Assembly: GCF_014697475.1 (NCBI RefSeq) | Contig: NZ_JACJRV010000001.1 | Coordinates: 310,001 to 374,000, forward strand | Direction: 5' to 3' | DNA length: 64,000 nucleotides | Origin: Nostoc sp. FACHB-152 | GTDB lineage: Bacteria; Cyanobacteriota; Cyanobacteriia; Cyanobacteriales; Nostocaceae | Part shown: positions 1 to 64,000 of the stretch, one piece after another | How the letters are laid out: every line of letters begins with the position of its first letter | Numbering within the stretch: the stretch's first letter is position 1 | Notes under the pieces: model-generated | Seen by the model: only the letters and a program-made list of their open reading frames with translations | The model's database searches: none | What the model was told of the DNA's origin: nothing | Translations under genes and position numbers: made by a program

Positions 1-1033
1 TCAAAATATAATCACAGTATGTAGAAATATCAGCATATTTATCGAATAAACGGCCATTTATATCGTTGTGGATCATAGTTGGAATTCCACCAACCATAGT
101 TGATAAACAGGGAACACCAAGAGAGTTCGCTTCACAAAGAACGATTGGTGTACAGTCAGCTAGTGTTGGTAAAATCAGAAAATGAGATTCCAAAATGAGA
201 TTTTGAATTTGAGCTTTCCCCTTAGGAGTAGACTTACTAATGAAGCCCAAAGCATTTACAAAACTAGGGAGAGGTTCATCAACGATAGGTGAGCAACCTA
301 TAACTGTTAATTCAGTCTTTAATCCAGCCTGATTTAACTTTTTAGTAACTTGATAAGCAACGTCTCCCCCTTTTCTGAACCAATCCACGGCGATAAATAT
401 CAATTTGCATTTATCTATAGGTCTGGATTCTATAGCATCCTTAACAGTCTCGAATGTGAGTACACCTTCAATATTGGCACCAAAAGGCACAACTTTGACC
501 TTGTTGGGTTCAGCACCATAATCCTTAATTGCGGACTCTGCTGCCCAATCAGATGAATAGATGGCAAGTTGACATCTCTTTAAAGCTAATTCCTCCATCC
601 GATGCCAGTCTTTAATTACCGTTTCATCGAGGTTACTATAGAGGGGATAAAAGTTATGGATATTGGCAAATGTTCCATCTGCCCAAAACACAATTGGTTC
701 CTTACATTCGAGATACGCAATTGGATTAGCTGTAGCGCTGAAAATAACATCTAGCTGCTTACCATTTAATTTACTTGCGATTTGTTTTGCATAATTTTTT
801 AGCGTTAATGGTTCAGCATCTTTCTGGTAGTTTTTGTTAAAAATATATTTAGAGAAACTTCCTTTAATTTTACGAAGTAGTTGGAGCGAAAAAGGTTCTT
901 TGAGAGAACCCAAATATTCGACATCTATAGACTGTTCTTTTAAAGAGCGGGCAATATAATATCCAGTTCCCGACCATTCATTTGTTCCTTTTAATCTACG
1001 TGAATCGTAGGTAGTAACGTATCCTAACTTCAT
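1..1033 (-). CDS. Glycosyltransferase, GT4/group 1 type, C-terminus cut by window edge
   Basis: The frame opens with ATG at 1033 (MKLGYVTTYDSRRLKG) and stays open for 344 codons to the window edge. It reads as a two-lobed GT-B glycosyltransferase: an N-terminal acceptor lobe, the strand LIFIAVDWFRKGGD that usually opens the nucleotide-sugar lobe, and LADCTPIVLCEANSLGVP, corresponding to the group 1 E-x7-E region (with Asp in place of the first Glu). It would transfer a sugar from a nucleotide donor during cell-surface polysaccharide assembly. It lies 52 bp downstream of the ABC exporter on the same strand, so co-transcription is likely. The family is fairly sure; the sugar is unknown. Confidence 0.8.
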   Translation of the reverse strand, partial: MKLGYVTTYDSRRLKGTNEWSGTGYYIARSLKEQSIDVEYLGSLKEPFSLQLLRKIKGSFSKYIFNKNYQKDAEPLTLKNYAKQIASKLNGKQLDVIFSATANPIAYLECKEPIVFWADGTFANIHNFYPLYSNLDETVIKDWHRMEELALKRCQLAIYSSDWAAESAIKDYGAEPNKVKVVPFGANIEGVLTFETVKDAIESRPIDKCKLIFIAVDWFRKGGDVAYQVTKKLNQAGLKTELTVIGCSPIVDEPLPSFVNALGFISKSTPKGKAQIQNLILESHFLILPTLADCTPIVLCEANSLGVPCLSTMVGGIPTMIHNDINGRLFDKYADISTYCDYIL

Positions 1034-1085
1034 AATAAACTTGCCTTAATTCATAGTAGTTAACGGTGCTGACAACTATATTTAA

Positions 1086-2921
1086 TCATTGACCTAATAT
1101 AACTTCTCGGTAACTACCTGATTTAAGAATTTGCCCCTGCTCAAGCTGATAGATCTGATCACAATGCTCGATTGTAGAAAGACGATGAGCAATAATAATG
1201 ATTGTTTTACTTCTAGCTAAAGCTTTTGTTGCTTCAGTTATAAGCTGCTCTGTTTCATTATCAAGTGCAGCAGTTGCTTCATCAAAAACCAAAATTTCTC
1301 GTTCATGATATATGGCACGAGCAATTCCTACACGCTGCCTTTGTCCACCTGATAGAAGAACCCCACGCTCGCCCAAAACTGTTTTAACCCCATCTGAAAG
1401 CTGGCTCACTACCTCACTTAACTGAGCAACTTCAATTGAATGTTTCAGCCTATCTTGGTCAATTAAGTCTTCAGGAACACCAAACGCAATATTTTTTTCT
1501 AAGGTGTCATCTGTTAAGAAAATGGACTGAGGTACGTAGCCTATCATATTCTGCCACGCACGTATGTTCGAGTAAATGGAGATCCCATCAACTTTTATAT
1601 CTCCAGTTTGGGGAATGAAAAGTCCCAAAAGAATATCTACTAAAGTTGTCTTTCCAGCACCAGATTTGCCAATTAATCCAATAGATTGGCCTTTTTGAAT
1701 TGAGAAGGAAATTTTATCTAGGGCTTTCCGTGACATTTGAGGATATTGAAAAGTCACATTATCCACATAGATCTCTTTTTTAAAGCTGATGATTTCTGCA
1801 TCCACTCTAGACTTCAACAGGCTTGATGATTTTTCAGAATCATGCTCTGAAGAGTAAAATTCTCTAGATTCTATTTTCTTAAAATCTTCTATCTCTTTGA
1901 AATCAAAGAACAATTTATCGATTGCAAAAGCATTTGCCCTAACTGTGCTAACGTTACCAAGCAAATTACTTACAGCGGGGAGAAGCCGAATTGAGGCAAG
2001 AGAGAAAATTCCTAAAACTACAGTTAAGTTTTTTTCTTCGCCGCGGTTAAATTCAATAAATAAAAGTGTAAACCCAATTAAGAAACTAATCATAAATGCT
2101 TCAATGACAAAACGCGGGAGATTCCCATAACTGTCGGCTAAAACCTTATTTGTAGCGTACTTTCTTACCTGTGCATCCATCTGATTTATAAAGTAGCCCT
2201 CGCATCCTATGACACGAGTTTCTTTAAATCCACCCAATCCATGATTGAGGATGCGAATCATTTCCGCAGACGCATCCCAGCCCTGGATACCCCAGCGAGC
2301 CAATCGATCCTTTATCAGCCTAAGCAATCCGGCTATAATGAGAAAAAGGACTCCAATAAATATCAGGGCTATCGTACTAGTTTTCACCAGCAACAGGAGC
2401 AACGCAAGAATAACAATAGTATTAGATACAGATGTCAAAATAGCCATTACTACACCAATACAAAAATTATCTGTAGTTGTAGTAATATTTTGGATAAGTG
2501 TGGAAGAATTAGCTCTAAGGTGAAAACTATATGGTGCTTCCAGGTAAGCCTTTAAAAGGTTGTAGGATAGCTTGCCTTTTAATCTATAACCAAAGTTAAA
2601 GACTTCTTTTTGTGCAGAAAATGCACAAAACGTCTTTATATAAAAGATTAGAGTTACTACAAAGCCAATAAAAACAAGGAACTTGTACTTATCAGAGAAA
2701 CCAAGATGCTCATAAACGAGATTTAGCCAGTAATTATTCAAGACTGAATCTGGATTGGTGGCTGTGACTATAAAGGGTCCAACCATACCAGTCCCAAAGA
2801 CTTCCAAAGCGGAGATAAATAAAAACAGGCAAATCATCGCAACTAGCCTTCTATAACTTCCCTTTGTTAGGTATAAAAATTTAGATATAAATTTAGTCAG
2901 ATTGGTCATTAAATTATCCAT
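1086..2921 (-). CDS. ABC exporter, fused permease and ATPase (MsbA/PglK-like)
   Basis: A 611-residue half-transporter. Residues 1-330 hold about six membrane segments. The nucleotide-binding domain (about 385-611) has Walker A GKSGAGKTT (about 415), Q-loop GYVPQS, signature LSGGQRQRVGIARAI (about 520), Walker B ILVFDEATAALD and the H-loop IIIAHRLST. This is the type IV exporter architecture of lipid, oligosaccharide-lipid and peptide flippases; it would act as a homodimer in the plasma membrane. Its place among glycosyltransferases suggests export of a lipid-linked glycan or polysaccharide precursor, which is inference. The start at 2921 places the first membrane helix about 25 residues in, as usual. 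Confidence 0.9.
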   Translation of the reverse strand: MDNLMTNLTKFISKFLYLTKGSYRRLVAMICLFLFISALEVFGTGMVGPFIVTATNPDSVLNNYWLNLVYEHLGFSDKYKFLVFIGFVVTLIFYIKTFCAFSAQKEVFNFGYRLKGKLSYNLLKAYLEAPYSFHLRANSSTLIQNITTTTDNFCIGVVMAILTSVSNTIVILALLLLLVKTSTIALIFIGVLFLIIAGLLRLIKDRLARWGIQGWDASAEMIRILNHGLGGFKETRVIGCEGYFINQMDAQVRKYATNKVLADSYGNLPRFVIEAFMISFLIGFTLLFIEFNRGEEKNLTVVLGIFSLASIRLLPAVSNLLGNVSTVRANAFAIDKLFFDFKEIEDFKKIESREFYSSEHDSEKSSSLLKSRVDAEIISFKKEIYVDNVTFQYPQMSRKALDKISFSIQKGQSIGLIGKSGAGKTTLVDILLGLFIPQTGDIKVDGISIYSNIRAWQNMIGYVPQSIFLTDDTLEKNIAFGVPEDLIDQDRLKHSIEVAQLSEVVSQLSDGVKTVLGERGVLLSGGQRQRVGIARAIYHEREILVFDEATAALDNETEQLITEATKALARSKTIIIIAHRLSTIEHCDQIYQLEQGQILKSGSYREVILGQ

Positions 2922-3238
2922 GCAGGCTTTTCCTTTGTTAAATAAAAAAACGTCTTTATTAACCGAATAATTTTGACATCATCGTCAACATAAATATAAT
3001 ATTTAAGAAGCTACTATTAATTAATACTATGTGAAGTTAAAACTAAAAATTTTGCGTCTTATCAATTTTGATGTACAAAGCAATTTTAATTATATTCCTC
3101 TTTAGGAAGTAAGTACACCCTACCTAATATTTTAAGTCTATTTACAAGTAAAACTTATGGGCAAAATGTTATACTCAGCTTAAAATTATTATATGCTACC
3201 TAAGCTTCAGAAGGTTGATTTTAGGAGAAGCTTAATCT
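2922..3238. other. Intergenic, 317 bp
   Basis: AT-rich spacer between the first GT8 gene and the ABC exporter (both leftward). No gene, repeat or clear terminator seen; it presumably carries the exporter promoter. Confidence 0.5.
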
Positions 3239-4216
3239 TCAGAACTTTACCTTTAAAACCTTGAAAATTGCTTGAAGTTCACGGCTAATTTTCAGCCCAA
3301 GCCTCCTCCAAAGAGTAAGCTTCCAGCCTGCCCAAGCAGTTAAATTCAAATATTTGAAGAAGTTTGCCTTAAATTCATTTCGTGTCCAACGAGATTTCCA
3401 AGGCTTTAATGTTGCAAAGTGAAGAATATAAGGATCATGTATAATTTGATTATACTCTTCTTCCGAAAATGGACTCTCTCGCCAAGATGGATAGTCGTAA
3501 ATTCCAGGTGTCATATTCCATCTTGGGTCAAGTTCTCCCCATTTACCTACCATCATTCCATTCAGAACATCTTGATCATGAAAGCGGATGTAATCTTTAT
3601 TTTGCTTGGTGTACTCTAATGCTTTTTCAGTTACTGAATTATCTCTCCATTTTTTAAGGTTTAGAAATAGAATACCTGCATTAAAGTATTTAGTATTTGG
3701 TGGTATACCTAGTTCTTTATAATTTAGCAAACCCCTAGGATCTGATACATAGCCTATCCACATATCTTGCACTGCTAACAAGTAATTTTCCCCTAAATCT
3801 ACTTGCCACAGTTCTCCTAGATTCTTCTCGACTACTAAATCGCAATCTAAATATATCACTTTATCAATATGCTTAGGTAGAAGCTCTGGAATTAATAACC
3901 TGTAATAAGAAGCAATAGAAACATGAGTGTTGAGGGTTATCCCATGTTTTGCACAGTATTGGTGGGCTTCCTTTAGATTTGCAAGCAAATATTCAGGAGC
4001 AAGAATGAAATTAACTTCACACCTGTCAGAAGGAAGCGACCTAAGTATTTTTTCTTTATTATGTTTCTTGATACCACCATCAATGACAAATACAACAAGT
4101 CTGTGGTCATTTGAAAGATTCTCTGATGCCGAGCGAACTGTAACTGCAAGTGGCATAGCATAGTTGTCATCTGCGGCACAGACAATAAAAACTGGTTCGC
4201 AATTTTTAGTAAGCAT
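3239..4216 (-). CDS. GT8-family glycosyltransferase (LgtC-like), copy 1
   Basis: A 325-residue GT-A glycosyltransferase of family GT8. N-terminal strand FIVCAADDNYAMPLAVTVRS, metal/nucleotide-binding DxD in YLDCDLVV (about residue 122), acceptor-side HDQDVLNG (about 214), and HDPYILHFATLKPWKS near the end match the LgtC/general stress protein A group. It would be a metal-dependent retaining transferase using a UDP-hexose, cytosolic or membrane-peripheral, modifying lipopolysaccharide or exopolysaccharide. The neighbouring gene at 4827-5804 is a same-length paralogue, so the pair probably arose by duplication. Donor and acceptor cannot be read from sequence. Confidence 0.9.
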   Translation of the reverse strand: MLTKNCEPVFIVCAADDNYAMPLAVTVRSASENLSNDHRLVVFVIDGGIKKHNKEKILRSLPSDRCEVNFILAPEYLLANLKEAHQYCAKHGITLNTHVSIASYYRLLIPELLPKHIDKVIYLDCDLVVEKNLGELWQVDLGENYLLAVQDMWIGYVSDPRGLLNYKELGIPPNTKYFNAGILFLNLKKWRDNSVTEKALEYTKQNKDYIRFHDQDVLNGMMVGKWGELDPRWNMTPGIYDYPSWRESPFSEEEYNQIIHDPYILHFATLKPWKSRWTRNEFKANFFKYLNLTAWAGWKLTLWRRLGLKISRELQAIFKVLKVKF

Positions 4217-4826
4217 TAAATAAAAAAGATGCTCGAAGAAAGTAAGATTATTACTTTGAGTATGTTAAAAGTATAGTCTAAACAATATCCTCATCGGTAT
4301 AAGGAAATGTTAGGTATGTGTAATTTCTGAGAGGTTTTTTATAAAGTAACTCTAAAGTAAGACAGTTACGTAAAAAGCAAAAGAGGGTACTGTTTAGTAA
4401 TCATATCTACGTACTAAACCATAGCTTTGTCGTAAAATTTATAATACATTTGGTTGTTATGAAACTATTTCCGAACGAGGAGCGAAAGCGACAATTCCAC
4501 CTTGCAGCAATGCCAAAATCCAACAACAACCACACGATTTAGCACAGCCACATCCTAGTAGTCTGGCAAGGAAACTTTGTTATGTTATACCAATTTAATA
4601 TGAAGCTGCATAGAAAAAGGCTTCTAACACCATTTTAGCCTGATTCAGCACCACTTTTTTACAAAGTCCCATTACTTAGGCTTTAGAGCGAGTATCGTGA
4701 TACTGTTCCTCAAGTGTTCCCTTTGTTAATAACGTTCCAAAGTCTATGCTAGCTATGGGAAAAGTCTGAATTGAAAAGCTGCTAACTTTCATCTTCTTAC
4801 TTCTCCCAGCTTTTTTCTGACTCATA
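4217..4826. other. Intergenic, 610 bp, with dispersed element copy A
   Basis: Holds the roughly 90-bp element at 4299-4391 that recurs upstream of the DUF4347 gene, plus a segment about 4440-4600 with an imperfect inverted repeat built on TGGTTGTT/AACAACCA that could be insertion-sequence debris. No convincing gene. Confidence 0.4.
4299..4391. repeat. Dispersed ~90-bp element, copy A
   Basis: Aligns over its whole length with 11029-11120. Shared blocks include AAATGTTAGGTA, GTGTAATTTCT and TATAAAGTAACT. Both copies lie upstream of leftward genes (GT8 copy 1 and the DUF4347 exoprotein), 80 and 240 bp before the starts. It may be a shared promoter segment or an old duplication. Confidence 0.6.
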
Positions 4827-5804
4827 TTAAGCGTAACTTTGTAACTTTAAATATAAAGCCTTGAATTTACTGTAAAATTTTAGCCAGATGCGTTTCCAAA
4901 AAGTAAGCCTCCATCCAGCCCAATCAGTCATATCAACATATTGAAAAAAATCCTCTTTGCATAGAGCGTGACGAGAATTCCAAGGTTTTTTTTCTGAAAC
5001 AAAGTGAATGATGTAAGGATCATGAATTATCCTTGCGTAAACCTCTTCTGTAAAAGGGCTTTGGTTCCAAGATTGGAACCCAAAAATATGGGTTGTTGCA
5101 TTCCACCTTGGATCTAATTCTCCCCATTGCCCCGCAAATAACCCATTTAATACACCTTGGTCATACCAACCTATATATTCAAAGTTTTCCATAAAATATC
5201 GTATAGATTTTGTAGTAATGTTATCGGCTCGCCATTTATTTAAATTAATTACCAACACTCCTGCATTGAAATACTTGGTGTTAGCAGGAATGCCTAATTC
5301 TTTATAATTCAAAAAACTTGTAGAACTTGAGACATAAGGTATCCAACTATCCTGTACTGCTAAAACATAATTATCGCCCAAATCGGTTAGCCATATTTCT
5401 TCTAAATTTCCTTTAACTATCAAATCACAGTCTAAATAAATTATCCTGTCAAGGCTATTAGGCACAAGTTCGGGAATGAGAAATCTGTAAAATGAGGCTA
5501 TAGAAACATGCTTGGCCTTGCTTTCTGACCTTCCTGAGCGAGAAGGTTTGTGTGATTCTATAACCTTTTGAAGTAAGACATCAGGTATTTTTATAAATTT
5601 AATGTCACACTTTAAGGTAGAAAGTGATTTTAAAATTCTCTTTTTGTTATTATTTTTTATCCCTCCATCAATAACAAAGAGATTAATTTTTCGGTTTCCT
5701 TGGAGGTTTTCTAAAACAGAACGTATTGTTACAGAAAGACCCATTGCATAATTATTATCGGATGCACAAACCACAGCGATAGGAGCGGTATCATCAATAA
5801 ACAT
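4827..5804 (-). CDS. GT8-family glycosyltransferase (LgtC-like), copy 2
   Basis: Also 325 residues and clearly paralogous to the 3239-4216 protein: both share VCA.DNNYAM-type starts, YLDCDL[IV]V (DxD), NYKELGIP.NTKYFNAG and WGELDPRWN. The motif that reads HDQDVLNG in copy 1 is YDQGVLNG here, so the second Asp is lost while the Gln (the residue often discussed as catalytic in LgtC) stays; this suggests a different acceptor or linkage. Between duplicates, copy 2 also has a more basic insert (KPSRSGRSESKAK) in place of copy 1's HQYCAKHGIT region. Same strand as the rest of the island. Confidence 0.9.
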   Translation of the reverse strand: MFIDDTAPIAVVCASDNNYAMGLSVTIRSVLENLQGNRKINLFVIDGGIKNNNKKRILKSLSTLKCDIKFIKIPDVLLQKVIESHKPSRSGRSESKAKHVSIASFYRFLIPELVPNSLDRIIYLDCDLIVKGNLEEIWLTDLGDNYVLAVQDSWIPYVSSSTSFLNYKELGIPANTKYFNAGVLVINLNKWRADNITTKSIRYFMENFEYIGWYDQGVLNGLFAGQWGELDPRWNATTHIFGFQSWNQSPFTEEVYARIIHDPYIIHFVSEKKPWNSRHALCKEDFFQYVDMTDWAGWRLTFWKRIWLKFYSKFKALYLKLQSYA

Positions 5805-6028
5805 TTTTTGCCTCTAAATTGTTATAGTAAGAAGATAGAAGTAGTTAAATTTTTAATTCATACTATAATTTAGTTTAATTATTTAAGTTAATTTAAATAA
5901 ATACATAAATAGGGCATTTTAGTCAACCAAAACATATAAATAAAAGTTAAACAAATGGCTGATTTGCATATGCTGATTCACTAAAATGCCCAACAAACGT
6001 TTATGCTATTTATGGTGTTTCAAACCGT

Positions 6029-9000
6029 TCAAGCTGGTTTCCACCGTCCAATTTCATTACCATACAGGCTGACATAGTAAAGGTTGCCATCAGGTCCTGT
6101 CTCCATATCAACGATGTATGGTAGGTTATTATCAAATAGCTCAGTGGAAGCTACTGTTCCATTAGGGTTGAGAAAGCTTGCATATATCATACCTATCCCA
6201 ACGTCATTATAGAAAACTGCTCTGTTATATATAGAGGGGAAGGTATTGCCTGTGTAAAAATCGCCCATGATTAAGGCTGTAGCAGGTTTACCATCAGGAT
6301 TTTGGCTAGCATCGTGATTACGAACGAGAAGGGGCGAGACTACTGTTTGTCCACTGCTGTAAAATGCTTGAGCTTGAGGCAAAGAAGCATAGCCTCCGTT
6401 CTGTATAGGCCCTTCAAAAAATGGCCAACCATAATTGCCTCCTCTGACAATTGCATTTACCTCCTCCCAAGTATTCCAACCTACGTCACCAACGTAAGGA
6501 GTACCTATGTTGGGATCGAATGTAAAGCGGAACGCATTGCGGAACCCAAATGCAAACACCTTAGAACGATTACTATTCGGATCACCATTGTAGAAAGGAT
6601 TGTCTGCCAATCCTTGACCTGTAATAGGGTCAATCCGCAGCATTTTTCCAGATAAGTTATCGATATCTTGGACACGGATAGAGCGCCAGTCAACGCCATT
6701 GTAAGAAGTTCCGTCGCCAATGGTGACATACAAGTAACCATCTGAGCCAAATTGAATTTGCCCAATGCTATGACTTTGGCTATCCCCTGCAAGATAATCC
6801 CGAATATTGTTGTTGTTATCAAAGTTAGTATCTTGTGCTGTGTAGTCTCTGCCGACATTACTAATATCTGGATCTTCAATCAATGCTAGAGGTGCTACGA
6901 TTGTTGAACCGTTGACAATGCCTGAAGGTGGAATATCGAAGTTATCTGTACTGTCAATATCAGGACGACTGGTGTATTGCCAAAGGCTATTTTTTCCAAG
7001 CAAGATCACTTCGCTACCTGGGATTGCAGTAGTATAGTTAGTTGCTGGATCAGCTGTCACACGAATCAGACGAGCCGGACGGTTACCAATCTGGTCAGTA
7101 GCAGCATTTCCACTACTTCCCTGAGTCTGGGGAGGATCATAGGTAAACAGCAGATAAACAAAGTCTCGACCTTGGTTTTGACCAAATAGGGGATCAACCT
7201 CAATTCCTAGTAGACCGCGATCAGATACATTATTTACTTGAGACGAGATATCTATAAAAGGAGCCGCTTGAAGGCCTGGTGAGAGACCAGCAGGTAAAGG
7301 AACATTATTGGTTTTGTTAAGCAATACGCCCACGTCATTAGTATGCCAATTAGCAGTGGCTACATCAAGACGACCATCATTATCAAAATCAGCCACAGTT
7401 AAGTTGAAGGGAGTTCTGCCGGTTATATAAGTAGTTGAGGTTGAGAAAGTACCGTCACCATTACCAAGCAGCACACTGATTGTATTGCCACCAGGATTAT
7501 CACTACTGGGATAGTTTCCCGCAGTGTTTGCGGTTAACAAATCTAATACACTATCGTTGTTGATGTCAGCAATAGCAATTCCTTTAGGTACGCTGCCAGT
7601 AGCGTAGCTGACAGCTGTCCTAAAGGTGCCATTACCATTACCAAGCAGTACGCTGACAGAATCAGCAAACTGGTTAGCAGTTACAAGATCAAGGTTTCCA
7701 TCTCTATTAAGGTCAGCAGACCGGATGGAATGAGGTCCAAATCCAACAGTATAGCCTACGGCCGCATTAAACGTTCCTGTACCTGTGTTGAGCAGAACAC
7801 TAACAGAATTACTTCCAACATTGCCGACAGCTAAGTCGGGGCGATTATCACCATTAAAGTCAGCTAACTGGAGAGTATGTGGAGCAACCCCGACATTGTA
7901 ATCAGTGGGACTCGCAAAAATCCCAGATCCGTTATTCCGTAAGATACGGACAATGGTGTCGCCCCAACCAGTAACCGCGACATCGAGATCTCCATCCCCA
8001 TCAACATCTGCTGCCATAATTTCGTGAGCACTACGTGGAGCCGCATAGTTCACTCTGGGTGCAAAAGTGCCATTCCCATTATTAATTAGTACACCAATGT
8101 CACTGCTTCCTTGGTTGGCTGTTAGCAAATCGGGACGACCATCACCATTTAGGTCAGCTGCAAATACGGACTTAGGTTCGCTCCCTACGGAGTAATTAAC
8201 CGCAGCTGCAAAAGTTCCGTCTCCTTGCCCAAATAGTACACTCACAGTGCCACTACCAGAATTTGCGACAGCAAGATCTAGTCTGCCATCTCCATTGAGG
8301 TCAGATGCGACAACACCATGAGCATTAGTGCCTGTAGCATATTGCTGCACAGCAGAGAACTGAACACCTGGCGATTCAGGCTCTACGAAGACCCTAACCA
8401 CTCCTCCCTTCTGAGCAATAAACATTAATTTTCCATCTGGAGACCATTTCAAGGTAGTTGGCTGGTTCAAAGCACCAATTACTTGCTCTCTGATAAAGTT
8501 TACGCTTCCAATTGGGAGTGTATCAGCGGGAGGCGGAGGAGTAAATTGTCCGACTACGAGTTGGGCATTCGCCCAGTCAGCATGGTCAAATGCGTCGCTA
8601 TTGCCACCATCCGTAACCACCAGACGCAGAGTTTGTCGGCCTGTTACATCAACATTAACCAACTTGGTGGTGCTGCCACCTGTCATTACACCACTGTCAA
8701 ATAGTTGTACACCATCTGCCCAAACCTGGAAGATAACAGACCCGTTCGCACCTACCTCATCATCCACGCCAATATAAGCGAAGAAGCTGTTGTAAGCTCC
8801 ATTTAGAGCGTAAGTAATCTCTGAAGTTGCATGGACACCCAAGCCCTTGTTGTAGGTAAACCCATTGAGCGTTATGGTTCTGCCATCCCCTGCACCCGCT
8901 CCCCCATTACTTGTATCCAGCTCTATTGGACCAAAGCCATTGATAACCGATATTGGTGTCAAATCGCTTAAATAAGTGAAGGTAGTGGCTGGAGTCGCTT

Positions 9001-10789
9001 CATCCCGGATAGAAACAAAAGACGTGCGCGAGGGTCCTAGGTCAGCACCAGTGGGGGTTTCAATCAGCAGACTCACTGACACATTTGTATTGGGTGTCCC
9101 ATCGTTGAGAGTCTGAATTGTTACAGTCTTCTCACTTTCACCAGGGGCAAAGGTCAAGGTGCTGACTGGGAATGGTACATAGTTGATATTTGGGACGGCA
9201 GTTGAATTTCCTCCAGTAAAGTAGTTAATCGTCGCTGTACCCGTCGTATCCCCTACTCGCCTGATAGGAATCGTTACAGATCCCCCTTCCGTTACTTGGG
9301 AACTGTTGACCCCCAAAACAATAGTGGATGACACAGTAACAGTGAAGTTGCCTAGTGATGTATTTGTGGTTGTGATGTTACCCAGGGTATCTTTCACCTG
9401 TCCCGCCAAGAAAGTTACTTCATAAGTTCCTCGGTCATTCCAGTTCCAAATACCATCAGGAGCAGTGATTTGATAAGTCGCAGTCCGAGGAGTTCCGTTC
9501 GTGTTGGATGACACACTCACCAACTGTGCAAGTTGTTCAAACCCATTGGGGCCAGTTACCAGAATGTCGCTACTCAGTGCGCTGCCATTAATCGTGCTGA
9601 CATCTACTGCTGTCATATCACTGTAGGTGACATTGAAGGTGTAAGGCGAAGCGATACTGGTCGCTAAGGCTGGAGCAACCAGGGTTGCTGTCGGGGCACT
9701 GATATCAGGGCCTGCTGGTAATGAGGTCAGTTGTGCATCAGCCCAGTTGGCATGGTCAAAGTCTGCACCATTACCGCCATCAGTGACAACTAAACGCAGG
9801 GTTTGTCGACCAGTCACATCAACATTGATTGACTGAGTGGTACTGCTACCAGTCATTAAGCCACTGTTGAACAGTTGTACACCATCTGCCCAAACCTGGA
9901 AAATGACAGACCCGTTCGCACCTACCTCATCATCTACACCAATGTCTGCGGTAAAAGTGGTGTAGGCTCCGTTGAGAGCATAAGTAACATCTGAGGCAGC
10001 ATGAACACCCAAGCCTTTGGCATAGGTGAGATTATTGAGTGTGAGATTGTTGCCGTCTCCAGCACCTGCTTCTCCATTGCTTCTATCCCGTTCGATGGCT
10101 CCCCAGCCGTTTGTGGCGGATGTTGGGGTCAGGTCGCTTAGGTATACAGGAGCAAATAGCCCTTGGTATGAACTCTTAAAGGAGTCCGTTAATGGGTTAA
10201 CAGTTTCAATACTGCCAGTAGCATATTCCAACGTCCAGTCACCACCTAACGAGTCTGCACCTGTGAGATCTGTTGATGCAGCGATGTCAGCCCCCGTTAA
10301 GGAACTCAAATTATCTACAAATATTTGCCCGAACTCTCTTGCAGCAACATTACAACCGTAGAAAAGAATATCTGCGTCTGGAGCCAACGATGCAGACCAC
10401 TTTTGTAGTTCGTGGCTGTATTGCATTAGCGAATCTGTATTCAAAATGCTATTGCCCAGATGCACAGCAGCAACATTTCCGTGAGAGATAATGGCAATGC
10501 TTGCTATATCTTTGTAGTTCTTTAAAGTTTCAGTAATTTGGGTAATCCCATCTTGAGTTGGATCCAAAAGAACTTTGACATCTGCACGGAGGTTTGCCAT
10601 GACAGTCATGGCATCAGAAACATTGGCATCAACAAACGCAATCATTTGCTGATTTGTTGAACTATTTCCAACTAGCAAATTTGTAGAGTTTGGGAAGAAA
10701 GGCGAATTTGAGAGTAATAATCCTCCATAGGGATTACTGTTATTTTCTGATGATGAGTTGTTTTCAGTTTGGGAATCTAGCAAAGACAT
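6029..10789 (-). CDS. Giant exoprotein: DUF4347, two NPCBM domains, Calx-beta, FG-GAP repeats inside a sugar-dehydrogenase-like propeller
   Basis: 1586 residues. About 45-210: DUF4347 (IAIISHGN, DILFYGCNVA), common at the N-terminus of huge cyanobacterial secreted proteins. About 211-355 and 603-750: two near-duplicate NPCBM carbohydrate-binding modules (GLGVHA, GVDDEVGANGSVIFQVWADG). About 358-490: Ig-like; 491-600: Calx-beta (VTEGGSVTIPIRR). About 760-810: opening strands of a soluble glucose/sorbosone dehydrogenase propeller (MFIAQKGGVVRVF). About 826-1165: six to seven FG-GAP/VCBS repeats (DLNGDGRLDL). About 1176-1586: the remaining dehydrogenase propeller (RGLLGIEVDP, GKMLRIDP, GGNYGWPFFEG). 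No Sec signal is visible, so type I-like secretion is likely for this class (inference). Probable role: extracellular sugar binding or oxidation in the matrix. Confidence 0.88.
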   Translation of the reverse strand: MSLLDSQTENNSSSENNSNPYGGLLLSNSPFFPNSTNLLVGNSSTNQQMIAFVDANVSDAMTVMANLRADVKVLLDPTQDGITQITETLKNYKDIASIAIISHGNVAAVHLGNSILNTDSLMQYSHELQKWSASLAPDADILFYGCNVAAREFGQIFVDNLSSLTGADIAASTDLTGADSLGGDWTLEYATGSIETVNPLTDSFKSSYQGLFAPVYLSDLTPTSATNGWGAIERDRSNGEAGAGDGNNLTLNNLTYAKGLGVHAASDVTYALNGAYTTFTADIGVDDEVGANGSVIFQVWADGVQLFNSGLMTGSSTTQSINVDVTGRQTLRLVVTDGGNGADFDHANWADAQLTSLPAGPDISAPTATLVAPALATSIASPYTFNVTYSDMTAVDVSTINGSALSSDILVTGPNGFEQLAQLVSVSSNTNGTPRTATYQITAPDGIWNWNDRGTYEVTFLAGQVKDTLGNITTTNTSLGNFTVTVSSTIVLGVNSSQVTEGGSVTIPIRRVGDTTGTATINYFTGGNSTAVPNINYVPFPVSTLTFAPGESEKTVTIQTLNDGTPNTNVSVSLLIETPTGADLGPSRTSFVSIRDEATPATTFTYLSDLTPISVINGFGPIELDTSNGGAGAGDGRTITLNGFTYNKGLGVHATSEITYALNGAYNSFFAYIGVDDEVGANGSVIFQVWADGVQLFDSGVMTGGSTTKLVNVDVTGRQTLRLVVTDGGNSDAFDHADWANAQLVVGQFTPPPPADTLPIGSVNFIREQVIGALNQPTTLKWSPDGKLMFIAQKGGVVRVFVEPESPGVQFSAVQQYATGTNAHGVVASDLNGDGRLDLAVANSGSGTVSVLFGQGDGTFAAAVNYSVGSEPKSVFAADLNGDGRPDLLTANQGSSDIGVLINNGNGTFAPRVNYAAPRSAHEIMAADVDGDGDLDVAVTGWGDTIVRILRNNGSGIFASPTDYNVGVAPHTLQLADFNGDNRPDLAVGNVGSNSVSVLLNTGTGTFNAAVGYTVGFGPHSIRSADLNRDGNLDLVTANQFADSVSVLLGNGNGTFRTAVSYATGSVPKGIAIADINNDSVLDLLTANTAGNYPSSDNPGGNTISVLLGNGDGTFSTSTTYITGRTPFNLTVADFDNDGRLDVATANWHTNDVGVLLNKTNNVPLPAGLSPGLQAAPFIDISSQVNNVSDRGLLGIEVDPLFGQNQGRDFVYLLFTYDPPQTQGSSGNAATDQIGNRPARLIRVTADPATNYTTAIPGSEVILLGKNSLWQYTSRPDIDSTDNFDIPPSGIVNGSTIVAPLALIEDPDISNVGRDYTAQDTNFDNNNNIRDYLAGDSQSHSIGQIQFGSDGYLYVTIGDGTSYNGVDWRSIRVQDIDNLSGKMLRIDPITGQGLADNPFYNGDPNSNRSKVFAFGFRNAFRFTFDPNIGTPYVGDVGWNTWEEVNAIVRGGNYGWPFFEGPIQNGGYASLPQAQAFYSSGQTVVSPLLVRNHDASQNPDGKPATALIMGDFYTGNTFPSIYNRAVFYNDVGIGMIYASFLNPNGTVASTELFDNNLPYIVDMETGPDGNLYYVSLYGNEIGRWKPA

Positions 10790-11028
10790 AGGTAGAAATA
10801 TTCTATATACTAGCTAACGGTTTAATAATGTAATTTTTACTAACCACAAAATTCTTGGCAAAGGTATGCTCTATTCTTAATAGAGAGCTATAAAAATTAA
10901 CCTATAATCAATATTGAATTTTACTTTTGAGCTTAATACTTTTGAATAAGTAAACTTTGTTGAATGCAGACATTAAGATGATACCTATGAACATTTTAGA
11001 TGTATATTTTAAATAATATACTCAACCG

Positions 11029-11120
11029 TATAAGCAAATGTTAGGTACGTGTAATTTCTAACAGTTTATTTATAAAGTAACTTTAAAGATCGGAAATTAC
11101 ACAAAAGAAGAAGGGTATTA
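11029..11120. repeat. Dispersed ~90-bp element, copy B
   Basis: Counterpart of 4299-4391 with the same order of blocks and about 75-80% identity by eye. It abuts the IS5-type remnant on its right side. Confidence 0.6.
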
Positions 11121-11141
11121 GGGCGTGTTGTAAAACTACAG

Positions 11142-11275
11142 CTAAAGAATAATAGAAGCAAGTGTCAGCATTGCAAGGCAGAGATCAGCTTTTTTCTTAT
11201 CCTTGTAGCAATGCGACGAGGTTGTTTTAAATGGTTGAAACATCGCTCGAACCGATTTCTTTGGCGATAATCGAT
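11142..11275 (-). pseudogene. Decayed C-terminus of an IS5-family transposase
   Basis: Reading leftwards, one frame gives YRQRNRFERCFNHLKQPRR, the usual IS5/IS427-type C-terminal signature around the catalytic Glu. After a frame break near 11200 another frame gives KKADLCLAMLTLASIIL and a stop at 11142-11144, which is the normal end of such proteins. There is no upstream transposase, so this is a fragment left by an old insertion or deletion. Confidence 0.65.
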
Positions 11276-11468
11276 TTCTCAAGCTGACTCCTTTTAAGTT
11301 CATTCAATTTGTACGGAATTGTTAACCGAACGTGAACTCGACCTCTCCCCAACGCCTTTTCGATGTGGAAAGGGACTGAAATATATTTAGTTACCGACGA
11401 AAAATTAGGCTTTTAAAGCCCGTCACTTGCTAAAACGCGGGTTCCTCTCGCAAAGCATTGGCTCCTCT

Positions 11469-11478
11469 TTCTAGGGGC
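11469..11478. repeat. Target-site duplication, left copy
   Basis: TTCTAGGGGC directly abuts the left inverted repeat of the IS4-family element and recurs at 12966-12975. A 10-bp duplication is in the normal IS4-family range. Confidence 0.9.
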
Positions 11479-12819
11479 CTACGGTGTACACACAAGTAGA
11501 CCCAGAGCGAGTTTCCAGCCAAAAAAGGTAGACTCAAATTGCTCAAGACCGCGAATCAAAGTAGTTATACCTGGAGGTTTTTGAGACTTGTAACCAGACC
11601 AACCACCAAGTCGGGCAATAATCCAAGTAGCCCAAGCAAGGGTTTGAGGAGGATAGGGATTTTGTTGCAGTCGAGTTTTGCCGTCCAAAGTAGGAGCAAG
11701 AGTAGATAAGCATTGCTGTTGCTCATGCGAAAAAGCAGCACTGGCAGGTAAATCAGGATGATCCCGTCCCTGAATCAATTGTAAAATTCGTACAGAGATT
11801 GACAAAGCTAACACAGTCAATCGTTGGATAGCAGCAATCGACTCAAGCTGAGTGGCTTCGAGATTTAAACCAGCAGTTTTGAGGGTGGCAAACAGTTGTT
11901 CAATCCGCCATCGCCATGTGTACCATCGAATCACCTGTAGTGCTTGTTCTAAACAAACGACTTGGTGGGTGGTGAGCAATCGCCAATGAATCGGTGCTTG
12001 ACCTGCTGGTGGGTTGACTTCCACGGCTTCCACTGCATAAAGTGTCACACTAGGAGGATAATCTTGTCCATTCAATTTATCTGGACGTTGGATTTTCACC
12101 ATTGCACGACGAACAATTAATAATGCCTCTGTTGCAGTTCTACTAATGCGTGCATCTGCTGGGACATCTACTATGTAAGTCCCCTCGCTCGGCTGTTGAT
12201 TTAAGTATGTATAAAGTGATGAAGTCTTTCCCACTAAGCGACGGTCAATGCGCGCTCTGACCAATACATGATTGTCTTGATTTGCGACTGTCACAAATTC
12301 CTCATACATATCGCTTTCGCGGTCGCCGATATGGGTAATCATTTTGGCTTCCCCAACACTGATGCACCGTTGAGTTTCATCTGCTGAACGCAGCCATTTG
12401 TATGATTCTTTCTCCTCTATTGGCAATTGGCTGTAGTTTCGTTCATGCTTATCTTGATGGTTGATATCTCTAGTCCAAAGTTTGACTGTGCTGACCCCCA
12501 AGGGAAATCCATTTTCTGCATCTAATACTAGTGTTGGATGAATATAAAATCCTACATCTGTGTTATTTCCTACTACACCTAGACCTGTGGCTTTCAACCT
12601 GCCTGCATGAGATTGCAAGTTAATTTCGCTGGTATCACTGATGGCTAATATATGCTTTCCTTCTACCTGTAATACACACTGGTCTGATAGGCTTCGCACT
12701 AATTCCCCTACTGTCACATTCTTATTCTCCAAAAACCGATAGTATCCTACTTGTTCGGCTCTATTTTTACTTATTTGTCGAATGCTGACTGATTGATGTT
12801 TTCCCATCGCTGAGTACAA
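11479..12819 (-). CDS. IS4-family transposase, main frame
   Basis: 446 codons from a TTG at 12819. DDE residues are visible: Asp in ILAISDTSEIN, Asp in THIGDRESDMYE, and the IS4 YREK signature (Y-x2-R-x3-E-x6-K) in YTWRWRIEQLFATLK. The stop (TAG) is part of the left terminal repeat. The normal N-terminus of this family is absent from this frame but is present upstream in another frame (12771-12902), so the true product needs a -1 shift at the C/G run 12825-12829; otherwise this TTG start gives a shortened protein. Without the shift activity is doubtful. Confidence 0.85.
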   Translation of the reverse strand: MYSAMGKHQSVSIRQISKNRAEQVGYYRFLENKNVTVGELVRSLSDQCVLQVEGKHILAISDTSEINLQSHAGRLKATGLGVVGNNTDVGFYIHPTLVLDAENGFPLGVSTVKLWTRDINHQDKHERNYSQLPIEEKESYKWLRSADETQRCISVGEAKMITHIGDRESDMYEEFVTVANQDNHVLVRARIDRRLVGKTSSLYTYLNQQPSEGTYIVDVPADARISRTATEALLIVRRAMVKIQRPDKLNGQDYPPSVTLYAVEAVEVNPPAGQAPIHWRLLTTHQVVCLEQALQVIRWYTWRWRIEQLFATLKTAGLNLEATQLESIAAIQRLTVLALSISVRILQLIQGRDHPDLPASAAFSHEQQQCLSTLAPTLDGKTRLQQNPYPPQTLAWATWIIARLGGWSGYKSQKPPGITTLIRGLEQFESTFFGWKLALGLLVCTP

Positions 12820-12902
12820 TGCTGCCCCCTTTTAGAGAGTCTTGGGTCTCCAAATGCTTTTCCCTCCACTGCTTGCGCGTGTATTCTGATTGGATTTTCC
12901 AC
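12771..12902 (-). CDS. Out-of-frame N-terminus of the IS4 transposase
   Basis: From GTG at 12902 the frame reads MENPIRIHAQAVEGKAFGD then PRLSKRG, a typical Tn5/IS4-type start (FGDxRLxKR), and then runs on to a TAA at 12771-12773. A -1 move at the five-G run (12829-12825 on the coding strand) joins PRLSKRG directly to AALYSAMGKHQS of the main frame. Programmed slippage, a one-base deletion, or a sequencing error would all give this picture. Confidence 0.7.
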   Translation of the reverse strand: MENPIRIHAQAVEGKAFGDPRLSKRGQHCTQRWENINQSAFDK

Positions 12903-12965
12903 TGCCTTTTACTCCCCACAACTCCTGCTCTTATTACTTTACTTGGACTTGTGTGTACACCGTAG

Positions 12966-12975
12966 TTCTAGGGGC
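12966..12975. repeat. Target-site duplication, right copy
   Basis: TTCTAGGGGC immediately follows the right inverted repeat and matches 11469-11478 exactly. Confidence 0.9.
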
Positions 12976-13055
12976 AGAGAAATTTACTTAGTGAACTATT
13001 AAGAGACTATTAATACAGTATTCTTATGTGAGAAAGCTCTAATTTTGCAATAGCT

Positions 13056-14243
13056 TTAATATTTAGATGTGTTTATCCAAGTTTTTTCCTCTGTTTTATT
13101 ATTCAAAAATTGAGTTCCATCCTCTAAACATAATTGATAATATAGGTTTAAATATTGTTTAGCTATATTTGATTTTTTAAAGCAATCCACATTAGTATGG
13201 TTTGCTAAATTAGGCTTATTTATAGATTGAATTATGGCTTGAATGAGGTTATTTACAGCATTTTCTCCTAAATTAAAATAAGTACAGTTAGAAGTACCAA
13301 TTTCTCTGAAAATTGGGATATTAGAGCATACCATTAGGCTATTCCAGTACAAAGCTTCAGCTAGAGGTAGACAAAAACCTTCTATAGAAGATGGGATTAC
13401 AAAAACTTGACAATTTTGATATAGCCAGCATAATTCTGGGTCATTGATCGCAGCTAGCAAAGTTACTTTATTGTCTAAAGATAGATTGCTAATTAAATTT
13501 TTAATATTTTGAGTTTCTGGGCCAGAACTACCGACAATTACTAATTTCGTTTCTAGAGGTAATTTTTGATTATCTAGCAACCAAGAATAAGCTTTAATCA
13601 ATAAATCTAAATTTTTATTTTGCCGATGTTGAGCCACAGATAATAAAAATGAACTGTTTTCTGGTAGTTGTTTGGGAATTTTAGGTTCAAGATTATCAAA
13701 ATCAACATAGTTATAAATTACGTCGATTTCTTTATTGGAGCTAATATAAGGAAAATAGAGCTTTAGTTTGTCTAATGTGACTTGAGATACGCAAGCAAGA
13801 CCATCGCTATTATGGATGCATTGCTTTAAAAATAAACGATTAAACCAAACTTGAGGAAAGCCAAAATTATCAGGGCATTCGTAAGGATATAAATCATGAA
13901 TAGTCGTAACCACAGGAGCATTAAACTTAGCTCTGATAAAAGGCACAGGAAAGGAAAGATGAACAATATCTGGGGCGAGATTATTGGCTAGTTGGGGTAA
14001 ACTCCCAAGAAACCAACTATTTCTGATGACAGAACTGTTCTTTATATTTACACTAATTAGTTTAATTTTTGCAGAGTCAAGAGAGAAAGCTTTTTCAAAA
14101 TAATGTTGCTGCCAAGTTCCTATAATTAAACTAACTTGAGTAACTTCATTATTTTCTGCTAAACAGCGAGCTAGATTAGCTGCGTGTCGGCAGACACCAG
14201 TTGGTTGAATGGGTCGATGTAAAGCTGCAATTAAAATATGCAT
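13056..14243 (-). CDS. Glycosyltransferase, GT4 family
   Basis: 395 residues, GT-B fold. Start MHILIAALHRPIQPTGVCRHAA is a typical N-terminal lobe; VTTIHDLYPYECPDNFG gives the His-Asp region; FLLSVAQHRQNKNLDLLIKA opens the nucleotide lobe; and SSIEGFCLPLAEAL is the E-x7-E motif with the conserved Gly-Phe. It would add a sugar to a lipid-linked or polymer acceptor in the cytosol. The β-helix gene lies upstream on the same strand, and the insertion sequence lies 90 bp downstream. Confidence 0.88.
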   Translation of the reverse strand: MHILIAALHRPIQPTGVCRHAANLARCLAENNEVTQVSLIIGTWQQHYFEKAFSLDSAKIKLISVNIKNSSVIRNSWFLGSLPQLANNLAPDIVHLSFPVPFIRAKFNAPVVTTIHDLYPYECPDNFGFPQVWFNRLFLKQCIHNSDGLACVSQVTLDKLKLYFPYISSNKEIDVIYNYVDFDNLEPKIPKQLPENSSFLLSVAQHRQNKNLDLLIKAYSWLLDNQKLPLETKLVIVGSSGPETQNIKNLISNLSLDNKVTLLAAINDPELCWLYQNCQVFVIPSSIEGFCLPLAEALYWNSLMVCSNIPIFREIGTSNCTYFNLGENAVNNLIQAIIQSINKPNLANHTNVDCFKKSNIAKQYLNLYYQLCLEDGTQFLNNKTEEKTWINTSKY

Positions 14244-14312
14244 AAGTAGAAAGAACTAAAAAAACTATATAAAGATAGATAAATATACAGAATGTATCTA
14301 CGAAGGTAACAA

Positions 14313-14441
14313 AGATTAAACAAGCTGACTTAGAAATTTTGGTATTATCTGCGGCTGCCGGAAAAATAGATTTACAATATTTAGACTTTGCCTATGCTGT
14401 GATTGATGGAGTTCAAGCTAGAAGAGAGAAAGAGAACTAAA
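14313..14441 (+). pseudogene. Possible gene fragment, unrecognised
   Basis: A plus-strand frame reads KQADLEILVLSAAAGKIDL, then QYLDFAYAVIDGVQARRERE and a stop. It looks protein-like but has no start codon in frame and no recognised family. It may be the 3' end of a gene removed by rearrangement between two leftward genes, or chance. Confidence 0.3.
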
Positions 14442-14465
14442 TTACACAAGATGTAAGGTATAACT

Positions 14466-16415
14466 CTAATTCTTCTGCTTAACTTTATTGATTGAATTAT
14501 TTTCTTTTAGGGTGTAGTTTAAAGTCGATCCAGCTTTCCAGATGGAAGCACTTCGCTCGTATGCACCAATATCGGGTGCTTTTCCTACAAAATCATCTGT
14601 AATACCAGGAATTATCGCCCCAGCATCTACTGCTGGAGAGTCTGACTGTAAGGTAAAGTCGGGAATAGACTGGGAGGCTTGTGTAGGAACTTGAGAAAAT
14701 CGAGGATCTTTATCCATAAATAAATTATGAGACTTTTCGGCAGCATCTACGCTTTCGGATACTGCAAAAATATTGTTACGAACTTCAACAAATTTGTCAG
14801 TTCCTACCGCCCCAAGAAATGTATTATTAAAAACTTTATGATATCCTCGTGGCCCTCCCGCAGTTAAAGAAAGGCTGTCTGTACCTCCAGTTATCCCCCA
14901 AATTACATTATGATGAATCGTGCTGTTAAAACTTTCAATGTCTAAATAAATACCGCGAGTTCCCCAGAAAGGGCTGAAGGCTTGAGCATCTCGAATCCAG
15001 TTATGATGAATCACACCGCCGGCTAAATTCACGTGGCAGCAAACGTAAATAGCACCTAAATCAGTACTAAGCATACCAAAACGAGAAATGTCATTGTAGG
15101 CGATTTCGATGTTACGAGCATCTGTACCTGCGGTATGCCAATCAATATTAATAGCGTCACGACCAGCACGAACAATAGTGTTATGAGTAATTTTATGACC
15201 ACTGCCATTGATACGGACAGGAGCCGCATAGGACACCATGTAATTGCTATTAGCAATGATATTGTTGGTTATTAGATGATTTTTCCCTTCTAACAGTACG
15301 CCATTACCAGAACTCCATTCAATTATCGAGTTTTTTAATGTATGACCAGTACCACGCAACTGAATCCCAGTATCGTGGGTATGAGAAGCCAGAAATAAAG
15401 CATTATCTGAGTCATAGGCTTTTTCTGACTGGGGTAGGGGTGGCAGAGTCATGTGGTGAGACACATACTTAGCCTGAATACCATCAATCACTATACCTGT
15501 GCTGCGATCGCTGGTTGTAATAGTGTTAGCAAATAGGTTTAAATTGTGTAAGGAGATATAAGAGCGATCGCTCAAATCAAAAGCAAAGTTCCGCTGTTTT
15601 ACTTCTACACCACTGGGAATTTTGCTATCAGGCGACCAGAGATAAAGAATTTGACGGCTATGGTCATAAAACCATTCTCCTGGGCTATCGAGTAGTTCTA
15701 ATTTGCCAAAAAGATAGAACCAAAATCCTCCTCTATCCCAAGGCGCATCCATTTGAGCCGTTAATTTACCTGCTGTACCACCAGTTATTGTACCTGTGCG
15801 GGTAGTGTACCATTCATTAGTCCAGACTTTTGCACCAGCCCATCCCTCAGACAAAGAGGGAATTTTGCTATTTTCTACACTAGCTGCTGTTCCTCCATGA
15901 CTTTTAACTCCATTACTTAGAAAAGTTGGACTTAGAAAATCTCGCTTCTCATCCAGGTTAGGCAAACGAGCTTCTGGCATCATTTCGCCATCAACAAATA
16001 CCTGATTAGCAAAAAAAATCGTATCGCTGTAGGCATCAACAGGTAGAGCCATTTTACTACGAAAAATCGAGTTACGATATACACTCCACTTTTCAACGAG
16101 TTCTGTTCCAGAAATAGTTACATTTTCGTTTTCGTATGCTGCAAAGGTTATTAGGTTTGAGTTTATTCCCGAACTTAATGGACGTATAGTTTCCCGATAA
16201 ATTCCTCCCCTCAGCCAGCAGGTTTGTCCTGGTTGAACAATATTGGCACATTTTTGAATAGTTTTGAACGGGTACTCAATGGTTCCTGGATTTTTGTCCG
16301 AACCGTTAGGAGAAACAAAATAGCTTCTATCATTCCTTGATATATCCAAACTTACAAAAATACCAAAACTGATGCTAAAAAAGAAAACTCTTAACTTACT
16401 CATGAAAACAAACAT
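14466..16415 (-). CDS. Secreted right-handed parallel beta-helix protein
   Basis: 649 residues. The N-terminus (M-S-K-L-R-V-F-F-F-S-I-S-F-G-I-F-V-S-L from Met5) is a signal peptide or anchor. YFVSPNGSDKNPGT.EYPFKTIQ is the classic opening of polysaccharide-lyase/NosD-like β-helices. From about residue 270 there are repeated coils such as GTGHTLKNSIIEWSSGNGV, GKNHLITNNIIANS and GSGHKITHNTIVRAG, ending in PAVDAGAIIPGITDDFVGKAPDIGAYE, a common C-cap. Likely an exported polysaccharide lyase or epimerase-type protein. Catalytic residues cannot be assigned. It is the first gene of the leftward cluster, so it may process the exported glycan. Confidence 0.85.
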   Translation of the reverse strand: MFVFMSKLRVFFFSISFGIFVSLDISRNDRSYFVSPNGSDKNPGTIEYPFKTIQKCANIVQPGQTCWLRGGIYRETIRPLSSGINSNLITFAAYENENVTISGTELVEKWSVYRNSIFRSKMALPVDAYSDTIFFANQVFVDGEMMPEARLPNLDEKRDFLSPTFLSNGVKSHGGTAASVENSKIPSLSEGWAGAKVWTNEWYTTRTGTITGGTAGKLTAQMDAPWDRGGFWFYLFGKLELLDSPGEWFYDHSRQILYLWSPDSKIPSGVEVKQRNFAFDLSDRSYISLHNLNLFANTITTSDRSTGIVIDGIQAKYVSHHMTLPPLPQSEKAYDSDNALFLASHTHDTGIQLRGTGHTLKNSIIEWSSGNGVLLEGKNHLITNNIIANSNYMVSYAAPVRINGSGHKITHNTIVRAGRDAINIDWHTAGTDARNIEIAYNDISRFGMLSTDLGAIYVCCHVNLAGGVIHHNWIRDAQAFSPFWGTRGIYLDIESFNSTIHHNVIWGITGGTDSLSLTAGGPRGYHKVFNNTFLGAVGTDKFVEVRNNIFAVSESVDAAEKSHNLFMDKDPRFSQVPTQASQSIPDFTLQSDSPAVDAGAIIPGITDDFVGKAPDIGAYERSASIWKAGSTLNYTLKENNSINKVKQKN

Positions 16416-17338
16416 TTATTACACTGCAAATTGCAGGTTCACTAAAGAAGTTAGGTTAGCTTTCATCGCGATTGCTCACCTACCAACTACTTGATAAAGA
16501 ATAGGAATATTCAGTGTATGAACAAGCTATTTCAGCTAAAATAGCATTTTTTAACTAAGTTCTAGAATAATTTGTCTTGATAGATGCAATTGATATGATT
16601 GTAACGGTATTAGTACAATTTACTTTTATTTTCCTTAAAATAAACCATTAGTGTTACCATTATGTCAATGTAGCACACCTAAATTTTACTTAGGCTTAAT
16701 CAAACTCATTTAATATTTAAGAATGAGATAAATTTTAGTTTAATTCTCCGAAAATATATTGACTGAAGCTGGTTATAATACGTAGTATACAAGTGTAGTA
16801 ATAAGTAAAAATACAAGTGTTAAAGGCTTCTAAATCAAATAGGATTTATGTAACTACCATATTACTTTGCTCGTAGTAAGCGATACCTACGTGTATATGT
16901 GGATTGGCTTCTGTAACTAGCGGCTTCGCGTTTATAGTAATCCTATTGGATTTTTGAAGGATTTCAATACCTTTACACCAATATTTTTCCTGTTCCCTTC
17001 TTTCCTGTTACTTAACTACACAATTAATTTCAGAAATCAAAAATCAAATCGAACTGATATATATCGGTTATTAGGGTTACACAAATAAAGTCAATAAATT
17101 ACCCTTTTGACAGTTCTGTAAGCACTATAAAATTTTCCTAGGGCAACAGCATAGAAATTACTATTGCTAACAACTAAAGTTAATAATCAATGAAGAAATG
17201 AGTATTTCTTCTTTAATGTATTTTTCAAGCCTCAGACTGATAACCCAACTTTTTATCATTCTTGATAAAAGTTAGTTATGTAGATAAGATCCATCCGCCG
17301 CAAAACTTAACTAATATAATTTCCAAGCAACAAAAATA
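16416..17338. other. Intergenic, 923 bp, divergent region
   Basis: Separates the leftward island from the rightward WecG-type gene. Very AT-rich. An imperfect inverted repeat lies at about 16836-16956 (AAATAGGATTTA ... AATCCTATTGGATTT), resembling a small MITE. No gene or RNA recognised. Promoters for both flanking genes must lie here. Confidence 0.45.
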
Positions 17339-18589
17339 ATGATACCTAAGAAAGAATTATTTCATGTTCCTATTACTTGTTTACCTCTTGATGAACAAAT
17401 TATGTTGATTTTGAGTTGGGTAAACATGAGAGCTAGCAAAGTTGTTTGTTTAGCCAACGTACATATGCTTATGGAAGCCCATCATAACTTTTCATTTAGA
17501 AAAGTTCTACATCAAGCCGATTTAGTTACCCCTGATGGCAAACCTTTAGTATTGATGTTACGTCAATTAGGAATTTTTAACCAAAATCAAGTATCAGGCA
17601 TGGATGTCTTTCTCAATTTATGTAGTTTATCTGAAATGACAGGAAAGACAGTTTACTTTCTTGGTTCTACTCAAGATATTTTAGATAAAATTAAATGGAA
17701 ATTAAACCAAGAATATCCGCTTTTAAAGATTGCAGGAATGAAGTCGATCCCCTTTGTGCCGATTGATGAAATTGACAAAAACTATGATACAGAATTAATT
17801 AAAGAAATTAATCAAAGTGGTGCAGGAATTATTTTTGTTTGTCTGGGATGTCCTAAACAAGAAATTTGGATGTCTCATTATCAAGGAAGAATTAAAGGGG
17901 TAATGATTGGCGTAGGTGCAGTATTTTCTATGTACGCTGGTATCACTCCACGAGCGCCTTATTGGGTTAGATACTTATGTTTAGAATGGTTATACCGTTT
18001 ACTACAAGAACCACAACGTCTTTGGCATCGTTATGGAGCAACAATTCCACCTTTTCTCTATTTAGCTATGAGACAATTAATTAACAAAGAAAAATTCACG
18101 AAGGGATCTTCTCAGAGCTTATTAGACATAAATTTATCTACAGACATTAACGAATTAGATACTTCTTCAAACAAAATTGGCGAAATTCTATATAAACAGG
18201 GTGTTTTAAGTAAAGAAGACTTAGAAAGAGCAATCAAAGAACAACAACAATTCCCTCACCTAAAATTAGGAGAGATATTAATTAAAAACAATTTGATTTC
18301 TTTGTATGAATTTAAGTATTTTTTAAGAAATCAAAATCTAAAATTAGGGGAAATTCTAGTTGAAAAAAAACTAATTAAACCATCAACTCTAGAAAAGGCA
18401 TTAATAATTCAAAAATCCCAAGAGCCAACAAAACTTGGAGAAATTTTAGTTAAGATTGATGCCTTATCCTATGAACAAGTCAGAGTAGCGATTATAGAAC
18501 AATACTTGCGAAGAAAAGGATTATGGCTTGATTCAAAATTATCAGATGAAAAACAATCAAGCCGATATTTATTATCAGTTGATTTCTAG
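17339..18589 (+). CDS. WecG/TagA/CpsF (GT26) glycosyltransferase fused to four MshEN-like repeats
   Basis: 416 residues. About 1-235 is the WecG/TagA/CpsF domain: VHMLMEA, ADLVTPDGKPLV (catalytic Asp region), VYFLGSTQ, IFVCLGCPKQEIWM, GVGAVFSMYAG..PRAPYWV and LEWLYRLLQEPQRLWHRY. These enzymes add N-acetylmannosamine-type sugars to lipid carriers. After a linker (250-278) come four repeats starting at about 279, 309, 335 and 365, each [KI/KL]GEIL followed by a helix ending in Gln, as in the N-terminal domain of MshE/GspE ATPases, which in MshE binds c-di-GMP. Such a fusion suggests second-messenger control of glycan synthesis (inference). The start ATG at 17339 fits the family N-terminus. Confidence 0.88.
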   Translation: MIPKKELFHVPITCLPLDEQIMLILSWVNMRASKVVCLANVHMLMEAHHNFSFRKVLHQADLVTPDGKPLVLMLRQLGIFNQNQVSGMDVFLNLCSLSEMTGKTVYFLGSTQDILDKIKWKLNQEYPLLKIAGMKSIPFVPIDEIDKNYDTELIKEINQSGAGIIFVCLGCPKQEIWMSHYQGRIKGVMIGVGAVFSMYAGITPRAPYWVRYLCLEWLYRLLQEPQRLWHRYGATIPPFLYLAMRQLINKEKFTKGSSQSLLDINLSTDINELDTSSNKIGEILYKQGVLSKEDLERAIKEQQQFPHLKLGEILIKNNLISLYEFKYFLRNQNLKLGEILVEKKLIKPSTLEKALIIQKSQEPTKLGEILVKIDALSYEQVRVAIIEQYLRRKGLWLDSKLSDEKQSSRYLLSVDF

Positions 18590-18674
18590 GATTGATGCAA
18601 GCAAGATTGCTCACATCTGGTACTGTCTATGTGACAGTAGGTTTTGAAAGCAGGTTTGGAAAAATCTAGGACTT

Positions 18675-18761
18675 ATACCGTTTCACTTTAAATTTGATAC
18701 AAATAGGCCGCAGGGGGGCAAAGGATATATTATTTGTATCATTTATTTCGTGAAATGGTAT
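18675..18761. repeat. MITE-like inverted-repeat element
   Basis: About 87 bp with imperfect terminal inverted repeats of about 31 bp: left ATACCGTTTCAC...GATACAAATA and right TATTTGTATC...GTGAAATGGTAT, around a G-rich loop. Non-coding; ends of this type (ATACCATTTCAC) resemble mobile-element tips. Confidence 0.6.
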
Positions 18762-18796
18762 TACGCAGTGAGACGGAAGATAAAGGATTTAGACCA

Positions 18797-18863
18797 GGGT
18801 GTAGGGGTACAGGTGTGTAGGGTGTGAGTAAGCAAAACCCTTACCTTCTCACCCTTACACCCA
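18797..18863. repeat. STRR hairpin (GGTGTAGGG-type)
   Basis: Tandem G-rich units (GTGTAGGGGTACAGGTGTGTA) are followed after a short loop by the complementary C-rich run (CTCACCCTTACACCC). Typical cyanobacterial short tandem repeat; may act as a terminator for the upstream gene. Confidence 0.5.
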
Positions 18864-19124
18864 ATCTTCTTAACGAGAATTACAAAAAAAGTGGCTATAA
18901 AAAATTCTCTAATTTAGATACAAAGAAACTTTGAAATTAGGTTGGCTAGGTTATTGATATATCTGGGTTTGAAATATTTTTGAGCCTTAAAGTATCAACA
19001 AAATCAAAACTTTTATTAGCTTTAATTTGTTATAAGATGTCAAAACGAGTTTTGTAGCATTATAACGAGTAGTGTATAATTTGCCTTGATTGGAATAGAA
19101 GAAAGTTTTTCGTGAAGACGTGTG

Positions 19125-19212
19125 ATACCAATTCCTAATTCGTAATTAAGAAAGTCAGATATGGCATGATTTTCGAGGTTGAATGTGTTGCCTCATTTTA
19201 GAGAATTGGTAT
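19125..19212. repeat. MITE-like element with ATACCAATTC ends
   Basis: 88 bp with perfect 10-bp terminal inverted repeats, ATACCAATTC at 19125-19134 and GAATTGGTAT at 19203-19212. No coding capacity. Ends differ from the element at 18675. Confidence 0.6.
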
Positions 19213-19415
19213 GAGATGATGTGGCGGTAGCGTTAAATAATTTCTAATAGGGCAAGTTGGTCAAAGCGGAGCTTGCTATCCAATAAATTTGCTGCTTGAA
19301 TGGCATTGGCCGCACAAGCAAACTCTTGCGGGGATAACTATTGCAGTTGAGACTGGGCTTTTTTCAATTACTTTGCTAGACATTGTTCTAAGTAGAAGAG
19401 CCTACGTAGGTGATA

Positions 19416-19453
19416 GAAGAGACTCAAACAGCGATCGCTGTTTGAGTCTCTTC
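19416..19453. repeat. 38-bp perfect palindrome centred on a HIP1 site
   Basis: Two 19-bp arms, starting GAAGAGACTCAAACAG, meet at the centre of GCGATCGC with no loop and no mismatch. It lies 160 bp beyond the glnB stop. It could be a bidirectional terminator, a protein-binding site or an extruding cruciform. There is no long T run, so a rho-independent terminator is not certain. Confidence 0.75.
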
Positions 19454-19612
19454 CTACTTTGAATCAACAAGGGTAAAATGAGACAACATTGCGCTTAAGA
19501 TGAGCAAACGCGATGTGCCAAGCAACTTGAAGCTAGTTCAGTTGGTTCTGTTCTTTCAAGATCAGAACGATGCCTGCTCTACCGCCTCGTTGAGAATCTA
19601 CCTGGTAGACTG

Positions 19613-19969
<357 letters not shown>

Positions 19970-20046
19970 TTAATAGGTTCGTTTATCTATCTAACCAGAT
20001 CCACTGTCTGAGAGTCTTACTATTAAGGCGATAACAAAAACATATT

Positions 20047-20060
20047 GTAATAATTGCAAC
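20047..20060 (-). promoter_or_regulatory. NtcA-like binding site of glnB
   Basis: On the glnB strand it reads GTTGCAATTATTAC, i.e. GTT-N8-TAC against the NtcA consensus GTA-N8-TAC. A TAATAG -10-like hexamer follows about 22 bp downstream, the spacing of NtcA-activated promoters. One mismatch in the left half-site. Inference from motif and spacing only. Confidence 0.6.
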
Positions 20061-20252
20061 TTTTTTAAGGTGTTTGGTTTTTGTATATGCAGTTTTTGCA
20101 TCACGCAATGAGGACAATTTACTTTAATGAATTGTCCTTAGATTTTAATAAAGAGAATTTTTCTGGTAGTGAGTATACTGCTTATAGTTGTTGCCGCTCA
20201 AGGATAGATGAATTTCATGTATGAGTATATTTGTGAACAATTGATAGCAGAA

Positions 20253-20858
20253 TTAACGACTCTGATGTTCAAACAAGGGTCGAACAATCAAATATCCAGC
20301 ACCAAAAGCTGTAAGCATAATTAACAGAATAGTAATAGCTAGCCACCAGCCATTAAATTCTTTCTTTTCTGCTGCCATAGAAGGATAATAACTGATTGGC
20401 TGCTCTTCAATAAAGACTGTTTCTGGTAGCTCAGAACTTATTTCTACTATAGGTACAGCAAAATCTGGACTACGTTTGGCTTTCGGTGCTTCAGGTTGGC
20501 GTGGACGTGATGACTGTGGACGGTGACGCGCTGGATTTTTTGGTTGCTTGGGTGGATTTTTGACTTCACCCGTAGCACGGGGAGAATAATTAGTATCTAT
20601 ACCACCTGTACCGCGAAAATCTACTAACTTTTGCAGTTGTGAAACAGACTGCAAAACTTTGATAATCTCCTGGCGTAAGAAATGATTTTCTTGGGCTAGT
20701 TGCTGGTTTTTTGCGGTGAGTGCATCTAATTTTGCCTGGGTTGCTTCTAACTCTGTTGCCAATTCCCGATACACGTACAGTGGCACAGAGGACGGATGAT
20801 TTTGAGAAGCGGGCCGTTTTGCAGAATGGCTATGAACAGCTGCTGTGGTTGTTCGCAT
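20253..20858 (-). CDS. Coiled-coil membrane protein of unknown function
   Basis: 201 residues. A coiled coil spans about residues 29-78 (ELATELEATQAKLDALTAKN...LRQEIIKVLQSVSQLQKL). A basic proline-rich linker follows (about 95-135), and a single membrane helix near the C-terminus (WWLAITILLIMLTAFGAGYL, about 170-190). No enzyme motif. The topology suggests a tail-anchored protein with a cytoplasmic coiled coil. It lies between glnB and thiD on the same strand but is 300 bp from glnB, so linkage is weak. Function unknown. Confidence 0.75.
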   Translation of the reverse strand: MRTTTAAVHSHSAKRPASQNHPSSVPLYVYRELATELEATQAKLDALTAKNQQLAQENHFLRQEIIKVLQSVSQLQKLVDFRGTGGIDTNYSPRATGEVKNPPKQPKNPARHRPQSSRPRQPEAPKAKRSPDFAVPIVEISSELPETVFIEEQPISYYPSMAAEKKEFNGWWLAITILLIMLTAFGAGYLIVRPLFEHQSR

Positions 20859-21048
20859 CGGTGAATTGGTATCACAAGTGAAGGTAATGAAATTGTACAG
20901 AGATACTATGAGAAATGGCTAGATCTGAAACTATGCCCAAGAATAATAGATAAATGCTGAGATAGCAAAGATTTTTTTGGGTTTAGTCAGTAACAGGCGA
21001 TCGCCACAATTAGCATCTAACAACTTACAATATTCAACAAGACAGATG

Positions 21049-21870
21049 TCAATTTCGTAACAAAGGAAAAAAGTGTCCTACAGGGCCTTGGCCTTTGCCA
21101 ATACTAAGAGAGTAAGTCAGTGCTGTTGTAACATAATCTTTGGCTTGTTTTACAGATGTTAATAAATCCTTGCCTATTGCCAAATTAGCTGCGATCGCAG
21201 CTGACAATGTACAACCAGTACCGTGAGTATTTTGTGTCTCTACTTGCTGTGTCGTTAAAGTTTCCAAACGTTGGCCATCAAACCAAATATCAACACCACG
21301 GGCATTTCCCTGCATCCCACCACCCTTGACTAAAACTGTCTTCGCCTTGAGGTTGCGGTGAATAGCTTGAGCAGCAGCCCTCATATCATCAAGAGAATTA
21401 ATCGGGAAACCACTCAAAATCTGCGCTTCGTAGCGGTTAGGGGTGATAATAGCCGCTAGAGGAATCAACTGTTGGCGCAGAGTGTTAATGGCATCATCAT
21501 CAATTAACTGCGCCCCTGTGCGTGATACCATCACCGGGTCAACCACTAAGTTAGTAATTCCTAAAGCTTCCACTTGCTGGGCAACGGCAGCAATAATTGC
21601 TTGATTCAGCAACATTCCTGTTTTCGCCGCGTGAACGCCAATATCCTCTACTACCGCTTGCATTTGGGCGGCAACTGCCTCCGGTGGCATTGCATCAACT
21701 CGCGCTACCCCCAAGGTATTTTGTGCCGTAATGCAAGTGACAGCACTAGTACCGTGGACGCAGTGAAAAGCAAAGGTGCGTAAATCAGCTTGAATTCCTG
21801 CACCACCGCCACTATCAGAACCAGCAATGGTTAAAGCAACAGGTATTTTGGATGTTGTTTCGGCATTCAT
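21049..21870 (-). CDS. thiD: Hydroxymethylpyrimidine/phosphomethylpyrimidine kinase
   Basis: 273 residues from ATG at 21870. The enzyme phosphorylates HMP and HMP-P for thiamine synthesis. PVALTIAGSDSGGGAGIQAD is the substrate-binding start; VKGGGM, and HGTGCTLSAAIAANLA with the catalytic Cys, are all present. The open frame continues upstream to 22020, but those 50 codons translate G-rich STRR sequence (21893-21960) and have no family match, so the internal Met is chosen. Confidence 0.93.
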   Translation of the reverse strand: MNAETTSKIPVALTIAGSDSGGGAGIQADLRTFAFHCVHGTSAVTCITAQNTLGVARVDAMPPEAVAAQMQAVVEDIGVHAAKTGMLLNQAIIAAVAQQVEALGITNLVVDPVMVSRTGAQLIDDDAINTLRQQLIPLAAIITPNRYEAQILSGFPINSLDDMRAAAQAIHRNLKAKTVLVKGGGMQGNARGVDIWFDGQRLETLTTQQVETQNTHGTGCTLSAAIAANLAIGKDLLTSVKQAKDYVTTALTYSLSIGKGQGPVGHFFPLLRN

Positions 21871-21889
21871 ATTAGGAAGGGAGTAGGGA

Positions 21890-21955
21890 GTTGGGATGCA
21901 AGGGTGCAGGGAAGCCCCGTTGGGGCGGGTGTGGGGTGTAAGGGTGTAGGGGAAA
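21890..21955. repeat. STRR tract upstream of thiD
   Basis: Runs of AGGGAGTTGGGATGCAAGGG and GGGTGTAAGGGTGTAGGGG units. It produces the spurious N-terminal extension of the thiD reading frame. Confidence 0.6.
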
Positions 21956-22021
21956 AAAACAGCCCTAAAAATCTTTGGGATACAAGCCTTATTCAATGCT
22001 GTCTTCACTACACCCGACACC

Positions 22022-23647
22022 CTATTTTTGACCCTTGACCTTCAATGGATTTGGTTGAGGGTTTTGGGGTTTGGTTTGCGGCACAACTGTAAGATAAGGT
22101 TGCAGCTTTGCTTCGTCAACCCAGCCAGAGTAATATTTTATGCTGGTAGAGTTGGGAGATATATCAACTAACTCTAAATCACCACGCATCGCATTCCAAT
22201 TAATTGGAACTTCTGGGTTGAGTTGTCCAGAACCAATACCAGTAGGGCCACCACCAGATAAATTCAGCGAGACTTCATCTAAGGCGCGGACAAAGCGTTC
22301 TCCATTCCAATGCCATTCAAAACCAGGCCAGTCTACAGGTGGTTTTCCTGGCGGTAAGGAACGCTGGAACTCATAAATACTTGCACCTTCATTTAGCTTG
22401 GTTGTAAAACCTTGAGGATATGTCACCTCATAACGTCCTTTGTTCGTTTGGAAATTAACAGGACTCCACCACAACACTTCTATAGTATTATTACCAGACA
22501 AAGATGCAGCTTGCGTTTTATTAGTTAATGCACTATACAACGGTAATGTTTCTGGCAGTTTAGCCATTGCTGCAAAACGCCAACAAGACCAATTTTTAGG
22601 GTTATCAGCAGCTTGCCATTTCACTTGGCAAACTCCGTTAGCGGTACTTACCCAAAGAATGTCATTTTCCAATCTGAGTTTGTCAGGAATTGCACCGACT
22701 AACGAACTGTTATGTGTGGTGTAGGCACTTAAAGAACCAGAATTAGGATTTTTGTCATCAGGACGATAAGCAACTAATCCTTTCGCAGGTATGTAGAGAT
22801 TACCTTCACCGCTAACATTAGTACCTATCCAAAATGTAGGGTTATTGGGATTACCAGTAATAGCTAAATCTGTAATTTGTGTAAACGCTAGTGCATCTGG
22901 TTGAATCAAGTTAAATTTATCAGTTTTGGGGTCATAACTAATGATGGTTGCAATCCCGTTGTTACCTTCACCTTGTTCAAAAGCGATTGACCACCAAATT
23001 TTTTCTCCATAAATTACACTAGATGTTACTCTCGGAAAACCTAACTGATTTCCTTCAGCAGAAAATCCAGCTTTAACTGCTGCATTCTGCAAATCTTTGA
23101 GAGTATATACAGTTTGTCTGTGAGGATTTTTACTGTTAGGTGTAATTAGCTCAAAAATAATTTTATCTTTGGTTGGGTCTGGTACTTCTTGCCTTGATAG
23201 ATTATTGTCTGAACCTACAGTATAATTTGGCTCTTTAACAACGCGATACTGATAATTTTTACCTTGAAAATTAATATTCTTGAACTTGGGATTTATCAAA
23301 TCTTGAGTGAAAGCTGCATAATTTATTGGTGGTTGGAACTGTTTAGGTAAAGTTCCTTTTTGAACCGTCCAAGTATTATTAGCGCGACAAAAAACAAAAT
23401 CCTGCTTTAAAGTTTGAAAATTAATTGTGTCATCATTCGCGACGATATTGCGAATATGTAAATCAAAGCGATCGTAAAAACCTTCGTTCTTATTTTGAAT
23501 TGGTAAATAAACGACCTCAGCTTTGGGACAATTTTCGGCTTTAGCTTTACTTGGATTAGTTGCCAGATAAGTCTCATCAATGCCAGAACTGCAAGCATTA
23601 ATTAGTAAAAATGCACCTAAAATAGCAATATTTTTTTTCATAACCAA
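22022..23647 (-). CDS. Large hypothetical lipoprotein
   Basis: 541 residues. Start MKKNIAILGAFLLINACSSG (from Met3) is a lipoprotein signal with lipobox INAC, so the mature protein is lipid-anchored on the outer face of the plasma membrane or in the outer membrane. Repeated motifs such as IWWSIAFEQG, FWIGTNVSGEGNLYIPAKGL and ILWVSTANGVCQVKW suggest β-propeller blades resembling two-component regulator propellers. No catalytic motif. It lies directly upstream of thiD on the same strand; overlap in the thiD extension is artefactual. Function unknown. Confidence 0.8.
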   Translation of the reverse strand: MVMKKNIAILGAFLLINACSSGIDETYLATNPSKAKAENCPKAEVVYLPIQNKNEGFYDRFDLHIRNIVANDDTINFQTLKQDFVFCRANNTWTVQKGTLPKQFQPPINYAAFTQDLINPKFKNINFQGKNYQYRVVKEPNYTVGSDNNLSRQEVPDPTKDKIIFELITPNSKNPHRQTVYTLKDLQNAAVKAGFSAEGNQLGFPRVTSSVIYGEKIWWSIAFEQGEGNNGIATIISYDPKTDKFNLIQPDALAFTQITDLAITGNPNNPTFWIGTNVSGEGNLYIPAKGLVAYRPDDKNPNSGSLSAYTTHNSSLVGAIPDKLRLENDILWVSTANGVCQVKWQAADNPKNWSCWRFAAMAKLPETLPLYSALTNKTQAASLSGNNTIEVLWWSPVNFQTNKGRYEVTYPQGFTTKLNEGASIYEFQRSLPPGKPPVDWPGFEWHWNGERFVRALDEVSLNLSGGGPTGIGSGQLNPEVPINWNAMRGDLELVDISPNSTSIKYYSGWVDEAKLQPYLTVVPQTKPQNPQPNPLKVKGQK

Positions 23648-23986
23648 CGGTTGTCTTATCAGAGAATTATTCTTAAATTTCCTAAATTAAATACAGTTTA
23701 CCTTGATTGAATTTCTGATAGAATATTATAAAAATTGATTTTTTAATCAAAATAATTTTATTTGCTTTAATAAAATTATACAAAGATAAACATAAACTAA
23801 AAAGTTATGTTTATCCTGAATTAATAATTATTTTTTACCGAGTTTTTACAATTTTATGACTTACACAGAAGTATAAAAAATTGAAGTGTCAAAGAAAGAC
23901 GCTTAGGGCGAAACAAAAGAAGATTAGATTGATTTAAGCTTAGAATCCAAAATCCACAAACTCAAACCTAAAATTATAGGAATGTT
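23648..23986. other. Intergenic, 339 bp
   Basis: Strongly AT-rich. No gene, repeat or motif recognised. Confidence 0.4.
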
Positions 23987-24424
23987 TTATGATTGGTTTT
24001 GTTCCGCGTGTAAATTTTTCAATTCTCCTTGTAAATACTCAGCCCACTTTACAGCTAAGGGAATTTCTGTAAACGGGATACGCACATGATTAGCAGGTTC
24101 TGTAAACATAAACTCTAACTGAATAGAACGGCCTTTTGCTGGGGGTGCTTTGATATCAGCTATACTGTTATCCACCAAAAGATTGATTTTCTTAACCTCA
24201 AGCAAAGAAAAGGTTTGTAAATTAATCGGCCCTTTTGTCGTGGGTTTGCCCCAAGTAATATTGTTGTCTTTTTGACCTAAGACTGCATAGATATCATATT
24301 TAGCCCTTTCAAATTGCTCTGCCCAAATACGGTATGCTTCGACTTTTTGATACTCTTTTGAGCCTTGCCAAGCTAACCAAATAAACGCTATCAAAAGAGG
24401 CAACCATAATAGACCACGTTCCAT
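23987..24424 (-). CDS. Small single-pass membrane protein, unknown function
   Basis: 145 residues. MERGLLWLPLLIAFIWLAWQ is an N-terminal membrane helix or uncleaved signal, followed by a soluble domain with alternating β/α character. No recognised family. It is divergent from the subtilase gene (125 bp apart), so the two may share a promoter region and a role in envelope proteolysis (speculative). Confidence 0.65.
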   Translation of the reverse strand: MERGLLWLPLLIAFIWLAWQGSKEYQKVEAYRIWAEQFERAKYDIYAVLGQKDNNITWGKPTTKGPINLQTFSLLEVKKINLLVDNSIADIKAPPAKGRSIQLEFMFTEPANHVRIPFTEIPLAVKWAEYLQGELKNLHAEQNQS

Positions 24425-24548
24425 TGTTTAAAAAATCCTCAGTTGTAAGTAAGTGAAAGTTTAACTAACTAAAGTGACAAATACGGCAATCAGAGAGACA
24501 GATAAGTTATGTTAGTGAGCAAACTGGCAATAGCGGTGACGAGTTAAT

Positions 24549-26393
24549 ATGAGAAGGCTAATATTATTGTGCCTGTTTATCGTTGGGCTGGGTGCTGCTG
24601 TTTTTGGGTTCTTGAATTTTCAGGGACTAGCAGCTAAAGGGAATTTTGAAACGATTGTGCTTGATTTTCGGGAAGATATTGCAAAAGATGAAATAGACCG
24701 AGATTTGCAAGCGATCGCTCAACAATACAACGTGACACCCCAATTAGATAATAAGTTTTCTGCACAAGACAATGTGTATATTATCAGAGGCGATCGCCAA
24801 CGGCTCAAAGAATTGAAAAAATCTCAGTTCGCCAAAGCCACCGAATTTATCGAGCCGAATTATATCTATACAATTCCCCCAGAACCTAAAGCAACTAGTT
24901 TAGGAGAATTAACACAGCCCCTAGATAATGAGGCAAAACCTTCATTAACTGGCCCCAACGACCAATATTACAGCAAGCAGTGGAACCTGCACAAAATCGG
25001 CATTGAAGGTGCATGGGCTGAAACTAAAGGCAGTGGCATTACCGTTGCAGTAATTGACACTGGTATTACCCAAGTGCGTGACTTAAAAGAGACAAAATTC
25101 GTCAAAGGCTACGATTTTGTTAACGACAGAGAACAAGCCACCGATGATAACGGACACGGTACACACGTTGCAGGTACAGTTGCCCAAGCTACTAATAATA
25201 AATATGGTGTAGCGGGGGTTGCTTACGAAGCAAAACTCATGCCGTTAAAAGTATTGAGTGCATACGGTGGCGGTACAGTTGCCGATATTGCCGAAGCCAT
25301 TAAATTTGCTGCCGACAAAGGCGCAGATGTGATTAATATGAGCTTAGGCGGTGGTGGTGAAAGCCAGTTAATGAAAGATGCAATTAATTACGCCCATAGA
25401 AAAGGTGTAGTTATAATTGCCGCAGCTGGAAATGAAAGTGCAAATGGCGCAAGCTATCCAGCCCGTTATCCTCATGTTATTGGTGTTTCCTCTTTCGGCC
25501 CAGATGGGGAAAAAGCTAACTACTCAAACTATGGTGCTGGTGTTGATATCTCCGCGCCTGGTGGTAGTGAAGCTGGTAAGATTTTGCAAGAAACCATCGA
25601 CGAAAATGGCCAAAGCGCATTCTTGGGACTCCAAGGTACAAGTATGGCTTCCCCCCACGTTGCTGGTGTAGCAGCTTTAATCAAAGCTAGTGGTGTTAAA
25701 GAACCAGACGAAATTTTAAAAGTCCTCAAGCAGTCAGCCAGAGTCATTCAAGATGATGGTTTGAATTATTACGGTGCTGGACAACTGAACGCCGAAGCCG
25801 CAGTGAAACTCGCTATCCAAGGGCAAATCAGTTTTCAAGATTTCTTCCGATGGTTGCGGGATAATGGTTATCTTAACCCCGGCTTTTGGATTGATGGTGG
25901 TGCAGTAGCACTGTTACCTAAAGTTTTGATGGTGCTAGGTTCTTATCTACTGGCTTGGTTTTTACGGGTTTACTTCCCCTTCACTTGGAGTTGGCCTTTA
26001 TCTAGTGGCTTAATTTTTGGCAGTTCTGGGTTATTTTTCCTCAAGGGTATCTATATATTTGACCTTCCCCAGTGGCCTTTGCGAGTTTTGGGCAGTTCTC
26101 TGCCTGAACTAGGCAACACATTACAGGGTACTGATGCTTTAAATCCGATTTTTGCCAGTGTATTAATTCCCCTGGCTCTGATTTTATTACTACTGGGACA
26201 TCCCAGTTGGAAATGGTTTGCTGTTGGTTCTAGTTTGGGCGTAGCGGCTTGCTTGACAGTTAGTGCTATTTACGACCCAGCTGTTTGGGGTTTAGGTGAT
26301 GGTAACTGGGCGAAAGCCTTCCTTATTATCAATGCCCTTCTATGTTATGGACTAGCTCGTTTGGCAGTTAACAACGACAAGCAAGTGGCATAA
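24549..26393 (+). CDS. Subtilisin-like serine protease with C-terminal membrane segments
   Basis: 614 residues. An N-terminal signal/anchor (LILLCLFIVGLGAAVFGFL) is followed by an I9-like propeptide (about 30-115). The S8 triad is complete: Asp in VAVIDTGI (about 172), His in NGHGTHVAGT (about 217), and Ser in GTSMASPHVAGVAALIK (about 365). Beyond residue 440 come about five hydrophobic segments (for example VLMVLGSYLLAWFLRVYF, ASVLIPLALILLLLGHP), an unusual extension for this family that would fix the protease in a membrane. Substrate unknown. A long STRR hairpin follows the stop. Confidence 0.92.
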   Translation: MRRLILLCLFIVGLGAAVFGFLNFQGLAAKGNFETIVLDFREDIAKDEIDRDLQAIAQQYNVTPQLDNKFSAQDNVYIIRGDRQRLKELKKSQFAKATEFIEPNYIYTIPPEPKATSLGELTQPLDNEAKPSLTGPNDQYYSKQWNLHKIGIEGAWAETKGSGITVAVIDTGITQVRDLKETKFVKGYDFVNDREQATDDNGHGTHVAGTVAQATNNKYGVAGVAYEAKLMPLKVLSAYGGGTVADIAEAIKFAADKGADVINMSLGGGGESQLMKDAINYAHRKGVVIIAAAGNESANGASYPARYPHVIGVSSFGPDGEKANYSNYGAGVDISAPGGSEAGKILQETIDENGQSAFLGLQGTSMASPHVAGVAALIKASGVKEPDEILKVLKQSARVIQDDGLNYYGAGQLNAEAAVKLAIQGQISFQDFFRWLRDNGYLNPGFWIDGGAVALLPKVLMVLGSYLLAWFLRVYFPFTWSWPLSSGLIFGSSGLFFLKGIYIFDLPQWPLRVLGSSLPELGNTLQGTDALNPIFASVLIPLALILLLLGHPSWKWFAVGSSLGVAACLTVSAIYDPAVWGLGDGNWAKAFLIINALLCYGLARLAVNNDKQVA

Positions 26394-26402
26394 AATTGTT
26401 GT

Positions 26403-26473
26403 GGGCAAAGGGTAAAGGGTAAGGGGTAAGAAATAAATTTAAACCTTTTCCCTTTTACCTTTCCCCTTTAGCC
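26403..26473. repeat. STRR inverted repeat downstream of the subtilase
   Basis: AAAGGGTAAAGGGTAAGGGG is followed by an AT loop and CCCTTTTACCTTTCCCC. It can fold into a long imperfect hairpin and may end the protease transcript. Confidence 0.55.
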
Positions 26474-26501
26474 AAAAAGTCTTACTCTACTCCCCAATTT
26501 T

Positions 26502-26735
26502 ATGAGCATCACAGTTACAGGCACTATCGAACGTCGTGATATTGGTATGGGCGCATGGGCTTTAGTCGCAGATGACGGCAAAACCTACGAAATTCTCAAA
26601 GGTGCAGATAAAAGCTTGCTCAAAGCTGGACAGAAAGCCAAAGTTACAGGACAGGTGCGTGAAGATGTCATGACAATAGCAATGATTGGCCCAGCCTTAG
26701 AAGTAAAATCTTTTGAAGTAGTTAATTCTGATTAG
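26502..26735 (+). CDS. Small OB-fold-like protein
   Basis: 77 residues, MSITVTGTIERRDIGMGAWA. Short β-rich sequence (ITVTGTIERR, WALVADDGKTYEIL, KAKVTGQVRED, KSFEVVN) suggests a small OB-fold barrel. No signal peptide; function unknown. Its last 14 bp overlap the end of the convergent thioredoxin-like gene, which supports both ends as genuine. Confidence 0.75.
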   Translation: MSITVTGTIERRDIGMGAWALVADDGKTYEILKGADKSLLKAGQKAKVTGQVREDVMTIAMIGPALEVKSFEVVNSD

Positions 26736-27045
26736 CGGTAGGATTTAAAACTGCTTGCAGACGACTTCTAAATTCACCTTTGGGATGTCCGCCTTTGACC
26801 TCACCAATAATCTGAAATTCGCCTTCTGGAGAATCACAAATAATATAAGTAGGCCATCCCATATCTGATTTATCTGGATACTGAGTCAGCAGAATTTTAC
26901 GATATTTTCGATAGGTAGCTGTGTCTTGCATTTTGACATCAATAAACTGCAAACCCAATTCTTCAGCTACTTTTTGGTCATAAAAAGACATTTTATGGCA
27001 GATGCCGCACTCTTCTGAAGAGAATTTAATAACTGCTAAACTCAT
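26722..27045 (-). CDS. Thioredoxin-like protein
   Basis: 107 residues with thioredoxin-fold features: LAVIKFSSEECGICHKMS carries the CxxC pair (Cys-Gly-Ile-Cys), followed by a conserved-looking FIDVKMQD strand and WPTYII with the cis-Pro (about residue 66). Likely cytosolic thiol-disulfide oxidoreductase or redox sensor. Partner unknown. Converges with the OB-fold-like gene. Confidence 0.85.
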   Translation of the reverse strand: MSLAVIKFSSEECGICHKMSFYDQKVAEELGLQFIDVKMQDTATYRKYRKILLTQYPDKSDMGWPTYIICDSPEGEFQIIGEVKGGHPKGEFRSRLQAVLNPTANQN

Positions 27046-27655
27046 ATAATTTTGCGCCTCCCTGGAATTAGGGAATGTATATTATCATAATTTTTTAAAC
27101 TATGCATCTTACTCAAGACTGAACAAGGTGCGATAGAACAGTTAATGAGAATTTAAGAAAAAAATTTATATTTTTAACCAAAAATAATTTTTTTAGAAAA
27201 TATTTTGAGGACTGTCTTCTGTGGGCTATGTGACAAAAATTAGCCAAAGACTAAGCTAGGACTTTGTTATGGGCAATTGCATAATCTGCTAGAAACAAGC
27301 TTTTTACAATCTGTAATCTGGCTTTGACAAATCACTAGAATTCTGACTATAAACTATGTTAGGATGTACAAACTTACGATTCTCACCAGGGTAGCTTCTG
27401 CAAAGCAACTGAGCGATCGCAAACAAAATTTCCACAATCCATCTGCTAATTTACCAATAGTAGAAGGGCTAATAAGTGAGTTAAATCTCATAAGCACTAA
27501 GAGTATTTTAAAACTCTATCGGTGACAGGATAATTGCGAAAATTCAGAGTTAACATAAGTCAACAAAAGCTGACACTGATAGACATAAAACACTATTTGC
27601 ACTAGTATATTGTCTGAAACTTGCGCTAGAATATACGCCTAAGCAACTACCAAAA
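27046..27655. other. Intergenic, about 610 bp before the NsiR1 array
   Basis: AT-rich, one HIP1 site; no gene or recognised RNA. It may carry a distal promoter for the array or hetF. Confidence 0.4.
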
Positions 27656-27684
27656 GTTCCGAGAGACAAACGCAAGAGATTTTT

Positions 27685-27757
27685 CAAAAAATTCCCAAAT
27701 AGGTGTTAGCCATTCAGGGAAGTTAAGTATCAGGGTGGATCTACCAATTAATTGTTC
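27685..27757 (+). ncRNA. nsiR1: NsiR1-type unit A, degenerate
   Basis: Keeps GTGTTAGCCATTCAGGGAAGTTA and CAGGGTGGATCTACCAATTAATTGTT. The upstream box is TCCGAG (27659-27664) rather than TCCGGA, so promoter activity is doubtful. Confidence 0.5.
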
Positions 27758-27810
27758 CAAATTAGAGGAAAGTTCTCCGGAACAATTTTGCAAAGGCCGT
27801 TTGTTGTTTG

Positions 27811-27880
27811 AAATTCAAGAATAGAGGTGACTACTAAGCCAGAAAGTTAGTTATCTTAGTACATCTACCAATAATCTGTT
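27811..27880 (+). ncRNA. nsiR1: NsiR1-type unit B, highly degenerate
   Basis: TCCGGA at 27776-27781 is intact, but the body keeps only AGTTAGTTATC and ACATCTACCAAT; the C-rich/G-rich hairpin is lost. Confidence 0.4.
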
Positions 27881-27943
27881 TCTAGGATTCTGAAGTATGT
27901 TCCGGACAAAAATGCCAAAAACTGATATGCTGTTAAACCAGCA

Positions 27944-27991
27944 TAAAAAAATCTACCAGTTATGGCCAGTACATAGGGGAGTTATTTATTA
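27944..27991 (+). ncRNA. nsiR1: NsiR1-type unit C, 3'-truncated
   Basis: TCCGGA at 27901-27906; body begins AAAAAAATCTACCAG, keeps AGGGGAGTTATTTAT, then changes at 27991 into unrelated sequence (AGGGCGTGTCGATT), so the CAGGGTGCATCTACC part is missing. Confidence 0.5.
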
Positions 27992-28068
27992 GGGCGTGTC
28001 GATTAAATATTAATTTATTCGAGAAGTAATCAATATCTTCCGAATAAAAGGTTGCTATTTACCAAGCA

Positions 28069-28140
28069 CAAAAAAATCTCCCAGTGGTGGCAGTTTACTA
28101 GGAGATTTATTTACCAGGGTGGATTAACTAATATTATTTT
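28069..28140 (+). ncRNA. nsiR1: NsiR1-type unit D, divergent but structured
   Basis: Box TCCGAA at 28039-28044. Hairpin arms changed together: AAATCTCCCAG pairs with CTAGGAGATTT, so stem pairing is retained by compensating changes. Confidence 0.5.
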
Positions 28141-28200
28141 GTTATACAATCAAGCAACATTTACCAGATACAGCGTTTTTCGGTTGCGTGCAGTACAAGT

Positions 28201-28236
28201 AGATAGGGGCGAGAGGCTAGGGGTTAGAGGCTAGAG
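28201..28236. repeat. STRR tract inside the NsiR1 array
   Basis: AGGGGCGAGAGGCTAGGGGT units separate units D and E and replace the promoter box expected before unit E. Confidence 0.55.
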
Positions 28237-28295
28237 GAATTTACCTCATTAGGATGAAAACTGCTGTAAATTTGCATCGAAAAGTTATCATCTAC

Positions 28296-28366
28296 AAAAA
28301 AATCCCCAGCCAGTGTTAGCCAGCGAGGGGAGTTAGTTATCAGGGTGCATCTACCAATTAATTGTT
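28296..28366 (+). ncRNA. nsiR1: NsiR1-type unit E, no TCCGGA box
   Basis: The body is nearly identical to units F and G, but the upstream -35 region is replaced by the STRR-adjacent sequence. The -10-like TTATCATCTAC is kept. Confidence 0.6.
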
Positions 28367-28421
28367 CTGCCACTAAACTGCATCTCCCGGAACAATTGAC
28401 ATCGAGAAGTTATCATCTACC

Positions 28422-28495
28422 AAAAAAAATCCCCCAGCCAGTGTTAGCCAGCGAGGGGAGTTAGTTATCAGGGTGCATCTACCAATTAATTGTTC
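28422..28495 (+). ncRNA. nsiR1: NsiR1-type unit F
   Basis: Full unit. Box is CCCGGA (28386-28391) instead of TCCGGA. Nearly identical to unit G including the promoter, showing a recent unit duplication. Confidence 0.7.
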
Positions 28496-28549
28496 TGCCA
28501 CTAAACTGCATCTCCCGGAACAATTGACATCGAGAAGTTATCATCTACC

Positions 28550-28620
28550 AAAAAAAATCCCCCAGCCAGTGTTAGCCAGCGAGGGGAGTTAGTTATCAGG
28601 GTGCATCTACCAATTAGTTT
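28550..28620 (+). ncRNA. nsiR1: NsiR1-type unit G
   Basis: Full body; box CCCGGA at 28514-28519. After CATCTACCAATTA the sequence departs from the unit F pattern. Confidence 0.7.
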
Positions 28621-28680
28621 TTCCACAACTTATTTTTCCTTCCGGATAAAACTCGCTTCGATTCTGTTTGCTATCTACTC

Positions 28681-28752
28681 AAAAAAATCCCCCAGCCAGT
28701 GTCAGCCAGCTAGGGGAGTTATTTATCAGGGTGCATCTACCAATTAACTGTT
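28681..28752 (+). ncRNA. nsiR1: NsiR1-type unit H
   Basis: Perfect TCCGGA at 28641-28646, TATCTACT -10-like, body starting with an A7 tract about 35 bp after the box. CCCC/GGGG hairpin kept. Confidence 0.75.
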
Positions 28753-28807
28753 CTCGATGCGATCGCTCTGTTCCGGATAAAATTCTTATAATTGTGGCTA
28801 TCAGCCC

Positions 28808-28880
28808 AAAAAAAAATCCCCAGCTGGTGGCAGCCAGCCAGGGAAGTTAGTTATCAGGGTGCATCTACCAATTAACTGTT
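28808..28880 (+). ncRNA. nsiR1: NsiR1-type unit I
   Basis: TCCGGA at 28772-28777. Hairpin arms are altered (CAGCTGGTGGCAGCCAGC), giving a stronger CTGG/CCAG stem. The 3' part is identical to unit H's including a HIP1 site. Confidence 0.75.
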
Positions 28881-28937
28881 CTCGATGCGATCGCTCTGTT
28901 CCGGATAAAAGCTCGTAATATGATGGTTATTGAGCAT

Positions 28938-29009
28938 AAAAAATCCCCCAGCAGGCATTAGCCAGCTAGGGGAATTAAAGATCAAGGTGCATCTACCAAT
29001 AAAGTGTTC
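28938..29009 (+). ncRNA. nsiR1: NsiR1-type unit J
   Basis: TCCGGA at 28900-28905; CCCCCAGC...GCTAGGGG gives a paired stem; tail CAAGGTGCATCTACCAAT. Last full unit before hetF. Confidence 0.7.
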
Positions 29010-29027
29010 TAGGCAGATGCTCACTAA

Positions 29028-29033
29028 TCCGGA
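29028..29033 (+). promoter_or_regulatory. hetF-proximal TCCGGA (DIF-type) box
   Basis: TCCGGA 143 bp before the hetF start, followed by a vestigial unit (GGGATGCATCTA at 29088-29099). It would start transcription near 29065, giving a hetF leader of about 110 nt with a hairpin at 29127-29146. Inferred from the array pattern. Confidence 0.55.
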
Positions 29034-29126
29034 TAAAGTGATAAAGGCTAGAGATTAAAACAACTTCTTTGAGAAACATTCAGTAGCGGGATGCATCTAA
29101 GCTATCAGAAAGAGCGAAAAATCGAC

Positions 29127-29146
29127 TTGAAACTTTCGCGTTTCAA
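29127..29146 (+). promoter_or_regulatory. Hairpin in hetF leader
   Basis: TTGAAAC and GTTTCAA form a 7-bp stem around loop TTTCGC, ending 9 bp before an AGGAGG (29156-29161) and 30 bp before the GTG start. It could affect ribosome access. Confidence 0.45.
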
Positions 29147-29176
29147 ACTAGATTTAGGAGGCGAACAGGAAAGGTT

Positions 29177-31681
29177 GTGACCCAGGAATTTCACATTTCT
29201 GTGACTCCAGTAGGGCAGAATGACTACTTGGTGCGGACGGAACAGGTCGCGCCTGGAGTGCCTTTGGCAGAAGAACTGGTGACTTGGCCTGTAGCTGATT
29301 GGTTGGCGGCGGCTGGACATCTGATGAATGACCCTTTAAGGTCGGTATTACAAGGTGATGCGTTAACGCAGTCCGCCGTAGGCATTGCTAGAAATTCTGT
29401 AAACTTGGTGGCATTAGGTCAGCAATTTTATAACGCTCTGTTTCAAGGTACTCTCAGAGATAGTTGGATTACTGCCCAAGGTATTGCTCAAAACCATCAA
29501 CAAGTGCTACGCCTGAGATTGGGTCTCAAGGATAATAGGTTAGCACGTCTGCCGTGGGAAGTTATGCACGCAGGCGATCGCCCTTTAGCAACAGGCCCCT
29601 ATGTGGCTTTTTCGCGCTACCAAAGCGGCCTACTAACTACCTCACGCTTGCCATCCAGGAACGTACCACAGCTGCCAGACGATGGGATAGTACGAGTTTT
29701 AATGGTGCTGGCTTCTCCTACTGACCAAACACGGCTGGGTTTGTTGAAACAAGAAGCCTTAAGACTACAAGCAGAACTGCGCCGTAATTTATCATCTGAC
29801 AACAATCAATTACCAGAAATTGAACTGACTCTCTTAGACCAACCAGGACGGGAAGAATTAACCCAAGCCCTAGAACAAGGTAGATACGAAGTTCTGCATT
29901 ACTCAGGGCATAGTAATTTAGGGGTAAATGGGGGCGAAATTTATCTTGTCAGTAACAGAACTGGCTTGACAGAAACTCTAAGTGGTGACGACTTAGCCGG
30001 TCTACTCGTCAATAATAATATCCAAATGGCTGTGTTTAACTCCTGCTGGGGAGCATACACAGCGACATCCAACACTACAGAAGAAACAGGCGAACGCAAC
30101 CTCACAGAAAGTTTAGTCAGACGCGGGATTAAATGTGTTTTGGCGATGTCAGAACGTATCCCTGATGAAGTAGCACTGACACTCACACAACTTTTGTATC
30201 GCAACCTCAGCCAAGGATACCCTGTGGATTTGTGTGTGAGTCGAGTTCGTCAGGGATTAATTTCTGCTTACGGTTCGCACCAAACTTATTGGGCGTTGCC
30301 AATTTTGTATTTGCAGCCAGAGTTTGATGGTTTTCTCAGTCCAGAAATTTCGACCTCTACTAGTACAGAATCACTGAATGAGTATAGCCGGAGTGTGAAG
30401 GCTACTTCTATCACAGCATACTCAGCGATCGCAGATGATACGCAGATGTCTTTACCTATTGAAGAGATGATCCCACCAGGTTTAGACAATGACGCGTCTG
30501 ACTTAGATTGGTTAGGGGAAGAAACTTGGGGCGATTTAGTTGATGAAATTGAATATGATGATCCCACCTATGCAGAAGATTCGGCAATAGTTTCAGACTT
30601 GTTTCGTCAGATAGATCAGCAAAAAACCAGCAATCATCCTCCCATATTAGAAGAACCGCCTTTAGGTAACAAAGAAAGTAATTTGGCTGCAAGACAGAAT
30701 GCAGGAAAAGAAAGTCCCTTAGATAAAGACAGTTTAGGACGAAATATCGGAGAAACACCCAGGGAAACTCCTGGTAATGACCAACAACAGTCGCCCAATT
30801 CTGATTTCGCCTCAATGCCAACAGCCCAACCCCAATTTATCTCTCGCCGTCATCGACGGCAAATTTTGGGTATTGTTGGCGCAGGTGCGATCGCTACTGT
30901 CATCGGGTTAGGATGGTGGTGGCAAAATCGACGCATATTCACCTTTTCAGATATCCCGCAAATCCCTACGGAACAAGCTATATCTAGCAAAAGTAGTCCC
31001 AAAATTAACTTGCAGACTAGTCCGACAGCAATTGTTACTAACACTGCTACAGAAAGATTAAGCCAAGGTGATTTACAAGCGGGACTAGTTGCTGTGGAAG
31101 AATTATTAGACCGTGGCGCATTGACATCTGCTCAAACTGCCTTAAAATTAATTCCCCAAAAGCAAGGTAATGAACCGTCAGCCAACTTTATCAAAGGGCG
31201 ATTAGCTTGGCAGTTAATCCAAACAGGAGACAAGACATATAGCATTGATGATGTTCGCCGCTTCTGGGAAATTGCTGTCAAAGCGCAACCAGATTCGCTT
31301 TTGTATAGCAACGCTTTAGGGTTTGCTTACTACGCAGAAAATAATGTGAATCGGGCTAATGATTCTTGGTTTAAGGCTTTAAATTTAGCTCTCAACCAGC
31401 AAAGTTCAAATTCTAACGCTGCAATAGCAACCCAACCTCCCCCAATTCCTCATGATGCCTTGACTCCCTATGCTGGTTTAGCTCTTGGTTTGTATAAATC
31501 TGCCCGCAATCAACCTGCTGCGAAACAAACCCAGTATATGAATGAAGCGATTAAGTTACGCACCCTAGTCATCAATGAAGACCCAGTAAACTTTCAGGTA
31601 AATAAATTGAGTAATAATTGGCTATGGACAGAAAAAGCCATTACTGATTGGCGATCGCTTCTAGAGCAAAAAGCTGAATAA
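29177..31681 (+). CDS. hetF: HetF, CHAT-domain protease of heterocyst patterning
   Basis: 834 residues from GTG at 29177 (AGGAGG at 29156-29161). Residues about 90-385 form a CHAT (caspase-like) domain: RLPWEVMHAGDRPLA, then EVLHYSGHSN with His241/His245 and AVFNSCWGAY with Cys290 as the dyad, ending KCVLAMSERIPDEVALTLT. A long acidic, disordered linker follows, then a membrane helix (about 556-580, ILGIVGAGAIATVIGLGWWW) and a TPR-like C-terminal region (about 620-834). HetF is needed for heterocyst differentiation and for turnover of PatA/HetR in Anabaena (established). The NsiR1 array directly upstream supports the assignment. Confidence 0.9.
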   Translation: MTQEFHISVTPVGQNDYLVRTEQVAPGVPLAEELVTWPVADWLAAAGHLMNDPLRSVLQGDALTQSAVGIARNSVNLVALGQQFYNALFQGTLRDSWITAQGIAQNHQQVLRLRLGLKDNRLARLPWEVMHAGDRPLATGPYVAFSRYQSGLLTTSRLPSRNVPQLPDDGIVRVLMVLASPTDQTRLGLLKQEALRLQAELRRNLSSDNNQLPEIELTLLDQPGREELTQALEQGRYEVLHYSGHSNLGVNGGEIYLVSNRTGLTETLSGDDLAGLLVNNNIQMAVFNSCWGAYTATSNTTEETGERNLTESLVRRGIKCVLAMSERIPDEVALTLTQLLYRNLSQGYPVDLCVSRVRQGLISAYGSHQTYWALPILYLQPEFDGFLSPEISTSTSTESLNEYSRSVKATSITAYSAIADDTQMSLPIEEMIPPGLDNDASDLDWLGEETWGDLVDEIEYDDPTYAEDSAIVSDLFRQIDQQKTSNHPPILEEPPLGNKESNLAARQNAGKESPLDKDSLGRNIGETPRETPGNDQQQSPNSDFASMPTAQPQFISRRHRRQILGIVGAGAIATVIGLGWWWQNRRIFTFSDIPQIPTEQAISSKSSPKINLQTSPTAIVTNTATERLSQGDLQAGLVAVEELLDRGALTSAQTALKLIPQKQGNEPSANFIKGRLAWQLIQTGDKTYSIDDVRRFWEIAVKAQPDSLLYSNALGFAYYAENNVNRANDSWFKALNLALNQQSSNSNAAIATQPPPIPHDALTPYAGLALGLYKSARNQPAAKQTQYMNEAIKLRTLVINEDPVNFQVNKLSNNWLWTEKAITDWRSLLEQKAE

Positions 31682-31828
31682 TTATGAGGTAATAAGTCTT
31701 TCTCAAGACACAGAGATATTATGTGCTGTGGTAGAAGACTTTTAGATAGTAATTTCATAAAGTGATTAATAATATCAAACAAGCTGTTAAGAAAATATAT
31801 TTTTCTATTAATAGGTACTGAAACTGGT

Positions 31829-32236
31829 ATGCCTTCAGATTCATCATCTAACAAATTGACACAAACAAGTAAAACAATAGATATAGATGGTCATCGTCCA
31901 GTTGACCCCAGTAACATTGAAATTAAGGAAACGATTGATATAGATGGGCAGCGTCCAATTGGAAAGGCTGAGAATTATTCAGAAAAAACAATAGATATAG
32001 ATGGTCAACGCCCGATTAGTAAGAGCGACTTTGAAGGGCATGAGATGTTAACAGTAGATGGTCAACGACCAATTGACCCTAATGATTTAGACGTGGAAGA
32101 AATTCTTGAGATAGACGGTCAAAGACCAATCGCTAAGAATAGTTTTCAAGTTCAAGATACTTTAGAAGTAGATGGTAGCCGACCAATTTCAGATAATACT
32201 GTTGAACAACAAATGCCAACAGATTATATCGATTAA
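31829..32236 (+). CDS. Six-repeat acidic protein (IDGxRPI), unknown function
   Basis: 135 residues, almost entirely six copies of a motif [IV]DG[HQS]RP[IV]. The Asp of the DG pair lies at residues 20, 39, 58, 77, 96 and 115, an exact 19-residue period with no indel, while linkers vary (KETIDIDGQRPI, EILEIDGQRPI). No signal peptide or membrane segment; acidic. The ATG at 31829 is 147 bp after hetF on the same strand. A terminator-like hairpin follows (32306-32340), so the hetF transcript may include it. Repeats suggest a linear binding scaffold. Function unknown. Confidence 0.85.
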   Translation: MPSDSSSNKLTQTSKTIDIDGHRPVDPSNIEIKETIDIDGQRPIGKAENYSEKTIDIDGQRPISKSDFEGHEMLTVDGQRPIDPNDLDVEEILEIDGQRPIAKNSFQVQDTLEVDGSRPISDNTVEQQMPTDYID

Positions 32237-32305
32237 AATCACGAGCTTTTTTTGGCACATTTAATTAATGCTTAATTAAAGATTAAAGTTTATCCATAGA
32301 CTCAG

Positions 32306-32340
32306 ATACCCAACTTTGTTTAAAAGTCGGGTATTTTTAT
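32306..32340 (+). terminator. Rho-independent terminator
   Basis: ATACCCAACTTT pairs with AAAGTCGGGTAT (one mismatch) around a short loop and is followed by TTTTTAT. It closes the hetF/repeat-protein region. Confidence 0.75.
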
Positions 32341-32435
32341 AATTGTTGTATTTAATTATTTATATTTTTTTAGAAAAGTTCGTTTAAATAGTCATAAAAA
32401 TATAAGAACTAAATTAATTCCAATTTCTATCTTAT

Positions 32436-32474
32436 GATTTATAAATTTAGTTGCTAGCTCTAAATTTATAAATC
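32436..32474. promoter_or_regulatory. 15-bp perfect inverted repeat before the DUF3352 gene
   Basis: GATTTATAAATTTAG (32436-32450) and CTAAATTTATAAATC (32460-32474) flank a 9-bp spacer and end 18 bp before the ATG at 32493. It may be an operator or a leader hairpin. Confidence 0.55.
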
Positions 32475-32492
32475 AAAAATCTACCATTCAAA

Positions 32493-34334
32493 ATGCTATC
32501 ATCCCCAATCATTACAGTATCCTTGATGTCGGCTTTAGCGATCTCTTCTCCAGTTGCTCAAACTAGTGAACCGACTGCACCCCCTCAAGTGGCGATCGCC
32601 AATATTCTGCCAGCAGATACACCATTGGTAGGTTTGGTAAACACCAAAGCAGCTGCCTGGACATCATTAAATCGTTTTTATTTGTTTGATAGAGCCTTTA
32701 CAGCAGGAGCGAAATTTTTACCCTCGACTTTTAAATTTGATTATGCACGCGATGTTGAGCCATTGTTAGCTGGGCCTGTGATGTTTGCTTTTTTACCCAA
32801 GGTTGAGGGTACAACTGCAACCATAGATAATAATTTTGTCGTGTTGGTTCCAGTCAAGAACGAGTCACTCATCCAGCCTTTTTTAGACTCAATGAAAGAG
32901 GATTCACAACGGGTAAAGGTACGGGAGTATAAAGGCATCACTATCTTAGAAATGAAGCCTCCCGAATCACCAAAATCGCCGTCACTACCAAAATCTCCCG
33001 AAGTAACTCCATCGCCTGAATTACCCGAAGTACCACCACCAATTGACGAAACCCCAAAGACCAAGCAACTTCCTGCATTAGGAAAACGCAAACTTGCTGC
33101 AATGCCTGATTTGATTAAACCAGATTGGTTCAACAAACAACGAGGATTTGCGATCGCCACTTTACCAGGTTATGTCGTCACAGGTATGACCGCTAAATCT
33201 ATTGAGCAAGTCATTGATGCTTCCCAAGGAGATAACACTCTCGCAAAACACTCTCAATTTCAGCAAACAATAGGGCATCCTCAATATGGCAAGTCATTAT
33301 TCACAATTTATGAAAACTTGCCGACTTTTGTACCTCTAATTAATGACATCACCAAAGATCCCAGCTTACCTTTCCCCATAATTGGTACTGACACGATTAA
33401 TCTTGATCAATTGAAAAACTTTGGCAGCGTCAATGGTTTTCTCACTATAGAACCAGAAGGTTTGCGCTTTCAAGCTACCGCTTATCGCCAAACACCTAAA
33501 TCAGAACAAGATGCCTTTGTAGTAGAAAAACAAGAAGCTATACTGTCAAGATTGCCAGGTGCGACTTACTCAACCTTAACTGGCCGAAATCTAAATCAGA
33601 AATGGCAGTTGTTAACTGAAGCCATTAGTACAAAGCCACAACTAAAAGATTGGTTAACACAACTGCGTAGTTTTGTCCGTACCAGTACAGGACTCGATTT
33701 AGAAAAAGACATCACAAATTGGATGGATGGTGACTATGCGTTCTTTTTGTTTCCTTCCAAGGGTGGAGTTTTAGGTTCAATCCCCAACTTAAATTTAGGA
33801 ATAGGGATGGCTGTACAAACCAATAACCGTACCGCCGCCGAAAACACTCTCAAGAAACTAGATGAATTTATTAAATCCTTCTCAACCGGAGGAGTAGTAG
33901 TTAATACTCATAACCTTAAAGGTCAAACTATTACTAGTTGGGATGTAGCAGGTGATTCTTCACAAAGCTTACTTGCTTATAATTGGGCTGACGATAATAC
34001 CGTCATTGTCACAACTGGATTTGGAGCAATTCAAGATTTAGTACCGCAACCTTATGTTAAGTTACCCGCGACTTATAACTTCCAGACTGCGACAAATTCC
34101 TTACCCCGTCCCAACTACGGATATTTTTATTTGAATGGAGGGTCTACCTTATCATGGATTTACGGATTTCTGCCCACTATATTGAATGACCAAACCATTC
34201 AACCTTGGAAACCAATTATCGGGTCAGTCTACAGCTTGAGTGCTACAACTGCAACAACATCAGACAGAGAACAATTTGACTTTTTAATGGTGTTAGCTCC
34301 CACTAGAAAACCAGTCGAACCGGTGAAGAATTAA
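32493..34334 (+). CDS. DUF3352-family exported protein
   Basis: 613 residues. A signal peptide (TVSLMSALAISSPVAQTSEP) is followed by the DUF3352 start ANILPADTPLVGLVNTKAAAW and repeated elements of that family (KGITILEMK, GFAIATLPGYVVTG, LTGRNLNQKW, NWMDGDYAFFLFPSKGG). A proline/serine-rich insert lies at about 155-190 (SPKSPSLPKSPEVTPSPELP), probably unstructured. DUF3352 proteins are common in cyanobacteria and exported; function unknown. Transcription may be controlled by the palindrome immediately upstream. A direct repeat begins at the stop codon. Confidence 0.82.
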   Translation: MLSSPIITVSLMSALAISSPVAQTSEPTAPPQVAIANILPADTPLVGLVNTKAAAWTSLNRFYLFDRAFTAGAKFLPSTFKFDYARDVEPLLAGPVMFAFLPKVEGTTATIDNNFVVLVPVKNESLIQPFLDSMKEDSQRVKVREYKGITILEMKPPESPKSPSLPKSPEVTPSPELPEVPPPIDETPKTKQLPALGKRKLAAMPDLIKPDWFNKQRGFAIATLPGYVVTGMTAKSIEQVIDASQGDNTLAKHSQFQQTIGHPQYGKSLFTIYENLPTFVPLINDITKDPSLPFPIIGTDTINLDQLKNFGSVNGFLTIEPEGLRFQATAYRQTPKSEQDAFVVEKQEAILSRLPGATYSTLTGRNLNQKWQLLTEAISTKPQLKDWLTQLRSFVRTSTGLDLEKDITNWMDGDYAFFLFPSKGGVLGSIPNLNLGIGMAVQTNNRTAAENTLKKLDEFIKSFSTGGVVVNTHNLKGQTITSWDVAGDSSQSLLAYNWADDNTVIVTTGFGAIQDLVPQPYVKLPATYNFQTATNSLPRPNYGYFYLNGGSTLSWIYGFLPTILNDQTIQPWKPIIGSVYSLSATTATTSDREQFDFLMVLAPTRKPVEPVKN

Positions 34335-34469
34335 TGCTTCGCCATATAACAAAGGCAACAGAAAATCCTGGAACTTAAAGAAAAGCTAATAGCAAGCGAT
34401 CGCACTACATGAGACTTTAGAGATAGGCGATCGCTCATAATAAAATTAACCCTATTGGCAAACTACCTA
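34328..34469. repeat. 142-bp direct repeat, left copy
   Basis: About 90% identical to 38950-39091. The right copy contains the last 16 codons and downstream flank of the dynamin-like gene; the left copy is therefore a detached gene tail. The two copies bracket the GTPase genes (4480 bp between). Confidence 0.85.
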
Positions 34470-34693
34470 TAAAAACTCTATTAGGTATTGGAACATGATC
34501 CAAAGCAAAACTTTGGGTCATTTATTGTTTTTTATTATAATTATGACTTTGTATTTTTATTAAAAGTTAGAAATTTAGAAATGATGTAATGGTCACGGAG
34601 TACCTATAGAAGCATTACTTATAATTAAGTATATTTTCTGACAGAATTTGAGCGATTATTGCTTAGTCTAAATTAATAATTCGCGGTAAAAAT

Positions 34694-37225
34694 ATGACTG
34701 AGCAAATAGCAGTGGCAGTAGAGCGATTAAACTTTGCATTTTTACTTGTTACACATATGGTGTGCGCCGACCAACAAATACACAGCGAAGAAGCTAAAGC
34801 TCTACAGGCACTAGCAATAAATACCAAAATGGGGGAACGCACTATTGTAGAAATGGAAAAGATTCTAGCTCAAGAAGAGACTCACTTATCTGTTTATGAT
34901 GTAGCTCGTCAAGTGCGCCCAGGTGAGCAAAGTGAAGCAATGCGGCAAGTACTGGCAGTAGCCTATATTGATGGTTTCTTTTCTCCTGTAGAGAGAGCAA
35001 TGGTGGAGCAGATAGCACAGATTTGGAATTGGACAAATGGAGAAATAGAAAACCTAATTGAACAAGCACAAGGTTTTAGCCCTGTTAACAAATCTTCTGA
35101 GAACAAAGAGGATACAAAACTATCTTTTGGAGCAATCCTTTTAAAAGGAGCTGATTCTATCTTGTCACGCGCACTCGTAGATAATTTAGCTAACATCGTA
35201 CCAGAAAATATTGGACGGCAAATTAAGCAATCACGTCAAGAACTTTTATTATCAGGTAAGGAATACGATAGTGCTATTCAGCAATGTGCAGCGATCGCTA
35301 CTGAAGATTACAAATATGCAGCACTAGCTTTGAAAGGAACTACAGAAACGCTTCACAATTTAGGAAAGGGTATCCAAGAGCAACTTACAGTTATTCAGCG
35401 TCAAGCAACTGGTAAAGGACAGGCTAAAACCGCCGCAGAGGTAGCAAAGCAACTTGAAGCTACTAGAAAAGCTCTGACTGTAGAAATTATGAAAGAAATT
35501 GAAAGTGTACGTCAGTCACTTTCAGCTAAGGAACGCGCTTTAAATCATTTCAGCATTGCGTTTATGGGTAAAACCAAAGCTGGAAAAAGCACTCTTCATG
35601 CCATTATTACAGGGGATGGATGGGAAGCTATTGGTGTAGGTAAACAACGCACTACTCGTTTTAATCGAGTTTATGAGTGGAAAAATATTCGGATTATTGA
35701 CACACCTGGAATTGGTGCGCCTGGGGGTAAAACAGATGAAGAAATTGCTGAAGATGTAATTGAAGAATCTGATGTGATTTGTTATGTGGTCACAAATGAC
35801 AGTATTCAAGAAACAGAATTTAAGTTTTTGCAACTGTTGAAAGAAAAAGCCAAGCCACTAATTATTTTGCTGAATGTCAAAAATAACTTGCGTGATTCTC
35901 GACGTTTAGAACATTTCTTAGCAAATCCACAAAAACTATTTGCTGTGGATGGTCAAAGTAATTTAGGTGGGCATATTGAGCGTATTCGCCGCTATGCTAA
36001 ACAAAATTATGCTAATGACTACTTTGAAATTATTCCGATCATGCTTCTAGCAGCGCAAATGTCCCGCGAACCAGAACATGAAGAGATTAAAGACAAGCTA
36101 TTTCAATCAAGTCAGATGCAAAAATTTTTAGACTCTATTCGCTTGTCTTTAGTTGAGTATGGCAAAATTAGGCGATCGCAAACTTTATTAGGTTCTACGG
36201 TAGGTTCAATTGACAAACCTCATCAATGGGTAATACAACAAGAGCAAGTTTACCAACAGCTAGTAACTACCCTCAAAGATAAGTATAAAACTGTCCGCAA
36301 AGATATCCAAAAAGCTGTAAGAGATAACCAACAGCATTTGCTACAGCAAATTGAAGCTATTTTCCAAGATGTATCTAATTCTATTCCTTCTTTTGCTGAA
36401 GAATTTTGGGATGCAAATGATAATCGCTTAAATCAAGGATGGGAACAAAAATTAAAAGCAATTCGATTTGAGCAACGTTTAAAAACTACTTATGAAGAAA
36501 GTAGCCATAACTTTAATAAAGAAATTCAAGAAATTCTTGAGGAAGTAGGAAATGAACTACAAATTGTTACTAAATTGATTAATAGTAATTTTAAATTAAA
36601 AGAGCAGGATTCCAATTCCTTATTTCATGACTTCATGAAAATAGGCGGAAATATCCTTACGATAGCAGCACCTATTGTAGGTTTATTAGTTCCTACTATT
36701 GCTCCAATAGCAGCAGTTATAGGGATTATAGGTTTTGCTATTAACCAGATGTCTGGCTGGGCAAAGTCTAAAGAACAAAAGCGCCGCGAAGCTGTACAAA
36801 ATATCTGTCAATCATTGTCTAATCAACTGATCAATCAGCAACAAAATACTATCCAGCAAGCAAAAACAGACTTCAATAAATATACTGATGCTGTATCTAG
36901 CAGTATTAGTGTTTATTTTGAAGAAATGATACAAGGATTAGAAATAATTTCTAATCAGCTTGAAACAGCCAAAAATAGATTAAACGAAAAAACTAATTAT
37001 CTTAATCGTGCCTATGCCAAGCGCATAATCGATTGGTGTACTGATAAGTACGAACCTCTAAATGATGAAGTAATTATCAATACAATAAGCAAAGTAACCC
37101 GTGATTTTGGAAAGAGTATGGTAATTTCAACGAAAGTTGAATTACAGCTACGTAAATCTTCAAAAGATATTGCAAGAATTCTACAAGAAGAAGTATCTAT
37201 TCAATCTACTGTCGCAACCAAATAG
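34694..37225 (+). CDS. Dynamin-like GTPase with N-terminal TerB-like domain
   Basis: 843 residues. About 1-125 resembles the TerB fold (LVTHMVCADQQIHSEEAKAL, VAYIDGFFSPVERAMVEQIA). The GTPase has G1 GKTKAGKST (about 290-298), G2-like TTRFN, G3 DTPGIG (about 335) and a NVKNNL G4. A coiled-coil stalk follows, and then hydrophobic LTIAAPIVGLLVPTIAPIAAVIGIIGFAI (about 652-690), like the membrane paddle of bacterial dynamin-like proteins (LeoA type). It likely binds and remodels membrane after GTP hydrolysis. Its stop lies 10 bp before the next GTPase, so the two form an operon and probably a hetero-oligomer, as in other tandem dynamin-like pairs. Confidence 0.85.
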   Translation: MTEQIAVAVERLNFAFLLVTHMVCADQQIHSEEAKALQALAINTKMGERTIVEMEKILAQEETHLSVYDVARQVRPGEQSEAMRQVLAVAYIDGFFSPVERAMVEQIAQIWNWTNGEIENLIEQAQGFSPVNKSSENKEDTKLSFGAILLKGADSILSRALVDNLANIVPENIGRQIKQSRQELLLSGKEYDSAIQQCAAIATEDYKYAALALKGTTETLHNLGKGIQEQLTVIQRQATGKGQAKTAAEVAKQLEATRKALTVEIMKEIESVRQSLSAKERALNHFSIAFMGKTKAGKSTLHAIITGDGWEAIGVGKQRTTRFNRVYEWKNIRIIDTPGIGAPGGKTDEEIAEDVIEESDVICYVVTNDSIQETEFKFLQLLKEKAKPLIILLNVKNNLRDSRRLEHFLANPQKLFAVDGQSNLGGHIERIRRYAKQNYANDYFEIIPIMLLAAQMSREPEHEEIKDKLFQSSQMQKFLDSIRLSLVEYGKIRRSQTLLGSTVGSIDKPHQWVIQQEQVYQQLVTTLKDKYKTVRKDIQKAVRDNQQHLLQQIEAIFQDVSNSIPSFAEEFWDANDNRLNQGWEQKLKAIRFEQRLKTTYEESSHNFNKEIQEILEEVGNELQIVTKLINSNFKLKEQDSNSLFHDFMKIGGNILTIAAPIVGLLVPTIAPIAAVIGIIGFAINQMSGWAKSKEQKRREAVQNICQSLSNQLINQQQNTIQQAKTDFNKYTDAVSSSISVYFEEMIQGLEIISNQLETAKNRLNEKTNYLNRAYAKRIIDWCTDKYEPLNDEVIINTISKVTRDFGKSMVISTKVELQLRKSSKDIARILQEEVSIQSTVATK

Positions 37226-37235
37226 GAGCAAAAAT

Positions 37236-38225
37236 ATGAGCCATCAAACACAAGGTTTTAACGCTGCCCTTATCAATGATAAGTTTAAGAAGACTTTAGT
37301 AAAATTTGATGAAATTCTATCTGAAGGTAAACATCCTGAATTTTCAGCTATTCGTAAGAAGCTGCGAGAGGAATTAAAAGCTCATCACCAAGAAGGAATT
37401 CTGTCGGTAGCTTTTGTTGGTCAATATAATGCAGGCAAATCTACCACAATTTCTGCTCTGACAGGAAGACGGGATATTCGCATTGATTCTGATATTGCTA
37501 CAGATACAACTGCTAGTTATGACTGTAACGGTATCAAAATTATTGATACCCCTGGACTTTTTACAGACCGTAAAGACCATGATGCGATAACTTATGATGC
37601 TATCAATAAAGCTGATTTGCTAGTGTTTTGCTTGACATATATGCTGTTTGATTCCGTAACGGTAGCAAATTTTAAAAAATTAGCCTACGAAAAAGGCTAT
37701 CGTTGGAAAATGATGCTTGTTATCAATAAAATGTCTGATGAAGCAGGAGAAGAAGCCCAAAAGATTGCTAACTATCGTCACAGTCTAGAAGAAGCGATTA
37801 AACCTCATAGACTTGATGAATTTCCTGTATGTTTTATTGATGCTAAAGACTATTGTGAGGGAGTAGATCAAAGTGACGAATTTTTAATTGATATCAGTCG
37901 CTTCCAAACTTTTCTGCATGAACTGAATAAATTTGTTAAAAGCCGTTCAGTCTTAGCTCGTTTTGATACGCCTATCCGAATAGTACTCAGTTGTGTTGAT
38001 GAAGCTCAGTTAAGTTTTACACGCAACTCTAACCAAGACTCGGCTTTTTTAGAAGTATTAACACGCTTATCTCGCACAGTACGTAAAGAACGCGATCGCC
38101 TGCGAATTACAGTTAAAAATATAGCTCTACAAATAAATGTCAGCAGGAGTCGCCAAGGAAGGGACAAACCTTGCTACTGCTGTAGGAAGCGATCAAGATT
38201 TTACTATCTTGAACCAGCAGACTGA
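37236..38225 (+). CDS. Dynamin-like GTPase, N-terminal part of a frameshifted gene
   Basis: Start chosen at ATG 37236 (GGAGC at 37226-37230 upstream), not the frame's earliest start at 37137, which lies inside the previous gene. G1 GQYNAGKST (about 60), G3 DTPGLF (about 106), and G4 NKMSDE (about 165). After ITVKNIALQINVS (38137-38142 region) the frame becomes unlike protein (SRSRQGRDKPCYCC...) and soon stops, while the continuing helical stalk is in the +1 frame. Likely one original gene of about 590 codons. If no frameshift is compensated, the product lacks the stalk. Confidence 0.75.
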   Translation: MSHQTQGFNAALINDKFKKTLVKFDEILSEGKHPEFSAIRKKLREELKAHHQEGILSVAFVGQYNAGKSTTISALTGRRDIRIDSDIATDTTASYDCNGIKIIDTPGLFTDRKDHDAITYDAINKADLLVFCLTYMLFDSVTVANFKKLAYEKGYRWKMMLVINKMSDEAGEEAQKIANYRHSLEEAIKPHRLDEFPVCFIDAKDYCEGVDQSDEFLIDISRFQTFLHELNKFVKSRSVLARFDTPIRIVLSCVDEAQLSFTRNSNQDSAFLEVLTRLSRTVRKERDRLRITVKNIALQINVSRSRQGRDKPCYCCRKRSRFYYLEPAD

Positions 38226-39000
38226 GATGAATGTGCAACAGCACTATGAAAAAGCAGAAAAAAAACTGCAAGATGCTATTAACACAGCAGTAGGAGATAT
38301 TCGGCAAGAAGTTGAAGAAGTACTGCAAGGTAATCTAGTACAAACTTTCATAACTTGCTTAGAAAAAAATCAAAATATCTCTGCTAGTAATGTCAATGCT
38401 GATATAGATGTAGACCGAATTAAAGGTCAAATTAACTGGCTAAAAGATATCGGCGAGAAAGCAGGAGTCGAGTTAAGCAATTTTGCCAAGCGAGAATTCA
38501 TATCTACGGCTAGTAGTAGCGGTGGTTTTCTACGTTCTATGGATGTAGCAGGTAGCGGTTTACATCAGACTGTTTTAGCAGTAGGAAAATTTGTTGGCTT
38601 TGATTTTAAACCTTGGCAAGCAGTTGGGATAGCTAAAAATCTCGGTAATGCAGCTATGTTTCTTGGGCCTGCACTGGCACTTGTCTCATTAGCGTCAGAT
38701 GCTTATACAGCCCAACAAGAACAGCAGCGAGAAAAACAAATGGCAGATATTCGTAGTGATATTACCAGCCAGTTTCAAGCAATTGCTAAAAACTTAGAAA
38801 ATCAGATGGAATTGCAATTACGTGAATTTGAACAACAGGTCTATGGAGAGATTGAACAACAAATTATCAATGCTCGTCAACAAGAAGAAAATGCGATCGC
38901 AGCTTCAAATACTTGGGTTAAAAGAGTTTTAGAAATCCGCCAAGATTTTGAATTAATGCTTCGCTACATAACAAAGGCAACAGAAAATCCTGGAACTTAA
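38137..39000 (+). CDS. Dynamin-like GTPase, C-terminal part of a frameshifted gene
   Basis: 287 codons in the +1 frame relative to the GTPase domain, overlapping it by 89 bp, no ribosome-binding site before ATG 38137. Contents: a coiled coil (NVQQHYEKAEKKLQDAINTA), a hydrophobic segment NLGNAAMFLGPALALVSLASDA (membrane-insertion type), and a long C-terminal helix (QMADIRSDITSQFQAIAKNL). It belongs to the same protein as 37236-38225. Its final codons are in the 142-bp direct repeat. It may be translated separately, but a frameshift mutation is simpler. Confidence 0.7.
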   Translation: MSAGVAKEGTNLATAVGSDQDFTILNQQTEMNVQQHYEKAEKKLQDAINTAVGDIRQEVEEVLQGNLVQTFITCLEKNQNISASNVNADIDVDRIKGQINWLKDIGEKAGVELSNFAKREFISTASSSGGFLRSMDVAGSGLHQTVLAVGKFVGFDFKPWQAVGIAKNLGNAAMFLGPALALVSLASDAYTAQQEQQREKQMADIRSDITSQFQAIAKNLENQMELQLREFEQQVYGEIEQQIINARQQEENAIAASNTWVKRVLEIRQDFELMLRYITKATENPGT

Positions 39001-39091
39001 AGAAAAGCTAATAGCAAGCGATCTCACTACATGAGACTTTAGAGATGGGCGATCGCAGATCATAAAATTAATCCTCTTGGCAAAATACCTA
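38950..39091. repeat. 142-bp direct repeat, right copy
   Basis: Includes the dynamin-like gene's 3' end and the downstream HIP1-flanked segment, matching 34328-34469. Confidence 0.85.
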
Positions 39092-39187
39092 GTGAATTAG
39101 ACTTTTTGTTTTTGTATCGCCGCCACTATCGACCAATCTTGATGTAGTGATATCCTTTCTATCAATCTAAATCAGGAGATCTCAAAG

Positions 39188-40483
39188 ATGTCCGTTAGCA
39201 ATTCACCGCCCCAACTTAAACGCGAGTTAGGGGTTTTTGGTGCAACCTTAATGGGATTAGGTTCAATTGTTGGTACGGGTGTATTTGTCAGTATTGGTAT
39301 TGCTGCGGGGATAGCTGGGCCAGCCGTAATTCTGGCGGTGATAATAGGGGCAATTGTGGCGACTTGTAATGGACTGAACAGCGCCCAGTTGGCTGCTAAT
39401 CATGCTGTTAGTGGTGGTACATATGAATATGGCTATAAATACCTGACTCCCGCCTTTGGTTTCACCGCAGGTTGGATGTTTTTAGTAGCGAAAACTGCTT
39501 CCGCAGCTACCGCCGCTTTAGGTTTTGCTGGGTATTTCCTGAATATTTTGGGGTGGAATAGCAGTTGGGTTGTACCTGTGGCTGTATTAGCTGTGGTAGT
39601 TATGACCGTGATTGTGTTAAGTGGGATTCGACGGTCTAATATAGCTAATACGGTAATTGTTTCAGTAACTTTACTATCTTTAGGTTTATTTATTTTGATT
39701 TGTTTGCCCCGTGCTGCGACTACGGGTATGGCAAATTTGACACCTTTTTTTACTACTTCTCCGGGGGCAATACTTCATGCTAGCGCGCTGATGTTTGTTG
39801 CTTACACTGGATATGGTCGCATTGCCACAATGGGAGAAGAAGCGCGATCGCCTAGAGATACAATTCCTAAAGCGATGATTATTTGTTTGCTGCTGACAAT
39901 GTTGTTATATATAGTTGTCGCAACCGTGGGAATTGGGGCTGTTGGTGTAGATTTTTTAACTAACGCTACAGAACAAACAAAAGCAGCACCGTTAGAAGTG
40001 GTAGCCCGCAGTGTAGGGGGTTCAGGTGCAGCTTTGGTTTTAGCTGTTGGTGCAATGACAGCTATGTTGGGTGTGCTATTAAACTTGATTTTAGGATTAT
40101 CTCGCGTGTTATTAGCAATGGGTCGTCGTGCGGATGCGCCCAGATTTTTAGCTAGATTAAACCGCGAACAAAATTCACCATACTGGGCTGTAATTGTGGT
40201 GGGAATGGCGATCGCTTTTTTAGTATTGATAGGTAATGTAAAAACTACTTGGTCGTTTAGTGCGTTTAGCGTTTTAATTTATTACGCCATTACCAACTTA
40301 GCTTCTCTCAAACTGAATTCATCTGAAAGACTATATCCTGCATGGATAGGCTGGTTGGGCCTGTTATCTTGTTTATTTTTAGCCTTTTGGGTAGAGTCTG
40401 CTATCTGGCAAGTTGGTTTAGGATTGATTGTGGCTGGGTTAATTTGGCATAAAGTTCGACGGGCTACATCATCGGTAGTGTAA
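39188..40483 (+). CDS. Amino acid permease (APC superfamily)
   Basis: 431 residues with about 12 hydrophobic segments. FGATLMGLGSIVGTGVFVSIGIAAG is the APC N-terminal signature with the unwound helix GTGVF; VSGGTYEYGYKYLTPAFGF and YTGYGRIATMGEEARSP.DTIPKA are conserved in the family. Plasma-membrane amino acid/cation symport or exchange. Substrate unknown. It stands alone on the plus strand; its end lies 12 bp from the convergent Uma2 gene. Confidence 0.9.
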   Translation: MSVSNSPPQLKRELGVFGATLMGLGSIVGTGVFVSIGIAAGIAGPAVILAVIIGAIVATCNGLNSAQLAANHAVSGGTYEYGYKYLTPAFGFTAGWMFLVAKTASAATAALGFAGYFLNILGWNSSWVVPVAVLAVVVMTVIVLSGIRRSNIANTVIVSVTLLSLGLFILICLPRAATTGMANLTPFFTTSPGAILHASALMFVAYTGYGRIATMGEEARSPRDTIPKAMIICLLLTMLLYIVVATVGIGAVGVDFLTNATEQTKAAPLEVVARSVGGSGAALVLAVGAMTAMLGVLLNLILGLSRVLLAMGRRADAPRFLARLNREQNSPYWAVIVVGMAIAFLVLIGNVKTTWSFSAFSVLIYYAITNLASLKLNSSERLYPAWIGWLGLLSCLFLAFWVESAIWQVGLGLIVAGLIWHKVRRATSSVV

Positions 40484-40495
40484 AAAGCCCAAAGA

Positions 40496-41119
40496 TTAAG
40501 ATACCAAACCAGCTTGAAAAATTTGGCTTGGGGTAAGATTCAATTCGGTAAAAGTTTGAGAGATAATACGCTCATCATCTCGAAACTTACTGATTTGATA
40601 TTCCCCATCTACTAAGTTACAAACAGAGATTGTCGGTTGTTTGGGATTACCGATAAAATTACGTCCACCCAACGCCGCATAATCTATAATCCAATATTCG
40701 GGTATACCCATTTCTTCATAATCAGCATATTTTATGTAATAGTCATCCCGCCAGTTAGTTGATACAACCTCAATTACCAAAGGTATTGATGCACCTAAAC
40801 TGATGGTAGATGCTTTTTTCCATAATGGTTCATTTGCAAGATTTGCCTGATTTAGCACCAAAACATCGGGAAAATAACCAGAATCTTTTTCCAGAGGTCT
40901 AACCATAGCTTGATTAGGGACAATGTAGGGTAGTCCTAAACGTTTAATTTCAAAAGGAATTTCGATACCTAAAAACCCTTTGACTTCCTCGTGGTCTCCT
41001 ACTGGTTGTGCCATTTCAACAATACTTCCATTATGCAGTTCGTAGCGTACCCTGGAATTTTCAGGTAGCCAATCGACAAATTCCTCAAAAGTTACTAACT
41101 TGGGTATGGCTTGAGTCAT
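40496..41119 (-). CDS. Uma2-family (DUF820) PD-(D/E)XK nuclease
   Basis: 207 residues. Uma2 proteins have a restriction-like fold. The PDVLVLN strand, VIEVVSTNWRDDYYIKYADYEEMGIPEYWIID and final E/D region match the family closely. Very common as multicopy genes in filamentous cyanobacteria. Biological role uncertain; often next to mobile or defence genes. Divergent from the HNH pseudogene with 117 bp between. Confidence 0.9.
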   Translation of the reverse strand: MTQAIPKLVTFEEFVDWLPENSRVRYELHNGSIVEMAQPVGDHEEVKGFLGIEIPFEIKRLGLPYIVPNQAMVRPLEKDSGYFPDVLVLNQANLANEPLWKKASTISLGASIPLVIEVVSTNWRDDYYIKYADYEEMGIPEYWIIDYAALGGRNFIGNPKQPTISVCNLVDGEYQISKFRDDERIISQTFTELNLTPSQIFQAGLVS

Positions 41120-41236
41120 AAATATTTAGAGAATTGCTGCTTTAGAAATGCTAGCTATTTGACGTAAAAACGCCAAGTCCAATCTTAATTAGCTTTGAGA
41201 TATTTTCTTTTTAATGCGAGTGAGCAAACTTAGACC

Positions 41237-42346
41237 ATGATTGACATATTTTTATTCGAGCAACAGTTTCAACGATTCAGAGAACAAGTCATAAAAGAAA
41301 GTGGATTAGATTTGACATCATTTAGTTCAAATCCATATACAGAGAGGGAAGAAGGTTATAAATCTGATATCTATCATACTGCCAGAAAATTAGTACAATT
41401 TGAAACTTGGTGAGAAGCAGATATCGGGAAAGGAAGTATTTCTCGTTCTGTTATTGCAGCAATTGAGTTACCTAATAACAATTTAGTGCAATGGCAGTCA
41501 AGATATGGTGACGAAAAAAGACCACATCACAATTTACATACTGCTTTTGAAGATTTAACAAACATTGCCGCTTATGATTTAACATTTTACTCCTTGTATC
41601 GCAAGTCTGATGACCTTAATGCTTTTGAGAATTTAGTTAACCTGTTTGGTCGTAAATATGCATTGATTGCATACTTACTATTTCTCAAGGATCGAACTCG
41701 TTATATGCCGATAGCTCCTAAGTATTTTGATCAGGCATTTTATTTGCTAGGAGTTGATTTCTCAACATATTACAAATGTTCTTGGGAAAATTACTTAACT
41801 TTTAATAGAATTCTATCAGAGCTAAAAGTTTTGCTTGCTGATAAATTAGAAGGAGAGGTTTCTCTGCTTGATGCCCATTCCTTTGCTTGGATAATTTCTA
41901 GAACAATAGATGACAATGGATTATCTAAAAATACTAGTGAATATTTAGAGTTGTCGGTAAACCAGAGGGAAACAGTTGTAAAAGCGAGAATTGGGCAAGG
42001 AAAGTTTCGGGATGAATTAGTTAATTATTGGAGAGTTTGTGCGGTTACTGGATGCCAAGAACTTTCTTTGCTGAGAGCATCACATATAAAGCCTTGGGCA
42101 ATGTGTGACGTGAAGGAATCTATTGATCCTTTCAATGGCTTGCTTCTGTCACCTTCATTCGATGCGGCTTTTGATGAGGGTTTTATAACTTTTGACAATG
42201 CAGGAATAATGGTGATTTCAGCATTTTTACGTGAATCAGATGCTAAAGTATTGGGAATTTCTCCCTTATTAAGCTTGAGTCAAATAGATCCTCAACATCA
42301 ACGCTATCTTAATTATCATCGAGAGTATATTTTCCGAAAAAGCTAA
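41237..42346 (+). pseudogene. HNH endonuclease interrupted by an in-frame TGA
   Basis: From ATG 41237 the frame is open for 58 codons (ending FETW), meets TGA at 41411-41413, and then continues in frame (EADIGKGSIS...) to 42346 without another stop, 369 sense codons in all. The downstream part has a clear HNH_2 domain: VCAVTGCQELSLLRASHIKPW, FNGLLLSPSFDAAFDEGFI. The initial W-TGA-E boundary is consistent with a CGA-to-TGA change. A GTG restart at 41486 would leave the nuclease domain intact in 286 residues. Cyanobacteria lack UGA recoding as a rule, so the gene is probably damaged or makes the shorter form. Confidence 0.85.
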
Positions 42347-42519
42347 ATATTCTAGCGCAATGGAGTGAGCGAAGCCGCTTAGGTGGAATGTAAACGGATC
42401 TGCTACCTCTGGCTGCAACAACTTCCGTTATTTAAATACTACTCAAGATAGTTGTTAAATTTTTTAATATCTAAATTATCTGTAAATTCACACAAAAAAA
42501 TAAAACCGCTTATCATGGG

Positions 42520-42534
42520 TGATAATGATTATCC
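42520..42534 (+). promoter_or_regulatory. Zur-box-like palindrome
   Basis: TGATAATGATTATCC is a 7-1-7 palindrome with one mismatch against the Anabaena Zur consensus TGATAATNATTATCA. It overlaps the upstream in-frame GTG (42519), which argues for the later ATG start of the COG0523 gene. Confidence 0.8.
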
Positions 42535-42563
42535 ATCCAGGTGAGACAAGAGGGTTTAATAAT

Positions 42564-43538
42564 ATGGTGGCTGATGTAATGACAGATTCAGCAGTTCCTG
42601 TTACTGTTTTGACTGGCTATTTAGGCGCAGGTAAAACAACTCTACTCAACCACATCCTCACCTATGAACACGGTAAAAAAGTTGCTGTGATTGTCAATGA
42701 ATTTGGGGAAGTGGGCATTGATAACCAATTGGTGATTGATGCCGATGAAGAAATTTTTGAGATGAATAACGGCTGTATCTGTTGTACAGTACGCGGTGAC
42801 TTAATTCGCATCATCGGTAATTTGATGAAACGACGTGATAAGTTTGACCATTTAGTAATTGAAACTACGGGTTTAGCTGATCCTGCACCTGTAATTCAGA
42901 CCTTTTTTGTTGACGAAGATATGCAAACTCAACTGTCTTTAGATGCAGTGGTGACAGTAGTAGATGCCAAGCATATCTGGCAGCATTGGGATGCAGATGA
43001 AGCCCAAGAACAAATTGCATTTGCGGATGTGATTTTACTTAATAAAACTGATTTAGTTAAACCAGAAGAGTTAGAAGAATTAGAAAAGCGGATTCGGGGG
43101 ATGAATGCGATCGCCAAAATTTACCGCACTCGCAACTCCGAATTATCAATGGATGCATTATTGGGTGTACAAGCTTTTGACCTCAACCGCGCTTTAGAAA
43201 TTGATCCAAATTTTTTAGGCGAAGATGCCCACGAACATGACGAAACTGTTTACTCTGTGGCTTTAGTAGCAGAAGGGGCAATAGATGGAGATAAATTACA
43301 TACTTGGATGAGTGAATTATTGCGTACCCAAGGCCCAGATATTTTTAGAATGAAAGGTATCTTAAATATTGCTGGACAAGATAACCGTTTTGTCTTCCAA
43401 GGGGTACATATGATATTTGATGGCAGACCCGATAGACCTTGGAAACCAACCGAAACCCGCAAAAATGAACTAGTTTTTATTGGTCGCAATTTAGACGAAG
43501 CAAAGTTAAAACAAGATTTTCATACTTGTTTAGTATAA
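42564..43538 (+). CDS. COG0523 (CobW-family) GTPase metallochaperone
   Basis: 324 residues from ATG 42564. Walker A GYLGAGKTTLL, the family metal-binding GCICCTVRGDL (CxCC), ETTGLADPAPV (G3) and NKTD (G4) are all present; an EHDE acidic/His patch follows at about 230. Zur-regulated COG0523 proteins deliver zinc to key enzymes under zinc shortage. The Zur-like box 30 bp upstream and the ZnuA-like gene downstream support this. The upstream GTG extension would place the box inside the gene and is rejected. Confidence 0.88.
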   Translation: MVADVMTDSAVPVTVLTGYLGAGKTTLLNHILTYEHGKKVAVIVNEFGEVGIDNQLVIDADEEIFEMNNGCICCTVRGDLIRIIGNLMKRRDKFDHLVIETTGLADPAPVIQTFFVDEDMQTQLSLDAVVTVVDAKHIWQHWDADEAQEQIAFADVILLNKTDLVKPEELEELEKRIRGMNAIAKIYRTRNSELSMDALLGVQAFDLNRALEIDPNFLGEDAHEHDETVYSVALVAEGAIDGDKLHTWMSELLRTQGPDIFRMKGILNIAGQDNRFVFQGVHMIFDGRPDRPWKPTETRKNELVFIGRNLDEAKLKQDFHTCLV

Positions 43539-43644
43539 CTGAAGGCAGGAGGCAGAAGGCAGGAGGTTAAAGGATAAAATTTAAGACTAGCCTGCGGCAA
43601 GCCGCTAAAAGCGTCTACATACTTCACACTTCACACTTCAGATT
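43539..43644. repeat. STRR between the COG0523 and WD40 genes
   Basis: AGGCAGGAGG tandem units and TTCACACTTCACACTTCAG form a short non-coding repeat tract. A CCTGCGGCAAGCCGC hairpin may act as a terminator or spacer. Confidence 0.5.
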
Positions 43645-44682
43645 ATGAACTTGACAACCAGCAAATTCCAGGATTTTGAACAACATTATTCAGGAACACT
43701 ATCAGACTATGTAACAGCAATAACTTGGTCGCCACAAGGTAAAACTTTAGCTGCTACTTCTGCGGCTGGAGAAGTTGTTTTATGGAATGATGGCGAATTA
43801 GTGATTTTGCAAACTGGTAATGGCAAGTCTGTAGATTGCGTTGCTTTTTCGCCCGATGGAAAATTTTTAGCGGTTGGTGGACAGGACGGACAGGTAAAAA
43901 TTTGGCAAGAAAATGAACTAATTGCCACTTTAGAAAATGCCCCCACCTGGGTGGATAAGTTAGCTTGGAGTCCTACTAGCAACCAACTAGCTTTTAGTTT
44001 GGGGCGTTATGCACAAGTGTGGGACGCAAATCGGCGTGAGATAGTTGTCACCTTGAATTTTGATAACTCCTCAGTCTTGGGTATAGATTGGCGCAGGGAT
44101 GGACAGTACTTAGCCATTAGCGGTTATCAAGGAGTCAAGATTTGGCAGAATCAAAACTGGGATGAAGAACCATACTTTCTCAGTATGCCGACTGTTAGTG
44201 TAGCGATGGCTTGGTCGCCCGACGGCAAATTTTTATCTTCCGGCAATATGGATCGCAGCGTTACAGTATTGGAATGGGAAAACCCCGACCCTTGGGTGAT
44301 GCGTGGCTTTCCGGGAAAGATTCGTCACCTGGCGTGGTCAGAAGCGACTACCCAACTAGGTGCGCCCATATTGGCATCTTCTAGTGTTGATGGGATTGTA
44401 GTTTGGGAAAAGTTAGAGGATGATTCTTTGGGTTGGGAAGCGCGAGTGTTAACTAATCATATGGATGTCATATCTGCGATCGCATTTGCACCCCAATCCT
44501 TTTTGCTGGCTTCGGCGGCTGCTGATGGCTTATTGTGTTTGTGGCAAGAAGCCCAGCAAGTCTGTCAAATTCTCACAGGTGTTAACGCCGGGTTCTCTAC
44601 CTTAGCTTGGCATCCTCAAGGCAAGATTCTCGCCGCAGGTGGTGAACAAGGCGAATTACTTATCTGGTCAACTGAAGTCTGA
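43645..44682 (+). CDS. WD40 repeat protein of the zinc cluster
   Basis: 345 residues, about seven WD40 blades: VTAITWSPQGKTLAATSAAGEVVLW, VAFSPDGKFLAVGGQDGQVKIW and so on to LAWHPQGKILAAGGEQGELLIW. No signal peptide. A seven-bladed cytosolic propeller. It lies between a COG0523 GTPase and a zinc-binding lipoprotein gene, with 106 bp to the former; WD40 proteins next to COG0523 genes recur in cyanobacteria, but their role is not known. Probably part of the same zinc response (inference). Confidence 0.88.
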   Translation: MNLTTSKFQDFEQHYSGTLSDYVTAITWSPQGKTLAATSAAGEVVLWNDGELVILQTGNGKSVDCVAFSPDGKFLAVGGQDGQVKIWQENELIATLENAPTWVDKLAWSPTSNQLAFSLGRYAQVWDANRREIVVTLNFDNSSVLGIDWRRDGQYLAISGYQGVKIWQNQNWDEEPYFLSMPTVSVAMAWSPDGKFLSSGNMDRSVTVLEWENPDPWVMRGFPGKIRHLAWSEATTQLGAPILASSSVDGIVVWEKLEDDSLGWEARVLTNHMDVISAIAFAPQSFLLASAAADGLLCLWQEAQQVCQILTGVNAGFSTLAWHPQGKILAAGGEQGELLIWSTEV

Positions 44683-44803
44683 AGTATAACGTATGAAAAT
44701 AGAAAAAAGTTGAAGAGGTATTTTCATGTATCCTGGTTTACCCATTTTCTGTCAGCTACTTAGTTTATAGCTTAGTCCTGAATATCTAACATTTCACTGT
44801 TAT

Positions 44804-44821
44804 TAAATAACAATGATTATT
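44804..44821 (+). promoter_or_regulatory. Zur-box-like palindrome before the ZnuA-like gene
   Basis: TAACAATGATTATTGTTA lies about 30 bp before the ATG at 44854. Its AATGATTAT core equals that of the box at 42520, and the outer arms are TAACAAT/ATTGTTA with a 4-bp spacer. A second Zur-type operator is likely. Confidence 0.7.
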
Positions 44822-44853
44822 GTTAGCTTCAGTAAAGCTTGTAAAACTTGATT

Positions 44854-45843
44854 ATGCTCAAAAAATTACTATTGAATAATTCTTTACGTGTTGTTGTTTT
44901 AGCCTTGGCAGTTGGATTTGTTGGGTGTGGAAACCAAGCTGCTAGTAACTCTTACACTCAAACTACAACAGTTGATCAGAGTCTTCCTAATGTTGTAGCT
45001 ACAACCAGCGTACTGTGTGACTTAGTTAAACAAGTTGCGGAAAATACAGTTAACCTTGCCTGTTTGATACCTCCAGGTACAAATCCTTATACTTATGAAC
45101 CAAAACCAGCAGACCGCCAAGCTATTGACCAAGCTAATCTAGTTTTCTACAACGGTTATAATTTTGAACCAAGCTTGATCAAAATTATTAAATCAACTAG
45201 CAATACTGCACCAAAAATAGCTGTTAGTCAGGTGGCAGTTCCTAAACCACAAAGATTTATCGAAAATAGGCAGCGAGTTACAGATCCCCATGTTTGGCAC
45301 AATGCTAAAAATGGTATCAAAATGGTGGAAATAATTAGCAACAATTTAAAAAAATTAGACCCTAGTAATGCAGAAATTTATACTAACAATAGTAAACAAG
45401 TTAAGAATGAATTAACCCAATTAGACAGTTGGATAAAATCAAGAATTGCTACTATTCCTCGTGATAAACGTAAATTGGTCACATCCCATAATGCACTAGC
45501 TTATTATGCCAAAGCTTATGGCGTTCCATTGGTAGGGGTGATAGCTGGAATTAACCCAGAAAAAAGACCGACAGATGCACAGGTAGATAATTTAGTTAAA
45601 AATATTCAAACAGCTGAAGTACCGACAATTTTTGCTGAGACGGCAACTAACTCTAAGTTACTTCAATCGGTAGCACAAGCAGCAGAAGTAAGAGTTTCCG
45701 AAAGAAGCCTGTATACAGATGGACTTGGTGAACCGAAAAGTGATGGTGATACTTATCAAAAAATGATGGAGGCTAACACACGCACAATTGTTGAAGGTTT
45801 AGGTGGAACTTATTTGATATTTCAGCCCAAAGTTAGTAACTAG
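44854..45843 (+). CDS. ZnuA/TroA-like metal-binding lipoprotein with altered first ligand
   Basis: 329 residues from ATG 44854. Lipobox VGFVGCGN marks a lipoprotein. The A-I cluster metal-binding fold is clear: VVATTSVLCDLVKQVA, IPPGTNPYTYEPKPAD, DPHVWHNAKNGIKM (second ligand His), VTSHNALAYYAKAYGV (third, His) and a C-terminal DGLGEP (Asp). The family's first ligand, His in GxDPHxYE, is Tyr in GTNPYTYE. A long His-rich loop is absent. Likely binds Zn or Mn with three protein ligands or has become a sensor or scavenger. No znuB/znuC adjacent. Confidence 0.85.
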   Translation: MLKKLLLNNSLRVVVLALAVGFVGCGNQAASNSYTQTTTVDQSLPNVVATTSVLCDLVKQVAENTVNLACLIPPGTNPYTYEPKPADRQAIDQANLVFYNGYNFEPSLIKIIKSTSNTAPKIAVSQVAVPKPQRFIENRQRVTDPHVWHNAKNGIKMVEIISNNLKKLDPSNAEIYTNNSKQVKNELTQLDSWIKSRIATIPRDKRKLVTSHNALAYYAKAYGVPLVGVIAGINPEKRPTDAQVDNLVKNIQTAEVPTIFAETATNSKLLQSVAQAAEVRVSERSLYTDGLGEPKSDGDTYQKMMEANTRTIVEGLGGTYLIFQPKVSN

Positions 45844-45932
45844 TAGATAGGACTAGTATTTGATTTTTGAAAATAATCAGTACATTGTTACTTGCCTTCT
45901 TTTGGGTTGCCTATTGCCTGACTACAAAAGTA

Positions 45933-46421
45933 TCATTTGATAGGGCTATTGAGTTGTAGTAATAACCAAGTTAGATATGTACCAAATGGCCCCCAAAGTG
46001 CATAGGGAAGAAATAGCCAGGAAGCTTTTTGAGAAATTGGCTTGATGATAAAAGCCAGAATATAAACTAACAGCGTTGCTAAACCGCCAACAATGATTCC
46101 ACCCGTCAGGCTGCGAAATTCTACCACAACGGGGCTGTAAAGGGATGTTAATAAAGCGATCGCTGCATAAATAGCCATCAAATGCCAAGGACGCGAACCT
46201 TTTCTGGCGCTTTTCTCCCAAACAATAATTGCAGAGATGGTGAGGCACAGCCAGATGAAAGTCCAGATAAAGGGGATGAGAAACTCAAAGGTCAACCAAC
46301 TCGGACGTTGCAGGTTTTGAAACCAAGGGTCGCGCAGGGAGGTGAACAAACTACCTCCAAAAAACAACGCAGCTGAAACTGCTGTGATGATCCATCTTGT
46401 TTTCACGAGGCGTTCCTGCAA
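45933..46421 (-). CDS. tspO: TspO/MBR-family tryptophan-rich sensory protein
   Basis: 162 residues with five membrane helices and the Trp-rich pattern of TspO: LQRPSWLTFEFLIPFIWTFIWL, a tetrapyrrole-binding region, and LFLPYALWGPFGTYLTWLLL near the C-terminus. Located in the outer or thylakoid-facing membrane in photosynthetic bacteria; linked to tetrapyrrole and stress responses. Isolated gene. The ORF starts at 46421 and no better internal start is evident. Confidence 0.85.
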   Translation of the reverse strand: MQERLVKTRWIITAVSAALFFGGSLFTSLRDPWFQNLQRPSWLTFEFLIPFIWTFIWLCLTISAIIVWEKSARKGSRPWHLMAIYAAIALLTSLYSPVVVEFRSLTGGIIVGGLATLLVYILAFIIKPISQKASWLFLPYALWGPFGTYLTWLLLQLNSPIK

Positions 46422-46509
46422 ATTAATACTACACTTGTAGTTTAATCTTAAGTTGCGATCGCTGCACCTATCCTCAGACAGTCAACAGTTAACAGTCAAC
46501 ACCCAGTAC

Positions 46510-47082
46510 CTAACCTCGCAGAAATAACTGCGTCATGTAGTATGTATTACCTACTCGCCAGATTCCTACACCTGTTTCTCTAAACATAGGACGTAAAATA
46601 TTTGCTCGGTGTCCGGGGCTGTTCATCCAACCCTGAATTGCTGCTGGTACAGGTCGCGGAACATTCGTGCAGGTGAATAAGTTCTCACCAATCATCCAAT
46701 AAGTGATACCACCCGCACTTACTCTATCTGGCAAAGTGCTACCATCTGCGCCTGTGTGACTAAAAAACTTTTTTTGGGCCATCTGACGGCTGTAGTTACG
46801 GGCAACCTGCGCTAGTTTCTCATTATTCTTTAGAGGTTGGAGTCCATTTTTTTGGCGTACTTGGTTGATCCCTTGACGCACTGCTGCTTCCATATCGGCT
46901 GCTTTAGACGATTGAGTAGGTAGAGAAGGCTGTGATGCTTGAGGTGGTGATAATTCCAGATTTGGTAATGGTGGCAAATATTCAATTAGTTCTTCGCATC
47001 CTGTAGTTAACATGGCGATCGCTACCCATCCTAACCCCATCATGTAAGGTAATTTTTTTTGGGGTTTGTGTTTCTGATACAT
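46510..47082 (-). CDS. CAP-domain (SCP-like) lipoprotein
   Basis: 190 residues from ATG 47082. IAMLTTGCEE is a lipobox. A proline-rich segment leads to the CAP domain: INQVRQKNGLQPLKNNEKLAQVARNYSRQM, HTGADGSTLPDRV, GENLFTC, IQGWMNSPGHRANILRPMF and TGVGIWRVGNTYYMTQLFL, all typical of bacterial YkwD-type CAP domains. Probably surface-exposed; function of bacterial CAP proteins is mostly unknown. The frame extends upstream by 11 codons, but the chosen Met gives a normal signal peptide. Confidence 0.9.
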   Translation of the reverse strand: MYQKHKPQKKLPYMMGLGWVAIAMLTTGCEELIEYLPPLPNLELSPPQASQPSLPTQSSKAADMEAAVRQGINQVRQKNGLQPLKNNEKLAQVARNYSRQMAQKKFFSHTGADGSTLPDRVSAGGITYWMIGENLFTCTNVPRPVPAAIQGWMNSPGHRANILRPMFRETGVGIWRVGNTYYMTQLFLRG

Positions 47083-47107
47083 TGTTGCTGTCCTACCCAC
47101 AAAACAA

Positions 47108-47129
47108 AACCCCACAAAAAAGTGGGGTT
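47108..47129 (-). terminator. Rho-independent terminator (minus strand)
   Basis: AACCCCAC-AAAAAA-GTGGGGTT with a T-rich tail on the minus strand. It lies about 180 bp downstream of the MFS gene and ends the porin-MFS transcript before the CAP gene. Confidence 0.8.
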
Positions 47130-47155
47130 AGTTTGATCATAGCTTTTTGTATAGC

Positions 47156-47220
47156 AGGGGACAGGTAACAGGTAACAGGCTTAAAAGCCTTTTGGTGTCT
47201 AAGTTGTATCATCTGTTGAT
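47156..47220. repeat. STRR with shared flank, copy 1
   Basis: ACAGGTAACAGGTAACAGG followed by a 30-bp flank ending ATCATCTGTTGAT. The same ACAGGT core with an equivalent flank occurs at 53551-53630, indicating a dispersed element rather than a simple repeat. Confidence 0.55.
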
Positions 47221-47306
47221 TCCCTAAGCTCTACTTCGATTGCTATACAGATGTACTAGAAAAATCTAGACAATCGCAAAATTTAAAGACTTGCAGTTTC
47301 ACCTTT

Positions 47307-48509
47307 TTACAGTGCCTTAGCAGCCGTGAAATTTTTGACCTGTCGTTTCATCACAGTAAAAGCAATTGCCAAAACCACTAATAGACCACCGGATAGGGTA
47401 TAAGTCGTACCTAAACCAAAGTTTTGGCTGATAGGCTGGCTGAGAATTGGTGAAAGAAACTGTCCCAAAAACATTGATGTAGACAGTCCACCTAACGCCC
47501 TGCCGCGAATGGCATCTGGAACGCTGGCAGATAACCACACATTCATATTGGGCATGAGTAAGCCTAATCCTAAACCAGCGATCGCTAAACCTAAAAGTAT
47601 TATTGCATAGCTATTCGCTGTACCGATAATCGTGTAGCCAATGCCTAAGAAAGCGAAGATAATCGGTAAAATAGTTACAAAGTCTAACCGTCGTTTCACA
47701 GCACCATAACCCATCGAAGCAAAAGCACTAAAAAGTGTAATGAGTGCGATCGCCAAGCCACTTTGCACTGGGGTTGCTTTGGTTAAAGTGCGGAGATAGA
47801 AGGGCAACTGGACAGGAATTAAGTAGAAAATTATTTGGGAGAGTGTAGTTATCCCAAAAATCAGTATTAGCAGATTGGTAGGCGTAGCAAAATTAACGTT
47901 TTCTTGATTTTCTTGCGGTTGCGTCTCCCAATTATGACGACGCGGTTCGTAAATTGATATCAGAATTAAAGGCAATAGCACCCAAGCAAACAGATAAATC
48001 AAAAAAGGGTAACGCCAGTTAACCTCAGCTACAGAACCACCCACAGATAAAAATATCACTCCTCCCAAACCCATAAAGGCGGCTTGCAAACCCATAAAAG
48101 TCGCTCGTGCCGCCCCTACGTAATAGTCGGCAATTAGGGTTGTAGCACTAACCATAATCCCCGCCACGGCTAAACCTAAAAAAGCACGACCGCCCAAAAT
48201 CGCAAACAAAGAGTTGAGAAAAAAACCAGAACAGCCTGCAAAACCATACAATGCAGCACAGGTTAACAGTAAAGGTTTACGTCCTAGTCGGTCAACAATT
48301 ATGCCAGCGATCGGCGAACCAATCACGATAAACAATGCTGGCATAGTTAAAACCAATCTGACCCAAAATTCGACATTCGCAACTTCCGTAAAATGGTCTT
48401 GCATTGCTGGTAGAGAAGGGGCAATAGTTGCACCCGCCATCACAGTTAAGGAACTGACCGCCAGCAAAGTCGCTTTAGTCAACAGAGACTCGGAATTTGG
48501 CTGTGTCAT
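47307..48509 (-). CDS. Major facilitator superfamily transporter
   Basis: 400 residues, about 12 hydrophobic segments. MFS motif A-like GIIVDRLGRKPLLL between helices 2 and 3, and YGAVKRRLDF in the central part. Drug/proton antiporter-type organisation (12 TM, ~400 residues). It begins 18 bp after the porin stop on the same strand, so the two form an operon; import through the porin and export or uptake by this protein could be linked. Substrate unknown. Confidence 0.9.
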   Translation of the reverse strand: MTQPNSESLLTKATLLAVSSLTVMAGATIAPSLPAMQDHFTEVANVEFWVRLVLTMPALFIVIGSPIAGIIVDRLGRKPLLLTCAALYGFAGCSGFFLNSLFAILGGRAFLGLAVAGIMVSATTLIADYYVGAARATFMGLQAAFMGLGGVIFLSVGGSVAEVNWRYPFLIYLFAWVLLPLILISIYEPRRHNWETQPQENQENVNFATPTNLLILIFGITTLSQIIFYLIPVQLPFYLRTLTKATPVQSGLAIALITLFSAFASMGYGAVKRRLDFVTILPIIFAFLGIGYTIIGTANSYAIILLGLAIAGLGLGLLMPNMNVWLSASVPDAIRGRALGGLSTSMFLGQFLSPILSQPISQNFGLGTTYTLSGGLLVVLAIAFTVMKRQVKNFTAAKAL

Positions 48510-48527
48510 AGGTTTTTTAGTAAATAC

Positions 48528-50078
48528 CTAGAAGGAAAACACTGTCCGTAAAGTGCCAGAAATAATCGTACCGTTAGCATCCTGGTTAGCAGGATTGGCG
48601 ATGACTTGAATTAACGGGGTAACCCGGATATTGTTACTGATAGGAAAGTTATAAAAAGCTTCAAAGTTTGTTTGGGTAGCATCTCCTACAGCATTGTCAA
48701 TCAAAGGTTGACCAATTGCCAGCCCAGCGATCGCGCGATTCACAAATAAATCTCGGAACGCCAACCCAGCCATCCAATAGTTAGGATTAAGGTCGCCTAA
48801 TGTGGTGTTGGGATAACTTGCATAACCGTAGCGACCAAATACTCCCATACGCTGGCTTAATGCTAGGTCAAAATTCACCCCTAACCCTTGAAAACTACTG
48901 CCAAACAACCTGCCACCACTGTATTGCAGCCGCACTGCCAAAGCTTGACTCGGCGCATATTCCAGTTCCACAAATCCCTGGTAAGGATCGCCAAATAAAC
49001 CACCATCAGCACCACCGCCGGCGATTGGGAATAGTCGAATATCTTCTGCTGCACCACCGCCAACTAATCTTTGGTTTTCTGGTAGTGAATTTGTGGCATC
49101 ACCTGCCACATATAATGCTCGTAATTTAATTGGGATAGCTTTGGGTTGCCAATCTATCACAACACCACCACCCCCTGGACGGGGAAGCAAAATATAGTTG
49201 GCGACGAAAGCTTGTGTGGAAAAATCTAAAAAGCTGATGTTAGCATAACGATTTTTATCGACAAAATCAGGGCCAATAATAGCTGGCCCAATAGTTATAT
49301 TTAAATCTTGAGTAGGTTGAAAGGTATAGTACAATCGCGCCAAACTAAATTGACCATTTCGTCCTGGAATAGAAAAGTCTAAGGTACTACCTAAGTTAGG
49401 TTCCAAAAAGCCAGCCGCGTTATCATTCGCCCCATCACTACCAGTCACCAACCGGATTTTAAGTAAGTCTGTACCGTGAAAACTAGTATTTAAATCTAAG
49501 TTAGCTCGATAAATAAAAGTGGGATTGGGGTTATCTTCCGCGATCGTTATACCTCTAGGGGCGATAATTCTCTCACTATCAAAACCTCCTGCATTCACCG
49601 CAAAGATAACTTGAGCTTGTAGCTTAGTAGTCGTGGAAAACTGATTTGCTTCTATTTGGGCGGTGTTAGCTTCGAGAGTATCTACTCGCCCACGTATTCC
49701 TACTAACTCTGCGGCGAATGCTTCTTGAAGTCGCTGCAAAGTTTGTAAGTCTTCTGTGGTAACTAAATTTTCTTTTCCTGTATTAATTAATTGATTGACT
49801 TTCTCTAAAACAGTACTCACACCAGCCGCAAATTCATAGCGACTCATGGCACGATTCCCGCGAAAAGTGCCATCAGGATAACCAGCGATAACGCCATAAC
49901 GTTCAACCAAAGATTGAAGAGCGACAAAAGCCCAATCTTGCGGTTGTACATCTTGTAGTTGGCTGACTGAGGTTACTTGATCAGCCAATGTCGAGATATC
50001 ATCAGCATTTTGAGAGGACTGAGCCAGTACGGAACTGCTTTGGAATATCAAGCCAACACATAATAGCCACTTCAGCAT
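48528..50078 (-). CDS. SLH-domain outer-membrane porin (OprB type)
   Basis: 516 residues. Signal peptide (LLCVGLIFQSSSVLAQSS), SLH domain (about 40-100: DVQPQDWAFVALQSLVERYGVIAGYPDGTF), a short coiled coil (VNQLINTGKENLVTTEDLQTL...RVDTLEANTAQIEANQF), then a β-barrel resembling cyanobacterial OprB/iron-uptake porins, ending in TLRTVFSF with the C-terminal Phe expected of outer-membrane proteins. Anchored to peptidoglycan by SLH. Upstream of the MFS gene in the same operon. Confidence 0.92.
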   Translation of the reverse strand: MLKWLLCVGLIFQSSSVLAQSSQNADDISTLADQVTSVSQLQDVQPQDWAFVALQSLVERYGVIAGYPDGTFRGNRAMSRYEFAAGVSTVLEKVNQLINTGKENLVTTEDLQTLQRLQEAFAAELVGIRGRVDTLEANTAQIEANQFSTTTKLQAQVIFAVNAGGFDSERIIAPRGITIAEDNPNPTFIYRANLDLNTSFHGTDLLKIRLVTGSDGANDNAAGFLEPNLGSTLDFSIPGRNGQFSLARLYYTFQPTQDLNITIGPAIIGPDFVDKNRYANISFLDFSTQAFVANYILLPRPGGGGVVIDWQPKAIPIKLRALYVAGDATNSLPENQRLVGGGAAEDIRLFPIAGGGADGGLFGDPYQGFVELEYAPSQALAVRLQYSGGRLFGSSFQGLGVNFDLALSQRMGVFGRYGYASYPNTTLGDLNPNYWMAGLAFRDLFVNRAIAGLAIGQPLIDNAVGDATQTNFEAFYNFPISNNIRVTPLIQVIANPANQDANGTIISGTLRTVFSF

Positions 50079-50443
50079 TGCGATCGCCTACGGTGATATC
50101 TGCATGATCAAACTCACGAACAGAATATCATCAACTGTGCTTTCCACCTCAATAGATTGCACCAATTTAGGATTTTTACTCAGAATTTATTTAATTATTT
50201 CCATATATATAGCCATCCGATTTGATTTCTAAAGTAAAGATTTCAAGTTGAGATCACAAATTTTGCATCTTAGTATCTGCAATAATTTGTATTGGCTAAC
50301 ACTCTGGTCTTGGCCTTTGCATGGTCAAATAAAAATGCTTTAATAAATTTCTTGCAACCCTATAAATAATCTCAAATGTTAACCATTTGAGATTATTTAC
50401 CACTTTTTTGTAAAATCTCTAACAACAGTATAATTATTTATCA
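50079..50443. other. Intergenic, 365 bp, divergent promoter region
   Basis: AT-rich spacer between the leftward porin and the rightward ABC transporter operon. A weak GTA-N8-CAC sequence at 50289-50302 was seen but is not a reliable NtcA site. Confidence 0.4.
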
Positions 50444-51661
50444 ATGAAAAACGCGATCGCTCGTTCCACAGCATTATTATCTACTTGCGCTCTTATATTG
50501 ACCGCCTGCGGTGGTAACACTAGCACAAATACAAATACTTCTACTACCACTACAACTAATACCTCAGCCACAGTTCCTATCGGTATTGCTGTCGCTCAAA
50601 CTAGCAACGTTGCCTTACTCGGTCAAGAACAAGTTGCTGGAGCTAAAATTGCCGAAAAGTATTTTAATGATCAAGGTGGTGTCAATGGCACACCAATTAA
50701 ATTAGTATTTCAAGACACTGCTGGTGATGAAGCTGGCACAATTAACGCCTTTCAAACTTTAATAAATAAAGATAAAGTGGTGGGAATAGTAGGCCCAACA
50801 TTGTCGCAACAAGCCTTTAGTGCTGACCCCATTGCAGAACGTTCTAAAGTACCAGTGCTTGGCCCATCAAACACAGCTAAAGGTATACCAGAAATTGGTG
50901 ATTATGTGGCTCGTGTTTCTGCACCTGTTTCTGTGGTTGCGCCTAATTCGGTAAAAGCTGCACTCAAACTCAATCCTAACATTAAAAGAGTTGCAGTTTT
51001 TTATGCCCAAAATGATGCATTTAGCAAATCAGAAACCGAAATTTTTCAACAAACAGTTAAACAGCAAGGTTTGGAATTGGTCACAGTCCAAAAATTTCAA
51101 ACTAGCGATACAGATTTTCAAAGCCAAGCTACCAATGCCATTAACTTAAAACCAGATTTAGTGATTATTTCTGGTTTAGCTGCTGATGGTGGTAACTTAG
51201 TCAGACAATTACGAGAATTAGGCTACAAAGGTGTAATTGTTGGTGGTAACGGCCTCAATACCTCAAATATACTCCCAGTTTGTAAAGCATTATGTGATGG
51301 TGTATTAATTGCTCAAGCATACAGCCCAGAACATCCAGGTGCGATTAATGCAGCATTTCGTAAAGCTTATGTAGACCAATATAAAAAAGAACCCCCACAA
51401 TTTAGCGCACAAGCTTTTGCGGCTGTTCAGGTATATGTCGAAGCACTGAAATCTTTAGATCAAAAAAACAAAGTCAATAAGTTGCAATTGCCAGAATTAA
51501 GAACCGAATTAAACAAACAAATTCTAACAGGAACATATAATACACCCTTAGGTGAAATTGGATTTACACCCTTGGGTGAGGTGGTACAAAAAGATTTTTA
51601 TGTAGCTCAAATCAAAATGGAAGCAGACGGTAGTAAAGGCAAATTTACATTTTTAAAATAG
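50444..51661 (+). CDS. Substrate-binding lipoprotein of a Liv-type amino acid ABC transporter
   Basis: 405 residues. Lipobox LILTACGGN. Then a linker rich in Thr/Asn and a periplasmic-binding-protein fold of LivJ/LivK type: IGIAVAQTSNVALLGQEQVAGAKIAEKYFN, VGIVGPTLSQQAFSADPIAE, FKAVYVEALKSL region. Binds the transported amino acid in the periplasm. First gene of a five-gene operon with permeases and ATPases downstream. Specificity not shown by sequence. Confidence 0.92.
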   Translation: MKNAIARSTALLSTCALILTACGGNTSTNTNTSTTTTTNTSATVPIGIAVAQTSNVALLGQEQVAGAKIAEKYFNDQGGVNGTPIKLVFQDTAGDEAGTINAFQTLINKDKVVGIVGPTLSQQAFSADPIAERSKVPVLGPSNTAKGIPEIGDYVARVSAPVSVVAPNSVKAALKLNPNIKRVAVFYAQNDAFSKSETEIFQQTVKQQGLELVTVQKFQTSDTDFQSQATNAINLKPDLVIISGLAADGGNLVRQLRELGYKGVIVGGNGLNTSNILPVCKALCDGVLIAQAYSPEHPGAINAAFRKAYVDQYKKEPPQFSAQAFAAVQVYVEALKSLDQKNKVNKLQLPELRTELNKQILTGTYNTPLGEIGFTPLGEVVQKDFYVAQIKMEADGSKGKFTFLK

Positions 51662-51668
51662 TAGCTAC

Positions 51669-52619
51669 ATGGATATTAGTCTGTTTTTGCAACAATTATT
51701 AAATGGGTTATCAATTGGCAGCGTTTATGCAATTTTTGCTTTAGGATATACCCTAGTTTATTCCATTTTAGGCATCATCAATTTAGCGCATGGTGCAATT
51801 TTTACATTGGGTGCATACTTTACCTATGCACTCATGGGTGGAACTTTTGGATTTAACGGGTTACTGGCTAATGCTACCTTACCTGTGCAATTACCATTTG
51901 CTGTTGCCCTAATTATCGGTAGCACCTTAGCAGGACTGGTAGGGGTAGCAATGGAACGTGTTGCTTTTCTACCTTTACGCCGTCAAGGATCTGACCCATT
52001 ATTAACAGTGGTTTCTAGCTTGGGTGTCGCAGTAGTAATTGTCAATGTAATTCAGTATTTAGTAGGTGCAGAAAGCTATACTTATCCGGCTAATACTTTT
52101 GGTAATTTACCACCTGCAATTAATTTTGGTAATGTCGATAAACCAATACCCATTCGTAGCGTACAAGTATTAATATTTGTGGTGTCGGTGATAATTGTGG
52201 CAATTCTTACCTATTTTATTAATCGAACAAAATATGGTAAGGCTATGCAAGCGATCGCGGAAGATCAAACTACAGCCAGTTTACTTGGAATTAACAGCGA
52301 TCGCTTTATTGTTCTGACATTTTTCATCAGCAGTTTTTTAGCAGGTTTAGCCGGAACTTTAGTCGCCTCTAGTGTGAGTATTGCTGGCCCCTACTTTGGG
52401 ATAGCCTTTGGGTTACGGGGTTTAGCTGTGATAGTTTTGGGCGGTTTAGGTAGTATTCCTGGTGCAGTGTTGGGAGGTTTATTAATTGGATTAGTAGAAG
52501 CTTTTGTACCTAGCGAATATTCTGGTTACAAAGATGCTGTCGCTTTTGGAATATTATTTATCATGCTGTTAGTTAGACCGCAAGGTTTACTAGGTCGCCG
52601 ATTCATTCAGAAAGTCTAA
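51669..52619 (+). CDS. Liv-type ABC permease (LivH-like)
   Basis: 316 residues, about eight membrane helices, start 7 bp after the binding-protein stop. LNGLSIGSVYAIFALGYTLVYSILGIINLAHGA is the LivH signature. Conserved MQAIAEDQTTASLLGINSDRF loop (EAA-type, ATPase coupling). Part of the operon 50444-55317. Confidence 0.93.
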   Translation: MDISLFLQQLLNGLSIGSVYAIFALGYTLVYSILGIINLAHGAIFTLGAYFTYALMGGTFGFNGLLANATLPVQLPFAVALIIGSTLAGLVGVAMERVAFLPLRRQGSDPLLTVVSSLGVAVVIVNVIQYLVGAESYTYPANTFGNLPPAINFGNVDKPIPIRSVQVLIFVVSVIIVAILTYFINRTKYGKAMQAIAEDQTTASLLGINSDRFIVLTFFISSFLAGLAGTLVASSVSIAGPYFGIAFGLRGLAVIVLGGLGSIPGAVLGGLLIGLVEAFVPSEYSGYKDAVAFGILFIMLLVRPQGLLGRRFIQKV

Positions 52620-52624
52620 TTAAT

Positions 52625-53563
52625 ATGGCTGAATTTTTTTCAACTTATGGTTCGTTAATCGTCTCTATGGTATTAGGGGCGTTACTCGGACTTTCACTTT
52701 ATTTACCTTTAATGACTGGGCAATTATCATTAGCCAGCCCAGGATTTTATGCTTTGGGTGGATATATTGCGGCAATTTTATCGACACAGGTTTTTAAAAG
52801 TAACAGTAATTTTTATCCTATACCTTTACTGTTATTAGAGATGCTCATTGCTGGGTTAGTCTCTGGTATATTGGGTGCAGCCGTAGGGATTCCAGCTTTA
52901 AGATTACGCGGAATTTATTTAGCGATCGCTACTATTGCTTTTGTCGAAGTTTTACGAGTTCTTTCTTTAAATTTAGACATTACAGGTGGGGCTGTTGGGA
53001 TTTTTGGTATCCCGCAACCCTTCCAAACACAAATCGAATATTTATGGATTGCTTTGCCATTACTATTAATGAGTATGGTGCTATTTTATCGTTTAGAACG
53101 CATTCGCACAGGTAGGGCTTTTACTGCAATCCGCGAAGATGAATTAGCCGCAGGCGCGATGGGAATTAACCCCACATACTACAAAGTTTTAGCTTTTACT
53201 CTCGGTGCAATTCTAGCAGGAATTGTTGGGGCAATTAGCGCACATTTTCTCAACACCTGGAATGCCCGACAAGGTACATTTGATGCCAGTATTATTTACT
53301 TAACCTTTGTTTTAATTGGTGGTTCCAGAACATTTTTAGGTTCGATAGCTGGTGGGATGGTGTTTACAGCTTTACCAGAAATTTTACGGGGAATAGCAGA
53401 TACAGGTGGTTTACCGAATTGGCTGGCGCAATTTTTACGAGATGGCAGATTAATTATTTTTGGACTACTAATTGTGATCGGAACTATTTTCTTCCCTCAA
53501 GGTTTAGTAACTCCTGATATTTTCAAAATAGGTAGGGCAAGAAAGGTAAGAGGGGACAGGTAA
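52625..53563 (+). CDS. Liv-type ABC permease (LivM-like)
   Basis: 312 residues, LivM-like: YLPLMTGQLSLASPGFYALGGY, IAFVEVLRVLSLNLDITGGAVGIFGI, AFTAIREDELAAGAMGINPTYYKVLAF (coupling loop). Begins 5 bp after LivH. Its last codons (KVRGDR and the stop) are supplied by an STRR that continues downstream, so the 3' end has been replaced by repeat sequence. Confidence 0.92.
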   Translation: MAEFFSTYGSLIVSMVLGALLGLSLYLPLMTGQLSLASPGFYALGGYIAAILSTQVFKSNSNFYPIPLLLLEMLIAGLVSGILGAAVGIPALRLRGIYLAIATIAFVEVLRVLSLNLDITGGAVGIFGIPQPFQTQIEYLWIALPLLLMSMVLFYRLERIRTGRAFTAIREDELAAGAMGINPTYYKVLAFTLGAILAGIVGAISAHFLNTWNARQGTFDASIIYLTFVLIGGSRTFLGSIAGGMVFTALPEILRGIADTGGLPNWLAQFLRDGRLIIFGLLIVIGTIFFPQGLVTPDIFKIGRARKVRGDR

Positions 53564-53630
53564 CAGGTGATAGGTGACAGGTTATAGAGTTAAAAGTTTT
53601 TTGGTTTTTAAGTTTGATTATCTGTTGATG
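53551..53630. repeat. STRR with shared flank, copy 2
   Basis: GGACAGGTAACAGGTGATAGG with the same flank pattern (AAAG.TTTTTGG...ATCTGTTGAT) as 47156-47220. It overlaps the end of the LivM-like gene. Confidence 0.55.
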
Positions 53631-53671
53631 TCATAATCACCTTGGCGGTTGTTATAGATGCAAAATTAAAG

Positions 53672-54463
53672 ATGTCACAAATTAACCTTATAGATAAACA
53701 CAAAGTTATATTAGAGGCAAATTCGTTAACTCGCCGTTTTGGGGGTTTAGTAGCAGTTAATAATGTATCTTTTACGGTTAAACAACATGAAATTTTTGGT
53801 TTAATTGGCCCTAACGGTGCTGGGAAAACAACATTATTTAACTTAATTACAGGCTTAATTCCCCCATCTAGTGGCGGATTAGTTTATCAAAACAAAGAAA
53901 TTTCGCAACTGCGCCCCCATCAAATTGCAGCTTTAGGTATTGCTAGGACTTTTCAAAATATACGTTTATTTGGAGAATTATCGGCGTTAGAAAATGTCAT
54001 AATTGCCCGACATTTGCATAATAAAAGTAACATGATCGCCGGAGTTTTGGGGCTACCACCTGCTTTTAGGGAAGAGTATAACAGTCAGCAAAAAGCCTTA
54101 GAATTATTAAAATTAGTTGGCTTAAGCGATCGCACCGCAGAAAAAGCCAAAAACTTCGCCTACGGGGATCAGCGTCGTTTAGAAATAGCCCGTGCTTTGG
54201 CTTTAGAACCGCAAATCTTACTCCTTGATGAACCAGCAGCCGGGATGAACCCCAGCGAGAAACAACAACTGAGTGAATTTATCCGCAATATCCGCGATCG
54301 CTTCAATTTAACAATTATTTTGATTGAGCATCACGTACCATTAGTTATGGGTTTGTGCGATCGCATTGCCGTTTTAGATTTTGGACAACTGATTGCTTTA
54401 GGTGAACCATCCGTAGTGAGAAATGATCCGGCGGTAATTGAAGCGTATTTAGGAAATGAATAG
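53672..54463 (+). CDS. Liv-type ABC ATPase (LivG-like)
   Basis: 264 codons from ATG 53672 (the frame's TTG at 53642 is less likely). LivG features: Walker A GPNGAGKTT, FQNIRLFGELSALENV, signature FAYGDQRRLEIARAL (altered but LivG-typical), Walker B ILLLDEPAAGMNP, and IILIEHHVPLVMGL. Drives the transporter with LivF. Confidence 0.92.
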   Translation: MSQINLIDKHKVILEANSLTRRFGGLVAVNNVSFTVKQHEIFGLIGPNGAGKTTLFNLITGLIPPSSGGLVYQNKEISQLRPHQIAALGIARTFQNIRLFGELSALENVIIARHLHNKSNMIAGVLGLPPAFREEYNSQQKALELLKLVGLSDRTAEKAKNFAYGDQRRLEIARALALEPQILLLDEPAAGMNPSEKQQLSEFIRNIRDRFNLTIILIEHHVPLVMGLCDRIAVLDFGQLIALGEPSVVRNDPAVIEAYLGNE

Positions 54464-54570
54464 ATTTATTACTAAAATCTAAAAACAGAAACAATTATAC
54501 TTAATGGATAATAAGGAATAGGAAAAATTTTTGAATTAACAAATAAGTAGAACGACTGGGAAAACCGCCG

Positions 54571-55317
54571 ATGAACTCTGATGAACGCCGATATGAAGAT
54601 AAACAAGGTTTTAAAATTTTAGAATTAGAAAACCTTGATGTTAATTATGGCGGTATCCAAGCCCTAAAAAATATTAATTTAACTATTAATCAAGGTGAAG
54701 TAGTCACTTTAATTGGTGCCAATGGTGCTGGTAAAACTACTACGCTTAGAGCAATATCAAAAATAGTTAATCCTAAGAATGGTAATATTATTTACAGTGG
54801 ACATAATATTACCCGCCGCCAGCCTCACGAAGTTGTTCAGCTAGGTATTGCTCATTCTCCTGAAGGACGCAGAGTATTAGCAAAGCAAACAGTTTTTGAT
54901 AACCTAATGTTGGGTGCTTATATTCGTTCTAATCAAGCAGAAATCAAAGCAGATATTCAACGCCAATTTGAAATATTTCCGCGTTTGTCACAAAGGCGTA
55001 ATCAACTAGCAGGAACTCTCAGTGGTGGTGAACAACAAATGTTAGCGATCGCTCGTGCATTAATGAGTAGGCCAAAGCTGTTATTGTTAGATGAGCCAAG
55101 CTTAGGTTTAGCACCCGCAATTGTTAGAGAAATCTTCTCAATTATTGAAAATCTCCGCGCTACAGGCGTGACTATTTTATTAGTTGAACAAAACGCTAAC
55201 CTAGCTCTCCAAATAGCTGATAGAGGCTATGTACTAGAAGCTGGTTCTATCACTTTAACAGGTGCAGCATCAGAATTAATTAGTGATGAGCGCGTGAAAA
55301 AAGCTTATTTAGGATAA
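54571..55317 (+). CDS. Liv-type ABC ATPase (LivF-like)
   Basis: 248 residues. Walker A GANGAGKTT, GIAHSPEGRRVLAKQTVFDNL (LivF signature), LSGGEQQMLAIARAL, Walker B LLLDEPSLGLAP and LLVEQNANLALQIADR. Last gene of the operon; intergenic 107 bp. Confidence 0.93.
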   Translation: MNSDERRYEDKQGFKILELENLDVNYGGIQALKNINLTINQGEVVTLIGANGAGKTTTLRAISKIVNPKNGNIIYSGHNITRRQPHEVVQLGIAHSPEGRRVLAKQTVFDNLMLGAYIRSNQAEIKADIQRQFEIFPRLSQRRNQLAGTLSGGEQQMLAIARALMSRPKLLLLDEPSLGLAPAIVREIFSIIENLRATGVTILLVEQNANLALQIADRGYVLEAGSITLTGAASELISDERVKKAYLG

Positions 55318-55774
55318 TTATATTTAGGGGCTAGATAAAGGCTAGAGGCTAGGGACTAGATCAGAAAATTTTTAGTGTTTGGTTGTGAGATTTTCTCGTA
55401 ATTAGCTAAGTTGAAAAATTACTGAGTCAAAAATTTTATTTTCTAATATTCCCTAGGGATTATTAGAAAACTCTGTGATCCCCCCAACCCCCCTTAAAAA
55501 GTAGGGCTAAGAAACTCTTAAAGTCCACGGCAGATGCTTCAAGTCGCGGAACCCGCCCAACGCACTCCCTCCCCTTTTTAAGGGGGATTTAGGGGGATCT
55601 AAAAAGTTAGGAGGCAAAATGAAGAGTTTGAAAACACGCCCTAACCTCTAACCCCTAACTTCTTTGAGATTGATTACAAAACATTACAAAATATGTCATA
55701 TATTTAGTTTGCACCCATCTTTTAAAATACCTATCCATCCATAGGTGTGAACTCAACTTGCCTTAAATAAACCC
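55318..55774. other. Intergenic, 457 bp
   Basis: Contains an STRR near 55325-55360 and the MITE at 55477-55599. No gene. Confidence 0.5.
55477..55599. mobile_element. MITE-like element with GATCCCCC ends
   Basis: 123 bp bounded by imperfect terminal inverted repeats: left GATCCCCCCAACCCCCCTTA, right TTAAGGGGGATTTAGGGGGATC read outward as the complement. No coding capacity. Elements with these ends are common in filamentous cyanobacteria and are likely moved by an IS transposase in trans. Confidence 0.75.
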
Positions 55775-56422
55775 ATGAGTCAAATAGTCTGGATCGCAAG
55801 ACACGCCAACCGCCTCGATTTTGTTAACCCTGATTGGTTCCTTACCGCCAAACGACGCTACGATCCGCCACTGTCTGATGATGGTTTCGTGCAGGCAAAA
55901 CAATTAGCCCAACGCTTGAAAACAGAGAAAATTGCCCATATTTTCGCTTCTCCCTTTCTGCGAACTGTACAAACAGCGAATGCAGTGGCAGAAATGCTAG
56001 ATTTGCCGATTAATTTAGAAACAGGCTTGAGTGAATGGCTAAACCCTGCCTGGATGACAGAAGAACCAGAAAGGCTTTCAGTTTCAGCCTTAAAAGAGTT
56101 ATTTCCTAGAATAGATACCAGCTACACACCTCGCATTGCTGCGAAATATCCTGAAACTCACGAACAAGTGCGATCGCGTTCAGGACAAACGGCCAGATGT
56201 TTAGCAACAGAATTTTTTCCTGAGAATATTTTATTAGTCGCTCATGGTGCTTCTGTTTTAGGAGCAGCAATGGGGTTAGTGGGTGAAGTTGCTAAAACCG
56301 AAGTGAAGGCTTCTTTATGTTCCTTAGTCAAGGTTGTGCTTCAAGGCCCCGAATGGTTGCTAGAACTAAAGGGAGACACTTCTCATTTAACTGAGATAGA
56401 AGAAGTAATTAGATTTGCCTAA
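55775..56422 (+). CDS. Histidine phosphatase (phosphoglycerate-mutase-like)
   Basis: 215 residues. VWIARHANRLDF gives the RH(A) motif with catalytic His; PFLRTVQTANAVAEML; LLVAHGASVLGAAMGLVG supplies the second His. Branch 1 histidine phosphatase, substrate unknown. Alone on plus strand. Confidence 0.88.
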   Translation: MSQIVWIARHANRLDFVNPDWFLTAKRRYDPPLSDDGFVQAKQLAQRLKTEKIAHIFASPFLRTVQTANAVAEMLDLPINLETGLSEWLNPAWMTEEPERLSVSALKELFPRIDTSYTPRIAAKYPETHEQVRSRSGQTARCLATEFFPENILLVAHGASVLGAAMGLVGEVAKTEVKASLCSLVKVVLQGPEWLLELKGDTSHLTEIEEVIRFA

Positions 56423-56542
56423 ATTCTTCAACATGGCAGAAGACTGGAAACACAAAGCATAAGAAAATTCACTATTAATCAAGTCTCATTGTCAACTCCA
56501 TCCTTTAATTAGGAATAGAACAACAGCAACTAAATTACTATT

Positions 56543-57571
56543 ATGACTTTATTACTAGCAGGAGATATCGGCGGCACAAAAACCATTTTGCGATTGGTGG
56601 AAAAATCAGAAGAATCACCAGCGTTACAGAATATTTATGAAGAAAGTTACCGCAGCAGTGATTTTCCAGATTTAGTACCGATAGTGCAGCAGTTTTTGCA
56701 CAAAGCTAATACACCAACTCCGCAAAAAGCCTGTTTTGCGATCGCCGGGCCAATAGTCAACAACACTGCTAAACTCACAAACTTAGCATGGTTTCTCGAT
56801 ACCGGACGTTTAGCCCAAGAATTAGGCATTGCGTCTATTTCTTTAATTAACGACTTTGCTGCGGTTGGCTATGGCATTTTCGGTTTGGGTAAAGATGATG
56901 TACTGACTCTACAATCTGGCAAATACATACCTGAAGCCCCTATTGCCGTTATTGGTGCTGGAACTGGTTTAGGCCAAGGTTTCTTAATCAAGCAGGGAAA
57001 CCACTATCAAGTTTTTCCTACCGAAGGTGGACACACCGACTTTGCCCCCCGCACCGAGTTAGAGTTTCAATTGATGAAATACTTGCTGGATAAACATGAT
57101 ATTCAGCGTGTTTCTGTAGAACGAGTCGTTTCAGGAATGGGGATTGTTTCTATTTATCAATTTTTGCGCGATCGCAAACACGCCGTCGAATCACCCGAAA
57201 TCGCCAAAATCGTCAGAACTTGGGAACAAGAAGCCGGACAGCAAGAAAAAAGCGTCGATCCCGGTGCAGCGATTGGTAAAGCCGCAGTACAAAAAAGCGA
57301 TCGCCTCTGTGAACAAACTCTACAACTGTTTGTCGATGCTTATGGTGCAGAAGCCGGAAATCTTGCCCTAAAACTTCTGCCTTATGGTGGCTTATACATT
57401 GCTGGCGGAATTGCGCCTAAAATCTTGCCATTGATTCAAAACGGTAACTTCTTGTTGAACTTCAGCCAAAAAGGTAGAATGCGTTCCATTCTCGAAGAAA
57501 TACCTGTATATATTATTCTCAACCCCCAAGTAGGATTAATAGGTGCCGCTTTGTGTGCTGCTAGGTTATAA
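56543..57571 (+). CDS. glk: Glucokinase
   Basis: 342 residues. LLLAGDIGGTKTILRLV (phosphate 1), GAGTGLGQGFLI (connecting/adenosine region), TEGGHTDFAP and GGLYIAGGIAPKIL match bacterial ATP-glucokinases (Glk family). Phosphorylates glucose to glucose-6-phosphate, feeding glycolysis and the oxidative pentose phosphate pathway used in darkness and in heterocysts. Downstream exported protein gene is 43 bp away. Confidence 0.93.
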   Translation: MTLLLAGDIGGTKTILRLVEKSEESPALQNIYEESYRSSDFPDLVPIVQQFLHKANTPTPQKACFAIAGPIVNNTAKLTNLAWFLDTGRLAQELGIASISLINDFAAVGYGIFGLGKDDVLTLQSGKYIPEAPIAVIGAGTGLGQGFLIKQGNHYQVFPTEGGHTDFAPRTELEFQLMKYLLDKHDIQRVSVERVVSGMGIVSIYQFLRDRKHAVESPEIAKIVRTWEQEAGQQEKSVDPGAAIGKAAVQKSDRLCEQTLQLFVDAYGAEAGNLALKLLPYGGLYIAGGIAPKILPLIQNGNFLLNFSQKGRMRSILEEIPVYIILNPQVGLIGAALCAARL

Positions 57572-57614
57572 CACTAGCATCATCAGTGATATCTGCATCG
57601 GCAGAGCAAAATCT

Positions 57615-58217
57615 ATGACATTTAAAAGATTGTTCCCATTAATTGCCGCCGCATTTGTCTGCGGTGGTTCTTTCGTTGTGGAAGCGAGTCAGCCTAAGCC
57701 ACCAGTCACCCAAAAGAAAGTAACTCTAACTCAACCAGTCCAACCAAAATGGCAGCTATTCCGTGCGCCGGATGGACGTTTCACCGTTTTGATGCCTGGG
57801 GTACCTAACCAGAAAACCCAAACTCAAAAAACCCAAATAGGAGAAATTGACTTAGAAATATTTGCAGCTGAACCACCAAAGCAAGAAGTTGCCTATTTAG
57901 TTGTTTACAATGATTTTCCCCATAGTTATGGCAAAATGACCAATCCCCAAACTATTTTGGATCAAGCCCAGTATATGGCTTTAAAAACTACGAAAAGCAG
58001 TTTAATTCGTCAGCGTAATATTCGTAGTTCCAATGGTCATCCAGGTAAAGAAATTGAGTATGTTAATGGTAGAGGCAAAATTATCAGAAGTAGGATGTAT
58101 GTTGCGGAAGGGAGACTTTATCAAGTCATGGTAGTTACTACTAAAAAGCAACAAAAATTCTTAGATAGAACTATTACGGGATATTTAAATTCTTTCCAAG
58201 TAGTTTTGAAAAAATAA
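57615..58217 (+). CDS. Exported protein of unknown function
   Basis: 200 residues from ATG 57615 (the frame opens upstream at 57543, overlapping glk, and is rejected for lack of signal peptide continuity). Signal peptide FKRLFPLIAAAFVCGGSFVV. Mature part has repeated strands (WQLFRAPDGRFTVLMPG, EIDLEIFAAEPPKQEVAYLV) and no enzyme motif. A cyanobacterial conserved pattern is suspected. A terminator-like hairpin follows. Confidence 0.8.
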   Translation: MTFKRLFPLIAAAFVCGGSFVVEASQPKPPVTQKKVTLTQPVQPKWQLFRAPDGRFTVLMPGVPNQKTQTQKTQIGEIDLEIFAAEPPKQEVAYLVVYNDFPHSYGKMTNPQTILDQAQYMALKTTKSSLIRQRNIRSSNGHPGKEIEYVNGRGKIIRSRMYVAEGRLYQVMVVTTKKQQKFLDRTITGYLNSFQVVLKK

Positions 58218-58228
58218 GATAATTGACC

Positions 58229-58252
58229 TGCCTTGGATAAAAATCCAAGGCA
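58229..58252 (+). terminator. Stable hairpin, possible terminator
   Basis: TGCCTTGGAT-AAAA-ATCCAAGGCA, a perfect 10-bp stem directly after the exported-protein gene. T run weak. Confidence 0.6.
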
Positions 58253-58276
58253 TTCCATATAAAGTTACTAGTAAAG

Positions 58277-59098
58277 ATGAATAATCAAATAAACCTAGAT
58301 GACTATAAGCAACAAATAGTTAATACTTACAATGATAGAAGTCATAAATATGATGAAAGTGAATGGCATAGAAAAATAGCCTATTGTCTTGTGGAGTATG
58401 CACAAATTAGTGATAGGCAACAAGTGCTAGACATTGCCACTGGGACGGGTCATGTTGCCTTAAAAGTAGCTCAAATAGTTGGAGATGGTCACGTTGTTGC
58501 TGTAGATATTTCTCCAGCAATGCTTGACCAAGCTAGGCGCAAAGCAGAAAAATTAAGTCTGAGCAATCTTGAATTTAAGTTAGCCGATGCTGAAGCCCTC
58601 AATTTTTCTAACAACAGTTTTGACTGTATTTTGTGTGCTAATGCTTTTCCTTTAATGACAGATAGGTTGGCTGCATTACGGCTTTGGCATAAATTGCTTA
58701 AACCAAATGGATTAATTGCTATCCATGTACCCGGAGATAGAGCATTTACAGTAGGTATTGTTTTACAAAATGTATTAGAAAAATATGATGTAAAATTTTC
58801 AGCTAACGAGTCAATAGGTACTGTTGAAAAGTGTGCTGATTTACTTACAAACGCTGGCTTTGTAGCAATTAAAATTTCAACCCAGCAGTATGGTAACTAT
58901 ATTACTTTGGAGCAAGCAAAGCAAAGATGGACTATCAATTCCAGCCTGACATTCCCTAACCCGTTATCGCAGCTATCGCCACAACAATTAGCAAAAGCCC
59001 AGGCGGAATATGATACCCAATTAGAAGCATTAGCCACAGAACAAGGTATTTGGAATGATGGGACTAGCCTTTTTGCGATCGCCCGCAAACCAGCCTAA
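58277..59098 (+). CDS. Class I SAM-dependent methyltransferase
   Basis: 273 residues. Motif I VLDIATGTGHVALKVAQ (glycine-rich SAM site), AVDISPAMLDQARRKAE, LADAEALNFSNNSFDCI and the HKLLKPNGLIAIHV strand. UbiE-like organisation, but the substrate cannot be known. Isolated plus-strand gene, followed by a hairpin. Confidence 0.88.
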   Translation: MNNQINLDDYKQQIVNTYNDRSHKYDESEWHRKIAYCLVEYAQISDRQQVLDIATGTGHVALKVAQIVGDGHVVAVDISPAMLDQARRKAEKLSLSNLEFKLADAEALNFSNNSFDCILCANAFPLMTDRLAALRLWHKLLKPNGLIAIHVPGDRAFTVGIVLQNVLEKYDVKFSANESIGTVEKCADLLTNAGFVAIKISTQQYGNYITLEQAKQRWTINSSLTFPNPLSQLSPQQLAKAQAEYDTQLEALATEQGIWNDGTSLFAIARKPA

Positions 59099-59123
59099 AA
59101 CCACAGATAATTGACCTGTGGTT
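59099..59123 (+). terminator. Hairpin after the methyltransferase gene
   Basis: AACCACAG-...-CTGTGGTT, an 8-bp stem with 9-nt loop directly after the stop. Possible terminator; T run absent. Confidence 0.45.
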
Positions 59124-59205
59124 CAACATCCCAAAACCTGATTGGTAAGAGTGCGATCGCTCTTATAGCAACAGCCAACACAATATTACACATTACAGGA
59201 CTTTT

Positions 59206-59257
59206 AACCCTGTCACCTGTCACCTGTCCCCTATCACCTATCACCTATCACCTACCT
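59206..59257. repeat. STRR (CACCTGT/CACCTAT units)
   Basis: About seven 7-bp units such as CACCTGT and CACCTAT, the reverse complement of the ACAGGTG type at 53551. It ends at the ilvN stop. Confidence 0.6.
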
Positions 59258-59774
59258 AAACCTTTGCTTCCAAAGACTTCAGCAATTCAGTATTTACACC
59301 CGATTCACGAGTGAGGGAAATTTTGCCAGTCCGGGCTATTTCCTTAATACCAAATTTTTGTAGCACCTGCACAATCGCTACCATCTTCCCTGGATCTCCC
59401 ACCACTTCCAAAGTGAGGGAATCTTCAGCCACATCTACGACTCGCGCCCGGAAAATTTGAGCCAATTCAATCACTTCTGAGCGGTTGATGCTAGTAGCAT
59501 TCACCTTCACAAGCATCAATTCCCGCTCTACACAGGGAGTTTCAGTAATATCCTGTACTTTCAGGACATTGATCAACTTGTATAGTTGCTTGGTGATTTG
59601 CTCGATTATGCGATCGTCACCAGCCACCACCATCGTAATGCGCGAAATTCCTCCCTGCTCGGCTTGACCCACAGCAAGGCTTTCGATGTTATAGCCCCGA
59701 CGGGCAAACAAACTAGAAATGCGGGACAGAACACCCGCCTCATCTTCTACCAAAACAGAAAGGGTATGTTTCAT
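59256..59774 (-). CDS. ilvN: Acetolactate synthase small (regulatory) subunit
   Basis: 172 residues from ATG 59774 ([20 protein letters not shown]). Two ACT-type halves: the first binds branched-chain amino acids ([20 protein letters not shown]), the second ([28 protein letters not shown]) is the ALS-associated domain. Controls the large subunit by valine feedback. Catalytic subunit is not in the window. Highly confident by family length. Confidence 0.95.
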
Positions 59775-60052
59775 CTTTGCCAACACAGGCTCAGGCAGCT
59801 ATTACTAACGCAAGCATTAGCTAATCGCCACCTTACACGTACTGTTAAACTAAATTTTTGCATGAATAACTCAGATTTCCTATTCTAAACTTATAGCGGC
59901 ACTCATTCCACTAGCTAAAGAAAAGTTTTGGATAAATCATACTGAAAGCAGAATCCATCTTGAGAGCAAATCTTTTCCTTGACAGATGAAGATTAGGGCT
60001 AAAAACCTATATTCTCAGAATGTTATAGAACTTTCATAGGAGAGCAGCATAT

Positions 60053-60415
60053 ATGAGTTGGTTAAAAAGATTGTTTGGTTTAGAAAAACCTCAAAATGCC
60101 CAAGTAAATCCGGAACCGCAGGCAGTACCACAAGGTGTTTCGGCTGCACCTACAGCTACTCAGTCTATTCCACCAGAAAGAATTGGGTTAAATGGCGAAT
60201 ATGACCAAAGTGGTTTAGCCAAGCGTGTAGCATTAGCTTTTGATCAAAATCAGGAGCTTGATGACGTAGATACTCTCTGGGTTGCTCAAACAGGTGGGAC
60301 TGTAGTCCTAAAAGGCAAAGTTCCTAGCCAAGACATTCTCAACAAAATGGTTTCTGTAGCTCGTTCAGTGAATGGTGCTACCGGCGTAGATACAAATCAA
60401 GTTCAGATTGGCTAA
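60053..60415 (+). CDS. BON-domain protein
   Basis: 120 residues. N-terminal MSWLKRLFGLEKP and a Pro/Ala-rich linker, then a BON domain (about 52-120): ALAFDQNQELDDVDTLWVAQTGGTVVLKGKVPSQDILNKMVSVARSVNGATGVDTNQ. BON domains bind phospholipid or oligomerise. Preceded by GGAGAG ribosome-binding site at 60041. Function unknown, probably stress or envelope related. Confidence 0.85.
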   Translation: MSWLKRLFGLEKPQNAQVNPEPQAVPQGVSAAPTATQSIPPERIGLNGEYDQSGLAKRVALAFDQNQELDDVDTLWVAQTGGTVVLKGKVPSQDILNKMVSVARSVNGATGVDTNQVQIG

Positions 60416-60469
60416 GTTTTCTAGATAGGAAAATGAGGGGTTAATTACCCATGAAAGTTAATCCTAATT

Positions 60470-61399
60470 TTATGTCTGGGATGGCTGGCGATCGCCAAGA
60501 CATCGGTTAATCCAATCTAAAATGGCTTGGTTAACCTGTTCTGGGCATTCATCATGGGGACAATGCCCCACATTATCTAGGTTTAGTAGTTCTAATTTCT
60601 CGTTGTATTGAGCAAACTGACTAGCCAGGGCTGGGGGAACAAATCGGTCTTTTTGTCCCCAAATTAACAGCATCGGAATTGTTAATGTTGGCAATACAGC
60701 TTTGACATTAGGACTAAAATTAACCCCAATCGCAGCTTTAAATAAGGCACTAAATGCCCTTGCTGAACCCCTATCTTGGGGAGGCCCAGCCAAAATTTCT
60801 ATCAATTCATCGGTGATGGCTTCGGGGTTAGCATATGCCAAACTTGCCCAGCGACGTACAAAGTTAGGTTGGCGTACAAAGTGAAATACTGGTTTCAATA
60901 TCCACGGTGAAGCCACAATATTTTTGATGGCTGTGACAACGGGGCGTAAAACAGGAGGTATCGCTTCTTGCTCTAATGATGGGTCAGGTAAACTCATCAT
61001 CACAATTCCCTGCACCATATCAGGATGCGCCGCCGCCGCCGCTAAGGAAATCAATGAACCATTAGAATTTCCTATCAATACAGCAGGTTGACGAATAAAT
61101 GTCCGCCAGAACTCGTACACCTGCTCTACCCATAAATCTATGCTGTAATTTGCTGGAGCTTTTTCAGAAGCACCAAAGCCCAACATATCTAAGGCATAGA
61201 CCGTGTGGTGTTGTGCCAAATCCTCTAAATTATGCCGCCAGTGACCAATAGAAGCACCAAATCCATGTAGTAAAATTAAGGGCGTTGTCTTGTCGTCACT
61301 TTGGCTAGGTCTGATATAGGTATAACGAGTTTGCCAGCCCCGCCAAACCCAATCTCTTTGATTACCGACTCGTTGCTGCCAGTGTATTGCAGTTGTCAA
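60470..61399 (-). CDS. Alpha/beta-hydrolase
   Basis: 309 residues. LILLHGFGASIGHWRHN (oxyanion HG), nucleophile elbow GNSNGS (Ser, about 118), Asp in IWGQKDRFVPP, His in NVGHCPHDECPE; complete triad. Related to cyanobacterial lipase/hydrolases of unknown substrate, possibly plastid-like PLE or haloperoxidase-type. Convergent with the BON-protein gene. Confidence 0.88.
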   Translation of the reverse strand: MTTAIHWQQRVGNQRDWVWRGWQTRYTYIRPSQSDDKTTPLILLHGFGASIGHWRHNLEDLAQHHTVYALDMLGFGASEKAPANYSIDLWVEQVYEFWRTFIRQPAVLIGNSNGSLISLAAAAAHPDMVQGIVMMSLPDPSLEQEAIPPVLRPVVTAIKNIVASPWILKPVFHFVRQPNFVRRWASLAYANPEAITDELIEILAGPPQDRGSARAFSALFKAAIGVNFSPNVKAVLPTLTIPMLLIWGQKDRFVPPALASQFAQYNEKLELLNLDNVGHCPHDECPEQVNQAILDWINRCLGDRQPSQT

Positions 61400-61917
61400 A
61401 CTTGCCTCCCATGTATCAGCACTGTACTAATACCCATCATAAAAGCTGAACATAGAGAAGAGGCAGGGGGCCGAATTTGGTAGGGTCTGTTATTGATGTC
61501 CTAACGCACCGCGAATCTCGGATGATGCGTTGCGCTAGGCGACAACACACCCTACTACTACATACTTTTGGTTATAGTATAAATGTATAGAATGTCACCT
61601 TTACCGAAGAATTGAAATTTGCTCAAAACTTGATATCCTGGGAACATCCATAGCCTTTAAGCTGTCATTAACTAGTAAAATAATTGTTACAATAGTTAAT
61701 GCTTCTCTAGATTATTTGATTTTAGTTAACTATTGCAGAGAAATTATCTCAGAATGAGTAGAATGACAAATACAGCCATTGGTAACTAGGCTATAGATTA
61801 GTTACTCTATAATCAGAGTCTCATTTTTAAGTCCTCAGTTATTTAAGTATTGTGCTTCTGAGGCATACCAACCAAAACCTAAACCTTATTCTAAAAAGAG
61901 AGCTCCCACAAATCATA
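61400..61917. other. Intergenic, 518 bp, infC leader
   Basis: Includes a dispersed-type repeat near 61497-61556 (TCCTAACGCACCGC ... GCGTTGCGC..ACACACCCTAC). The last 300 bp are AT-rich and form the infC upstream region. No riboswitch identified. Confidence 0.45.
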
Positions 61918-62451
61918 ATGCCAGTGATTGAGAAAAAAAGAACTCGCGATCTGCCCCAAATTAACGAAAGAATCCGCTTTCCGAAAATTCGAGTCATTGA
62001 TACTGATGGCTCCCAACTCGGAATTATCACTCCTCAAGAAGCACTGCAACTAGCAGAAGAAAAGGAGCTAGATTTAGTGCTGCTGAGTGATAAGGCTGAC
62101 CCGCCAGTTTGCCGAATCATGGACTACGGTAAATACAAGTTTGAACAAGAGAAAAAGGCGCGGGAAGCCCGGAAAAAGCAACACACGGCTGATGTCAAAG
62201 AAGTCAAGATGCGCTACAAGATAGAAGAACACGACTATAACGTGCGTGTTAAACAAGCAGAACGCTTCTTGAAAGACGGTGATAAAGTCAAAGCCACTGT
62301 GATGTTTCGGGGTCGAGAAATTCAACACAGTGACTTAGCAGAAACATTGCTCAAGCGCATGGCTACAGATTTGGAGCCTTTTGGGGAAGTGCAGCAAGCA
62401 CCCAAAAAAGAGGGAAGAAATATGATGATGCTGATTTCTCCCAAAAAGTAA
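61918..62451 (+). CDS. infC: Translation initiation factor IF-3
   Basis: 177 residues from ATG 61918. Start [20 protein letters not shown] followed by [20 protein letters not shown] (IF3 N-domain), [23 protein letters not shown] linker, and the C-domain [30 protein letters not shown]-3 discriminates initiator tRNA and start codons. An upstream in-frame extension to 61852 exists but lacks homology. A terminator follows at 62538. Confidence 0.97.
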
Positions 62452-62768
62452 TGTTTTAGCTTTTTAAACACAACGCATATTGACTGCTAGCAATAGCATA
62501 ACGACCGAAGAGTCGGAGAAGTTTATCTAAAATTGATAGTCCTGAGTGCTGAGAGGGAAACATAATACTCAGTTGCTCAGGACTCTTGCTTTTTTAGAGT
62601 TGGATAAGGGAGGAAGAGTAGAAAAGGAGGCTAAGAAAAAGGAAAGGAGACAAGAAAAAATTTCTTCTCCTGCTTCCCCAGCCTTCTCAGCCTCCCCTGC
62701 TCCCATTGCTCCTTCATCCCTCATCTTTGAGCAGCCTGTTGCGGGGTGATATCAGAAAGTTAAACGGC
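62452..62768. other. Intergenic, 317 bp
   Basis: Contains the infC terminator and a stretch with low-complexity purine-rich runs; the 67-codon frame at 62546-62749 looks like noise. Confidence 0.45.
62538..62596 (+). terminator. infC rho-independent terminator
   Basis: AGTCCTGAGTGCTGAG and CTCAGTTGCTCAGGACT pair with small bulges around an AT loop and are followed by TTTTTTAG (62589-62596). Confidence 0.75.
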
Positions 62769-64000
62769 ATGGAACTGAAACGTCACTCGTTGGGTGTCAA
62801 TAAAGGTGTTCTCTCACGGCTACTACAGTGGGTAAATCTTCGACCAGAAGAAGGCGAACGGACTCTGATCATGTTTGCCTTTTACACAACTGTATCTATC
62901 GGGTTGCGATGGGCAGAGGATAGTACAGTCGCACTGTTTTTAGATGAATATGGTGCTGGGCCGTTGCCTTGGATGTACATTGCCAGTGCAGCAATGGGTG
63001 CAGGATTGGTGTTTGTCTATTCTTGGCTGCAAAGGATATTTCCTTTGCGCTGGGTGGTAGTAGCGATCGCACCTTGTATGATCGTGCCTTTAATGTTCTT
63101 GGTAATATTGCGTGATGGATTACACATTTCCTACCTGACAGTGATTTTGGTGTTTGTCCTGCGGCTATGGGTAGATGGACTTTATGTAGTTAACGACCTA
63201 AACACCTCAATCGTAGCTAACCAAATATTCAACATCCGCGAGATTAAACGCACATACCCATTAGTTAGCAGTGGCTTGCTAGTAGCAGATGTAATTAGCG
63301 GCTTTAGCTTGCCGTGGCTCTTACAATTCGTCAAACTTGAGCAAGTTATTATCCTGTCCTGTGGATTGATTATTTTAGGCTCAGGAATTTTAGCTTATTT
63401 AAGCAATCAGTACAGAGCTGCTTTTCCTGAAGCACCACAACGAGAAGTTCCCCATGAACAGGCTTCTCGATATCGGCGCATTCAAGCACCACTACGTCGC
63501 TATACTTGGCAGTTATTTGCTTTTGTTGGTCTTTTACAAGTAATTGGGCTGTTAGTAGATTTTCAATATCTGCGAGAATTGAAATCTAATTTAGGCGATC
63601 GCGATCTCGCTAGTTTCTTGGGTCTATTTGGCGGGATCGTGGGTCTATGTGAGTTGGCAACTCAATGGTTTGTCTCCAGCCGACTCATCGAGCGCAGAGG
63701 TGTATTTTTTACAGCCATGCTGCTACCCATTAGTGTGGGTTTTGTTGTACCATCTGCGATCGCCTTATTAAATTTATTTCCCGCTTTGCACTCCTATGGC
63801 ATTTTTTGGGGATTGGTAAGTTTAAAATTTTGTGATGAACTGCTGCGCTATACCTTTGTTGTGAGTAGCGGCCCAGTGCTATATCAACCCATTCCAGAAC
63901 GACTACGCAGCCGGATGCAAGCGTTATCTGGCGGTACAGCCGAAGCGATCGCCACTGGAGGCACTGGGATAATAATTTTGGGAACTTTGTTTGTTTGCCG
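62769..64000 (+). CDS. Large membrane transporter, cut by the window edge
   Basis: ATG 62769 (MELKRHSLGVNKGVLSRLL), open for 410 codons to the window end. At least ten hydrophobic segments, e.g. FAFYTTVSIGLRWAEDSTVALF, MYIASAAMGAGLVFVY, VVVAIAPCMIVPLMFLVIL. Resembles cyanobacterial MFS/ATP-ADP-translocase-like proteins that often continue into HEAT-repeat and cyclic-nucleotide-binding domains, but that part is beyond the window. Not enough to assign substrate. Confidence 0.8.
   Translation, partial: MELKRHSLGVNKGVLSRLLQWVNLRPEEGERTLIMFAFYTTVSIGLRWAEDSTVALFLDEYGAGPLPWMYIASAAMGAGLVFVYSWLQRIFPLRWVVVAIAPCMIVPLMFLVILRDGLHISYLTVILVFVLRLWVDGLYVVNDLNTSIVANQIFNIREIKRTYPLVSSGLLVADVISGFSLPWLLQFVKLEQVIILSCGLIILGSGILAYLSNQYRAAFPEAPQREVPHEQASRYRRIQAPLRRYTWQLFAFVGLLQVIGLLVDFQYLRELKSNLGDRDLASFLGLFGGIVGLCELATQWFVSSRLIERRGVFFTAMLLPISVGFVVPSAIALLNLFPALHSYGIFWGLVSLKFCDELLRYTFVVSSGPVLYQPIPERLRSRMQALSGGTAEAIATGGTGIIILGTLFVC

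Follow-up and report, generated by a model that had tools for sequence, protein, structure and literature searches.

The closest described system is the NsiR1 locus of Nostoc/Anabaena sp. PCC 7120, in which tandem RNAs of ~60 nt, each with a DIF1 promoter of its own, lie upstream of and antiparallel to hetF. There the inner copies are alike, the outer ones diverge, and the proximal copy is antisense to the hetF leader (PMC9045159 and PMC8406250, as excerpted). The same excerpts report expression of NsiR1 and repression of hetF and alr3234, all in this one strain. The NsiR1 family, its linkage to hetF, its orientation, its DIF1 promoters and the pattern of homogeneous inner and divergent outer copies are thus already known. 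Part of another paper describes 12 NsiR1 repeats upstream of hetF in Nodularia spumigena CCY9414 (PMC3610870), where our unit scan likewise finds 12. A 57-nt NsiR1-like RNA, RNA162, comes from the non-heterocystous strain Limnospira indica PCC 8005 and is reported as one annotated RNA in the available text (PMC8400943), and a DIF1 promoter is predicted at patX-hetR in a non-heterocystous strain in an excerpt of PMC11298460.

Here we describe an NsiR1 array (Rfam RF02399) in the window, the whole 64,000-nucleotide stretch of DNA that was analysed, and compare it across the order. Ten recognisable units, A to J, occupy 27.68-29.03 kb upstream of hetF with a spacing of ~128 nt by repeat analysis. 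Seven exceed the RF02399 gathering score of 39 bits (55.5-77.3 bits, E-values 1e-9 to 4e-15), unit D is an eighth match below it (36.4 bits), and the remnants B and C are detected through repeat analysis only. This agrees with a reading made earlier from the sequence alone, which had recognised the locus as an NsiR1 array of about ten units upstream of hetF; the neighbouring gene scores 1431.7 bits against the CellDiv_HetF model. All eight Rfam matches are on the minus strand, a point that this reading had left unstated, and hetF is on the plus strand, each unit being transcribed away from it, so the promoter of each unit lies to its right in window coordinates. The features are as follows.

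27685 to 27746, minus strand: unit A, distal, divergent but intact (RF02399 55.5 bits; hairpin z -3.3)
27776 to 27781, minus strand: TCCGGA box of unit A, 35 nt upstream of the unit
27836 to 27870, minus strand: unit B, remnant with the 5' part only and no terminator (repeat analysis)
27901 to 27906, minus strand: TCCGGA box upstream of remnant B (sequence)
27945 to 28006, minus strand: unit C, remnant without 5' seed or hairpin (repeat analysis; hairpin z -0.1)
28070 to 28130, minus strand: unit D, decayed, with a terminator but neither seed nor TCCGGA box (36.4 bits; hairpin z -5.0)
28295 to 28356, minus strand: unit E, type 2, promoter the same as that of F over 66 nt (RF02399 64.0 bits)
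28386 to 28391, minus strand: variant box TCCGGG of unit E (sequence scan)
28423 to 28484, minus strand: unit F, type 2 (RF02399 69.8 bits)
28514 to 28519, minus strand: variant box TCCGGG of unit F (sequence scan)
28551 to 28612, minus strand: unit G, type 2, RNA the same as that of F, 62/62 (RF02399 69.8 bits)
28641 to 28646, minus strand: TCCGGA box of unit G, 34 nt upstream of the unit
28681 to 28742, minus strand: unit H, type 2 (RF02399 76.2 bits)
28772 to 28777, minus strand: TCCGGA box of unit H (sequence scan)
28809 to 28870, minus strand: unit I, type 2, with a CTGG/CCAG stem (RF02399 77.3 bits; fold)
28900 to 28905, minus strand: TCCGGA box of unit I (sequence scan)
28937 to 28998, minus strand: unit J, the hetF-proximal unit in the position of NsiR1.1, with the type-1 core CACCTTGATC (RF02399 67.5 bits)
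29028 to 29033, minus strand: TCCGGA (DIF1-type) box of unit J, 35 nt upstream of the unit
29090 to 29099, plus strand: GATGCATCTA, a match to the NsiR1 5' sequence within the hetF leader and a weak candidate trans site
29177 to 31681, plus strand: hetF, with a CHAT domain (PF12770; NF045509, the NCBIfam CellDiv_HetF equivalog, 1431.7 bits)

Units A, G, H, I and J each combine the family 5' sequence, a terminator hairpin with a U-run and, 34-35 nt upstream, an exact TCCGGA box; these are the five of the seven scanned window units with an exact DIF1 box near -35, and units E and F have all the same parts with TCCGGG as the box. PCC 7120 has 12 units, whereas the window has seven intact, one decayed and two remnant units; its TCCGGG boxes are a further difference from PCC 7120, as is the absence of an alr3234-type HetP gene among the genes found in the genome. 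A HetR gene is found there. Decay in the array is uneven and hits different ends in different units, B having lost its terminator and D its box and 5' end. The reading from sequence had reduced both A and B to remnants, which is right for B but not for A, which retains box, hairpin, U-run and a passing Rfam score. It had also placed a truncation of unit C at 27991, and C does break off near there, its hairpin gone.

The surviving units are mosaics of one another. F and G are identical in the RNA (62/62) and in the stretch downstream of it (30/30), but their promoters, which had been described as nearly identical too, are 59% alike. E and F, by contrast, have identical promoters (66/66) and RNAs that are 97% alike, and H and I are 84% alike in their promoters and 87% in their RNAs. 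Shared segments thus cross unit borders, which fits unequal crossing-over or conversion. The same holds beyond the window: in 44 of 47 arrays the units are more alike within than between genomes (inner-unit identity 0.894 within arrays versus 0.839 between), and 25 of the 47 contain identical copies, as expected from the ongoing turnover of units that had been proposed. Type-1 units behave otherwise, being 0.868 alike across genomes versus 0.791 when compared with their own arrays. Among scanned units, the least similar one is at the proximal end in 27 of 40 arrays and at the distal end in 3 of 40.

We collected hetF-upstream DNA from 54 loci of family f1, which from names we take to be Nostocaceae; some were picked because their array lies apart from hetF. 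At least one scanned unit occurs in 50, a count that leaves out L041, L043, L046 and L055, where there is no unit upstream of hetF. The scan allows up to 4 mismatches in 18 nt and demands a strict U-run, so it misses some units, including D in the window and the proximal units of L076, L091, L092 and L094. In 42 of the 50 loci, the scanned unit nearest to hetF has the core CACCTTGATC. L076 has an exact type-1 core 188 nt from the HetF codon, outside the scan's catch, and L091, L092 and L094 have CACCTTAATC, one base off the type-1 core, at 194-202 nt (the unit of L094 is decayed). Overall, 43 of 50 loci have an exact proximal type-1 core and 3 have one that differs by a single base, leaving four true exceptions (L048, L052, L053 and L075) whose proximal unit lacks it.

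None of the 267 other scanned units has the type-1 core; a decayed, terminator-less extra type-1 copy adjoins the proximal unit of L059, outside the scanned set. The usual inner core, CACCCTGATA, is found in 246 of the 263 units counted as distal. An exact TCCGGA accompanies 41 of 42 scanned type-1 units versus 201 of 271 others, and for 29 of the 42 the distance between unit start and the HetF EFH codon is 186-192 nt. Homogenisation of the inner copies has left the two RNA types distinct, and the proximal one is a separate, long-kept type. In the Nodularia spumigena CCY9414 array, however, the proximal unit at the corresponding place has a type-2 core, where the window has type 1; this locus is among the four true exceptions. 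Twenty loci of other families are simpler: 14 have one scanned unit, one has two and five have none, and the units are antisense in all 11 unit-bearing loci in which the HetF N-terminus was located. One genome, G014, with 3,600 nt identical to a Kastovskya adunca record, has a single antisense unit upstream of hetF.

Four genomes (G324, G289, G282 and G201) have no unit upstream of hetF, and all four retain a type-1 unit with a TCCGGA box elsewhere. In G324 and G289 it sits at the end of a detached array (L036 and L040), and in G282 and G201 it stands alone (L042 and L045). In G324, G330 and G282 the array lies beside the window's other neighbours, a gene for a 107-aa protein and an S8 protease gene, with hetF absent there. 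G324 belongs to the same genus as the window genome. The retention of type 1 in 4/4 detached genomes suggests that it has a use beyond antisense to an adjacent hetF. The 13 hetF leaders without an adjacent unit offer a comparison: for 11 of them, more than 5% of composition shuffles pair with the type-1 RNA at least as well as the leader does, and those of L043 and L052 pair better.

The sequence-only reading had emphasised the hairpins, and its particular observations stand. Unit D has paired changes in both arms relative to the neighbouring units, and the fold of unit I contains a complete CTGG/CCAG stem. Its wider claim, selection on the fold, divides. We aligned 57 units, namely the distinct units of the window including D and 51 of 60 randomly drawn units, nine of odd length or decayed having been removed by hand and some of the kept rows being imperfectly aligned. 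In this set 87.7% of stem cells pair, more than in any of 500 shuffles, and cells changed on both sides number 22 versus a shuffle mean of 12.3 (0/500 reach 22), but pairs changed on both sides number 4 versus 3.8, a value that 298 of 500 shuffles reach. A slid control, with the partner shifted by one column, gives 23 doubly changed cells against the observed 22. Among 37 distinct type-1 RNAs, double-change cells number 16 versus 4.9, and RNAalifold returns no structure for all 205 distinct non-type-1 units taken together. As the conserved hairpin is a Rho-independent terminator, its retention is expected. The covariation supports a maintained hairpin and says little about any further function; we rejected it as proof of a functional fold because the paired changes sit in the terminator and the measures disagree. 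Selection on the fold is therefore weaker than had been stated, and the more informative constraint, absent from that reading, is on the 5' sequence and the distinct proximal unit. A 5' hairpin specific to type 1 was also set aside, being a consensus-only prediction, while the window's unit J folds the common way.

The 5' sequence leads beyond hetF. The window genome (G000) has two further RF02399 matches, both on another contig. One, of 51 nt and 49.6 bits, above the gathering score, lies between lgt and cobM (contig C46, 1051-1101). We reserve the name NsiR1 for tandem arrays upstream of hetF; this copy is in no such array, and its lgt-cobM position places it as an NsiR1-like sibling. The other, of 57 nt and 38.1 bits, below the cut-off, is near an exoD-like gene, and exoD was found in four of six loci carrying this second match. 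With the Rfam model, the lgt-cobM sibling was found in 15 of 15 family-f1 genomes examined (14 and G000) and in six loci of other families, in one of which lgt alone was found. The siblings are probably listed in Rfam without comment, judging from their detection by the Rfam model. A search for NsiR1 on viruses was abandoned: its five exact 17-mer matches in viral contigs are about what chance would give by a rough estimate.

Of the 21 Rfam-found copies beside lgt and/or cobM, 20 have TCCGGA upstream, and the exception, in G045, has TGCGGA for the box in a genome without a HetR match. It is from these copies that conservation of the box is to be judged, since the pattern used to search named genomes, TCCGGAT plus the 5' end of the sibling, demands the box. 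That pattern occurs at no fewer than 123 sites in at least 116 loci. Among the matches listed, 117 of 123 sites (111 of 116 loci) are beside lgt and/or cobM, always on the opposite strand where these genes were found nearby (101/101 for lgt and 111/111 for cobM), and 113 of 116 loci have one site each. The remaining listed loci have several, with five in tandem in L225 (Coleofasciculus), three in L239 (Lyngbya) and two in L142 (Limnofasciculus), so the sibling too can multiply. On the heterocystous side, the listed matches include records of Nostoc, Anabaena, Calothrix and Fischerella. Others among them are from Planktothrix, Tychonema, Microcoleus, Coleofasciculus, Laspinema, Oscillatoria, Lyngbya, Kastovskya and Limnofasciculus, all non-heterocystous genera; NCBI taxonomy puts Planktothrix in Oscillatoriales and Kastovskya in Coleofasciculales. 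The sibling has a sequence of its own, CCCTGGTT, mostly followed by AAGCCC, and its commonest form is 43 nt long to the end of its hairpin. A published sRNA pipeline, in the part of its description used here, accepted nothing shorter than 45 nt, U-run excluded (PMC4734099), and may thus have missed it.

In 185 genomes sampled evenly from the order, the 5' 14-mer GTAGATGCACCCTG occurs in 131 (785 matches, where the reversed control pattern matches once) and HetR (PF03574) in 107. The 14-mer lies behind an exact TCCGGA box in 101 of the 185, and among genomes with the 14-mer the box is present in 98 of 106 with HetR versus 3 of 25 without. The Fisher P of 2e-15 is descriptive and not a probability, the genomes being related. 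Counted by match, the exact box precedes 344 of the 731 in HetR genomes and 5 of the 54 in genomes without HetR. HetR and the 14-mer occur without the box in G005, G022, G023, G029, G030, G049, G053 and G096, and the box without HetR in G031, G054 and G144. Genomes that have the 14-mer but neither the box nor HetR are found repeatedly in families f8, f18 and f32, and once in f9.

What might these RNAs pair with? Given the hetF start site at -256 in PCC 7120, taken from an excerpt of PMC8406250, the DNA of unit J would lie in the hetF leader and its RNA would be a perfect antisense of that leader. A trans site in the leader, GATGCATCTA, was considered and rejected. CATCTA occurs in 34 of 40 common-type hetF leaders, other leader hexamers are equally frequent (AACATT, likewise 34 of 40), and the window duplex is no better than shuffles. 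For the inner units, the available text on PCC 7120 reports that NsiR1.1 and NsiR1.4 differ in their regulation of alr3234 and that a Tyr2-to-Asp mutation improves pairing with NsiR1.1 (PMC9045159). From the mutation as described in that excerpt, we infer that the pairing region covers the positions separating types 1 and 2. In a pairing test of six genomes, alr3234 preferred type 2 in G274 (-22.2 versus -15.6 kcal/mol) and G321 (-22.6 versus -14.0 kcal/mol); the preference is absent in G330, G342 and G324, and G298 has no type-1 unit to compare. With a preference in two of six genomes, alr3234 was rejected as a general target of inner units. The window genome has one HetP-family match and none of the alr3234 type.

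We consider the best explanation, with good confidence, to be that the locus is a two-tier NsiR1 array within a wider family of small RNAs sharing their 5' sequence. Each RNA of ~60 nt would have its own TCCGGA-box promoter and terminator and be transcribed against hetF, and the promoters would fire in differentiating cells, as shown for NsiR1 in PCC 7120. In the first tier, the RNA of unit J would cover the hetF leader and block translation; type 1 may also act in trans, as its presence in genomes with a detached array suggests. The second tier would consist of type-2 units that are duplicated, converted and lost, supplying dose and trans targets; with the shared 5' end and a different core, they would regulate other messages in trans and have a weak effect on hetF. 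For the window's strain, expression, dose and targets are presumed by analogy with PCC 7120. Both tiers would belong to the wider family with one 5' sequence, GGUAGAUGCACCyUGRU, which may be the pairing seed of all its members. The lgt-cobM sibling could conceivably act through this sequence under HetR/HetZ control, a suggestion we make with little confidence. Where the array lies apart from hetF, cis-antisense is lost, and this counts against the two-tier explanation, as do the four true exceptions, the extra type-1 copy of L059, the alr3234 preference in just two of six genomes, the weak leader match in the window and the genomes in which box and HetR part company.

Could the array merely drift, its hairpins surviving as terminators and its proximal type a functionless frozen accident at the edge? 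The stem with paired changes is a terminator, one covariation measure is no higher than in shuffles, the slid control equals the observed cells, and array ends generally escape homogenisation. An edge effect, however, sits poorly with the asymmetry of the two ends (distal least similar in 3 of 40 arrays, proximal in 27), with a core exact in 43 of 50 loci, or with a box in 41 of 42 scanned type-1 units versus 201 of 271 of the rest. In PCC 7120, moreover, NsiR1.1 and NsiR1.4 are reported not to share the same target preference (PMC9045159), which also speaks against mere drift. With just four true exceptions, and type 1 kept in all four genomes whose hetF lost the adjacent unit, we rate the frozen accident as unlikely.

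The two other alternatives concern the wider family. If the shared 5' block were a DNA element at the transcription start, serving RNA polymerase or a regulator, and not an RNA seed, the siblings would be unrelated transcripts with a like promoter; the block does start roughly where transcription is expected to begin, varies less than the remainder and, in HetR genomes, follows an exact TCCGGA box in 344 of 731 14-mer matches. Yet the 14-mer is kept without the box in 22 of 25 HetR-negative genomes, type-1 and type-2 units differ inside the block despite a common promoter type, and the sibling copies examined in sequence end in an inverted repeat and a T-run. We hold this reading to be somewhat less probable still than the frozen accident. 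Far less credible is the idea that the siblings are NsiR1 copies that transposed out of the hetF array in heterocyst formers. Arrays or single type-1 units do occur away from hetF (G324, G330, G282 and G201), but the lgt-cobM sibling has one syntenic place and its own sequence, and it is present in non-heterocystous genera such as Planktothrix, Tychonema, Coleofasciculus and Laspinema.

So, is NsiR1 an invention of heterocyst formers? On the two-tier explanation, the small-RNA family would be older than heterocysts, and we think it likely that it is an ancient HetR-linked family that expanded beside hetF in heterocyst formers. A fuller statement, for which we see the case as evenly balanced, is that NsiR1 is a branch of an order-wide family with a shared 5' seed and a TCCGGA promoter tied to HetR in heterocystous and non-heterocystous filaments alike, of which the lgt-cobM sibling is the most constant member, and that heterocyst formers made from a hetF-linked copy a two-tier array, its long-kept type 1 working on hetF in cis and also in trans, its other units supplying a variable dose that acts in trans. 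In one open-access full-text library, no description turned up of the lgt-cobM sibling, of a type-1 core kept across the family or of the co-occurrence with HetR. What hetR and patX do in species without heterocysts is called a mystery in the available part of PMC11298460. The question at stake is how genes already present in non-heterocystous filaments gave rise to heterocyst control. A single short gene, for a HetR-linked small RNA kept at the same place in such species, offers a direct handle on it. With proximal and inner units distinct across the family, the one-strain observation on NsiR1.1 and NsiR1.4 becomes a testable rule for heterocyst formers.

NsiR1 arrays also occur apart from hetF, and large arrays of NsiR1-like units with the TCCGGA box, the DIF1-type promoter element, are present in two genomes of family f15.

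L036 (G324), 2854-4216: NsiR1 array apart from hetF
L037 (G324), 2426-2984: NsiR1 array apart from hetF
L038 (G330), 2950-3995: NsiR1 array apart from hetF
L042 (G282), 3185-3797: NsiR1 array apart from hetF
G160, contig C1, 1196765-1199183: large array of boxed NsiR1-like units
G084, contig C2, 1357918-1361740: large array of boxed NsiR1-like units
Window 26722-27045, minus strand: conserved 107-aa gene

The 107-aa gene, for which Pfam and NCBIfam searches returned no match, flanks the NsiR1 array in several family members. Together with the window's S8 protease, it still neighbours the hetF-less arrays of L037, L038 and L042, as though hetF, rather than the array, had changed place.

Boxed NsiR1-like matches (the 5' 14-mer behind an exact TCCGGA) total 27 in G160 and 19 in G084, and among the matches listed most places are distant from hetF. 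In Coleofasciculus sp. LEGE 07092, the NsiR1-like sibling of the lgt-cobM region occurs five times in tandem with a 98-nt period (L225 987-1400); this is a small, independent sibling array. A second NsiR1-like RNA (57 nt, 38.1 bits; sequence beginning TAGTAGATGCACC) lies in the window's own genome at G000:C46:7160-7216 (L016), with TTCCGGAT upstream, and the same RNA occurs in L029-L033. An exoD-like gene is nearby in four of these six loci.

Within the window array, the minus-strand sequence TGGTAGATGATAACTT directly follows the terminators of type-2 units F (at 28407-28422) and G (at 28535-28550). It resembles the NsiR1 5' end minus six bases (CACCCT), and is either a micro-remnant or a chance likeness.

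Six of 10 genomes (loci L259, L260, L262, L263, L264 and L266) carry TATCAGGG, the complement of the type-2 core CCCTGATA, some hundreds of nucleotides 5' of a gene of the hetP type; in L262 it is at about 2062-2070 on the minus strand. In these genomes it sits inside an A/T-rich block that is alike among them, and, as a post hoc observation, it may be part of a promoter or a site for NsiR1.
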